DNA from: Parvularculaceae bacterium
Lineage (GTDB): Bacteria > Pseudomonadota > Alphaproteobacteria > Caulobacterales > Parvularculaceae
Direction of reading: 5' to 3'
Assembly: GCA_021776435.1 (NCBI GenBank)
Contig: JAJFFW010000119.1
Coordinates: 1-40,492, forward strand
DNA: 40,492 nucleotides
Positions 1-40,492 of this stretch are shown one piece after another. The position numbers were made by a program, and so were the translations under genes. The notes under the pieces are model-generated. The model saw only the letters and a list, made by a program, of their open reading frames with translations, searched no databases and was not told where the DNA came from. Position 1 is the stretch's first letter. Every line of letters starts with the position of its first letter.

Positions 1-27
1 CCCCCGCCGCAGTCACTCCGCCCCCCG

Positions 28-1923
28 ATGCTCCACATAAATGATCTTTCCTATCGTATTGAAGGCCGCCTGCTTTTCGATCAGGCGACGGCGGCGATTT
101 CGGATGGCTGGAAAGTCGGGCTGGTCGGGCGCAACGGGTCTGGCAAATCGACGCTTCTAAGGCTGATCAAAAGCGCAGCGCACGAAGAAAGCAGCGAAAT
201 TTCGATCCGCAAGAAGCATCGCTTCGGATCGGTCGAGCAGGAAGCGCCAGCCTCTTCGGCCAGTCTCCTTGAAACGGTGATGGCTTGCGATGAAGAACGT
301 GCGGCGCTCCTCGCTGAAGCCGAAACGGTGAGCGACCCGCACCGAATAGCGGACATTCAAATCCGCCTCGCTGACATCAACGCCCACTCAGCCGAAGCCC
401 GGGCGGCGGAAATTCTTGCCGGACTCGGTTTCGACCACACCAATCAACTGCGGCCCTGTGCGGAGTTTTCCGGCGGTTGGCGGATGCGTGTGGCGCTCGC
501 TGGCGTTCTTTTCGCAGCCCCCGATTTGCTCTTGTTGGACGAACCCACGAACTATCTCGATCTTGAAGGGGCGATCTGGCTCGAAACGTATATAAAACGC
601 TATCCGTATACAGCTCTTATTATCAGCCATGACCGCGATCTATTGAACAACGCGGTCACCCATATCATGGCCCTTGAAGGGGGGAAACTCTCAATCACCC
701 CGGGTGGATATGACACTTACGAGCGAAAACGTGCGGAGGCGCGCGCAGCCGCCTTTTCCTTCAGGGCCAAACAGGACGCGCAACGCCGCCATATGCAATC
801 CTTTGTCGACCGGTTCCGCGCCAAAGCATCCAAAGCCAAACAAGCGCAGAGCAGACTTAAGGCGCTGGAACGCATGAGTGAAGTTGCCGCCCCACTCGAA
901 GAGCGAACGACGCCGTTTCATTTTCCCAACCCGAAACTGATGGCGCCGCCGATCGTTCGCATCGTCGATGCTGACCTGGGATATGAAACCGGTGCGCCCG
1001 TATTGACCAAGGTCAATCTGCGCCTTGATCAAGATGATCGTATCGCAATACTCGGCGCGAATGGTGAGGGAAAATCAACGCTCGTAAAAGCCATTGCCGG
1101 GCGGATCACCCCCCTCTCCGGGAATGTCTACAAGCATAAAAAATTGAATATCGCCTATTTCGCCCAACATCAGATTGACGAACTCAAACCCAAGCAGAGT
1201 GCGTATGATCACGTTCGTGAACTCGTACCTGATTATACGGAAGCGCAAACACGAGCAGCCACGGCCCGTCTGGGATTCGGCCCCGATAAAGCGGATACAG
1301 TGGTGGAAAAACTATCAGGCGGTGAAAAAGCCAGGCTTCTTCTTGGGCTCATCACGTTCAACGGCGCGCATCTGCTCATTCTCGATGAGCCGACCAATCA
1401 TCTCGATATAGACTCACGCGCCGCGCTCGCCGAGGCCCTTAATGATTATAAAGGCGCGGTGGTTTTGATTACGCACGACGCCCATCTAGCAGAAGCAATC
1501 GCTGACCGCTTATGGCTCGTGAAAGACGGCGTCGCCCAAACGTATGGTGGTGATCTTGAGGATTATCGCACTATCATCCTTGCAGCAGGGAAAACAGCGC
1601 CACGCGATAAAAGCAACAAGACCCAGAGTAATGAACGGATGCAGGCCCGCCGAACAAATGCAGCAGCCCGCGATGCTCTTAAACCCCTCAAGAGGGTATC
1701 GGAGGCCAAAGAGGTTCGCGTTGATGAGCTGAATGCTATTTTGAAACGACTCGACGTTGCTCTTGCTGATCCGACACTTTACGAAAAAGATGTCGCTCGG
1801 GTGACAAAGCTCTCAAAGGAGCGGGCCGCGCTGCTCTCCGCAATCGAAAAAGCCGAAGAAGCATGGATGACGGCTCTCGACAAATATGAAGCCGCCAAGA
1901 GTGCTGCTTCGAGCTGGAAATAA
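28..1923 (+). CDS. ABC-F family ATPase (Uup/YheS/EttA-like), 631 aa
   Basis: A soluble protein with two ABC ATPase domains and no membrane segments, the layout of ABC-F proteins that act on ribosomes rather than in transport. The first domain has a Walker A motif GRNGSGKS near residue 34, a signature FSGGWRMR, and Walker B LLLLDEPTN. The second has GANGEGKS, LSGGEKAR and LLILDEPTN. The two are joined by a charged helical linker at about residues 240-300. The last 100 residues are rich in Lys, Glu and Ala and look like the C-terminal coiled coil of Uup-type members. No Shine-Dalgarno sequence is visible before the ATG and the frame is open to the window edge, but the N-terminus MLHINDLSY matches the usual start of the family. 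The subfamily cannot be fixed from sequence alone. Confidence 0.93.
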   Translation: MLHINDLSYRIEGRLLFDQATAAISDGWKVGLVGRNGSGKSTLLRLIKSAAHEESSEISIRKKHRFGSVEQEAPASSASLLETVMACDEERAALLAEAETVSDPHRIADIQIRLADINAHSAEARAAEILAGLGFDHTNQLRPCAEFSGGWRMRVALAGVLFAAPDLLLLDEPTNYLDLEGAIWLETYIKRYPYTALIISHDRDLLNNAVTHIMALEGGKLSITPGGYDTYERKRAEARAAAFSFRAKQDAQRRHMQSFVDRFRAKASKAKQAQSRLKALERMSEVAAPLEERTTPFHFPNPKLMAPPIVRIVDADLGYETGAPVLTKVNLRLDQDDRIAILGANGEGKSTLVKAIAGRITPLSGNVYKHKKLNIAYFAQHQIDELKPKQSAYDHVRELVPDYTEAQTRAATARLGFGPDKADTVVEKLSGGEKARLLLGLITFNGAHLLILDEPTNHLDIDSRAALAEALNDYKGAVVLITHDAHLAEAIADRLWLVKDGVAQTYGGDLEDYRTIILAAGKTAPRDKSNKTQSNERMQARRTNAAARDALKPLKRVSEAKEVRVDELNAILKRLDVALADPTLYEKDVARVTKLSKERAALLSAIEKAEEAWMTALDKYEAAKSAASSWK

Positions 1924-1945
1924 ACGCATTTATCGGCTAATCGTC

Positions 1946-1962
1946 CGCCGTTCGTTACGGCG
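1946..1962. other. Intergenic hairpin
   Basis: CGCCGT and ACGGCG form a perfect 6-bp stem around a 5-base loop, 23 bases after the ABC-F stop and 36 before the chorismate mutase start. There is no T tract, so it is not a convincing intrinsic terminator. It may be chance or an RNA-stabilising structure. Confidence 0.3.
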
Positions 1963-1997
1963 CAGCGCCACGTAAAATACAATCGATCGGGAAACTC

Positions 1998-2291
1998 ATG
2001 AAAAAAGCTGTTGAATGTCAAAACATGACAGATGTGCGCACCGAGATCGACAGGATCGACAGTGCCCTGGTTGATATGCTCGCTGAACGGTGGACGTATG
2101 TCGATCGCGCCTGGACTTTGAAACGGTCACCAGAAGAGGCCAATGTTCCCTGGCGAGTCGAAGAGGTCATCAAAAAGGTCAACGCCCGAGCGGTCGACAA
2201 AGGCTTGCCGGCGGCGATGGCTGAAGGGCTGTGGCGGCTCATCATCGGGTGGGGCATCCAGCACGAAGAGGAGCGCTTGCGGGACCGCTGA
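1998..2291 (+). CDS. Chorismate mutase, AroQ type, 97 aa
   Basis: A small all-helical protein of the AroQ class, which converts chorismate to prephenate on the way to phenylalanine and tyrosine. It aligns by eye with the E. coli P-protein mutase domain: the first active-site Arg lies in DVRTEIDRID, the second in LAERWTYVD, the Lys in WTLKRS, an Arg-Glu pair in PWRVEEV, and the terminal Gln in GWGIQHEEE. It is a free-standing mutase, not fused to prephenate dehydratase. The PchB isochorismate pyruvate lyase subgroup has the same fold and cannot be excluded. The start at 1998 follows a weak purine-rich site (CGGGAAA). An in-frame ATG at 2025 is the alternative and would leave the domain intact. 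Confidence 0.85.
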   Translation: MKKAVECQNMTDVRTEIDRIDSALVDMLAERWTYVDRAWTLKRSPEEANVPWRVEEVIKKVNARAVDKGLPAAMAEGLWRLIIGWGIQHEEERLRDR

Positions 2292-2419
2292 ACCGCAATC
2301 GCCGCCGCGCTGCAATTCACCGTTTCAGCGCGCCCTGATCCGGCCTATGACTGGCTGTGGAGTCTCAACGGGTTGTCCAGATTCAGGTCGGGACGGCTGA
2401 TCATTCGTCTTACTCCGTG

Positions 2420-2482
2420 CATCCCCGCGAAAGCGGGGATCCAGTTCTGACTCCGTATTGGATCCCTGCTTTCGCGGGGATG
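2420..2482. repeat. Palindromic intergenic repeat (REP/BIME-like)
   Basis: Two 23-base arms (2420-2442 and 2460-2482) are inverted copies that match at 22 of 23 positions, separated by 17 bases. Each arm is a smaller hairpin built on CCCCGC-GAAA-GCGGGG (the right arm with one mismatch). Translated, it gives the peptides DPRFRGD and WIPAFAGM that recur as spurious proteins in proteobacterial genomes, marking it as a dispersed repeat. It occupies the 257-base gap between chorismate mutase and the first thioesterase gene. I see nothing else in that gap. Confidence 0.85.
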
Positions 2483-2548
2483 TGCGGAATAACATGCAAA
2501 CACGCGGATCAATCCGAGGCAAACTATTGAAAGACCACAACTAACCCC

Positions 2549-3067
2549 ATGACCAACATGCACTCGCAAAAACCGCCCGCAGATCGACTGTCATCAAAGC
2601 CGGTCGGCGCTGAAATCAACCCCGCTATCGGCGCGATGCTGAAAAGCGCCCACGACCTGCTCACTCACGAGCATTCGCTGTTTCGCTCATTGGGATTGAA
2701 GCCCGTCCTGATCGGGCGCGGCAAAGCAGCTTTTGCACTCGACGCACCAATCGCATTCGCAGGCTGCGACGGCGATGTTCACGGCGGTTTAATGACAATC
2801 GTGATGGATTCGATCTTTGGCCTCACAGTGTTCACCGCTCTCGATGAGGTCAAACCGATCGCAACGATCAATCTTAGAACCGATTACATTAATAAAGCTG
2901 ATGTAGGCACACGGATTATATGCTCTTGCGAATGCATCGAAATCCGCAACGACATTGCTCATGTCTCCGGTCGCATCACGACAGAGGAACACGACCGATT
3001 GTTAGTGTCGGGCGCAGGCACATTCATGGTCGGGGTTCGCAGCGCGAAAAAAGGCTCACGATTGTGA
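2549..3067 (+). CDS. Hotdog-fold thioesterase, PaaI/YdiI type, 172 aa
   Basis: The core VHGGLMTIVMDSIFGLTV followed by TINLRTDYINKADVG is the PaaI-type acyl-CoA thioesterase pattern: HGG at the start of the central hotdog helix, an acidic residue in that helix, then a long beta strand. The family hydrolyses thioesters, often aryl- or short/medium-chain acyl-CoAs, in the cytoplasm. The first 30 or so residues (Pro, Lys and Ser rich) look disordered. No strong ribosome-binding site precedes the ATG; a second ATG three codons later is possible. The stop codon overlaps the start of a second hotdog gene, so the two are probably translationally coupled and may form a heteromer. The substrate cannot be inferred. 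Confidence 0.82.
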   Translation: MTNMHSQKPPADRLSSKPVGAEINPAIGAMLKSAHDLLTHEHSLFRSLGLKPVLIGRGKAAFALDAPIAFAGCDGDVHGGLMTIVMDSIFGLTVFTALDEVKPIATINLRTDYINKADVGTRIICSCECIEIRNDIAHVSGRITTEEHDRLLVSGAGTFMVGVRSAKKGSRL

Positions 3068-3492
3068 ATACTTCCCCCAACAATGCGCTTGCAATCATCG
3101 ACGCTCGAATTCAGTCGGCGCCTATCGCTAACTGGCTTGGCGTATCTGCGGTGAGAGATGAAGCAGGTCTTCTTTATCGCCTGAGTTTCGCTGAACACCA
3201 TATTGGAAACCCTGTGATTCGCGCACTCCATGGAGGTGTTATCGCTGCGTTCCTGGAATTTTCCGCTCAAGGAGAGCTTGCAGCACAGCTCGATAAGGAT
3301 GTGCGTCTATCAACCATTAATTTTTCTATCGATTACCTGACCTCGTCGCGCCCGCAGGATATGGAGGCGCGTGTCCGAATCGCTCGCCTCGGGAGGCGAG
3401 TTGCCTTTCTTGAGGCTTTCGGCTGGCAGTCCGCGCCGGACCGGCCGGTCGCCGAAGCGCGCATATGCATCCGCGTCGGATCTGAACATTAA
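3064..3492 (+). CDS. Hotdog-fold thioesterase, second PaaI-like gene, 142 aa
   Basis: A second PaaI-like hotdog protein. ALHGGVIAAFLEFSAQ carries the HGG motif with an acidic residue in the helix, and STINFSIDYLTSSRPQD is the following strand and turn. I place the start at the GTG at 3064, whose bases overlap the upstream stop as GTGA. An upstream ATG at 2920 in the same frame would overlap the previous gene by 148 bases and is unlikely. The length fits a single hotdog domain. It resembles its upstream neighbour in fold but is clearly diverged, which suggests an old duplication or a two-subunit enzyme. It ends 11 bases before the convergent dksA-like gene. Confidence 0.8.
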   Translation: MNTSPNNALAIIDARIQSAPIANWLGVSAVRDEAGLLYRLSFAEHHIGNPVIRALHGGVIAAFLEFSAQGELAAQLDKDVRLSTINFSIDYLTSSRPQDMEARVRIARLGRRVAFLEAFGWQSAPDRPVAEARICIRVGSEH

Positions 3493-3503
3493 CGTGGTTT
3501 TGT

Positions 3504-3845
3504 TTATCGGGTGCTACTAGCGCACACAACGCATAGCTCAGAGGACGGATCGATCTCGAGACGCTTAGCGGCGATAGTCTCGCCGCATTCCTCGCAAAAT
3601 CCAAATTCGCCGTCGTCAATGCGCGCGAGCGCCGCTTTGATTCTGCGCAATTGTATGGCGCGACGGGCATCTTGTGCTTTCGCCATCGCCTGCTGTTGCA
3701 ATGCGTCTTGACGAGAAAGGCGACCGATTGATTGCTGATCAAGCGTGACAGGTCTACGTGCCTCTGCCGAGCGATCTGACTGGGCGATCAGTTCATCCTG
3801 CAGACACATTAATTCGTCGCGTATCCGCTCGATGTCATCCGCCAT
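3504..3845 (-). CDS. DksA/TraR C4-type zinc-finger protein, 113 aa
   Basis: A short DksA/TraR relative. Such proteins enter the secondary channel of RNA polymerase and alter initiation, often together with ppGpp. A helical first part (residues 1-75) contains SIGRLSRQDALQ, where the Asp-Ala pair sits at the presumed coiled-coil tip. A four-cysteine zinc finger follows: C84-E-E-C87 and C105-V-V-C108. At 113 residues it is shorter than E. coli DksA (151) and belongs to the compact group common in alphaproteobacteria. Its start lies inside the end of the upstream glutaredoxin-like gene (11-base overlap), so it is probably the last gene of the pepA-holC operon. Confidence 0.85.
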   Translation of the reverse strand: MADDIERIRDELMCLQDELIAQSDRSAEARRPVTLDQQSIGRLSRQDALQQQAMAKAQDARRAIQLRRIKAALARIDDGEFGFCEECGETIAAKRLEIDPSSELCVVCASSTR

Positions 3846-4524
3846 AGGTTTTCAGGAGATAACTACGGATCTTGAACGCTCCGGAGATGCTCCGCCCTGT
3901 ATTCGGATCCATCAATTTTGGCGCACTCGAACCATCGCCGCTACGCGAGCGCCAGTAATATTCGATCTCCATTTCACAGAGCAGTTCTTTAACCGTGCGC
4001 GCCAGCGGCCCCCGTTCCATGCCAACAAATTCCAACGGTTGGTCAGGTGAAAGTGAACGCCGGACAATTGTACCCCGTATCAAACGCGCTAACACGCCGA
4101 ATTGAGACAACATGCCGTTAATCGGACCCAGAAGGAGCATAGTCGAGCTCCATCTTTTTCCATACGTCTTGTAAAGGTAACGCGCAATATCTGTACTTTC
4201 GTACATACTAATGTTCGCATTCGGATCAATGAAGTATGGAAATTGCTCTTTTCCGCCTAGCTCGCTTACCCGTGGCCGAAACCGTTTACCGCCTTTTGGG
4301 CAAGGCCGCATCAGCACAGGCACACCGGTTTCCGAAATTGCTTCCCGTGCGACGCGGCAATAAGGACAGCCTTCGAATTCATAAACAATGAGGGGTTGAG
4401 CCGGTTCAACAGCAGGTTTACCAGCCCCTCCCGCCCCAAGCCTCAAGACGGACGCCAGCAGCGATAACACCCAGTTGATGGGCTCAAACAGCAATCCAAT
4501 GAAACGTATCATCGACAACACCAT
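3835..4524 (-). CDS. Tandem glutaredoxin/GST-N-like protein, 229 aa
   Basis: Two glutaredoxin/GST-N-like domains follow a hydrophobic N-terminal stretch (about residues 6-30). Domain 1 (about 46-125) has YEFEGCPYCRVAREA, with the redox pair Cys53/Cys56, then RPCPKGGKRFRP and a cis-Pro segment QFPYFIDPN. Domain 2 (about 155-229) starts LEFVGMERGPLARTVKELL, where the CxxC is replaced by residues without cysteine. It ends with SGAFKIRSYLLKTYG. From memory, plant chloroplast proteins share this two-domain plan, including the PCP-GG-FRP motif. I chose the ATG at 4524 because AGGA lies 5 bases upstream and the longer frame would run into holC. Function is unknown; a thiol redox or GSH-binding role is inferred. 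Confidence 0.8.
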   Translation of the reverse strand: MVLSMIRFIGLLFEPINWVLSLLASVLRLGAGGAGKPAVEPAQPLIVYEFEGCPYCRVAREAISETGVPVLMRPCPKGGKRFRPRVSELGGKEQFPYFIDPNANISMYESTDIARYLYKTYGKRWSSTMLLLGPINGMLSQFGVLARLIRGTIVRRSLSPDQPLEFVGMERGPLARTVKELLCEMEIEYYWRSRSGDGSSAPKLMDPNTGRSISGAFKIRSYLLKTYGG

Positions 4525-4546
4525 TTCGTTCCTGATGGTTCCACGC

Positions 4547-4993
4547 TTATTGCTTCTCCCACCGTCCTTGTGGCGATTGGCGCCAATACGCGACTTCATG
4601 GCCAGCCTGTTTCGCCGCCTTCCAGAACTCTCGCGCCGCCGCGACCGCATCCTCATCTCTGCCATCGAATATGGTCACGCAACGCGTCAATTCTCCAAGC
4701 GCACTCGCATCCACCTTCGCACCATCGACTAGAAACAACACATTCGCCCCATTGGGAATGCCATCATCATCCGTGAGCCAAATCGGTTGATGCGCGCCGT
4801 CTCCCTCTGCGCTGTGGGGTAGAAATGAATCATCTCGATAGCTCCACAAGAGCCCATCTATTGCTTCAACCCGCTCACGCGAACCAGCATGCACAACCGC
4901 CCGCCACTCGCGCTGTAGTGTCTTTTCAAGGAGCCCCGGCAACACGCTTTCCAGACTGGCTCCCTCAAGATGATAAAAAAGGATTTCCGTCAC
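4547..4993 (-). CDS. holC: DNA polymerase III chi subunit, 148 aa
   Basis: Chi joins the clamp loader to single-strand binding protein during replication. The N-terminus TEILFYHLEGASLESVLPGLLEKTLQ (split here by recognition of its FYHLE and PGLLEKTL parts), the central YRDDSFLPHS, and the segment PIWLTDDDG followed by NVLFLVDGA are the hallmarks of HolC. The start codon is GTG at 4993, overlapping the pepA stop as GTGA, so translation is coupled. The pepA-holC order is conserved in many proteobacteria and supports the call. Confidence 0.9.
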   Translation of the reverse strand: MTEILFYHLEGASLESVLPGLLEKTLQREWRAVVHAGSRERVEAIDGLLWSYRDDSFLPHSAEGDGAHQPIWLTDDDGIPNGANVLFLVDGAKVDASALGELTRCVTIFDGRDEDAVAAAREFWKAAKQAGHEVAYWRQSPQGRWEKQ

Positions 4994-6480
4994 TTCTCAA
5001 GCGTCGCGCGGACGAACTCGTTTAATAGACGAACGCCGTAACCGGTGGCGCCTTTTGGGGTCGGCGATTGGTCCTTGTCTGTCCATGCCTTACCCGCAAT
5101 ATCGAGATGCGCCCATGCAACGCCCGGCTTTACAAACCGTGCTAGGAACGCCGCCGCACTTGATGATGGACCTTCTTTCCCGCCGATGTTTTTCATATCA
5201 GCGACGTCCGACTTGATCATCTCGTCGAATGCCTTGGTGAGCGGCATTCGCCATAACAGATCTCCGCTCGCTTCGCCCGCTTCCAAGAGCTGTCCTGCGA
5301 GCGTCTCGTTATTAGCAAAAAGCCCACCAAACTCATTCGCCAAAGCAACGATGATCGCCCCGGTGAGCGTGGCGAGATCAATCATCGTTTTCGGTTTATA
5401 GACTTCCTGCGCCCACCACAAAATATCCGCCAGTACGAGGCGCCCTTCTGCGTCCGTATTCAGAACTTCAATCGTCTGTCCGGACATGGACGTAACGATA
5501 TCGCCTGGGCGTTGCGCATTACCGTCGGGCATGTTTTCAACCAGCCCAATGATACCGACGACATTTGCTTTCGCCTTTCGACCGGCAAGGGCCATAAGCG
5601 CGCCGGTAACAGCTCCAGCACCGCCCATATCCCATTTCATGTCCCACATACCCGGACCGGGTTTCAGCGAAATGCCCCCCGAATCAAAAGTTACGCCCTT
5701 ACCGACAAAACAAACTGGCGCATCGTTTTTCTTGCCACCCATCCACTCCATCGCGACAACGCGACTTTCGTTGGCCGATCCCTGACCGACCCCCAGCAGG
5801 GCATGCATTCCAAGTTTTTTCATCTCCTCGACGCCGAGCACTTTTACCCGGACGCCAAGGCTTTCCAATTCTCGACAGCGTTGCGCAAAACTTTCGGGAA
5901 AAAGAATGTTCGCTGGCTCAGATACCAAATCTCGCGTTAGAAAAACGCCATTACAAATATAATCGAGGGTGGCGTAAGCCGATTTTGCAGCGGACGACGG
6001 CGTATGGATAGAAATTTTCGTCAGAGCCGGTTTTTGATCCTTCTCAAGTTTGGTTCGATACTTATCAAACTGGTAAGATCGCAAACGAGCCCCAAACGCA
6101 ATTCGTGCTGCGAGATCAGCGTTGTCCATTCCCGGCGCAGAAAATCCATCCAACGCAAAAAGGAGAGTTTTTTCACGCGTCCGCATCACCTTGGCTAAAG
6201 CGGAGCCGCCTAAGGTCTCTGCATCGAGCAGCGTAAAATTCTGCGTTTTCCCAGCGCCCACCAAAACGATGCGCCCGAAACCAACACCCCCCGGCGCGAC
6301 GATCTCTAGAATCTGACCCTTTTTCCCACTGAACCCAGCAGACTTCGAAGCGCGCTCGAGCGCACCATCAGTCTCTTCGTTAATAGATATGAACGCACTC
6401 GACGAAGGCCCATCGACAAAAGAGGGTATGACCACCGCTCCTGTTTTTGACAAAGCGGCTTTCGTAAAGATTATCTGCAT
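4990..6480 (-). CDS. pepA: Leucyl aminopeptidase, M17 family, 496 aa
   Basis: A cytosolic two-metal aminopeptidase that removes N-terminal residues from peptides; some PepA proteins also bind DNA. The catalytic C-terminal half has GKGVTFDSGGISLKPG (metal-binding Lys and Asp), KWDMGGAGAV, and the family signature NTDAEGRLVLAD. Length is normal for the family (about 500). The N-terminal domain is more divergent, as usual. It heads the minus-strand operon pepA-holC-glutaredoxin-like-dksA-like and is divergent from lptF, an arrangement also found in gamma- and alphaproteobacteria. Confidence 0.95.
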   Translation of the reverse strand: MQIIFTKAALSKTGAVVIPSFVDGPSSSAFISINEETDGALERASKSAGFSGKKGQILEIVAPGGVGFGRIVLVGAGKTQNFTLLDAETLGGSALAKVMRTREKTLLFALDGFSAPGMDNADLAARIAFGARLRSYQFDKYRTKLEKDQKPALTKISIHTPSSAAKSAYATLDYICNGVFLTRDLVSEPANILFPESFAQRCRELESLGVRVKVLGVEEMKKLGMHALLGVGQGSANESRVVAMEWMGGKKNDAPVCFVGKGVTFDSGGISLKPGPGMWDMKWDMGGAGAVTGALMALAGRKAKANVVGIIGLVENMPDGNAQRPGDIVTSMSGQTIEVLNTDAEGRLVLADILWWAQEVYKPKTMIDLATLTGAIIVALANEFGGLFANNETLAGQLLEAGEASGDLLWRMPLTKAFDEMIKSDVADMKNIGGKEGPSSSAAAFLARFVKPGVAWAHLDIAGKAWTDKDQSPTPKGATGYGVRLLNEFVRATLEK

Positions 6481-6634
6481 CGGGGACTCCGTTTGTTATA
6501 TGTACTGCACAGGTCTTCTCCCCGAAAGCGGCGCCCAAACTCATTGTTCACTTTGAGTGCGCTTTCAGCTGTGGTAGGCGAGATTCGGCTTTCGGTCACG
6601 TAATTGCTTTGGTTTCTTAAAAGGAAATGGCGAT
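6481..6634. promoter_or_regulatory. Divergent promoter region pepA / lptF
   Basis: This 154-base gap separates the divergent pepA and lptF genes and must hold promoters in both directions. AGGA at 6622-6625 is the probable ribosome-binding site for the lptF TTG at 6635. I could not pick out convincing -35/-10 pairs. An ATG at 6627 runs out of frame into a stop after three codons and is not a gene. Confidence 0.5.
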
Positions 6635-7765
6635 TTGAACAGCCTTGACCGCTATATCTTACGGCAATGCATAACACCACTCACGCTAATTATCGTGATC
6701 GGGACACTCGTTGTCTGGCTGACACAAACACTCCAGCGAGTCGATATTATCGTCGAACATGGCCAGGGCCTTGGTATTTTCACCTATTTGAGCTTGCTGC
6801 TGATACCGAGTCTTCTGGGCGCCATCCTACCCTTCGCTCTTTTTGGCGCCGCGATTTATACGATTCATCGGCTCCATACCGACAATGAAATTGCGGTCAT
6901 GTTCGCGGCTGGGGTGAGCACCAAGAGAATAGCGGCGCCGCTGCTATTGATTACAGCTATCGGCGCGGCAATGACGCTCTATCTCAATATTGATCTTATG
7001 CCGAGAAGTTATCGGATTTTGAAACAATCTGTGGCGGAAATCCGGGCCGATTTTGCAAGCGTCCTCTTAAGGAGCGGCGAGTTCACAAAAGTGATCGATG
7101 GTTTCACAATCTATGTGGAGCAAACACTGCCAGAGGGTCAATTTGTCGGTCTTCTAATCAATGATTATCGAGATAAAGCGGATCGAAAAACCTATATGGC
7201 TGAACGCGGATTACTGCGAGAGACTGAAATCGGACCGGTTTTGTATCTCGCCCACGGAAACTTACAGAGCATTTCAAAAGAAACGGGTGAGATCAACTTT
7301 ATCCGGTTTGAAGACACCACAATCAACATATCCAGTTACAATAAGCGAACATCTGACTTCCAGATGGAATTGACCGAACGCTATCTTGCCGAATTATTTC
7401 ACCCGGACATGAACAACGAATGGGACAAAAGAAACGTCGGCAAACTCATCGCAGAAGGACACAACCGACTTTCCTCCCCGCTTTATGCCTTCGCATTCGT
7501 CCTCATCGGTCTTTATGCGCTCATCGGCGGCGCCTATAGCCGACGCGGGTATGCTATAAGAATAGCAATCGCCAGCATTTTTGTCGTGTCGATCCGAGTC
7601 GGGGGGTTTGTTATTCAAAACCTCGCCGCCTCTACGGGTGCATATTGGTTGGAGTATACAGCACCCATCACCGTGATCCTGCTGTTTGCCTACCTTTTGT
7701 CTGACTCAGCTCGAATATTAACGCAGAAGAAAGAAACCGCACTCTCCGAGGGGGGGGCAGCTTAA
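6635..7765 (+). CDS. lptF: LPS export permease LptF, 376 aa
   Basis: One of the two inner-membrane subunits of the LptB2FG transporter that extracts lipopolysaccharide. The protein has the YjgP/YjgQ plan: about three membrane segments in the first 120 residues (including TLIIVIGTLVVWLTQTL and LLLIPSLLGAILPFALFG), a periplasmic beta-jellyroll domain in the middle, and three segments near the C-terminus. DRYILRQ at the N-terminus is typical. The start appears to be TTG at 6635, nine bases after AGGA; no in-frame ATG lies near. lptG follows one base after the stop. Confidence 0.94.
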   Translation: MNSLDRYILRQCITPLTLIIVIGTLVVWLTQTLQRVDIIVEHGQGLGIFTYLSLLLIPSLLGAILPFALFGAAIYTIHRLHTDNEIAVMFAAGVSTKRIAAPLLLITAIGAAMTLYLNIDLMPRSYRILKQSVAEIRADFASVLLRSGEFTKVIDGFTIYVEQTLPEGQFVGLLINDYRDKADRKTYMAERGLLRETEIGPVLYLAHGNLQSISKETGEINFIRFEDTTINISSYNKRTSDFQMELTERYLAELFHPDMNNEWDKRNVGKLIAEGHNRLSSPLYAFAFVLIGLYALIGGAYSRRGYAIRIAIASIFVVSIRVGGFVIQNLAASTGAYWLEYTAPITVILLFAYLLSDSARILTQKKETALSEGGAA

Positions 7766-7766
7766 T

Positions 7767-8861
7767 ATGCCTTCGTTCACACTTTTTCGATATATCTCAA
7801 CGCGCACATTAGCTGGAGTGGGCGGACTCTATTTTATTCTCTTAACGCTAATTATTCTAATTGATTTAATCGAAAATCTCCGTTTCGCTGGAAAAGTCAT
7901 CGATGGTGACTTCGGTTTTGCACTGATACTCACATTCATGAGAATGCCGGGATTATCTCAAGTCTTGCTCCCATTCGTATTCCTGTTCGGCTCCATGTGG
8001 GCGTTCAACCAATTGAACCGGCATTCAGAAATTTCTGTGATGCGATCGGCAGGCCTCTCGGTGTGGAGGTTACTCATTCCTGCCGCGATAGTTGCAGCCC
8101 TTGCCGGGGCGTTCGTCATCGCAATATTCGACCCGCTCTCAGCGGCGATGATGTCGCGCGCAGAGCAAATGAAAAATGACATTCGCGGATGGAATACAAG
8201 CTTCGTAAGGGTGTTTGATGATGGCATCTGGTTACGTCAAGGCGGCGCCCAAAACGCGCTTATTATTAATGCGCGAGGATTTGATAATAGTGACTCTACG
8301 CTCACCGACGTAACGGTCTGGAGTCTGGGCGCCAAAAGCGAGTTTCTCGAACGCATCGACGCCCCCGTTGCTGTTTTGTCCGGACAGACCTTGGAACTGC
8401 GCCAAGCACGGCTCAATGCCATAGATGAAGATGAAGAACGCCGCAGCCCGGTTTACGCGATTCCAACAACCCTCACGCTCGACGATTTGCGAGATCGCGT
8501 CGCCTCACCCGAGACGATGTCGATATGGGAATTGCCCCATTTTATCCCCTTAGCCAAGGCCGCAGGCCTTCCCACGAAACGTTATGAGATCAGGTTTCAA
8601 GACCTTTGGACGACTCCCTTGAAACTTGTCGCCATGGTGTTGATCGCAGCCGCCTTTTCATTACGGCCCATGCGCATGGGCGGTGGTTTGCGCCTTTTTA
8701 GTTTTGCCGTCGGCGCGGGATTTCTACTGTATGTCGTGGCTGAGATCTCATCTGCATTAGGCGAATCCGGTGTTGCACCAATTGTTTTATCCGCCTGGGC
8801 GCCGGTGCTCGCGGCGACTCTCATAGCAACCACCAGCCTGTTGCATCTTGAGGATGGCTAA
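7767..8861 (+). CDS. lptG: LPS export permease LptG, 364 aa
   Basis: The partner of LptF in the LptB2FG complex. The same permease fold is visible: N-terminal membrane helices (GGLYFILLTLIILIDLIE and VLLPFVFLFGSMWAF), a periplasmic domain around residues 135-260, and C-terminal helices (KLVAMVLIAAAFSLRP, LFSFAVGAGFLLYVV). LNRHSEISVMRSAGLS is the cytoplasmic coupling helix that contacts the ATPase LptB. The ATG at 7767 lies one base after the lptF stop with a G-rich site (GAGGGG) upstream, so the pair is one operon. lptB is not in this window. Confidence 0.93.
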   Translation: MPSFTLFRYISTRTLAGVGGLYFILLTLIILIDLIENLRFAGKVIDGDFGFALILTFMRMPGLSQVLLPFVFLFGSMWAFNQLNRHSEISVMRSAGLSVWRLLIPAAIVAALAGAFVIAIFDPLSAAMMSRAEQMKNDIRGWNTSFVRVFDDGIWLRQGGAQNALIINARGFDNSDSTLTDVTVWSLGAKSEFLERIDAPVAVLSGQTLELRQARLNAIDEDEERRSPVYAIPTTLTLDDLRDRVASPETMSIWELPHFIPLAKAAGLPTKRYEIRFQDLWTTPLKLVAMVLIAAAFSLRPMRMGGGLRLFSFAVGAGFLLYVVAEISSALGESGVAPIVLSAWAPVLAATLIATTSLLHLEDG

Positions 8862-9109
8862 GGCACTGTTGCTTAAGTTTGCTAATGTCGGTGACGCGAC
8901 AAGAACCAGCATCATGTTCAGCTATTTTTCTTATCAGAAACAATAAGAACGATAGAAACCCGCAGGCCAGATTTTCAACCTTTTTTTAACACCAGCAAGA
9001 TGCAAAATACCGATTCGCAGATTGCGTCCGATTATGGACGTATCTCCCGAGCTCGTTTAACTCTATCCCGGCATCGCGTTTGTTTGATTCGCGCAGTGAG
9101 GAAGCCGTT
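8862..9109 (+). promoter_or_regulatory. lptG-lptD intergenic region, probable lptD promoter
   Basis: A gap of 248 bases without any convincing gene, AT-rich in its middle. It is long enough to carry its own promoter for lptD-surA-pdxA-rsmA. GAGGAA just before 9110 is the probable ribosome-binding site for lptD. I found no clear -35/-10 pair and no terminator after lptG. Confidence 0.4.
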
Positions 9110-11392
9110 TTGCGTCGACATCACCTGATCGCGCGGTTATTGCTGTCCACCGCACCGACTATTGTCGGCACGGCGAACCTGCATGCTCAGGGAATCGCCC
9201 AAGAAACACCCGATCCAAAAATTAACACCACCCCTGACACCGACACGATAGAGCAGATCGACGATGAAAAGGTTCTGTTCGAAGCTGATAGCGTTTCCAG
9301 AGATCAAGAAGACGGGCCGATTGTAGCCGAGGGCGACGTTCGAGCCTATTTCGGAGAACGGTATCTGCGTGCTGATCGCTTAGTTTACGACCCGGCGTCT
9401 GACATCGTCATTGCGGAAGGCAATGTATCAATAACCGACGAAAATCTTGACACCGTATTTGCCGGTAGAGTCGAACTGAGTGGCGACCTTCGCGACGGTA
9501 TTTCAGAAAACTTCAGCGCTTTGCTCGAAGACAACGCACGCTTGGCTGCAGATTCAGCGGTCCGTGAGAAAAATGCAAAAACGCGTTTATCAAAGGCCGT
9601 TTATACAGCCTGCAATGTTTGCAATGCGAATGGTAATGGGAAGACGCCGACCTGGAGAATAAAAGCCCTGCGAGTCACACGTGATGAGGAACGTAAAGTC
9701 ATTCGTTTCCGTCATGCTTTTCTTGAAATCAAAGGCATACCCATTCTCTACGCGCCATTCATTCAAGCGCCAGACCCATCTGTTGAGCGTCAATCCGGTT
9801 TTCTGACTCCGCGTGTAGGCGCCTCCAATCGTCTCGGTCTATTCACGGAAATTCCATATTATTTCGCGATTTCTAACCATCAAGACGCAACATTCTTTCC
9901 AAAATACACCGCCGAAGATGGTGTTCTTTGGCAGGCCGAATGGCGTCGGCGCGGCCGCAAAGGCTACCACGTACTCTCGGGCGGCGTCATCGACTTCGAT
10001 GATCCGGAAAATAGGGACCCAAACGCACCTGGGGTGCGGTGGCATTATTTCGGCAGCGGATATCATAATTTCGGAAAGAACTGGCGCGCCGGTTATGATC
10101 TCGAACGGGTATCAGACGACACCTATCTGCGTCGATATTCTGTCCGGCGTCGCGGTGATCTTCGCCAGGAACTGGATCGCTCTAGCACCAACCGCCTTCG
10201 CAGCAATGTGAATATTGCGTGGGCTGAGGGCGGTTCAAAACTCAATGTAGACAGTTTTCTATTTCAGGGGCTCCGTGCGTCTGATCGATCAGAATTAACC
10301 CCCTACGTCCTGCCGTTGATTAACTTTCAACATGATTTTTCTCAACGCGTCGCGGGCGGGCATGTGAGTGCGAATGCGAATATCGCTGTGCTCCAACGAT
10401 CGAGTGGCGCCGATTCCAGGCGACTTACGACAAACGCCCATTGGGAGCGGGAGAAGATCACCAAAAACGGCCACCGAATAAATCTGTTCGGTGAATTGCG
10501 GGGGGACGCATACTTTTTTGAAGATCTTGACGAAGGGACGGAAATTCTCCCCGGCGTCCCTGGGGATTCAACAGAATTTGAAACGCGTTTTTCTCCTACT
10601 GCCGGGGTTGAATGGTCCTATCCATTGACGCGAAAAGCCGTAGGAGCAAGACTCTTCCTGGAACCACGCATTCAGATTGTCGCCAGTCCATCGAACCGAA
10701 ATCGTGCTTCCATCATCAACGAAGATTCCCAAAGCATCGAATTCGATTATGCTGGCCTCTTTGATTTTAATAAATCAACGGGCTTCGACAAGATCGAGGA
10801 CGGACAGCGTATGAATGTGGGTTTTTCCGCATCCGCTATCTGGCCCAATGGAATTGAGGTGGACGCGGCCATTGGCGAACAATTTAGGCTGCAAGATACA
10901 GATGCTTTCAACCCATCTGCTGGCTTGGGAGAATCGCGGTCTGATATTGTTGGATCGTTAAATGTAAATTTCAATAACCGTGTGGGCATCGAAAACCGTT
11001 TTCGCATCAACAAAGATAGCGGTGATATCCAACGCGCTGAATCCGTAGCGTTTCTGAGAGCCTGGCGGTTGAACAGCAATGTCAGCTATGTACGCCTGAA
11101 TGAAGAAAATACCGCCGCCGCGCTCGTCAGACGTGAAGAATTAAATACTAATTTTGGGTTCAGGCTGACCAGACACTGGTCCTCCAATTTTGGGTGGCGC
11201 GCTGACCTGGTGGGCAACCAAACGATCACGCAAAATTTCGGTATCGACTACCACGATGAATGTTCATCTTTTGGCATCACCCTGCGCCGTGACCGGACTC
11301 GCGACGTAGGCCTGCAAACGAATAATGCTATCCTTATTCGCTTTACGCTAAAAACATTGGTCGACTCACCGCTTGCGTCACCCAGCATTTAG
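9110..11392 (+). CDS. lptD: LPS-assembly protein LptD, 760 aa
   Basis: The outer-membrane beta-barrel translocon that inserts LPS into the outer leaflet. A signal peptide is clear when translation starts at TTG 9110 (MRRHHLIARLLLSTAP, then HAQG as cleavage region). GAGGAA lies 6 bases upstream; a TTG at 9080 is in frame but has no ribosome site and breaks the signal pattern. An LptA-like (OstA) jellyroll occupies about residues 50-150 (EADSVSRDQEDGPIVAEGDV). The barrel begins after GIPILYAPFIQAPDPS and continues to the C-terminus in alternating beta pattern. Cysteines are few: CNVC near residue 170 and one near the C-terminus (DECSSFG), compared with four in E. coli. Confidence 0.93.
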   Translation: MRRHHLIARLLLSTAPTIVGTANLHAQGIAQETPDPKINTTPDTDTIEQIDDEKVLFEADSVSRDQEDGPIVAEGDVRAYFGERYLRADRLVYDPASDIVIAEGNVSITDENLDTVFAGRVELSGDLRDGISENFSALLEDNARLAADSAVREKNAKTRLSKAVYTACNVCNANGNGKTPTWRIKALRVTRDEERKVIRFRHAFLEIKGIPILYAPFIQAPDPSVERQSGFLTPRVGASNRLGLFTEIPYYFAISNHQDATFFPKYTAEDGVLWQAEWRRRGRKGYHVLSGGVIDFDDPENRDPNAPGVRWHYFGSGYHNFGKNWRAGYDLERVSDDTYLRRYSVRRRGDLRQELDRSSTNRLRSNVNIAWAEGGSKLNVDSFLFQGLRASDRSELTPYVLPLINFQHDFSQRVAGGHVSANANIAVLQRSSGADSRRLTTNAHWEREKITKNGHRINLFGELRGDAYFFEDLDEGTEILPGVPGDSTEFETRFSPTAGVEWSYPLTRKAVGARLFLEPRIQIVASPSNRNRASIINEDSQSIEFDYAGLFDFNKSTGFDKIEDGQRMNVGFSASAIWPNGIEVDAAIGEQFRLQDTDAFNPSAGLGESRSDIVGSLNVNFNNRVGIENRFRINKDSGDIQRAESVAFLRAWRLNSNVSYVRLNEENTAAALVRREELNTNFGFRLTRHWSSNFGWRADLVGNQTITQNFGIDYHDECSSFGITLRRDRTRDVGLQTNNAILIRFTLKTLVDSPLASPSI

Positions 11393-11404
11393 ATTATTTT
11401 GCGA

Positions 11405-11451
11405 CTGAGCCCATGCTCAGATGATTATTTCCGCTGATATCGATAGCGGAA
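11405..11451. other. Two small hairpins between lptD and surA
   Basis: CTGAGC-CCAT-GCTCAG (11405-11420) is a 6-bp stem. TTCCGCT and AGCGGAA (11429-11435 and 11445-11451) form a 7-bp stem with a 9-base loop. Neither is followed by a T tract, so they are unlikely to terminate transcription fully. They could adjust relative expression of lptD and surA, or be chance. Confidence 0.35.
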
Positions 11452-11474
11452 GCGAATGAAACTGACGGATTCGT

Positions 11475-12794
11475 ATGTTTAAAAATAGAGTTAATCTTTT
11501 GTTATCAATGACTTGTGTCTCAACCTTAATGTTGTCAGCAAGTTACGCTCAAACGTCAGAAACTGTTGAGGCTGTTGCCCCAATAGCTCCGGCGATGTCG
11601 GAATCGATCGTTGCGACCGTCAATGACCGGGTCATAACGACATATGACGTACGCCAGCGGATAAGGCTGATGATGCTTTCCGCAAATGGTCAAATCTCGC
11701 CGGAATCTTTACCACAATTAGAAGAACAGGCGATTCAAGACCTGGTCGATGAAAAACTCAAACTACTCGAAGCCCTTGAATGGGAGCTTGAAGCTGACAA
11801 GAGCGAGATTGAAGCAGAAGTCCAACACATGGCTGAGGAATCCGGTTTAACCGTTGACCAACTTTCCGAAGTGTTGACATCCCGTGGAATTTCCTTGGAG
11901 TCCTTTAAAGAACGAATCGAAGCGAGTGTCCTTTGGCCGCGATTGGTTCAATCACGTTTCGGCCGTAAAGTCCGCATCGATGAAGATGAGATCGAGTCGA
12001 CGCTCGAACGAATGCGTGACGATGCAAGCAATGTTCAATTTCTTGTTTCAGAGATTTGCCTCGCCGTTGACGACCCCTCACAAGCTCAGGCTTATTACCA
12101 GGGTGGATTGCAACTGATTGAACAATTGAGACGCGGTGTTCCCTTCGCCGTCATCGCCCAGCAGTTTTCTTCGTGTACGTCAGCTGCTGCCGGCGGCGAT
12201 CTTGGTTGGATTCGCGCTGGAGAACTGGCGCCGGAACTCGATAACGCCCTAAAGGCTTTACCGAATGGCGCAGTCACGAATCCGATCCCCTCAGAAGGGG
12301 CGTTCATGATCATGGCATTACGAGATAAACGTGAAGCGGTTATAGCGGGTGAGCCAAGTTTCACATTGGCTTATGCGGGAGCGCCGCTGTCTATGGGGGC
12401 GAGCGCCGCAAGAATAGCTTTGGAAAAATTACCTGCCGCAGACGCCTGCGGTGGTCGTGCGCAAAGGCAGGACCTCGGCGCAGGCGTTGGCATCGCTCTG
12501 GTAGAGAATATTACAGTTGGCGCAATCGACCCTCGGTTTCAGAGCGCAATCGAGGATTTGGAACGTGGCGAAATGAGCCCCATTCTCGAGGTTGATGGTG
12601 CTCTGCACGCCGTTGTCGTCTGTGATAAAGACGAAGGGTATGGCCTGCCGTCTCGTAATGCACTGGAAGATCGTCTCTACAGCACCCAACTGGCGCTTAT
12701 TGCGCAGCGCTATCTGCGTGATGTCGAACGTGATTCGACCGTTGATATACGTCGAAGCAAAAGGAGTTCGGCGGCAGCCGCCACTGAGCAATAA
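11475..12794 (+). CDS. SurA-like periplasmic peptidyl-prolyl isomerase, 439 aa
   Basis: A periplasmic chaperone for outer-membrane proteins. A signal peptide (residues 1-25, ending SASYAQT) precedes an N-terminal SurA domain (SIVATVNDRVITTYDVRQR). A parvulin-like domain follows, with GVPFAVIAQQFSS and AGGDLGWIRAGELAPEL. A second, more degenerate parvulin-like segment lies at about 330-410 (DLGAGVGIALVENI, EMSPILEVDGALHAV). The lptD-surA-pdxA-rsmA order equals that of E. coli, which strongly supports a SurA role; LptD is a known SurA client. Sequence identity to E. coli SurA looks low, so I leave the symbol blank. Confidence 0.88.
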   Translation: MFKNRVNLLLSMTCVSTLMLSASYAQTSETVEAVAPIAPAMSESIVATVNDRVITTYDVRQRIRLMMLSANGQISPESLPQLEEQAIQDLVDEKLKLLEALEWELEADKSEIEAEVQHMAEESGLTVDQLSEVLTSRGISLESFKERIEASVLWPRLVQSRFGRKVRIDEDEIESTLERMRDDASNVQFLVSEICLAVDDPSQAQAYYQGGLQLIEQLRRGVPFAVIAQQFSSCTSAAAGGDLGWIRAGELAPELDNALKALPNGAVTNPIPSEGAFMIMALRDKREAVIAGEPSFTLAYAGAPLSMGASAARIALEKLPAADACGGRAQRQDLGAGVGIALVENITVGAIDPRFQSAIEDLERGEMSPILEVDGALHAVVVCDKDEGYGLPSRNALEDRLYSTQLALIAQRYLRDVERDSTVDIRRSKRSSAAAATEQ

Positions 12795-12809
12795 TATGTA
12801 GAGGCCGTT

Positions 12810-13838
12810 TTGCAGTCGATGAACGACGCAACCAAGCTTCCTCTCGTCATAACAATGGGCGAACCCGGTGGAATTAGCGGAGAACTCACCGTTAAGGCTT
12901 GGGAAGCTCTTTCCAAGAGTGGTCCTGTTTTTTTTGTTATCGATGACCCTGATCGCCTTGCAGCGTATGGCGGGCTGGTCACAACAATCTCCTCTCCAGA
13001 GCACGCCGCCAGTGTTTTCGCTCACGCTCTTCCCGTTTTATCCCTTGATAAACCCGTCACCGCGACGCCAGGAATCGCCAGTCCCGATACGGCATTGAGC
13101 GTCATATCTTCAATCGAGCGCGCAGTTGCTTTGACTCTTGAAGGAAAAGCGTCCGGAATCATCACCAATCCAATCCAAAAGTCGGCGCTCACCGCGAGTG
13201 GTTTTAAGTTTCCGGGCCACACGGAGTTTCTTGGCGCACTGACAGCAAATTCACCAATGCCTGTTCATCGCACACGCGGACCAATCATGATGTTGGCCAG
13301 TTCCAAATTGCGGGTCGTGCCAGCAACGGTGCACATTCCGCTGAGCGAGGCGCCATTGCGATTAACCAAGGCGCTCATTATTGATACGGCTCGTATTACA
13401 GCCGAAGCGTTGCAATATGATTTTGGTATTGAGAATCCACGCCTCTCAATTGCGGGACTTAATCCTCATGCTGGCGAAGACGGTATATTCGGCGACCAGG
13501 AGCAGTCTATTATCGCCCCGGCGATTTCCGCCCTCAACGACTTAGGAATTGATGTGCTCGGGCCAGTATCGGCCGATTCCATGTTTCACGCCGAAGCCCG
13601 AAAGCGTTATGACGCGGCAATCTGTATGTATCACGATCAAGCCCTGATCCCCGTGAAAACTCTCGATTTTCATCAAACAGTCAATATAACGCTGGGGCTG
13701 CCGATTATCCGGACGTCTCCGGACCACGGAACAGCGCTCGATATTGCAGGACAAGGCATTGCGCGGCCAGACAGCCTGATATCAGCGATCCAATTGGCGG
13801 CATTTGTGAGCGAACACCGTCGAGCGACCAAGGGATGA
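12810..13838 (+). CDS. pdxA: 4-hydroxythreonine-4-phosphate dehydrogenase, 342 aa
   Basis: Catalyses the NAD-dependent oxidation of 4-phosphohydroxy-L-threonine in pyridoxal phosphate synthesis. Recognisable segments are MGEPGGISGELTVKAW, KFPGHTEFLG (metal-binding His), GLNPHAGEDGIFGDQE, YDAAICMYHDQALIPVK and RTSPDHGTALDIAGQG. Length is normal. GAGG at 12801 places the start at TTG 12810 with 5-base spacing; ATG 12819, three codons on, is the alternative. It overlaps rsmA by four bases (ATGA). Confidence 0.94.
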   Translation: MQSMNDATKLPLVITMGEPGGISGELTVKAWEALSKSGPVFFVIDDPDRLAAYGGLVTTISSPEHAASVFAHALPVLSLDKPVTATPGIASPDTALSVISSIERAVALTLEGKASGIITNPIQKSALTASGFKFPGHTEFLGALTANSPMPVHRTRGPIMMLASSKLRVVPATVHIPLSEAPLRLTKALIIDTARITAEALQYDFGIENPRLSIAGLNPHAGEDGIFGDQEQSIIAPAISALNDLGIDVLGPVSADSMFHAEARKRYDAAICMYHDQALIPVKTLDFHQTVNITLGLPIIRTSPDHGTALDIAGQGIARPDSLISAIQLAAFVSEHRRATKG

Positions 13839-14665
13839 GTGTTCCCCTACCCCCCTTACGAGATATCATTGAAAGGCATGGACTGGCGGCGAGGAAATCA
13901 CTCGGTCAACACTTCCTCCTTGATCTGAACATAACGCGAAAAATTGTCCGTGAGGCCCAGGTTCATGAAGGCGACCACGTTCTCGAAATCGGTCCAGGGC
14001 CCGGTGGCCTGACCCGCGCCCTTCTGGAGGCTGGCGCGCGCGTGACCGCCATCGAGCGCGATAGCCGATGTCTCGCCGCACTTGAAGAAATCAACGCCGC
14101 CTTCCCCGGTAAATTGACCGTCATGAATGACGACGCGCTGGTGATTGAGGAGCGCGACCTGCCAGGCGTCAACGGACCAATCAAAATTGTTTCGAACCTG
14201 CCATATAATATCTCGACCGAGCTTCTCATTAAATGGCTCAAGGCCGGACCTGCCCTGTGGTCGCTGATGACGCTGATGTTTCAAAAAGAGGTCGCTGATC
14301 GGATAACCAGCGCTCCCGGCCCGAAGACCTATGGGCGTCTATCTGTGATTTCACAGGCGGCGAGCGCCCCTCGGCGTGGGTTCGATTTGCCCGCTCGCGC
14401 TTTCACACCCCCTCCAAAGGTCGATTCCTCCGTACTCGTCTTCGAACCGCCTCGAGAACCGCCGGGAGATCTCACCGCCCTTGAGCGCGTTACGCAGGCG
14501 GCTTTTTCTCAACGGAGAAAAATGTTGCGTTCATCGCTGAAATCTGTTTTTGGCGCATCGACTGAAGATCACCTGATCGCCACAGCTTTGAAGCCAACCA
14601 TGCGTGCAGAAGAAGTGACCGTCGATCAATACCGAACCCTTGCGAAGATCGCCCAAGATATCTGA
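13835..14665 (+). CDS. rsmA: 16S rRNA dimethyladenosine transferase, 276 aa
   Basis: Also called KsgA. It dimethylates two adjacent adenines near the 3' end of 16S rRNA, using S-adenosylmethionine. KSLGQHFLLD, the SAM-binding HVLEIGPGPGGLTRALLEAG, the catalytic motif SNLPYNIST, and FTPPPKVDSSVL are all present. The C-terminal helical domain ends RTLAKIAQDI. The start overlaps the pdxA stop (ATGA), indicating coupling. It converges on an acyl-CoA ligase with only 12 bases between the stops and no visible terminator. Confidence 0.96.
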   Translation: MSVPLPPLRDIIERHGLAARKSLGQHFLLDLNITRKIVREAQVHEGDHVLEIGPGPGGLTRALLEAGARVTAIERDSRCLAALEEINAAFPGKLTVMNDDALVIEERDLPGVNGPIKIVSNLPYNISTELLIKWLKAGPALWSLMTLMFQKEVADRITSAPGPKTYGRLSVISQAASAPRRGFDLPARAFTPPPKVDSSVLVFEPPREPPGDLTALERVTQAAFSQRRKMLRSSLKSVFGASTEDHLIATALKPTMRAEEVTVDQYRTLAKIAQDI

Positions 14666-14677
14666 CCGATACGCAAT

Positions 14678-16300
14678 TCAAGCCGTCATTATCTCATGCG
14701 CACCATCAGCGAATTGTTCAACGAGTTTGAATTTCTGGATCTTTCCAGACCCGGTCAGCGGCCACTCATCGACCCAAATCCAATATGCGGGCGTCTTCTG
14801 GGGTGAAAGCCGTTCACGAATGAACGCTTTTAACTCTTTCGCTCCCGAGCGCGTGTCGCCGCTTGCGCGCATGAAACATGCGACCTGCTCACCCCATTTT
14901 TCATCTGGCACGCCGATCACCGCCACTTCGGCGATTTCATTATGTTCTAAGAGCGTGTTTTCAATCTCGGCAGGGAAAAGATTTTCACCGCCTCGAATGA
15001 TCATCTCTTTCACCCGGCCTGTGATTTTCACATAGCCGCGCGCGTCCATCGTTCCAAGGTCACCGGTATGAAGCCATCCTGCCGGGTCAATCGCATTTTC
15101 TGTCGCCTCAAGATTATCATTATAACCTGTCATGACCAGATAACCGCGCGCGCAGATTTCGCCCTGCTCACCAATCGGAACAATTGCATTTGTCTGCGGC
15201 GAGCGAATAGAGACCTCAACATTCGGCAGTGGTTGACCAGCAGTTTTCGTCAAATCCTCAATGGAATCGTCTGGCCAGGCCATAGTGATCACTGGCGAGG
15301 ATTCGGTCTGGCCATATACGATCTGAATATTTGAGCCAAGCACCTCATTCGATTGTCGCACCAGCTCAGGAGCAACCATCGCCCCTCCGGAGGTAATGGA
15401 GCGGATCGAGCTGACATCCCGCCCAGATTCTCTTACTTCCTCAATCATCGCAATGATCATTGTCGGTACGCCAAAATAATATGTCGCGCGTTCTCGCTCA
15501 ATGAATCCTCCAATCATCTCAGGGTCAAATATCGGCGCGAGTAAAATCGTTGTCCCTAGGCTGATTGATCCGAGAACCAGAACAGCGCACCCCGTCGTGT
15601 GGAAGAGAGGCATATTGTGCATCACAACATCACCCTCCCCGACCCCCGCTCGTGCGAGTGAGTCACGTGCATTCCGAACCAGCCCCTCATGATGAAGCAG
15701 GGCGCCTTTTGGAAAACCCGTCGTTCCCGACGTATATTGAATCTGCGCGACATCATTTGGGCGCACATTCGGTAACACGCCACCACTTTCGCCTTCAAAC
15801 AACGCGTCGTCATCTGTCAACACGATCGTGCGCAAGATCGATGGGTTATCAGCGCACGCTTCCACCGCAATCTTCTCCATTGGATTGCCACGAAACGATT
15901 TAACATAATAAAGAGCCTCAGCGCGTGATTGTCTGAGTACGAACTTTAACTCTCTGACCTGATATGCCGGATTGACTGTGACGAGAATCAGCCCCGCAAG
16001 AGCCGCCGCGAATTCAAGAAGCACCCATTCGGGCAGGTTATTCGCCCAGATCGCGATGCGAGCGCCCGGTGCATGGCGATTTGCAAGCGCACGCCCAAGA
16101 CGCTCCGTATCCGTTAATAAAGACTGGTAGGTCCAGACCCGGCCAATATTGCCGTCGAGAGTAAGCTCTTTAAGCGCCACAACATCGGGAAAGGCCGCCG
16201 CCGAGCGCCGCAGCATATCGCCGATCGTCATCGGCTCGATAGAATTATCCATTTGCGCGGGAAAATATGAATCCTTCAAGCTTATAGTATACATTCGCAT
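14678..16300 (-). CDS. AMP-forming acyl-CoA ligase (FadD-like), 540 aa
   Basis: A member of the adenylate-forming family that activates a carboxylic acid with ATP and joins it to CoA. The phosphate loop YTSGTTGFPKG lies near residue 190. IQIVYGQTESSPVI is the adenine-binding motif A5; GWLHTGDLGTMDARGYVKITGR and EMIIRGGENLFPAEIE (about 410-450) are the hinge and core motifs; the catalytic Lys is in LTGSGKIQKF near the C-terminus. The acid substrate is probably a medium- or long-chain fatty acid but cannot be fixed. The start is uncertain: ATG 16300, 16294 and later ATGs before MTIGDMLRR are all possible, and none has a strong ribosome site. It follows a hotdog thioesterase on the same strand. 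Confidence 0.88.
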   Translation of the reverse strand: MRMYTISLKDSYFPAQMDNSIEPMTIGDMLRRSAAAFPDVVALKELTLDGNIGRVWTYQSLLTDTERLGRALANRHAPGARIAIWANNLPEWVLLEFAAALAGLILVTVNPAYQVRELKFVLRQSRAEALYYVKSFRGNPMEKIAVEACADNPSILRTIVLTDDDALFEGESGGVLPNVRPNDVAQIQYTSGTTGFPKGALLHHEGLVRNARDSLARAGVGEGDVVMHNMPLFHTTGCAVLVLGSISLGTTILLAPIFDPEMIGGFIERERATYYFGVPTMIIAMIEEVRESGRDVSSIRSITSGGAMVAPELVRQSNEVLGSNIQIVYGQTESSPVITMAWPDDSIEDLTKTAGQPLPNVEVSIRSPQTNAIVPIGEQGEICARGYLVMTGYNDNLEATENAIDPAGWLHTGDLGTMDARGYVKITGRVKEMIIRGGENLFPAEIENTLLEHNEIAEVAVIGVPDEKWGEQVACFMRASGDTRSGAKELKAFIRERLSPQKTPAYWIWVDEWPLTGSGKIQKFKLVEQFADGAHEIMTA

Positions 16301-16316
16301 CCGCCCATTTTGTTTT

Positions 16317-16733
16317 CTAGGCCCGGTTCAACTGGATGATCTGTGTCTGCGTAACAATAGCGGCGAGCTTGCCATCTTCGCGCGTAATGTGTGTCTGCCA
16401 AACCTGCAGTGTGCGCCCAATATTAATCGGCGTGGTCACGGCGAACGCCTTTTGTCCCTTGGGAATTGGCCGAAACATATTCGTCTTGCTCTCGATCGTG
16501 GATGTCACGGCGCCTTCCGGCAGGTTTAAATAAGCGCCAGTTGCTCCCATATTATCTGCAAACGCCATTAAGGCGCCGCCATGAATGGTCCCAGGGATTG
16601 TGCAAAGATCTGGGCGCACAATTATTTCTCCCTCCAGCCGGGATTTCGTCGCCAAAGTCATTGTGACGCCCAGCAATTTAGCAAAGGGAGTATTGTTCCC
16701 ATTGAAAGCGTCTGCGTAATTTTCATCATCCAT
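16317..16733 (-). CDS. Hotdog-fold thioesterase, PaaI type, 138 aa
   Basis: TIHGGALMAFADNMGA carries the HGG motif and the helix acidic residue of PaaI thioesterases. STIESKTNMFRPIPKGQ, then GRTLQVWQTHITREDGKLAA, are the following strands. It probably hydrolyses acyl-CoA esters and lies 16 bases upstream of the acyl-CoA ligase gene, so the pair could set the balance of one acyl-CoA pool. I prefer the ATG at 16733 (MDDENYAD); an in-frame ATG at 16751 adds six residues and lacks a ribosome site. The 16733 start overlaps the stop of a short upstream open frame. Confidence 0.83.
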   Translation of the reverse strand: MDDENYADAFNGNNTPFAKLLGVTMTLATKSRLEGEIIVRPDLCTIPGTIHGGALMAFADNMGATGAYLNLPEGAVTSTIESKTNMFRPIPKGQKAFAVTTPINIGRTLQVWQTHITREDGKLAAIVTQTQIIQLNRA

Positions 16734-16905
16734 TACCGGGGCGCCCTGCATTGATCAGTCTAGCGACAAGAAGTGCGGTTTGTGCGTCACAGACACCGTG
16801 TCTGAACATGACATCGCCCAGATTCCGCGTCCGAAACTCGTCGTCATCAAGTACAAGATCAACTTCAGATTCGCCAGTAACGATCCTGCGCGCCGGACTT
16901 GAGAT
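16726..16905 (-). pseudogene. Coding-like open frame without a start codon, 59 codons
   Basis: Between the lipoprotein stop and the thioesterase start, the minus strand has an open frame of 59 codons bounded by TAG (16906-16908) and TGA (16726-16728). Its translation looks like real protein: RRIVTGESEVDLVLDDDEF early and GVCDAQTALLVARLINAG late, with mixed charge and no low complexity. There is no ATG, GTG or TTG except an internal ATG giving about 27 residues. It is in the same frame as the upstream lipoprotein after a double stop TGA-TAG. It may be a gene remnant, a 3' piece of a longer gene, or a chance frame. Confidence 0.35.
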
Positions 16906-16908
16906 CTA

Positions 16909-17427
16909 TCAGTCGGTAATTGGTTCGACTGCCGTAGTCGGCGCGGCGATAATCGACCGAGCATCATAAACGTCACCGTCTTCCGGATGTTCACCCGCCC
17001 CCATCACGACCTCAAGACGCGCCGTAAAAAAAGCGCGTGCGCCGACTTTACCAAGATTGCCGCCGACCCCGACATTCACGCCTGTATGTCGGCCATAACT
17101 GCCGCCCCCGACACCTGCCCCCAAAGAGACGCCGCCTTTTTCTTCGCCATACACATCCCGGCTCACGATGTGAAACCAATCATACCCGTTTTGAACTGAA
17201 AGTTCGGCGGCCCGCATCAAAGCGTAATTCTCGACCTCGTCTGCAGGCACACCGCCACCGCCGCGATAGGTTATGCGGTAACGGTTCTCTTCGACACGTG
17301 TTTCGGAATAACCGTATCCCTTATCGTCGGCGGCTGTGTAGGCTGTTGGCCCAGTTGCAGCGCAGGCGACAAGCGTAAAGCAAGCCGCGGCAAGCGCGAC
17401 GCTTCTCGCATCAATCAATTTCAGCAT
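16909..17427 (-). CDS. CC0125/CC1285-type lipoprotein, 172 aa
   Basis: A short signal peptide ends in the lipobox LVAC, with the lipidated Cys at residue 22, so the protein is anchored in a membrane and faces the periplasm or outer surface. After it comes YTAADDKGYGYSETRVEENR and YRITYRGGG, then MRAAELSVQNGYDWFHIV, which I recognise as the conserved core of a Caulobacter-type lipoprotein family of unknown function. A Gly-rich stretch (about residues 100-130) follows. I chose ATG 17427 because GGGAG lies 7 bases upstream; ATG 17442 would add five residues before the signal peptide. The role is unknown. Confidence 0.8.
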   Translation of the reverse strand: MLKLIDARSVALAAACFTLVACAATGPTAYTAADDKGYGYSETRVEENRYRITYRGGGGVPADEVENYALMRAAELSVQNGYDWFHIVSRDVYGEEKGGVSLGAGVGGGSYGRHTGVNVGVGGNLGKVGARAFFTARLEVVMGAGEHPEDGDVYDARSIIAAPTTAVEPITD

Positions 17428-17696
17428 GACGTGCTCCCACATTCTGTCTTCTCAGGAATCTAACACCCATAACCCGCTCCGGCAAAAGTGAATGGCAGGT
17501 TTTTACGCCCCCGAAAAAGCTAAATAATTGCGGGGTTTAGTGAAAAATTCAAAAAAGTTATCCCCGCCTTTCGATCTCCAGATAGAATGAACATGGTCAA
17601 TACCCCCGTTTGAGGCGGCTCATGTTTTCCGAAGGATCGTCTCGCCCTCGCCCCAATCGACACGAATACTGATGGATCAATAAAACGAAGGTCACG

Positions 17697-18845
17697 ATGA
17701 AAGCAGAAGGATTATACGATCTTGTCATTGTCGGCGCGAGCTTTGCGGGCCTCGTTGCAGCGCGTTCAGCCGCCCATCGCGGGCTTAAGGTCGCTGTCAT
17801 CGACAGCAAGAACGAACCCGGCGATCGGGTTCGCACCACAGGGCTTTTAGTGAAGGAGGCGGTCGACGAAATCGACATCCCCGCCTCCCTCACCCGAAAA
17901 ATCCTTGGCGCACGCCTCTATGCGCCAAACGGACGGCACGCAGACCTCACGGCGCCGGGTTATTATTTCCTGGCGACAGACACACCGGCCATCATGCGCT
18001 GGCTGGCGCGCGAAGCCACACGGGCCGGCGCCGACTTGTTGTTTGGCGCACGATTTGAAGGCGCCACACTTGCTGATGATCTCATCAGAATTCACGGTTT
18101 GGGACTTTCCGCGCGGTATTTACTTGGCGCAGATGGCGCCAAATCACGCGTGGCGGAGGCTTTCAACCTCGGGCGCAACACTCAATTTATGATCGGCCTG
18201 GAGGCGGAATATGATCCCTGCCCTGCTGTCGATCCTGATTTTTTGCACTGCTTTATCGATTCGAGGATTGCACCGGGTTATCTAGGCTGGATCGTTCCCG
18301 GCGCCGGTATGACCCAGGCAGGCTTGGCGGTTTCCCCGTCCTTTTGGGGCGCGAAGCGCACGCCTGATTACGGCGCCTTTCTAACGCGTATCGATCCGTT
18401 GTTCGGCCTTTCGCAATTTACGCCGAGGCAGCGCCGTTCCGGCGCAATACCCTGCGGCGGGCTGGTTCATCCGCTCTCAACGCGCCGCGTGCTTTTGACC
18501 GGCGACGCCGCCGGTCTGGTCTCACCATTAACCGCTGGCGGTATCCGCTTTGCTTTTCAATATGGGCGGCGCTCAGGCCAGGCAATCGCCGATTACATCC
18601 AGGATCGCGGCCCCGACCCCGGCGCGATTATGACGAAAGAATATCCGCGTTTTGCCTTAAAAAGCTGGATGCGGCGCGTCTGGTCGTCAGCGCCCCCCAA
18701 CGCGCTTATTAACGCCGCGCTCTTCACGCCGCCATTACGCGCCCTCACCCAATGGATCTACTTCCAGAAACGGGGAACTGTGCAACTCGGTCATTCAGAA
18801 ACCGGTCAATTAGTCCGCTTACGATGCAAACAGAAACTACTTTAA
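17697..18845 (+). CDS. FAD-dependent oxidoreductase, geranylgeranyl reductase-like, 382 aa
   Basis: YDLVIVGASFAGLVAARSA (residues 7-25) is the FAD-binding Rossmann motif, with an acidic VIDSKN after the second strand. RVLLTGDAAGLVSPLTAGGI (about 267-286) is the second FAD contact seen in geranylgeranyl reductase and PHBH-type enzymes. RTTGLLVKEA resembles the Cys-less segment that lines the flavin in the geranylgeranyl reductase family. Such enzymes reduce isoprenoid double bonds or hydroxylate aromatic acids; the substrate is not evident here. No carotenoid, chlorophyll or quinone genes are adjacent. It converges with the rhomboid gene, overlapping by four bases. Confidence 0.75.
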   Translation: MKAEGLYDLVIVGASFAGLVAARSAAHRGLKVAVIDSKNEPGDRVRTTGLLVKEAVDEIDIPASLTRKILGARLYAPNGRHADLTAPGYYFLATDTPAIMRWLAREATRAGADLLFGARFEGATLADDLIRIHGLGLSARYLLGADGAKSRVAEAFNLGRNTQFMIGLEAEYDPCPAVDPDFLHCFIDSRIAPGYLGWIVPGAGMTQAGLAVSPSFWGAKRTPDYGAFLTRIDPLFGLSQFTPRQRRSGAIPCGGLVHPLSTRRVLLTGDAAGLVSPLTAGGIRFAFQYGRRSGQAIADYIQDRGPDPGAIMTKEYPRFALKSWMRRVWSSAPPNALINAALFTPPLRALTQWIYFQKRGTVQLGHSETGQLVRLRCKQKLL

Positions 18846-19438
18846 CCGAAAAACTGCCCAATAACATCGGGCCGCATTAACAGGGTCAGTACAATGCCGC
18901 CCGCAGCCCCTCCGAGATGCGCTTCATGGCCGATAGCACGATCAGCGCGATCCATTAACTGAGCCGAAATCGCCATATACAGAACACCGAAAAGAATCGC
19001 CGGAATGCCGAATGGTAGGAAAAGAAAATAAATTAGATCAAACGGGTAAAAAAGGCAGAACGACAAGATCACTCCGGATATGGCCCCAGAAGCGCCGAGC
19101 GCTGAATAAGATCTGTTTTCCCGATTGACATAAAGCGCGAGGAATTTACCTGAAAGAATTGAACCAAAATAAACGACCAAAAATCCATCGATGCCCAGCA
19201 AATCTTCGACCGTCGGTCCGAAGAACAATAGCGTCATCATATTCACAAGGAGATGAAAGGGACTGCCATGCAAAAAAGCGGAGGTGAGCAATCGGTAATG
19301 TTGCTTGTCCCTGGCGACCGCACCCACATTGAATACAAAAGCATCAATAAATTTCTGGCTGGCGAATAACGCATAAAGGCTGATAGCAACATTCGTCACG
19401 ATGAGGGCGTAGGTCGCAGGCGCGACCGCAAAATTCAT
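18842..19438 (-). CDS. Rhomboid family intramembrane serine protease, 198 aa
   Basis: A small six-helix membrane protein. The catalytic serine is in SALGASGAISGVI (GASG, helix 4) and the catalytic His in IGHEAHLGGAAGG (helix 6). HGSPFHLLVNMMTLLFFGPT is the helix 2 motif with the oxyanion-site His and Asn. Rhomboids cut membrane proteins within or next to their transmembrane segments; the substrate is unknown. The length is that of the minimal bacterial rhomboid without extra domains. It overlaps bolA upstream by four bases (ATGA), so the two are one operon. Confidence 0.9.
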   Translation of the reverse strand: MNFAVAPATYALIVTNVAISLYALFASQKFIDAFVFNVGAVARDKQHYRLLTSAFLHGSPFHLLVNMMTLLFFGPTVEDLLGIDGFLVVYFGSILSGKFLALYVNRENRSYSALGASGAISGVILSFCLFYPFDLIYFLFLPFGIPAILFGVLYMAISAQLMDRADRAIGHEAHLGGAAGGIVLTLLMRPDVIGQFFG

Positions 19439-19734
19439 TCAGCGTCCCTCGTCTCGTCTGTGTCCCCTAGCTCGCCCGGAGCCAGAGTATTCATCGCTAA
19501 GGCGTGCACTGGCCCGTCGAATTCTTCTTTTAAGGCGTCGTACACTCTACGGTGTCGATGAACGCGGGTTAATCCTTCAAACTCCTGTGAAACCACGAGA
19601 ATTCGAAAATGTGACTCGCCTTCAGGCCGCGCCCCGGCATGGCCTGCGTGCAAATGCGACTCGTCCCGGACTTCGATTCGGGACGGCTTGAACGCGATTA
19701 TAAGTTTTTGGCGAATCGTTTGGGCGACAGACAT
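19435..19734 (-). CDS. bolA: BolA family protein, 99 aa
   Basis: The segments RIEVRDESHLHAGHAG, ESHFRILVVSQEFEG and RVHRHRRVYDALKEEF are the BolA fold with its conserved His and Arg residues. BolA proteins pair with monothiol glutaredoxins and Fe-S clusters, and some act on transcription and cell shape. The short tail after VHALAMNTLAPGE is variable. It is divergent from the J-domain gene (73 bases apart), an arrangement common in alphaproteobacteria. No monothiol glutaredoxin gene is in the window. Confidence 0.92.
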   Translation of the reverse strand: MSVAQTIRQKLIIAFKPSRIEVRDESHLHAGHAGARPEGESHFRILVVSQEFEGLTRVHRHRRVYDALKEEFDGPVHALAMNTLAPGELGDTDETRDAE

Positions 19735-19807
19735 AATCCCCGCAATCCTCTCTCTCTACAGTCTTGTCAAGATTGTATCAAGATGTGCAACGCACCATAA
19801 TCAGAGC

Positions 19808-20440
19808 ATGAAAGACAAAGACTATAAACCGCGCCTTGGATACGACATCCGCGTCAAGCCCCCGCAAGGCGGTAAACGTCGCACGTGGAGGAAACCCGAA
19901 ACGCGCCTGTGCGAAGCGAAGGATTGCGAAAGTGCAGCCGAAGTGCGCTCGGCAAAATCGCCGAGAGAACCAAAAGAGTTCATTTGGCTATGCCCAATAC
20001 ATGCCCGAGAACACAATCGAAACTGGAATTTCTTTGAGGGTTTAAGTGAAGCAGAAGCCCGAACGGCGCGGCTTGCACAGATTTACGGTGAACGACCGAC
20101 CTGGGGCTGGGCGAGCAACGAGCGCGCTGGCGCGGCCGCCAAGAAACATGGACCAGCCGATATCGATGACTCCTTAGGCATTTTTGGCGATGAGGCGAAG
20201 ACCCTGACCGAATCTCGCGGCGAACATCGCGAAGGGCGTCAGTTAACCAAATTACAGGCGCGGGCTTTTCGCACGATGGCGCTTCCTCCCTCCGCCCCGT
20301 CAGCAGAGATCCGCAAGCGCTATGCTGAACTCGTGCGCCGTTTTCACCCAGACGCCAATGGCGGTGACCGCGGCGCGGAAACACAGCTTCAAGACGTCGT
20401 GAGAGCGCATCAAATCCTTAAGAAGGCAGGGATTTGCTGA
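19808..20440 (+). CDS. J-domain protein with N-terminal Cys/His region, 210 aa
   Basis: The C-terminal 60 residues form a J domain with the HPD motif in VRRFHPDANGGD, which stimulates Hsp70 (DnaK). The N-terminal part is not found in classical DnaJ: ETRLCEAKDCESAAEVR followed by EFIWLCPIHAREHNRNWNFF gives a C-x4-C ... C-x2-H pattern that could bind zinc. I chose ATG 19808; the longer frame from 19688 would run into divergent bolA. The gene precedes cobS, as in rhizobia and relatives, where bolA, this J protein and cobS/cobT lie together. Its client is unknown. Confidence 0.85.
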   Translation: MKDKDYKPRLGYDIRVKPPQGGKRRTWRKPETRLCEAKDCESAAEVRSAKSPREPKEFIWLCPIHAREHNRNWNFFEGLSEAEARTARLAQIYGERPTWGWASNERAGAAAKKHGPADIDDSLGIFGDEAKTLTESRGEHREGRQLTKLQARAFRTMALPPSAPSAEIRKRYAELVRRFHPDANGGDRGAETQLQDVVRAHQILKKAGIC

Positions 20441-20493
20441 GACCCGGTACGCTCTACGCGACCTGCAGCGCGCTCTTGATATTCCCGGGTTTT

Positions 20494-20511
20494 CGCGCGA
20501 GGGTCCGCGCG
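20494..20511. other. GC-rich hairpin upstream of cobS
   Basis: CGCGCG-AGGGTC-CGCGCG is a perfect 6-bp GC stem 56 bases before cobS. The downstream flank on the plus strand is A-rich, not T-rich, so it is not a standard terminator. I see no cobalamin riboswitch boxes here. Confidence 0.4.
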
Positions 20512-20567
20512 CAAAATTTGGATAAACCGGATTTTAACGACCAGGATTGCAGTAGGATCGCCAAGAC

Positions 20568-21557
20568 ATGAGTGTAATCGTCGACGAAGAATTTTTTGAA
20601 AAACCGGATTTGACCGTCAATGGGCGCGAAGTTTTCGGGATCAAAATCGACATGGACGTCCCGGCTTTTTCGAAAGCCAACGAGTATGTCCCGGCCATAG
20701 ACCCAGCCTATCGCTTCGATCCAGAGACGACGCTGGCGATCCTTGCCGGATTTGCCTACAACCGCCGGGTCATCGTCCAAGGCTATCACGGAACGGGCAA
20801 GTCGACTCACATTGAACAGGTCGCTGCGCGCCTTAACTGGCCGTGCATCCGAATCAATCTGGACAGCCATGTCAGCCGCATCGATCTCATCGGTAAGGAC
20901 GCCATCGTCGTCGAGAATGGCGTACAGGTAACGGCGTTCAAGGAAGGACTCCTGCCCTGGGCATTCCAGCGCCCGGTTGCGCTCGTATTCGACGAGTATG
21001 ACGCTGGCCGACCGGACGTGATGTTTGTCATCCAGCGTGTCCTCGAAGCAGAAGGTCGCCTGACGCTGCTCGACCAGAATAAGGTTCTGCACCCTAATCC
21101 ATGGTTCAGGTTATTTGCGACGACGAACACAATCGGCCTGGGTGACACCTCAGGCCTCTATCACGGCACACAACAAATCAATCAAGGCCAAATGGATCGA
21201 TGGTCACTGGTGGCAACGCTCAATTATCTCGCTCATGACGAGGAAGCCGAAATCGTCATCGCCAAAAACCCTCGTTACGATAATGCTCACGGCCGCAAGT
21301 CAATTGACGCTATGGTCCGCGTTGCGGACATGACCCGAAACGCCTTCATCGCCGGCGACATTTCCACCGTAATGAGCCCTCGTACAGTTATCACCTGGGC
21401 GCAAAACACAGAGATTTTTCAAAATGTCGGTTATGCTTTTCGCGTCACGTTCCTGAATAAATGTGATGAGCTGGAACGACCGACAGTGGCTGAGTTTTAT
21501 CAACGCGCGTTCGGTGAAGACCTTCCCGAAGCCGCCCCACAAGTCAGTGTCGCCTAA
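20568..21557 (+). CDS. cobS: CobS-type AAA+ ATPase (cobaltochelatase subunit), 329 aa
   Basis: CobS is the AAA+ subunit of the aerobic cobaltochelatase CobNST, which inserts cobalt into hydrogenobyrinic acid diamide. Walker A is [10 protein letters not shown] (about residue 70), Walker B is [10 protein letters not shown], and the sensor region [19 protein letters not shown] is highly characteristic. [17 protein letters not shown] is also typical. Length is normal. In most relatives cobT follows at once; here a ferredoxin-NADP reductase comes next and no cobT or cobN is in the window. The ribosome site is a modest AGGA about 11 bases upstream. Confidence 0.9.
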
Positions 21558-22715
<1,158 letters not shown>

Positions 22716-22754
22716 TACTCCGCCACAATGACTGCGCTTTTAGGCAAAACATAA

Positions 22755-24137
22755 ATGGCACGCTCGTCAAACGCCTATCTCTGCCAATCCTGCGGCGCAG
22801 TTCACCCAAAATGGGCTGGTCGATGCGAATCCTGCGGCGAATGGAATACAATCGCACTCGAAGAAACCGAAAACGGCCCGCCAGGGTCGCTTGCCAACGC
22901 CTCCACAAAATCCAAGGCAATACCGATCACCTTCACAACGCTTGAAGGCGGGCGTGATGATACGCTTCGCCTATCGACCGGTAACGCGGAATTTGATCGC
23001 GCTTGCGGGGGCGGTCTCGTTCCCAGCTCGGCTCTCCTGATTGGAGGGGATCCGGGCGTTGGGAAGTCCACCCTTCTCTTGCAAGTGACTGCCGGACTGG
23101 CGGCGCAAGGCGCCTCTGTGGCGTATATTTCTGGAGAGGAAGCTCCAGCACAAATCCGCTTAAGGGCGCAACGACTGGGCGTAGAGAACGCACACGTTCA
23201 ACTCGCCGCCGCAACATCTCTTCGTGATATTCTGTCGACGCTGAAAACCGAAACGCCCCAGGTCGTTGTCATCGATTCCATTCAAACGCTCTGGTCAGAT
23301 GCTTTGCCTGCGGCCCCCGGCTCGGTCACGCAAGTGCGTGCTTGTGCTCAGGAGCTTGTTCGCTTCGCCAAATCCAGCGGCGCTATTGTGATCCTTGTCG
23401 GCCACGTAACCAAGGATGGGCAGATTGCAGGCCCCCGTGTCGTCGAACATATGGTCGATGCTGTGCTTTATTTTGAAAGCGAACAGGGTCGATCGTTCCG
23501 AATTTTACGGGCTGTAAAAAATCGTTTTGGCGCCGCCCACGAAATTGGCGTGTTCGATATGACCGGCGAAGGTCTCCGTGAGGTCATAAACCCGTCTGAA
23601 CTGTTTCTTTCCGAAGGCGGGGAACCGGTGTCCGGCGCTGCTGTATTCGCCGGAATTGAAGGGACTCGTCCAGTTCTCGTAGAAATTCAGGCACTGGTTT
23701 CACCGTCTACACTGGCGGCGCCGAGGAGAGCGGTGGTCGGCTGGGATACGGCGCGCCTCTCCATGCTGCTCGCCGTGCTAGACGCGAGATGCGGTCTCGA
23801 TTTTGGACGTCACGATGTATTCCTTAACGTCGCGGGCGGGATGAGAATCTCCGAACCCGCAGCAGACCTCGCTGCGGCGGCAGCATTGTGTTCCTCTCTA
23901 TTTGACGCCCCGGCCCCTCGTGACTGGGTGGTTTTTGGCGAGGTGGCGCTTTCTGGAACTGTCCGGCCCGTGAATCAGACCGATGCGCGCCTGAAAGAAG
24001 CCCGCAAACTTGGATTCGCAGGTGCGTTAACACCTAAAGGCGTTACCGATCCTGCGCTCGAGCTATTCGAAGCTTCAACATTAACTGATCTTGTCGCATG
24101 GACGCGCGCCAGAAAATCCACCACCCCCAAGCCCTAA
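22755..24137 (+). CDS. radA: DNA repair protein RadA, 460 aa
   Basis: A RecA-like branch-migration helicase in recombination repair. The N-terminal zinc finger has C10, C13, C24 and C27. Walker A is GGDPGVGKSTL, the RadA-specific KNRFG motif is present (VKNRFGAAHEIG), and the C-terminal Lon-protease-like domain begins around residue 280 (VEIQALVSPSTLAAPRR) and ends with GEVALSGTVRPV. All expected parts are intact. radA-cvpA-purF is a common alphaproteobacterial order. Confidence 0.96.
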   Translation: MARSSNAYLCQSCGAVHPKWAGRCESCGEWNTIALEETENGPPGSLANASTKSKAIPITFTTLEGGRDDTLRLSTGNAEFDRACGGGLVPSSALLIGGDPGVGKSTLLLQVTAGLAAQGASVAYISGEEAPAQIRLRAQRLGVENAHVQLAAATSLRDILSTLKTETPQVVVIDSIQTLWSDALPAAPGSVTQVRACAQELVRFAKSSGAIVILVGHVTKDGQIAGPRVVEHMVDAVLYFESEQGRSFRILRAVKNRFGAAHEIGVFDMTGEGLREVINPSELFLSEGGEPVSGAAVFAGIEGTRPVLVEIQALVSPSTLAAPRRAVVGWDTARLSMLLAVLDARCGLDFGRHDVFLNVAGGMRISEPAADLAAAAALCSSLFDAPAPRDWVVFGEVALSGTVRPVNQTDARLKEARKLGFAGALTPKGVTDPALELFEASTLTDLVAWTRARKSTTPKP

Positions 24138-24235
24138 TCGCATGCAAAAGGTTGAGCACAACTCGCATCGGGGATATGGAAACAGAGGGGATTTGCGCCA
24201 GCTCGGTTTAGAGCATGGTTACGAAGGATATCAGT

Positions 24236-24928
24236 ATGACTTGGTTCGACGCGGTCGTTTTGTCGGTCATTGGCCTGTCGACCCTTTTCGCAGCAATTCG
24301 AGGTGGCCTACGAGAAGGTGCGACACTGATTGCCCTTGGCGCAGGAGCTGCACTCGGATTCGTCTGTCTGAAACCCATTTTGAGCTTAACCGGAAGCGAA
24401 GGCTCGTTCTTCACAACCGTCGTTCTTGGGGCTATTTTGGTCACAATCTTCTTCATCGGTCTGTATGCAGCATTCCATTTCATCCTTAAACGATATGCGC
24501 TAAGTGGACAGGCACGAGTCATTGATAAAACGGCCGGAGGCGTGTTCGGCGCCTTTCGTGGGTTGATCCTGATTGGTCTCGCCTATCTGGGATACGGCTA
24601 TTATCTTGACGAAGCCAATCAGCCCGATTCCGTTCGCAACGCATTCACGCAGCCAATCGCGGCTGCAACCGCAGGGTTTTTCGAAAGCTTTGCTCCTGAC
24701 AGTACCTATATCCGAACACAGGAAAGCGAGTCCGAAGAGTCTGAAGAGAGCAGCACAGAAAATGCGGCTGCAGCTGGTTATGCCCGAGGTGATCGAGCCG
24801 GACTTTCAGAAATGATCACCACCGTAACAACATCCGACCCTCAAGACTCCCAGCCTAAATCGAATCCAGAATCAGAGGTTGAGGGTGATCCGCTCTCAGG
24901 TTTACTCGTCGAGGAAGAACAACCGTGA
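24236..24928 (+). CDS. cvpA: CvpA family membrane protein, 230 aa
   Basis: Four predicted membrane segments lie in the first 150 residues: WFDAVVLSVIGLSTLFAAIR, ALGAGAALGFVCLKPI, TVVLGAILVTIFFIGLYAAF, and a segment around RGLILIGLAYLGYG. The loop with RGGLRE and the KTAGGVFGAFRG segment are CvpA hallmarks. The last 80 residues are acidic and Ser-rich, probably disordered and cytoplasmic. CvpA was named for colicin V production and has roles in envelope stress, but its activity is unknown. I chose ATG 24236 (AGGA 8 bases upstream) over ATG 24215. Its stop overlaps the purF GTG. Confidence 0.9.
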   Translation: MTWFDAVVLSVIGLSTLFAAIRGGLREGATLIALGAGAALGFVCLKPILSLTGSEGSFFTTVVLGAILVTIFFIGLYAAFHFILKRYALSGQARVIDKTAGGVFGAFRGLILIGLAYLGYGYYLDEANQPDSVRNAFTQPIAAATAGFFESFAPDSTYIRTQESESEESEESSTENAAAAGYARGDRAGLSEMITTVTTSDPQDSQPKSNPESEVEGDPLSGLLVEEEQP

Positions 24929-26472
24929 CCAAACCGATTGATATCACGCGCTACGCATCATCTTTTTTAAAGCGTGCGGGTGCGAAATATCGACGACGTC
25001 AATCTGAACTTCATCTCATAATCGACAAACCAAAACTGAACGAAGAATGCGGCGTCTTCGGCGTTATCGGAACACCAGATGCCGCAGCACTCACGGCGTT
25101 GGGTCTACACGCTCTGCAACATCGCGGACAGGAAGCGTCAGGCATTGCAAGCTTCGACGGCAAGCGCTTCCATACGGAACGACAGCTTGGGCTAGTCTCT
25201 GATCATTTTTCGGACGCAGCAACTCTCGCGGGCCTTAAAGGCGTCAGCGCGATCGGCCACACCCGCTACTCGACCCAGGGTGAGACTGTATTGCGCAACG
25301 TCCAACCGCTTTACGCAGATCTTGACCGAGGCGGTATCGCGGTCGCTCATAACGGCAATCTGACAAACGCGCGCACGCTTCGAAGCTCCTTGGTGCGACG
25401 TGGTTGTATTTTTCAATCCACCTCCGATTCTGAACTCTTCTTGCAATTGACGGCGCGTTCGCACCATTTGTCGGCAGTCGATAAGTTAATCGATAGCCTC
25501 AAACAAATTGAAGGCGCCTATGCCATTGCTGTACTGACGCCGGATGGGTTGATCGGCGCCCGTGATCCGCTTGGGATACGGCCGCTTGTTTTGGGTGACC
25601 TTAATGGCGCGTCCATTCTTTCTTCTGAAACCTGTGCGCTCGATCTGATCGGTGCGCGTTTTGTACGTGACATCAAACCTGGTGAAGTCGTCGTTTGCAC
25701 TTCAGACGGAAAAATCGAAAGCCAACAATTTGCGCCAACGCCGCATCATGCCCGCCTTTGTATTTTCGAACTTATTTATTTTGCACGCCCGGATTCCATC
25801 ATCGACGGCATAAGCGTCTACGAGTTGCGCAAAAGGCTTGGGCGAAAACTTGCTGAAGAAGCCCCCTGTGATGCTGATTTCGTCTCGCCAATCCCCGATT
25901 CCGGTGTGCCGGCGGCCATCGGCTATGCCCAACAATCAAACCTCAGATACGAGATGGGCCTGATCCGCAGCCACTTTGTCGGTCGCACCTTCATCGAACC
26001 ACAGCAAAAAATCCGAGAAGCAGGCGTAGCACGCAAACATTCGCCAAACCGCAGCGTGATTGAGGGTAAGCGCGTATTGCTGATCGACGACTCTATCGTG
26101 CGCGGGACAACCTCGAGAAAAATAGCAGAAATGTTGCGCAATGCGGGCGCGAAGGAAGTCCATGTTCGCGTTGCTTGCCCACCTATATTGTATCCGGATT
26201 TTTACGGCATCAACACGCCTTCCGACAAAGAACTCATCGCTGTAGGACGCACGGTCGAGGAAATACGCGACTATATTGGCGTCGACAGTCTCGCATTTCT
26301 CTCGGTGGACGGTCTCTACGAAGCGATGGGAAAAGGCCCACGTGATAAAGCGTCACCCGCCTTCACAGACCATTGCTTCACCGGCGATTACCCCACACCG
26401 CTTACGGATCATAATGAAGCCGACCGCGACGCCATAATCTCGCAACTTTCTTTTCTCGCAGAATCCAGCTGA
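24925..26472 (+). CDS. purF: Amidophosphoribosyltransferase, 515 aa
   Basis: The first committed step of purine synthesis: PRPP plus glutamine give phosphoribosylamine. NEECGVFGVIG places the nucleophilic Cys at residue 42, so about 41 residues must be removed as propeptide, longer than in B. subtilis (11). The glutaminase half has GHTRYSTQGE and AHNGNLTN; the PRPP site is VLLIDDSIVRGTTSRK. The start is GTG at 24925 with GAGGAAG upstream, overlapping the cvpA stop by four bases (GTGA). It converges on gcdH with one base between the stops. Confidence 0.96.
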   Translation: MTKPIDITRYASSFLKRAGAKYRRRQSELHLIIDKPKLNEECGVFGVIGTPDAAALTALGLHALQHRGQEASGIASFDGKRFHTERQLGLVSDHFSDAATLAGLKGVSAIGHTRYSTQGETVLRNVQPLYADLDRGGIAVAHNGNLTNARTLRSSLVRRGCIFQSTSDSELFLQLTARSHHLSAVDKLIDSLKQIEGAYAIAVLTPDGLIGARDPLGIRPLVLGDLNGASILSSETCALDLIGARFVRDIKPGEVVVCTSDGKIESQQFAPTPHHARLCIFELIYFARPDSIIDGISVYELRKRLGRKLAEEAPCDADFVSPIPDSGVPAAIGYAQQSNLRYEMGLIRSHFVGRTFIEPQQKIREAGVARKHSPNRSVIEGKRVLLIDDSIVRGTTSRKIAEMLRNAGAKEVHVRVACPPILYPDFYGINTPSDKELIAVGRTVEEIRDYIGVDSLAFLSVDGLYEAMGKGPRDKASPAFTDHCFTGDYPTPLTDHNEADRDAIISQLSFLAESS

Positions 26473-26473
26473 A

Positions 26474-27664
26474 TTAAAATGCCGCCAATCCGGTCTGCGC
26501 GCGCCCGAGGATCAGCGCATGAACATCATGCGTTCCTTCATATGTATTAACGGTCTCAAGATTCATAGCATGGCGCATAACATGGTATTCCTCCGCGATG
26601 CCATTACCGCCGTGAATATCTCGAGCGACGCGCGCAATGTCCAATGCCTTGCCGCAATTGTTACGCTTCATCATTGAGATTGCTTCAGGAAGGTAAGCGC
26701 CTTGGTCCAACAGCCGACCGAGTTGCAGCGCGCCCTGAAGTCCGAGCGCGATGTCAGTCTGCATATCGGCAAGCTTTTTTTGAACCAACTGTGTTGCAGC
26801 GAGCGGCTTACCGAAGAGGATTCGATCCATGGCGTATTCGCGTGACGCCATCCAGCAAAATTCTGCAGCGCCCATGGAGCCCCACGAGATGCCATAGCGA
26901 GCCTTGTTCAGACAAGAAAATGGTCCGCGCAAACCTTTAACGTGAGGCAAAATGTTTCCTTCAGGGATAACGGCGTCGTCGAGTGCGATCTCACCTGTAA
27001 CAGAGGTGCGCAAGGAGAGCTTGCCCTCGATCTTTGGTGTCGAAAAACCATCCGTGTCTCGCTCAATAATGAATCCGCGGATCTCACCTTCTAACTTCGC
27101 CCAGACAACGGCCAGATCGGCAATCGGTGAATTGGTAATCCACATTTTTGCGCCGTTAAGCTTGTATCCGCCTGAGACTTTTTCAGCTTTGGTGCGCATC
27201 GATCCGGGATCAGACCCGCCATCGGGTTCGGTGAGACCGAAACAACCGATCCATTCGCCTGTCGCCAGTTTAGGAAGGTATTTTTTCTTTTGGTCTTCGG
27301 TTCCAAAAGCTTCAATCGGATACATAACGAGAGAAGATTGCACCGACATCGCCGAGCGATAGCCGCTGTCGACTCGCTCGACCTCGCGCGCGATCAGGCC
27401 ATAGACCACATGGCTGGCGCCGCCGCCGCCATATTCCTCAGCGACCGTCGCACCGAGCAGCCCCTGCGCGCCCATCTCAGTCATGATCTCGCGGTCAAAG
27501 CGCTCTTCGCGGTAGGCTGACGTCACGCGAGGCATCAGCTTGTCTTGCGCATAGCCGCGCGCCGCGTCGCGGATCATCCGCTCTTCGTCGCTGAGCTGGG
27601 TTTCGAGCAAAAGCGGATCTTGCCAGTCGAAGGATTGTTTGGAGGTCATGGTTTTGATTTTCAT
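26474..27664 (-). CDS. gcdH: Glutaryl-CoA dehydrogenase, 396 aa
   Basis: An FAD acyl-CoA dehydrogenase that oxidises and decarboxylates glutaryl-CoA to crotonyl-CoA in lysine and tryptophan breakdown. [14 protein letters not shown] and [17 protein letters not shown] match human and bacterial GCDH closely, not other acyl-CoA dehydrogenases. The catalytic Glu is in [15 protein letters not shown] (about residue 376). [12 protein letters not shown] is the usual flavin-side loop. The start is ATG 27664 or 27649; GGAG lies very close to the first. A membrane protein gene and a thiolase lie upstream on the same strand. Confidence 0.93.
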
Positions 27665-27712
27665 TCTCCATTACGGATAAAAGTTAAAGCTATTTGATTG
27701 GTTGCATAACTA

Positions 27713-28180
27713 TCATTTCCTCAGAGCGGTGAATTGCGGTGCGTAACGCCAGAAGGTCGATATTAATAAAGCCATGGGAGGTCCAACGATCAGTCCAAAA
27801 ATAATCGCCGTCAAATGTACACCAACTTCGTCCGGGTGAATCTTAGAATATTCTTCGGCGAGAACCCAATACACTACTCCATGAAACAACCCGGTAACCA
27901 GTGGGTATCTGGCAAACATTCCGGGTCCCACTGGCCGTTCGTTGAAACGCCAATAGGCGAAACCCCAACCGACCCAAGAGCCGAATAAGAAACCCCAAAC
28001 TAGCGTGACGCCCCACATCATTATGCTGATAGTGCGTAATTCACCTATCTCCTCAGAGTTGCCAAATATTAGGACCAATGGCAGCATAAACATGGTAAGC
28101 AATGGAAAAAACATTGCTGGCCGAATAACCGTAGACCAAAATGTTCGACCAAAGACGAAATTTAACATAACGCCCTGCAT
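27713..28180 (-). CDS. Unknown four-helix membrane protein, 155 aa
   Basis: I do not recognise this protein. It has four hydrophobic stretches: FFPLLTMFMLPLVLIFG, MMWGVTLVWGFLFGSWVGW, a short one around LFHGVVYWVLAEEY, and AIIFGLIVGPPMALLIS. The frame opens further upstream at 28234, but those 18 codons (PHPEVRAKRASKDG) are read-through of a palindromic repeat, a known source of false N-termini. I place the start at ATG 28180, seven bases after AAGGA, which is itself the tip of that repeat; ATG 28168 is the alternative. It lies between gcdH and the thiolase but no functional link is evident. Confidence 0.62.
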   Translation of the reverse strand: MQGVMLNFVFGRTFWSTVIRPAMFFPLLTMFMLPLVLIFGNSEEIGELRTISIMMWGVTLVWGFLFGSWVGWGFAYWRFNERPVGPGMFARYPLVTGLFHGVVYWVLAEEYSKIHPDEVGVHLTAIIFGLIVGPPMALLISTFWRYAPQFTALRK

Positions 28181-28185
28181 GCTGC

Positions 28186-28285
28186 CATCCTTCGAGGCTC
28201 GCTTCGCTCGCACCTCAGGATGAGGGTTAAACACTATCAGTCCTCATCCTGAGGTGCCTTCACGAAGTGAAAGCCTCAAAGGATG
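28186..28285. repeat. Palindromic dispersed repeat (HPEVRAKRAS type)
   Basis: Arms 28186-28225 and 28242-28285 are imperfect inverted copies, identical at their ends (CATCCTT/T..GAGGCT outside, CACCTCAGGATGAGG inside) and different in small inner hairpins, with a 16-base spacer. The pattern is a well-known kind of alphaproteobacterial intergenic repeat. One arm tip provides the ribosome site of the membrane protein gene. Confidence 0.85.
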
Positions 28286-28299
28286 ATGTCAGGCACACA

Positions 28300-29487
28300 T
28301 TAAACCAACTCCAGCGCAACACTCGTCGCTTCGCCGCCGCCGATGCACAGACTAGCAAGGCCCTTTTTACCACCGGTTTTTTGCAGCGCCGCGATCAGCG
28401 TAACCAGTATGCGCGCGCCAGACGCGCCAATCGGATGACCGAGCGCAATCGCCCCGCCATGAATATTGACCTTGTCGGCCGACAGATCGTGCTCGCGCAT
28501 CGCCGCCAGCGGCACCACGGAGAACGCCTCGTTAATCTCAAAAAGATCAATGTCCCTCGCCGTCCAACCCGCTCTTTCCAAAACTTTACGAATCGACTCG
28601 ATCGGGGCGGTGGTGAACCAGTCCGGCGCCTGGGCATGAGTCGAATGAGCGATGATGGTCGCGAGCGGCGTCAAGCCGCGCTTTTCGGCCTCGGACCGGC
28701 GCATCAGGATGAGCGCCGCCGCGCCGTCAGAGATCGCCGAAGCATTACCGGCCGTCACCGTACCGTCTTTTTCAAAAGCTGCGCGCAATTGTGGGATCTT
28801 TTCCGCATTCACCAGGCCTGGCTTTTCGTCATCGACCACAATCATAACGCCCTTGCGGGTTTTCACCTCGACAGGAACAATTTCCCCTTTAAACGACCCA
28901 TCCTTAATCGCAGTCTGCGCACGGGTGACAGACCTGATCGAATATTCATCCTGATCTTCACGAGAAAATTTCCACTCGCGCGCGCACATTTCAGCGAATA
29001 CTCCCATCGCTTTACCGCGATCATAGGCATCTTCAAGTCCGTCACGGGCCATGTGGTCAACAACCTGCCCGTGTCCGTATTTAATACCTGAGCGGCCTGA
29101 AGGCAGCAGATGCGGCGCGTTGGTCATCGCCTCCATTCCGCCGGCGACAACGATCTGGTTGGTCCCGGCCACGATCGAGTCACAGCCCATCATCACGGCC
29201 TTCATGCCTGATCCACACATCTTGTTGAGCGTCACACAGCCGGTCGACAAAGGAACACCAGAGGCGAGCGCGGCTTGGCGCGCTGGAGCCTGACCGAGCC
29301 CCGCGGGCAAAACGCAGCCCATCATCACCTCGTCAACGGCGTCGGCCTCGACACCGCCACGCTCCAGCGCTGCGGAAATTGACCGGGCGCCAAGCTCAGT
29401 CGCCGCCACGCCAGTGAAGGCGCCTAAAAAATTTCCGATTGGCGTGCGCGCCATGCCGACGATTACAATGGGGTCCTGTTGGGTCAT
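28300..29487 (-). CDS. Acetyl-CoA C-acyltransferase (thiolase), 395 aa
   Basis: A biosynthetic/degradative thiolase of the PhaA/AtoB type that condenses two acetyl-CoA or splits acetoacetyl-CoA. The nucleophilic Cys is in LNKMCGSGMKAVMMG (about residue 89). NEAFSVVPLAAM, GGAIALGHPIGASGARI (catalytic His) and SLCIGGGEATSVALE (second Cys) are all present. Length is typical. AAGGAA lies about 8 bases before the ATG. With gcdH it would finish the route glutaryl-CoA to crotonyl-CoA to acetyl-CoA, although the intermediate hydratase and dehydrogenase are not here. Confidence 0.92.
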   Translation of the reverse strand: MTQQDPIVIVGMARTPIGNFLGAFTGVAATELGARSISAALERGGVEADAVDEVMMGCVLPAGLGQAPARQAALASGVPLSTGCVTLNKMCGSGMKAVMMGCDSIVAGTNQIVVAGGMEAMTNAPHLLPSGRSGIKYGHGQVVDHMARDGLEDAYDRGKAMGVFAEMCAREWKFSREDQDEYSIRSVTRAQTAIKDGSFKGEIVPVEVKTRKGVMIVVDDEKPGLVNAEKIPQLRAAFEKDGTVTAGNASAISDGAAALILMRRSEAEKRGLTPLATIIAHSTHAQAPDWFTTAPIESIRKVLERAGWTARDIDLFEINEAFSVVPLAAMREHDLSADKVNIHGGAIALGHPIGASGARILVTLIAALQKTGGKKGLASLCIGGGEATSVALELV

Positions 29488-29500
29488 GATGTCGTTTCCT

Positions 29501-30580
29501 TTAAGCCAGCATGGCTCTTGATTCAGCTTCAGCTTTTTGAGCAGCTTTGGCTACAACTTCCATTGCAAGTTGGTCAGCAATAGCGCCTGTTGGTCGATTC
29601 TCAGCCTTCGACCGCGTGAAAATTTCGTCCAGCGTATCGCTGATACGATCGATGCGCATGGAAAGTTCTTGTGCGGTCCACTGACCCAGAATTTCAAGCC
29701 CAACGCTGATGACTCCGGCCGCGTTGATGACATAGTCAGGCGCATAGAGCACATCGCGATCGTTCAGCGCCTGGTCCATGTCCGGTGTGAGAAGCTGATT
29801 GTTGGCGGAGCCAGCAATGACTTTCGCTGATAACCGGTCGATGGAGTGGACGTTAATTGACCCCCCCATTGCGCACGGCGCGAAAATATCCACGTTCGCG
29901 GCGATGGCGTCATCTGGCGAAACCCGCTCGGCGCCAAAATTCTCAACCGCTTGAGAAACTGCACTTTCGTTTATATCGGCGACGACAAGTTTTGCGCCCT
30001 CCTTATGGAGGAGCCTCGCGAGTTCCATACCGACGGCCCCAACACCGAGAACACAAACACGAAGGTCTTTCAGTGTCTCAGCGCCCAGACGTGCACGCGC
30101 AGCCGCTTGAACACCGCGCCACACACCGCGCGCCGTAAACGGTGAAGGGTTCCCGCCAGTGCCCCCTTTTGCAGCAATCCCAGCCGCATACTGAGTCACT
30201 TCACGCATCGTTTGAATATCGTCTTCGGTGACGCCAGAATCTTCCGCCGTGTAATAGAGCCCCCCTAAGCTTTCGACCGCTCGACCGAAGGCATGCAACA
30301 ATTCTGGCGTTTTATCTTTGCGAGGATCAGCAAATATGACTGCCTTACCGCCCCCGAAGGGAATGCCGCCCAACGCATTTTTGAATGTCATACCGCGTGA
30401 CAGGCGTTTCGCGTCCTCTAACCCTTCACCAAAGCTGGCATAGGGTCTGATCCTGCAACCACCGCATGCCGGACCAAGCGTCGCATCGTGCACGGATATA
30501 ATGGCGTTTAGACCGGCGTTCGCATCTTCAAAATGAACAACTTTGAGCCAACCATCGACAGGCACGACTTGGGTTTTCAT
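29501..30580 (-). CDS. Leucine-type amino acid dehydrogenase, 359 aa
   Basis: A Glu/Leu/Phe/Val dehydrogenase family member, NAD-dependent, turning a branched-chain or aromatic amino acid into its keto acid. GMTFKNALGGIPFGGGKAVI contains the two key lysines at 67 and 79, matching Lys68 and Lys80 of Bacillus leucine dehydrogenase. TAEDSGVTEDDIQTM carries the catalytic Asp. The nucleotide motif is VCVLGVGAVGMELARLL. Leucine, valine or phenylalanine as substrate cannot be separated by eye. GAGGAAG precedes the ATG. It is divergent from an Lrp/AsnC regulator, which probably controls it. Confidence 0.9.
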   Translation of the reverse strand: MKTQVVPVDGWLKVVHFEDANAGLNAIISVHDATLGPACGGCRIRPYASFGEGLEDAKRLSRGMTFKNALGGIPFGGGKAVIFADPRKDKTPELLHAFGRAVESLGGLYYTAEDSGVTEDDIQTMREVTQYAAGIAAKGGTGGNPSPFTARGVWRGVQAAARARLGAETLKDLRVCVLGVGAVGMELARLLHKEGAKLVVADINESAVSQAVENFGAERVSPDDAIAANVDIFAPCAMGGSINVHSIDRLSAKVIAGSANNQLLTPDMDQALNDRDVLYAPDYVINAAGVISVGLEILGQWTAQELSMRIDRISDTLDEIFTRSKAENRPTGAIADQLAMEVVAKAAQKAEAESRAMLA

Positions 30581-30682
30581 ATCTCTTCCTCACCGGTTGA
30601 TTCCGTTGCTTAACGTGTAGATAGCTGCGTGACTATACGCTTGGCCGTCCGAAACTTTCCGCCAAATACAGTGCGGGAGAGC

Positions 30683-30709
30683 TTGACGATTAGCAGAAAA
30701 TGCTAAATA
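30683..30709 (+). promoter_or_regulatory. Probable lrp promoter containing the operator
   Basis: TTGACG (30683-30688) is a near-consensus -35 box. TAAATA (30704-30709) can serve as -10 with 15-base spacing, slightly short. Transcription would begin about 20 bases before the lrp ATG. The palindrome at 30690-30706 sits between and over these boxes. Confidence 0.45.
30690..30706. promoter_or_regulatory. Lrp-like operator palindrome
   Basis: TTAGCA-GAAAA-TGCTAA is a perfect 6-bp-arm inverted repeat with a 5-base A-rich centre. Its inner 15 bases match the E. coli Lrp consensus YAGHAWATTWTDCTR at 12 of 15 positions by my count. It lies in the gap between the divergent dehydrogenase and lrp genes, where an Lrp-family protein would bind. 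Confidence 0.6.
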
Positions 30710-30735
30710 CATATCATCTTCTAGGAAAGATACCC

Positions 30736-31215
30736 ATGAAGCTCGATCACATCGACCACAACATATTGAAACACCTTCAGGAAAATGCGCGGATCACGAA
30801 TGCAGATCTGGCGGACAAAGTCGGTCTGTCACCGACTCCATGTCTTCGGCGATTAAGGCGGCTCGAATCCGATGGAATCATTCGCGGTTATCACACCGAA
30901 GTGAACCGCGAAGCACTGGGCGTCAATGTGACCGTCATCATCCTTGTCAAGCTGGAGCGCGAAGACGACCACACGCTTCGCGAATTCGAGGCGGCCATCA
31001 AGAAACGGCCCGAAGTGATGGAGTGTTATCTCGTTACCGGTAAATTCGATTATTTCATCCGTGTCGCAATCCCAAGTCTTACAGCTTACGAGAATTTCCT
31101 GTCGGAAACGATCCTCCGAATGCCGAATATCGCAACGGTGGAATCAAGTTTCACGTTGCGTGAAGTAGAGCGAAAAGTCGCTCTGCCTTTGCCAATGTCA
31201 AGCGTTAAAACTTAA
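30736..31215 (+). CDS. Lrp/AsnC family transcriptional regulator, 159 aa
   Basis: An N-terminal winged helix-turn-helix (DHIDHNILKHLQENARITNA, LSPTPCLRRLRRLESDGII) is followed by the ligand-binding RAM/AsnC domain (MECYLVTGKFDYFIRVAI). Lrp-type proteins form octamers and sense amino acids, often leucine. I chose ATG 30736 because AGGA lies 9 bases upstream and the sequence begins as the family does; the longer frame from 30700 adds 12 unlikely residues. The gene is divergent from the leucine-type dehydrogenase and convergent with astB, so both are candidate targets. A self-binding site is visible in its own promoter. Confidence 0.92.
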   Translation: MKLDHIDHNILKHLQENARITNADLADKVGLSPTPCLRRLRRLESDGIIRGYHTEVNREALGVNVTVIILVKLEREDDHTLREFEAAIKKRPEVMECYLVTGKFDYFIRVAIPSLTAYENFLSETILRMPNIATVESSFTLREVERKVALPLPMSSVKT

Positions 31216-31220
31216 CGCTT
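31200..31220. terminator. Possible bidirectional terminator lrp / astB
   Basis: AAGCGTTAA-AAC-TTAACGCTT is a perfect 9-bp stem with a 3-base loop. It includes the last codons and stop of lrp and ends just before the astB stop. A mildly T-rich stretch follows on the plus strand, but no true T run on either side. It is the only hairpin seen at a convergent gene junction in this window. Confidence 0.45.
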
Positions 31221-31221
31221 C

Positions 31222-32529
31222 TTATCGTTGAAAATCGTAAAAGGCGCCCATGCCGAGAAGATCGGTGAGCGCCTGCATTGCCGCAAAGCTCTCATCCATA
31301 AAGCTTGGATCGCGCAGATCGTCCGGGATGACACGGTCACGATAATGCGCATTCACCCAGGATTCGAGTTTTGAAATCTTCTCGTCATTGAGAAGGAAGT
31401 TCTGGTTGGCGGCAATCGCTTCTTCATTTGAAAGCACAACGCGCAATCGCAGACAGGCGGGTCCGCCGCCATTGCGCATGCTTTCGCGCACATTTTTGAA
31501 CACCAGCCGGTTGATCGGATTGTTTTGAGCAACGGTATCTTCGAGGAATGCTTGTACACGCGGATTATCTTCCGACTCTTTTGGCAAGATCAGCGCCATT
31601 TCCCCGCCTGGTAGTGTCACGAGCTGTGAATTGAAGAGATAGGATTTCACCGCATCCTCAAGTGTAACCTTGCTAGTGGGCGCTTCGACAATCTCGACAA
31701 ACGACGCAGCGGCGCGAATAGCCTCATAGGCCGCTTTTGGGTCTGCAAAGCTTTGTTCGTGCAGGAATAATACCGTTCCGTTCGCAACGCCGACGACGTC
31801 ATTATGAAAAGCGCCGGCGTCAAGCGCCGCCTTCGATTGCTGAATGAAGACCGTTTTATCCGGATTGAGCAGATGATTGCGTGCAACCGCTTGGCTAGCG
31901 CATTTTTTCTGACGTGCGGGAAACTTATCACCATCCTCGCCATAAACGAAAAGATGGACACCCAGTTTCCCGTGACCTTCCGCAAGACGGCCATGATTGG
32001 CCGCCCCTTCATCGCCAAAATGCATCGCCCCCGGCAATGGCGGGTGATGGGTAAAATGTTGATCGCTATCGAAAATATGCTTGAGCACCCGCGCGGTTGT
32101 ATCCGCCTCTATGGAGCGATGAAAATTTGCCGCCAAATTGGCCGGTGTGAAATGCACCTTACCGTCGGCTGTATCCGGCGACGGCGCCACCGTGCCCGCA
32201 TTCGCCGTCCACATGGTTGAGGCCGCGTAGCAATTCGCGAGGAGTTGCGGTGCAGTCTTGGCCGCTTTTTCGATGATCTGCTTGTCAGCCCCGGAAAACC
32301 CAAGCGCGCGCAATGTTTTTAAATGTGGCCGGTCCTGCGGCGGCAGGAAGCCCTGCCCCAAGCCGAGCTCCATCGCGGCGCGCATTTTGGCGAGCCCCTG
32401 CAGCGCCGCCGCGCGCGGGTTCGACGCGGCGCCCTTATTGGTCGCCGATGCGAGATTGCCGAAGCTAAGCCCCGCATAATTATGGGTCGGACCGATTAAG
32501 CCGTCGAAATTGAATTCCGTGTGGGTCAT
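31222..32529 (-). CDS. astB: N-succinylarginine dihydrolase, 435 aa
   Basis: The second step of the arginine succinyltransferase (AST) pathway: N2-succinylarginine to succinylornithine, two NH3 and CO2. FNFDGLIGPTHNYAGLSFGN at the N-terminus, LPGAMHFGDEGAANHGRL, GAFHNDVVGVANG and NGGGPACLRLRVVLS match E. coli AstB, with the catalytic Cys at residue 359. Length is normal. GAGGAG lies 4-5 bases before the ATG. Between it and the rest of the ast operon lie a palindromic repeat and a decayed astB 5' end. Confidence 0.95.
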   Translation of the reverse strand: MTHTEFNFDGLIGPTHNYAGLSFGNLASATNKGAASNPRAAALQGLAKMRAAMELGLGQGFLPPQDRPHLKTLRALGFSGADKQIIEKAAKTAPQLLANCYAASTMWTANAGTVAPSPDTADGKVHFTPANLAANFHRSIEADTTARVLKHIFDSDQHFTHHPPLPGAMHFGDEGAANHGRLAEGHGKLGVHLFVYGEDGDKFPARQKKCASQAVARNHLLNPDKTVFIQQSKAALDAGAFHNDVVGVANGTVLFLHEQSFADPKAAYEAIRAAASFVEIVEAPTSKVTLEDAVKSYLFNSQLVTLPGGEMALILPKESEDNPRVQAFLEDTVAQNNPINRLVFKNVRESMRNGGGPACLRLRVVLSNEEAIAANQNFLLNDEKISKLESWVNAHYRDRVIPDDLRDPSFMDESFAAMQALTDLLGMGAFYDFQR

Positions 32530-32544
32530 GCGTCTCCTCTTTCT

Positions 32545-32664
32545 TCCTTCTCCCCATCGGGGAGATGGTGGCCCGAAGGCCCGGATGAGGGGGAAGAAGC
32601 GCCGGTCATTATTCTCACCGCCTCTTCCCCCTCATCCTAACCCTCTCCCCAAAGGGGAGAGGGA
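32545..32664. repeat. Palindromic repeat (PHPNPLPKGERE type) in ast operon
   Basis: A perfect 15-bp inverted repeat (32583-32597 and 32623-32637, GGATGAGGGGGAAGA and its complement) is flanked by two short hairpins, CTCCCC-ATC-GGGGAG (32550-32564) and TCTCCCC-AAA-GGGGAGA (32644-32660). Read as protein it gives PPHPNPLPKGERE, a familiar spurious peptide of dispersed repeats. It separates intact astB from its decayed copy. Confidence 0.8.
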
Positions 32665-32693
32665 ATTATCCCGCCCATGCCGCAGCGACTGCA

Positions 32694-32744
32694 TTTATGC
32701 GTCAAACCAATCAGGCCGTCGAAATTGTATTCCGTGTAGGTCAT
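32694..32744 (-). pseudogene. Decayed duplicate of the astB 5' end
   Basis: Starting from ATG 32744 the minus strand reads MTYTEYNFDGLIGLTHK, against MTHTEFNFDGLIGPTHN of intact astB 215 bases away. The 17 codons agree at 42 of 51 bases, and several differences are synonymous. Similarity stops there and the frame ends in the repeat. The ATG overlaps the stop of the small membrane protein gene as ATGA, the layout of a real operon junction, so this may be the original astB start. Confidence 0.75.
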
Positions 32745-32968
32745 TTGCTTTTAAATTTTGCAAGCAACGATTGAAAAACCATCGCCAGGCTAGCGAGCAC
32801 CGCTGGCACACCAAGAATAAGGATTAGGAAAATTCCAATCCGTTCCCAAATGTTTTGCAGCGCCTGGCGAGGCGATTCGATTTCGTTATCTCCGATGATC
32901 TGAAAGGCAGACACTAAAAGCAATGCTAAAAGAAACACCGCGTAAAGTAGAAAAAATCTTTTTAGCAT
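32741..32968 (-). CDS. Small two-helix membrane protein in the ast operon, 75 aa
   Basis: I do not recognise this protein. It starts MLKRFFLLYAVFLLALLLVS, a membrane helix after two positive residues, continues with a polar loop (DNEIESPRQALQNIWERI), and has a second helix IGIFLILILGVPAVLASLAM before a basic tail AKFKSK. The ATG at 32968 overlaps the last seven bases of astD, and the stop overlaps the ATG of the astB remnant. Both overlaps argue for a translated gene of the operon rather than chance. A longer frame to 33043 would overlap astD much more and is less likely. The role is unknown; an inner-membrane location is inferred. Confidence 0.65.
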   Translation of the reverse strand: MLKRFFLLYAVFLLALLLVSAFQIIGDNEIESPRQALQNIWERIGIFLILILGVPAVLASLAMVFQSLLAKFKSK

Positions 32969-34431
32969 ACCGAAATACCCACCTGCCTTTCCGGCATTGC
33001 GAGCAGCGCTTCCCCCTCCATCGACGCCACAGGATAGGCGCAATAGTCAGCCGCATAATAAGCGCTTGGGCGATGGTTGCCGGAATGGCCGATGCCGCCA
33101 AAGGGCGCCGCGCCCGACGCGCCAGTTGTCTGACGGTTCCAGTTGACGATGCCAGCTTGAGAGCGCAGGCGGAACTTCTCCCATTTCGATTTATCATCTG
33201 ACAAGAGCCCGGCTGACAGGCCAAAGCTAGTGGCGTTCGCACGCGTAATCGCGGCGTCAAAGTCTTTCACCCGCCAGACCTTCAAAAACGGCCCGAAATG
33301 TTCTTCATCAGAGACGTGTTCGGCCCGCGTAACATCGAGAATGCCTGGCGTCACGAAGGCCTTGTCTTCTTCGCGCAGACTCAAATTGCGGATCGGCTCG
33401 CCGCCCTGCTCAGTCATGCGGTCAAAAGCGCGCTCCAGTCCCGCAGCAATCTGGGGCGAAATCACCGGTCCCATAAAGGGTTGCGGATCGGCAAATGGCT
33501 GATCGATAATCAGCCGGTCAGTAAGCTTTGTCAGGGCATCAAGGGCTTTGTCGCCAGCGGCGCCTTCAGGCAGGATCAACCTGCGCGCGCACGTGCAGCG
33601 TTGGCCGGACGTCAAAAACGCTGACTGCACGACAGCGAACGCCGCTGCATTCACATCATCCGTATCCCACCAAATCAGTGGATTATTACCGCCAAGTTCA
33701 AGTGCAAGGATAACATCAAGGCGATCGGCAAACATCTTGTTGATAGCAAGCCCCGTGCGATAGCCGCCGGTGAACAGAATGCCGTTGACGCCGTCGGCCC
33801 CGGTCAGCGCTTCACCGGTCTCGCGCCCACCCTGCACCAGATTAACGACGCCCGCGGGCAGGCCCGCTTCCAACATACGCTCCACCATAAACGCACCTGG
33901 CGAGGGGGTCTGTTCCGACGGTTTAAAGACAATTGTATTGCCCGCGATCAGCGCCGGAACCATGTGCCCATTGGCCAGGTGAACCGGGAAATTATAGGGG
34001 CCGAGAACCGCCATAACGCCATGCGGCCTATGTCGTAAAATGCCACGGGTTGCGCCGCTTGCCGTTTCTTTCTCGCCGGTGCGCTCGTGATAGGCGCGTA
34101 TTGAAATATCAACTTTGCCCGCAACCGCTGCTGCTTCTGTTTTTGCTTCCCAAAAGGGTTTGCCGTTTTCGCGCGAAATCAGCCTCGCCAGTTCCTCTGC
34201 GTCGCGTTTAATGATGTCACGATAACGCTCCATCACCGCTATACGATCAGTAAGCGGTGTCAGGGCCCATTTTTCAAAAGCCCCATGCGCCGCCTTAACT
34301 GCGTCATCAACGTCATCGCGTGTTGCACTGGCGCCCTTCCAGATTTCCGCACCCGTCGATGGGTCGAAACTTGAAAACGCCGTACCAGCGCCGTCTCGCC
34401 ATGCGCCATTGATCAGAATTTTATTTGTCAT
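32962..34431 (-). CDS. astD: Succinylglutamate semialdehyde dehydrogenase, 489 aa
   Basis: An NAD-dependent aldehyde dehydrogenase, fourth step of the AST pathway. The catalytic Cys is in SGQRCTCARRLI, the general base Glu in ALELGGNNPLIW, and the cofactor segment is GPYNFPVHLANGHMVPALIAGN. FKPSEQTPSPG and PFGGIGHSGNHRPSAYYAADY are typical of AstD. I chose ATG 34431 (MTNKILINGAWRDG), which lies four bases after the astA stop; the longer frame runs back into astA. Length agrees with E. coli AstD (492). Confidence 0.94.
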   Translation of the reverse strand: MTNKILINGAWRDGAGTAFSSFDPSTGAEIWKGASATRDDVDDAVKAAHGAFEKWALTPLTDRIAVMERYRDIIKRDAEELARLISRENGKPFWEAKTEAAAVAGKVDISIRAYHERTGEKETASGATRGILRHRPHGVMAVLGPYNFPVHLANGHMVPALIAGNTIVFKPSEQTPSPGAFMVERMLEAGLPAGVVNLVQGGRETGEALTGADGVNGILFTGGYRTGLAINKMFADRLDVILALELGGNNPLIWWDTDDVNAAAFAVVQSAFLTSGQRCTCARRLILPEGAAGDKALDALTKLTDRLIIDQPFADPQPFMGPVISPQIAAGLERAFDRMTEQGGEPIRNLSLREEDKAFVTPGILDVTRAEHVSDEEHFGPFLKVWRVKDFDAAITRANATSFGLSAGLLSDDKSKWEKFRLRSQAGIVNWNRQTTGASGAAPFGGIGHSGNHRPSAYYAADYCAYPVASMEGEALLAMPERQVGISVC

Positions 34432-34435
34432 TTTT

Positions 34436-35452
34436 TCACCAAGCCACGGCGCGAACACTCTCGCCTTTTTTAACGCCCAATATCGCAGCAGTGTCTTCAT
34501 CAATGGTCATTTGATCATTGTTGAGGACGGCACGAGCACGCACGCATCTGAATTTTGACAACCTGCCAGCGACGATCAGCTTTTGCGGCGCCCCTTCGCT
34601 GACTTCCCCTACGTCGGCGATTTGGTAGATCTCGCTCTCACGAACTGTCTTGATGTCTTCAATTCCGGCATCGACGACGGGTCCGCCGTCAAACACATCA
34701 ATATATCCCCGATAGACGAACCCCTCACGAAGTAACATGTCATAAGCGGGGATGGCGTTATTGTGGGGTTTGCCCAAAATATCTCTTGCTTCCTTAGGCA
34801 ACAACGCCGCGTAAATCGGATGGCGCGGCATAAGGTCGGCGATAAATTGGTTTCCCATAACTGAATTGGCCACATCCGCCGCTTCAAACTCCATGTCAAA
34901 GAAGGGTTTTCCTATCGCCTCCCAAAACGGCTGCTCGCCATTGGGCCCACGCCAGCCGCGAAGCTCTGCGCATACGGGATCCGCAATAAGATCACGATGC
35001 TGAGCAATAAACAAATATCGGGCGCGCGAAAGAATTTTCCCGTAGCCGCCGCCGCGAGCATCCGGAGAGAGAAATAAAGAGCCCACTTCACCGTATCCGG
35101 TATAGTCATGGGTCGGCACCAGCAATCGCCGCTCAATGCGTTTCTTAAGTTGTTTTGAAGTATGCACTGATTTGTTGATGCGATAATTGACAAAGCCGTG
35201 CTCAAGCCCAATCGCCGAAAACACGGCTGATGTGCCAATCACCTTACCATCCTGTTCAAGGACCATCATATAGACCTCGCCGCCAGGCTCTGTCGCATTC
35301 GTTGCGAAACTATCCGCAGAAAAGTCGATCCGCGCACGTAATGCATCGGGCTCTGGCGGCAGGGTCGTCATGCCGCCGCCTGAGAGCTGCGCAAGCGCTA
35401 AGATTTCTTCAAAATCATCGCGCCGAACCGGGCGCAAATATGCGAGCGACAT
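34436..35452 (-). CDS. astA: Arginine N-succinyltransferase, 338 aa
   Basis: First step of the AST pathway: succinyl-CoA plus arginine. YLRPVRRDDFEEILALAQLS at the start, TGYGEVGSLFLSPDARGGGY, GKILSRARYLFIAQH and PVCAELRGW are the AstA pattern on a GNAT-like fold. Length matches the family (about 340). The ATG overlaps the stop of the upstream M20 hydrolase by one base. Only one astA gene is present, so the two-subunit AruF/AruG arrangement of Pseudomonas does not apply. Confidence 0.95.
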   Translation of the reverse strand: MSLAYLRPVRRDDFEEILALAQLSGGGMTTLPPEPDALRARIDFSADSFATNATEPGGEVYMMVLEQDGKVIGTSAVFSAIGLEHGFVNYRINKSVHTSKQLKKRIERRLLVPTHDYTGYGEVGSLFLSPDARGGGYGKILSRARYLFIAQHRDLIADPVCAELRGWRGPNGEQPFWEAIGKPFFDMEFEAADVANSVMGNQFIADLMPRHPIYAALLPKEARDILGKPHNNAIPAYDMLLREGFVYRGYIDVFDGGPVVDAGIEDIKTVRESEIYQIADVGEVSEGAPQKLIVAGRLSKFRCVRARAVLNNDQMTIDEDTAAILGVKKGESVRAVAW

Positions 35453-36702
35453 TAGGACGTCTCCATCTTATCTACGGCGCCGGGATTGGGTATCTCACCG
35501 GCGGCAATCTTTAAAAGGAGTAATGCGGAAAGCTTAGCCCGCTCAACCAGGCTGTCGAGCTTTGCATATTCCTGCGCGGAATGAATATTAGCCCCGCGCA
35601 CCCCCAGGGTATCGATCACCGGAATGCCAGCTGCAGCGATATTATTTCCATCGCAGCACCCACCGGTAGGCTGCCAATCAATCGAGATCCCGAGCTCTTC
35701 ACCCGCCGTCTTTAACGCATTAAAGAAAGCGAGGAGCTTCGGTGTCATCGGCTTTGGCGGGCGTGAGAATCCACCAGTCAGCTCAGCCCCGAACCCGTCT
35801 CTCGCGCCGATCTCACCGATCAGATTATTAACTTTTTCAAGCACCCATTCCGCATCAGCGGACTGCTCCAGCCGCACGTTAAATCGCACCACCGCAAGAT
35901 CAGGAACAACATTATTAGGACCGCCGCCATCGAGCCCCGCCACATTGACAGTCAGCCCTTCGCGCCCGGCATTCAGCTGATCGACGCCAGCGATGAAACC
36001 TGCCGCAGCCGCGATGGCGTTTCGCCCTAAATGATGCTCACGGCCTGCATGGGCGCTCTTGCCCTTAATAATCGCCGCAAAATTACCAGAGCCTTTGCGC
36101 GCACCCGCTAGCGTTCCGTCAGCGAGTGCTGGCTCATAAACACATGCGAATTGCGCACGCTTGGCGGCCTGTGTCAGCATGTGTACAGACCCATGTGAAC
36201 CTATTTCTTCATCAGCGTTGATGAGAACTTCGTAGCCAATCTGATCGGCGAGAGGTGAATTCTCGATCGCTTTTAACGCGTAAAGCATGACGAGAAGACC
36301 GCCTTTCATATCCGCTGACCCAGGCGCGTTCAGGGTGTCGTCATCGAGAAACGTTTCCCTTTGAAAGGGATGATCGGCAGCGAACACAGTGTCCATGTGA
36401 CCGGACAAAAGGATGCGCACCGGCGCTTGCGGGTGTTTGACAATGCGCAGCATATCGCCAACGGGCGTTTGAGTTTTAATCCCACCCTGAGTTACGGTTA
36501 CATGCGGGGTGGAGGCGAGTGTTTCGACATCTCCCTTGAGCGCACCGAAGGCGTCGCTGAGGGCCGCATGCATGTTTTTCAGGCCAGCCAGATTGGTGCT
36601 ACCGGAGTTGATTGCACACCATCGCAGCAGGCATTCGACCATTTCTGGTCGTTTGTCATCAAGGAAGGCAAGGTCAGCCGTATAGTTGTGGGGCAATGTC
36701 AT
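35452..36702 (-). CDS. M20 family metallohydrolase of the ast operon, 416 aa
   Basis: A two-zinc M20 enzyme (ArgE / carboxypeptidase G2 type). Zinc ligands are visible: LLSGHMDTVF (His), PGSADMKGG (bridging Asp), INADEEIGSHGS (catalytic Glu and ligand Glu), YEPALADG (Glu), and the final His in GANIHSAQEY. A dimerisation domain occupies about residues 190-300. It heads the astA-astD-astB operon; such hydrolases sit beside astA in some other alphaproteobacteria. No astE is in the window, so it may desuccinylate N-succinylglutamate or another N-acyl amino acid. The start is uncertain: ATG 36702 (MTLPHNYT) fits the fold, while ATG 36762 adds 20 residues; neither has a good ribosome site. Confidence 0.85.
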   Translation of the reverse strand: MTLPHNYTADLAFLDDKRPEMVECLLRWCAINSGSTNLAGLKNMHAALSDAFGALKGDVETLASTPHVTVTQGGIKTQTPVGDMLRIVKHPQAPVRILLSGHMDTVFAADHPFQRETFLDDDTLNAPGSADMKGGLLVMLYALKAIENSPLADQIGYEVLINADEEIGSHGSVHMLTQAAKRAQFACVYEPALADGTLAGARKGSGNFAAIIKGKSAHAGREHHLGRNAIAAAAGFIAGVDQLNAGREGLTVNVAGLDGGGPNNVVPDLAVVRFNVRLEQSADAEWVLEKVNNLIGEIGARDGFGAELTGGFSRPPKPMTPKLLAFFNALKTAGEELGISIDWQPTGGCCDGNNIAAAGIPVIDTLGVRGANIHSAQEYAKLDSLVERAKLSALLLLKIAAGEIPNPGAVDKMETS

Positions 36703-36855
36703 GGCGGCAAGGACTACCGCTCTCCAATCCCTCCGGCAAGACATCACGGCCCCGATCTGCATCGGAGAACCGTTTACCTATCCATGCGAAACTCTCTATA
36801 GTCTGAAATTGGGTGACGCTATTCTGTAACACAAACACGAAATTGTTCAGGTTTC

Positions 36856-39453
36856 ATGCTGCGTATCATTGAATTGATGCTGATCGGATGGGCCGAAGCG
36901 GCTCGCCGCAGCGGTCTCGTTATCGCTATAGGGTTTATTCTCGCCGCAGGTGCGGGGGGATACTACGCCGCCACACATCTGAAAGTGAACACGGATACGA
37001 GCGCGATGCTCGACCCTTCCCTTCCATTTCAGATGCGCGCCGCTGAGCTGAAAGAGGCATTCCCACAGATCAAAACTGACGTCATCGTTATCGCTCGAGC
37101 TCCAAGCCTTGACGAGGCGGACGCTTATGCGGCCGCCTTGCGAGAGCGACTTTTGGCGCGGCCCGACATGTTCACGGCAGTTTTTTCTCCTGCTGAGGAG
37201 CCGTTTTTCAGAGAAAACGGCTTGCTATATTTAAGTGAGAGCGAATTAGAGGCACGCCTTACGCAAATGACCAAGGCGGCGGGGTTAATTGAAACGCTCG
37301 TCAAAAACCCCACAATCGACACGTTGTTTTCTACTCTCGCTGATAATGACAAATTAGCAGAGAATTCTGAGCTCGGCGCCGAAACATTAGGAGATCTTTA
37401 TGAAGAACTCTCAGTGGTGGTCGAAGAGACCCTAAAAGGGAATTCACAACCTTTTTCCTGGATGGGCGCCCTTGATACGAAAGCCCCTCCCGAAAACGGC
37501 CATATGCGGCTTGTATACGCAACACCAGTTTTGGATTTCACGCGTCTACAGCCAGCGAAGCCCGCCATCGATGCAATCCATGTCGAAATCGAAAAGTTGA
37601 ACGAACAATTTGACGGTCGAGTGGAGGCCTTCATCACCGGCGACCCTGCTCTACGCGCCGAAGAATTAAATTCCGTGACGACAGGCATCGGCCTTTCTTT
37701 CCTACTCTCCTTCGTATTGGTCACATTTTTATTGTTGATAGCCTATCGATCGCTTTTCATGGCAACACTCACCATGGTTGCTCTGATCATTACGATCGTC
37801 CTCACCTCGGCATTCGCGGCCGCGACAATAGGTGAACTCAACCTGGTTTCTGTCGCGTTCACCGTGCTTCTTGTCGGCCTCGGGCTCGATTTCGCTATCC
37901 ACCTCTTACTGCATGTCCAAGAACACCGCACCGCTGGGCATGATATTAGGCAAGCGATACGGGGCTCTCTTCATGAGGTCGGCCCGGCCCTCGCATTGGC
38001 CGCTCCGACCACGGCCCTCGCATTCTTCTCATTCGTTCCGACAAAATTTGATGGTATTGCTCAACTCGGCATCATCTCAGGCGTTGGCGTTTTAATCGCG
38101 TTATTCGTATCGATTACGTTCCTGCCTGCCGCTCTCGCCGCGTTACCGATCCCGCCCGCACGCCCATCGAGTGGACGCGTGCGTCAGGGCTTCGATTTTC
38201 TATCTCGAATATCCACACCGGTCGCTGCTCTCACCGTCGTGTTGGGTATTTTCGGGCTCGTCGTTTTGCCAAACGTCCGATTCGATGCAGATCCCATGGC
38301 CCTGCGCAATCCCGATAGTCCGTCAGTAAAAGGCTTCAACCTGCTTTTCGACGATGCCGAAACCGTGCCTTACCGCCTTACGCGACTGGTTCAATCAGAA
38401 GCTGACGCCCGTGAGACAGCAACAGCTGTTGGGCGCTTGGAGAGTGTCCGATCCTCTCGCTCTCTGCCGGATTTTGTCCCGAAATATCAAGATGAAAAAC
38501 TAGAATTAATTGATTTCGGCGCGGGATCGCTCATCTTTGCTCTATCAGCCCAGCCTGAAGCCACTGTCGGACCACCATCAGGGAAAGGCATCACGACGTT
38601 ACTTACACGCCTCGGAGAATCCCATGCTGACGGTCCCGGCAAGCATCTCGCAGGCCTTCTTCAGAATTTGCAAGATCGCAATGACCCGGCATTACTCACG
38701 CAAGTAGAGAATAATATCTTTCGATTCTGGCCGCAGATGATCGATCGTCTTCGATCACAGATGAACGCCGATTATGTCGATATTGATGCTCTGCCCAGCG
38801 TATTGAAAGAACGCTACCGTTCTCCCAACGGAAAATGGCGCGTCGACATTCTGCCCGCGGAAGATTTGCGCAGTAAGGCGGCGCTCGACAGATTTGTGAC
38901 TTCCGTTGAAGAGATGTTTCCGGATGTAGGTGGCGGAGCGTTGCAATCAAAAAAGGCTGGCGAGATTATTTCCCAGTCCATGTTACAAGCGTCCGGCATC
39001 GCCCTCTCGGTGATCGCAGTTTTCTTGTGGCTGCTGGTACGGCGCGTCGGGCTCATATTCTTGATGATGCTCCCTCTCGCACTCGCTGCAATATTGACTG
39101 CGGCAACAGGGGTCCTGATTGATGTCCCTTTCAATTATGCCAATGTCATCGTCCTGCCACTCCTGATGGGCATCGGTGTTGATAGCGGTATCCATCTGGT
39201 CATGCGTCAAAGACAGGTCGCTGAGGGAGCCGAAGTCTTTGGCACGTCGACACCGCGGGCTGTGCTCTTCTCAGCTCTGACAACCGTGGCGTCTTTCGGT
39301 AGCCTGATGCTCTCATCGCACCGGGGCACGGCTTCGATGGGCATTCTCTTATCCATTGCCATCGCCTTCACCCTGGTTTGTACGTTGATTGTGTTGCCTG
39401 TCGCCTTCCGTTACAGCGAGGCGAGGCGCGCCATTTCTTCAAAACGCCTTTGA
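36856..39453 (+). CDS. hpnN: RND-type lipid transporter, HpnN-like, 865 aa
   Basis: A MMPL/RND-type protein with two halves, each with one helix, a large periplasmic domain and five more helices. The first helix is SGLVIAIGFILAAGAGGYY; the first periplasmic domain spans about 40-275. GLGLDFAIHLLLHVQEH and LLMGIGVDSGIHLVMRQ carry the Asp residues of the paired TM4 and TM10 proton relay. HpnN of Rhodopseudomonas moves hopanoids to the outer membrane; this protein has the same plan and length, and its downstream neighbour is HpnM-like. No squalene-hopene cyclase gene is in view, so the cargo remains an inference. Confidence 0.85.
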   Translation: MLRIIELMLIGWAEAARRSGLVIAIGFILAAGAGGYYAATHLKVNTDTSAMLDPSLPFQMRAAELKEAFPQIKTDVIVIARAPSLDEADAYAAALRERLLARPDMFTAVFSPAEEPFFRENGLLYLSESELEARLTQMTKAAGLIETLVKNPTIDTLFSTLADNDKLAENSELGAETLGDLYEELSVVVEETLKGNSQPFSWMGALDTKAPPENGHMRLVYATPVLDFTRLQPAKPAIDAIHVEIEKLNEQFDGRVEAFITGDPALRAEELNSVTTGIGLSFLLSFVLVTFLLLIAYRSLFMATLTMVALIITIVLTSAFAAATIGELNLVSVAFTVLLVGLGLDFAIHLLLHVQEHRTAGHDIRQAIRGSLHEVGPALALAAPTTALAFFSFVPTKFDGIAQLGIISGVGVLIALFVSITFLPAALAALPIPPARPSSGRVRQGFDFLSRISTPVAALTVVLGIFGLVVLPNVRFDADPMALRNPDSPSVKGFNLLFDDAETVPYRLTRLVQSEADARETATAVGRLESVRSSRSLPDFVPKYQDEKLELIDFGAGSLIFALSAQPEATVGPPSGKGITTLLTRLGESHADGPGKHLAGLLQNLQDRNDPALLTQVENNIFRFWPQMIDRLRSQMNADYVDIDALPSVLKERYRSPNGKWRVDILPAEDLRSKAALDRFVTSVEEMFPDVGGGALQSKKAGEIISQSMLQASGIALSVIAVFLWLLVRRVGLIFLMMLPLALAAILTAATGVLIDVPFNYANVIVLPLLMGIGVDSGIHLVMRQRQVAEGAEVFGTSTPRAVLFSALTTVASFGSLMLSSHRGTASMGILLSIAIAFTLVCTLIVLPVAFRYSEARRAISSKRL

Positions 39454-39663
39454 AGGCCGATCAAGGCGTCAATTTTTGTCCTGTTTCGGCTGGAATACTG
39501 CCGCAATTGCCCCATATGGATCTTTTGTCGCATGGCTCACGCCAACAGCTATACGTTAACGGACACATTTCTTCCGTTAGGAGATGCGGTAAGATACTAT
39601 TGGTCGCGCCGCATCCGCAGCGTCGCGAATCGCTGTTTTATTCCTGCGGGAGAGAAATACGCC

Positions 39664-40344
39664 ATGTCGCTAAGTCGTAACCGTCTGCTTGCTCGCCTCA
39701 CTGCTCCTTTGCTGATATTCGCGGCCGTAACAGCCGCCAACGCCCAGGACAACCAGCCGGCGAATGATACAACCCCAAATAGCGAATCAACGGCCAACGC
39801 AGTCACTGGCGAGCTCTCCCCGATTGAAGCGGCTATAGCCTTCGCTGAAGCGCTGACAGCAGACGCAACGACAACCCTGACCGATGAGACCGCGACCGAA
39901 GCCGAAAAACTTAGCCGCTTTCAGGGCATTCTTGCTGAAGGTCTCGCGCTTGAGGTTATCGGAAAATTCATGATCGGCGAGCACCGCAAGACCATGTCAG
40001 AAGAGCAGATCAATCGCTATAAAGCCATATTTCCAGATTATATAACCCGTCTCTATGCCGAGCAATTTCAGGACATTGTCGGGCGCCCGCTCGTCGTCAT
40101 TGAGGCCAAGACGTTCGGCTCACGCGACGTGGTCGTGCGCACCCGTTTCGACCGTACGGACGGTGAACCAATAACTGTCGATTGGCGTGTCCGAAAGCTT
40201 CGATCGGGAAGTCTAAAAATGATCGACATCATCGTCCGCGGCGTGTCGATCATGTTGGTTAAGCGAGAGGAATTTTCCGCCTTCATCGCAGCCAATGGCG
40301 TTGATGCATTGATAGGTCGCCTTGAAGAAGAAGCTGGCGCGTAG
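39664..40344 (+). CDS. hpnM: HpnM/MlaC-like periplasmic lipid-binding protein, 226 aa
   Basis: A signal peptide (RLLARLTAPLLIFAAVTAAN, cleaved near NAQD) precedes an MlaC/Ttg2D-type domain: GEHRKTMSEEQINRYKAIF, then YITRLYAEQFQDI, DVVVRTRFDRTDGEPI, TVDWRVRKL and IDIIVRGVSIML. MlaC-like proteins ferry phospholipids across the periplasm; HpnM is the hopanoid-associated branch. I chose ATG 39664 because GGAGAG lies about 10 bases upstream and it yields a clean signal peptide; the longer frame from 39532 does not. The gene is 210 bases downstream of hpnN on the same strand, so a separate promoter is possible. Confidence 0.83.
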   Translation: MSLSRNRLLARLTAPLLIFAAVTAANAQDNQPANDTTPNSESTANAVTGELSPIEAAIAFAEALTADATTTLTDETATEAEKLSRFQGILAEGLALEVIGKFMIGEHRKTMSEEQINRYKAIFPDYITRLYAEQFQDIVGRPLVVIEAKTFGSRDVVVRTRFDRTDGEPITVDWRVRKLRSGSLKMIDIIVRGVSIMLVKREEFSAFIAANGVDALIGRLEEEAGA

Positions 40345-40430
40345 ACGGTTGAACCGGCGTTTTCTGACGGTCGGCCGATTCGCGCATATCCGGATCGTTT
40401 CCCTTCATACCGGAAGGAGCCTCTCTCCCC

Positions 40431-40470
40431 TGTCATTCCGGGCGAGCCGCAGACGAGACCCGGAACCCAT
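40431..40470. repeat. Dispersed repeat with hairpin near window end
   Basis: TTCCGGG (40436-40442) and CCCGGAA (40459-40465) form a 7-bp stem with a 16-base loop. It lies within the GTCATTCCGGGCGAG ... CCCGGAACCCA pattern, common between genes in alphaproteobacteria. Read in reverse it gives WVPGLVCGSPGMTG, a familiar false peptide. Confidence 0.75.
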
Positions 40471-40492
40471 TCCACTAACATTGCCGCTAGCG

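Follow-up and report, generated by a model that had tools for sequence, protein, structure and literature searches.

Remnant of an astB start ahead of a palindromic element in a Parvularculaceae genome, and duplicated gene ends of the same architecture at other loci

In fungal mitochondria, mobile endonuclease ORFs (mORFs) are known with duplicated gene termini in Allomyces atp6 and in Glomus atp6, atp9, cox2 and nad3, where the native terminus is displaced and a foreign terminus is in use, with few changes in the protein (PMC3630166; this and the other sources are cited from excerpts). In T4-like phages, some nuclease genes overlap the stop codon of the upstream gene, e.g. mobE with UAAUGA, and insertions displaced transcription starts, promoters for downstream genes being found inside the nuclease gene (PMC2988022). 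Concerning the GIY-YIG nucleases, a 2006 survey reports, in the excerpt consulted, no homing enzymes of this family in Alphaproteobacteria, and asks whether other GIY-YIG members are molecular parasites (PMC1564403). The Caulobacter protein VsrA, a DUF559 member, is required for the SOS response in a strain without a methyltransferase (PMC12907096). In a literature search over titles and the first parts of abstracts, no bacterial precedent was recognised for palindrome-flanked nuclease genes with gene-end duplication.

The window, that is, the whole stretch of 40,492 nucleotides analysed here from a Parvularculaceae bacterium (genome G000; L numbers denote loci), contains an astD-astB junction with the following features:

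32962..34431, minus strand: astD, succinylglutamate-semialdehyde dehydrogenase (NCBIfam TIGR03240 above cut-off; the start ATG at 34431 is a chosen one)
32741..32968, minus strand: small membrane-protein ORF of 75 aa, its ATG just within the astD end and its TGA overlapping the remnant ATG
32694..32744, minus strand: astB start remnant of 17 codons, 42/51 identical to intact astB (50-nt direct repeat)
32540..32668, minus strand: palindromic element separating the remnant from intact astB, without a nuclease gene in this copy
32534..32539, minus strand: GAGGAG, a ribosome-binding-like site on the junction's element side, 4 bases ahead of the astB ATG
31222..32529, minus strand: intact astB, 435 aa (TIGR03241 and PF04996 above cut-off)

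The remnant (32744-32694) and the start of intact astB (32529-32479), both on the minus strand, were aligned without gaps. The runner-up place for the astB start on either strand of the window reached only 27/51, and when the 1000 bases preceding astB were shuffled 500 times with dinucleotides preserved, the top score was 29/51. The earlier note had claimed that a second, diverged astB start exists here, and this held, the similarity exceeding the shuffled background; chance similarity is refuted and its probability is negligible. A direct-repeat search recovered the same pair, at 84% over the 50 nt. The identity begins at the ATG, each of the three tens of bases upstream agreeing at only 2 to 4 positions, and drops after codon 17; the match can be extended to codon 21 with a two-base gap, a weak extension with hand-chosen end points (P 0.023). 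Read as a mini-ORF of 35 codons, the remnant ends at a TAG whose last base is 32637. The ATGA overlap of the remnant with the stop of the membrane ORF, the palindromic repeat separating both copies and a ribosome site proper to intact astB are present, as had been described. The last 73 residues of the membrane ORF gave no Pfam match above cut-off.

We then considered the history put forward at the outset, in which the original astB disappeared while a second, diverged one survived, or the operon was split by a duplication. It is suggested by the presence of two starts with ATGA at the upstream one. However, a search with the whole protein gave a single match in the window genome, no second whole astB being found, and only the palindrome and its edges, read by eye, lie between the two starts. 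The loss of a whole original astB is thus not supported: only the astB start is displaced, and "original astB lost" is too large a claim. As the same pattern occurs at unrelated genes, which argues for an element-linked process, we regard this history as very improbable. The nearest AstB records to the window protein are those of Marinicaulis and others, and the only genome with two AstB matches, G027, carries two parts on separate contigs.

The junction was compared in relatives, searched in 61 genomes with none other from the window organism's own genus. The sample consists of 33 loci with astD adjoining astB, i.e. the window and 32 relatives, six loci being left uncounted. A gap of at most 30 bases separates the two genes at 12/33 loci, and in 8 of those 12 it is a four-base overlap. 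The reading of ATGA as a native operon join is therefore right in that such overlaps are common in relatives, but there they join astD to astB and not the membrane gene to astB. A relative with the membrane gene joined directly to astB, as had been anticipated, was not seen by eye across the junction loci, of which only L065 was compared. This locus carries the sole homologue of the membrane ORF seen by eye (39% over 64 residues), which continues into a different palindrome ahead of astB.

Inserts that differ among loci occupy 21 of the 33 junctions. By pattern, a palindrome was found in 10 (the pattern overlooks L076, where one is visible by eye), a nuclease gene in 4, 3 of which also enter the palindrome count, and another insert in 10, comprising by eye small ORFs, a nucleotidyltransferase/HEPN-like pair and antisense genes. 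The antisense genes within the junction at L059 and L070 are glyoxalase-like by eye. Because the inserts differ among relatives, we consider the junction an insertion site. It resembles in this the minimal mobile elements of Neisseria, a conserved pair, here astD/astB, holding varying small cassettes across species; unlike what the excerpt describes for them, gene-end duplications and palindromes mark some of the inserts here (PMC3898611). An astB-start remnant beyond shuffles was present in 2 of the 22 gaps tested (at least 100 bases), namely those of the window and L072.

At L072 (OFTM115), 1724 bases separate astD from astB and contain two astB-start remnants. The order is remnant, palindrome, GIY-YIG gene, palindrome, remnant, palindrome, DUF559 gene, palindrome and intact astB. 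The closest pair of copies is identical at 54 of 56 bases, and both remnants end, by reading, at the same astB codon 21.

The architecture of remnant, element and intact gene is found at genes other than astB. In the window genome, 20 element places were tested (a 21st was dropped for its too short flank), and at two of them, L150 and L146, direct repeats flanking the element exceeded those of 50 shuffles. The L150 locus presents the remnant of a carbonic-anhydrase-like start, then a palindrome, then the intact gene, while at L146 a ParE-like gene separates one copy of the purQ 3' end (a name given by eye) from a second copy. This ParE-like toxin gene is itself broken by a palindrome between the purQ 3' ends (positions 1200-1900, contig C79).

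In the same way, the ruvB start is duplicated at two loci. At L180, a remnant overlapping the ruvA stop (GTGA) precedes a DUF559 gene and intact ruvB, the duplicate being identical at 22/22 bases. At L236, the order is older ruvB remnant, palindrome, start copy, DUF559 gene and intact ruvB, and the newest start copy shows no difference over 75 coding bases. In the ruvB scan, scores of 36 are artefacts of the overlap of query and target (18 bases), the valid places being L337 (that of L180) and L340 (that of L236). Duplicated 3' ends are found at L232, where a carboxyltransferase-like end stands in three copies with a DUF559 and then a GIY-YIG gene between them, and at L195, where the end of a TonB-receptor-like gene is repeated over 109 bp at 95%. 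A nuclease ORF lies beside the duplicated terminus at L072, L180, L236, L232 and L195, and is absent at the window. Two candidates were rejected: L397 as a gene end with synonymous changes, as no long ORF ends there, and L157 (29 bp), left out as unproven.

As the duplicates flank the insert, a plain insertion could have produced them if its target-site duplication was of unusual length (~20 to 110 bp) and the displaced copy decayed afterwards, and the identical or nearly identical copies of L236, L195 and L180 are those expected from such an event. The length of the duplication, however, is not fixed but varies widely (22 bp at L180, 56 bp at L072 and 109 bp at L195). Moreover, duplication in place followed by decay predicts differences that are random over codons. 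In eight remnant/in-use pairs pooled, one of them (L236) identical and L146 and L180 standing outside the test, we counted 26.7 synonymous differences for 12.5 expected, the highest of 2000 simulations reaching 22. With the L072 break base removed, the count was 24.7 for 11.8 expected (highest simulation 21). When each locus contributed a single pair, the count was 19.7 for 9.9 (highest 18.5), and when L232 copy 3 replaced copy 2 it was 16.2 for 9.2, a value reached by 1/2000 simulations. A synonymous excess is also seen singly at L072, L232 copy 2, L150 and the window (P 0.001 to 0.039). At L072, 6/6 and 3/3 differences are synonymous, or 5/5 and 2/2 without the break base. No excess was observed at L195, which is near expectation (P 0.34), nor at L232 copy 3, with 0/3 synonymous. 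Since the pooled and single-locus excess over free decay, together with the L150 remnant and the older one of L236 described below, speaks against it, we hold a long target-site duplication to be unlikely.

The L150 remnant matches the gene of its own genome at 45/66 bases, whereas matches with genes in other genera reach 55; its own in-use copy was the nearest in 0.000 of 2000 bootstraps. The older L236 remnant shares 32/39 bases with L345, from a genome of the same genus, against 28/39 with its own in-use start, and was nearest to its own copy in 0.024 of bootstraps. As each of these remnants stands closer to the gene of another species than to that of its own genome, the comparison indicates that remnant and in-use start are from different lineages at L150, and probably so at L236. 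The corresponding bootstrap values are 0.179 for the window and 0.359 for L232. In the window, the two copies share 42/51 bases with each other, against 44 and 45/51 with their nearest orthologues of other species. Different lineages are likely here only by analogy with L150 and L236. At the nine differing sites, the family majority is matched by the remnant at 5 and by intact astB at 4; a native remnant with a foreign start in use is the direction supported at L236 only. The earlier proposal that a second, diverged copy survived is thus acceptable for a replaced gene start, while the window bootstrap leaves its origin unsettled.

The synonymous divergence would also be explained, without homing, by an ordinary insertion and duplication after which the in-use gene was independently replaced through homologous recombination with another species. 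In Neisseria, cassettes are indeed exchanged by homologous recombination in the flanking genes, according to the excerpted source (PMC3898611). Nevertheless, this scenario requires two events at each locus, and we judge it distinctly improbable.

The elements themselves were characterised. The window palindrome has nested arms (32544-32569 / 32640-32665 and 32583-32601 / 32619-32637) and, as RNA, a fold of −88.9 kcal/mol (z −8.5). Its family is repeated in the window genome, where a search gave 28 match rows, some of them overlapping and one being the query's own. Matches of the palindrome in Rfam were discarded as chance, being below the gathering scores and naming microRNA precursors. As short repeated palindromes in many copies, the elements are comparable to the REP/BIME palindromes, which RAYT (Y1) transposases mobilise; they differ from what the excerpt reports on REP/RAYT in lying within gene ends and flanking nuclease genes, and in that no Y1 transposase accompanies them in G000 (PMC3733652). 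Indeed, a search for Y1 transposase (PF01797) gave 0 matches in this genome, which is 98.6% complete, while 5/14 control genomes were positive. The RAYT route is therefore disfavoured.

The association of palindromes and nucleases was quantified in 121 GIY-YIG/DUF559 genes obtained from searches of 41 genomes and in 33 further genes forming a second sample; neither set includes UvrC-like matches, and some fragments were also omitted. Repeat families were present on both sides of the nuclease gene in 57/121 and 20/33 cases, compared with 2/160 control places, which were drawn from L059-L138 and include other phyla. At most nuclease loci no gene-end duplication was detected: 5 nuclease genes at 4 loci (L195, L232, L180 and L236, curated by inspection and not blind) were accepted among 154 genes, with 0 in the second sample of 33. 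An automatic count of ORF termini gave 13/154 nuclease places against 2/250 controls and was set aside, most of the 13 being palindrome-family repeats with spurious ORFs; it lists L195 and L232 and omits L180 and L236.

The account that we favour, and regard as on balance probable, is that gene ends are the insertion sites of palindrome/nuclease elements and that a replacement terminus, probably of another lineage, takes over there, with cleavage and transfer inferred. The window remnant would then be the displaced former, or an earlier, astB start, still in its place in the operon. The astB 5' end would have received a palindromic element like those flanking GIY-YIG/DUF559 genes elsewhere, and astB would now start past it, the replacement start comprising about 17 to 21 codons and the ribosome site lying on the element side. 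Such an arrangement could arise if a nuclease made a break in the gene end and the gene-body side were repaired from a donor copy carrying the element and its own start. The other broken end would join the element, giving the order native start, element, donor start and gene body. Nuclease action is plausible because VsrA, a DUF559 protein, is needed for the Caulobacter SOS response. In the window, the nuclease gene may have been lost or never present, and palindromes may move alone.

Several findings count against this account. The window element is without a nuclease gene. The L072 remnants, associated with two nuclease families, end at the same codon, while separate site specificities predict otherwise. 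The 75 identical bases of the newest L236 copy match a plain duplication. Remnants are limited to the two astD-astB gaps and duplications to few nuclease loci. Finally, L232 copy 3 and L195 lack the synonymous excess, and the bootstraps are indecisive for the window and L232.

Like mORFs, the loci combine a nuclease gene at a gene end, a displaced old terminus and a replacement in use, with copies that differ much in DNA and little in protein. Unlike the mORFs of the excerpted report, they are found in a bacterial chromosome, at 5' as well as 3' ends, with REP-like flanking palindromes and with GIY-YIG and DUF559 nucleases (PMC3630166). They resemble the free-standing homing endonucleases of T4-like phages in having nuclease genes between host genes, and differ from intronless homing as presented in the excerpted review, which describes no gene-end scar and in which "duplicat-" is absent (PMC2988022). 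The loci would thus work like mORFs; we claim a likeness and not membership, with cleavage and donor inferred. A more tentative proposal, to which we give somewhat less than an even chance, is that of a bacterial mORF counterpart. Here, small GIY-YIG/DUF559 genes between REP-like palindromes would spread in Parvularculaceae. They would break conserved genes of operons within their first or last codons and bring in a substitute terminus, complete with start codon and ribosome site if these are required. The host gene would thus survive, with the old terminus left as a scar, and solo palindromes like that of the window would be nuclease-less forms.

If so, this would explain how tightly packed operons, even at ruvB, can take up selfish nuclease genes and palindromes without the gene being killed, and the scar left in the sequence would make the insertion events countable. 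The first and last codons of conserved genes may then differ in ancestry from the remainder. The loci would also bear on the question raised in 2006 of GIY-YIG molecular parasites (PMC1564403, excerpt).

Additional observations concern the ruvA-ruvB junction and the breakpoints. A DUF559 gene stands at this junction in genomes of three genera (G000, G001 and G013). In the window genome, the junction (L238 1410-2240, contig C6) holds palindromes and DUF559, and no ruvB remnant was seen there. At L236, a DUF1508 ORF (2443-2793) separates ruvA from the oldest ruvB remnant, and its stop overlaps the remnant ATG, like that of the window membrane ORF. By reading, breakpoints recur at astB codon 21, twice at L072 (1721 and 2294), and at about codon 13 of ruvB in two genera (L180 and L236).
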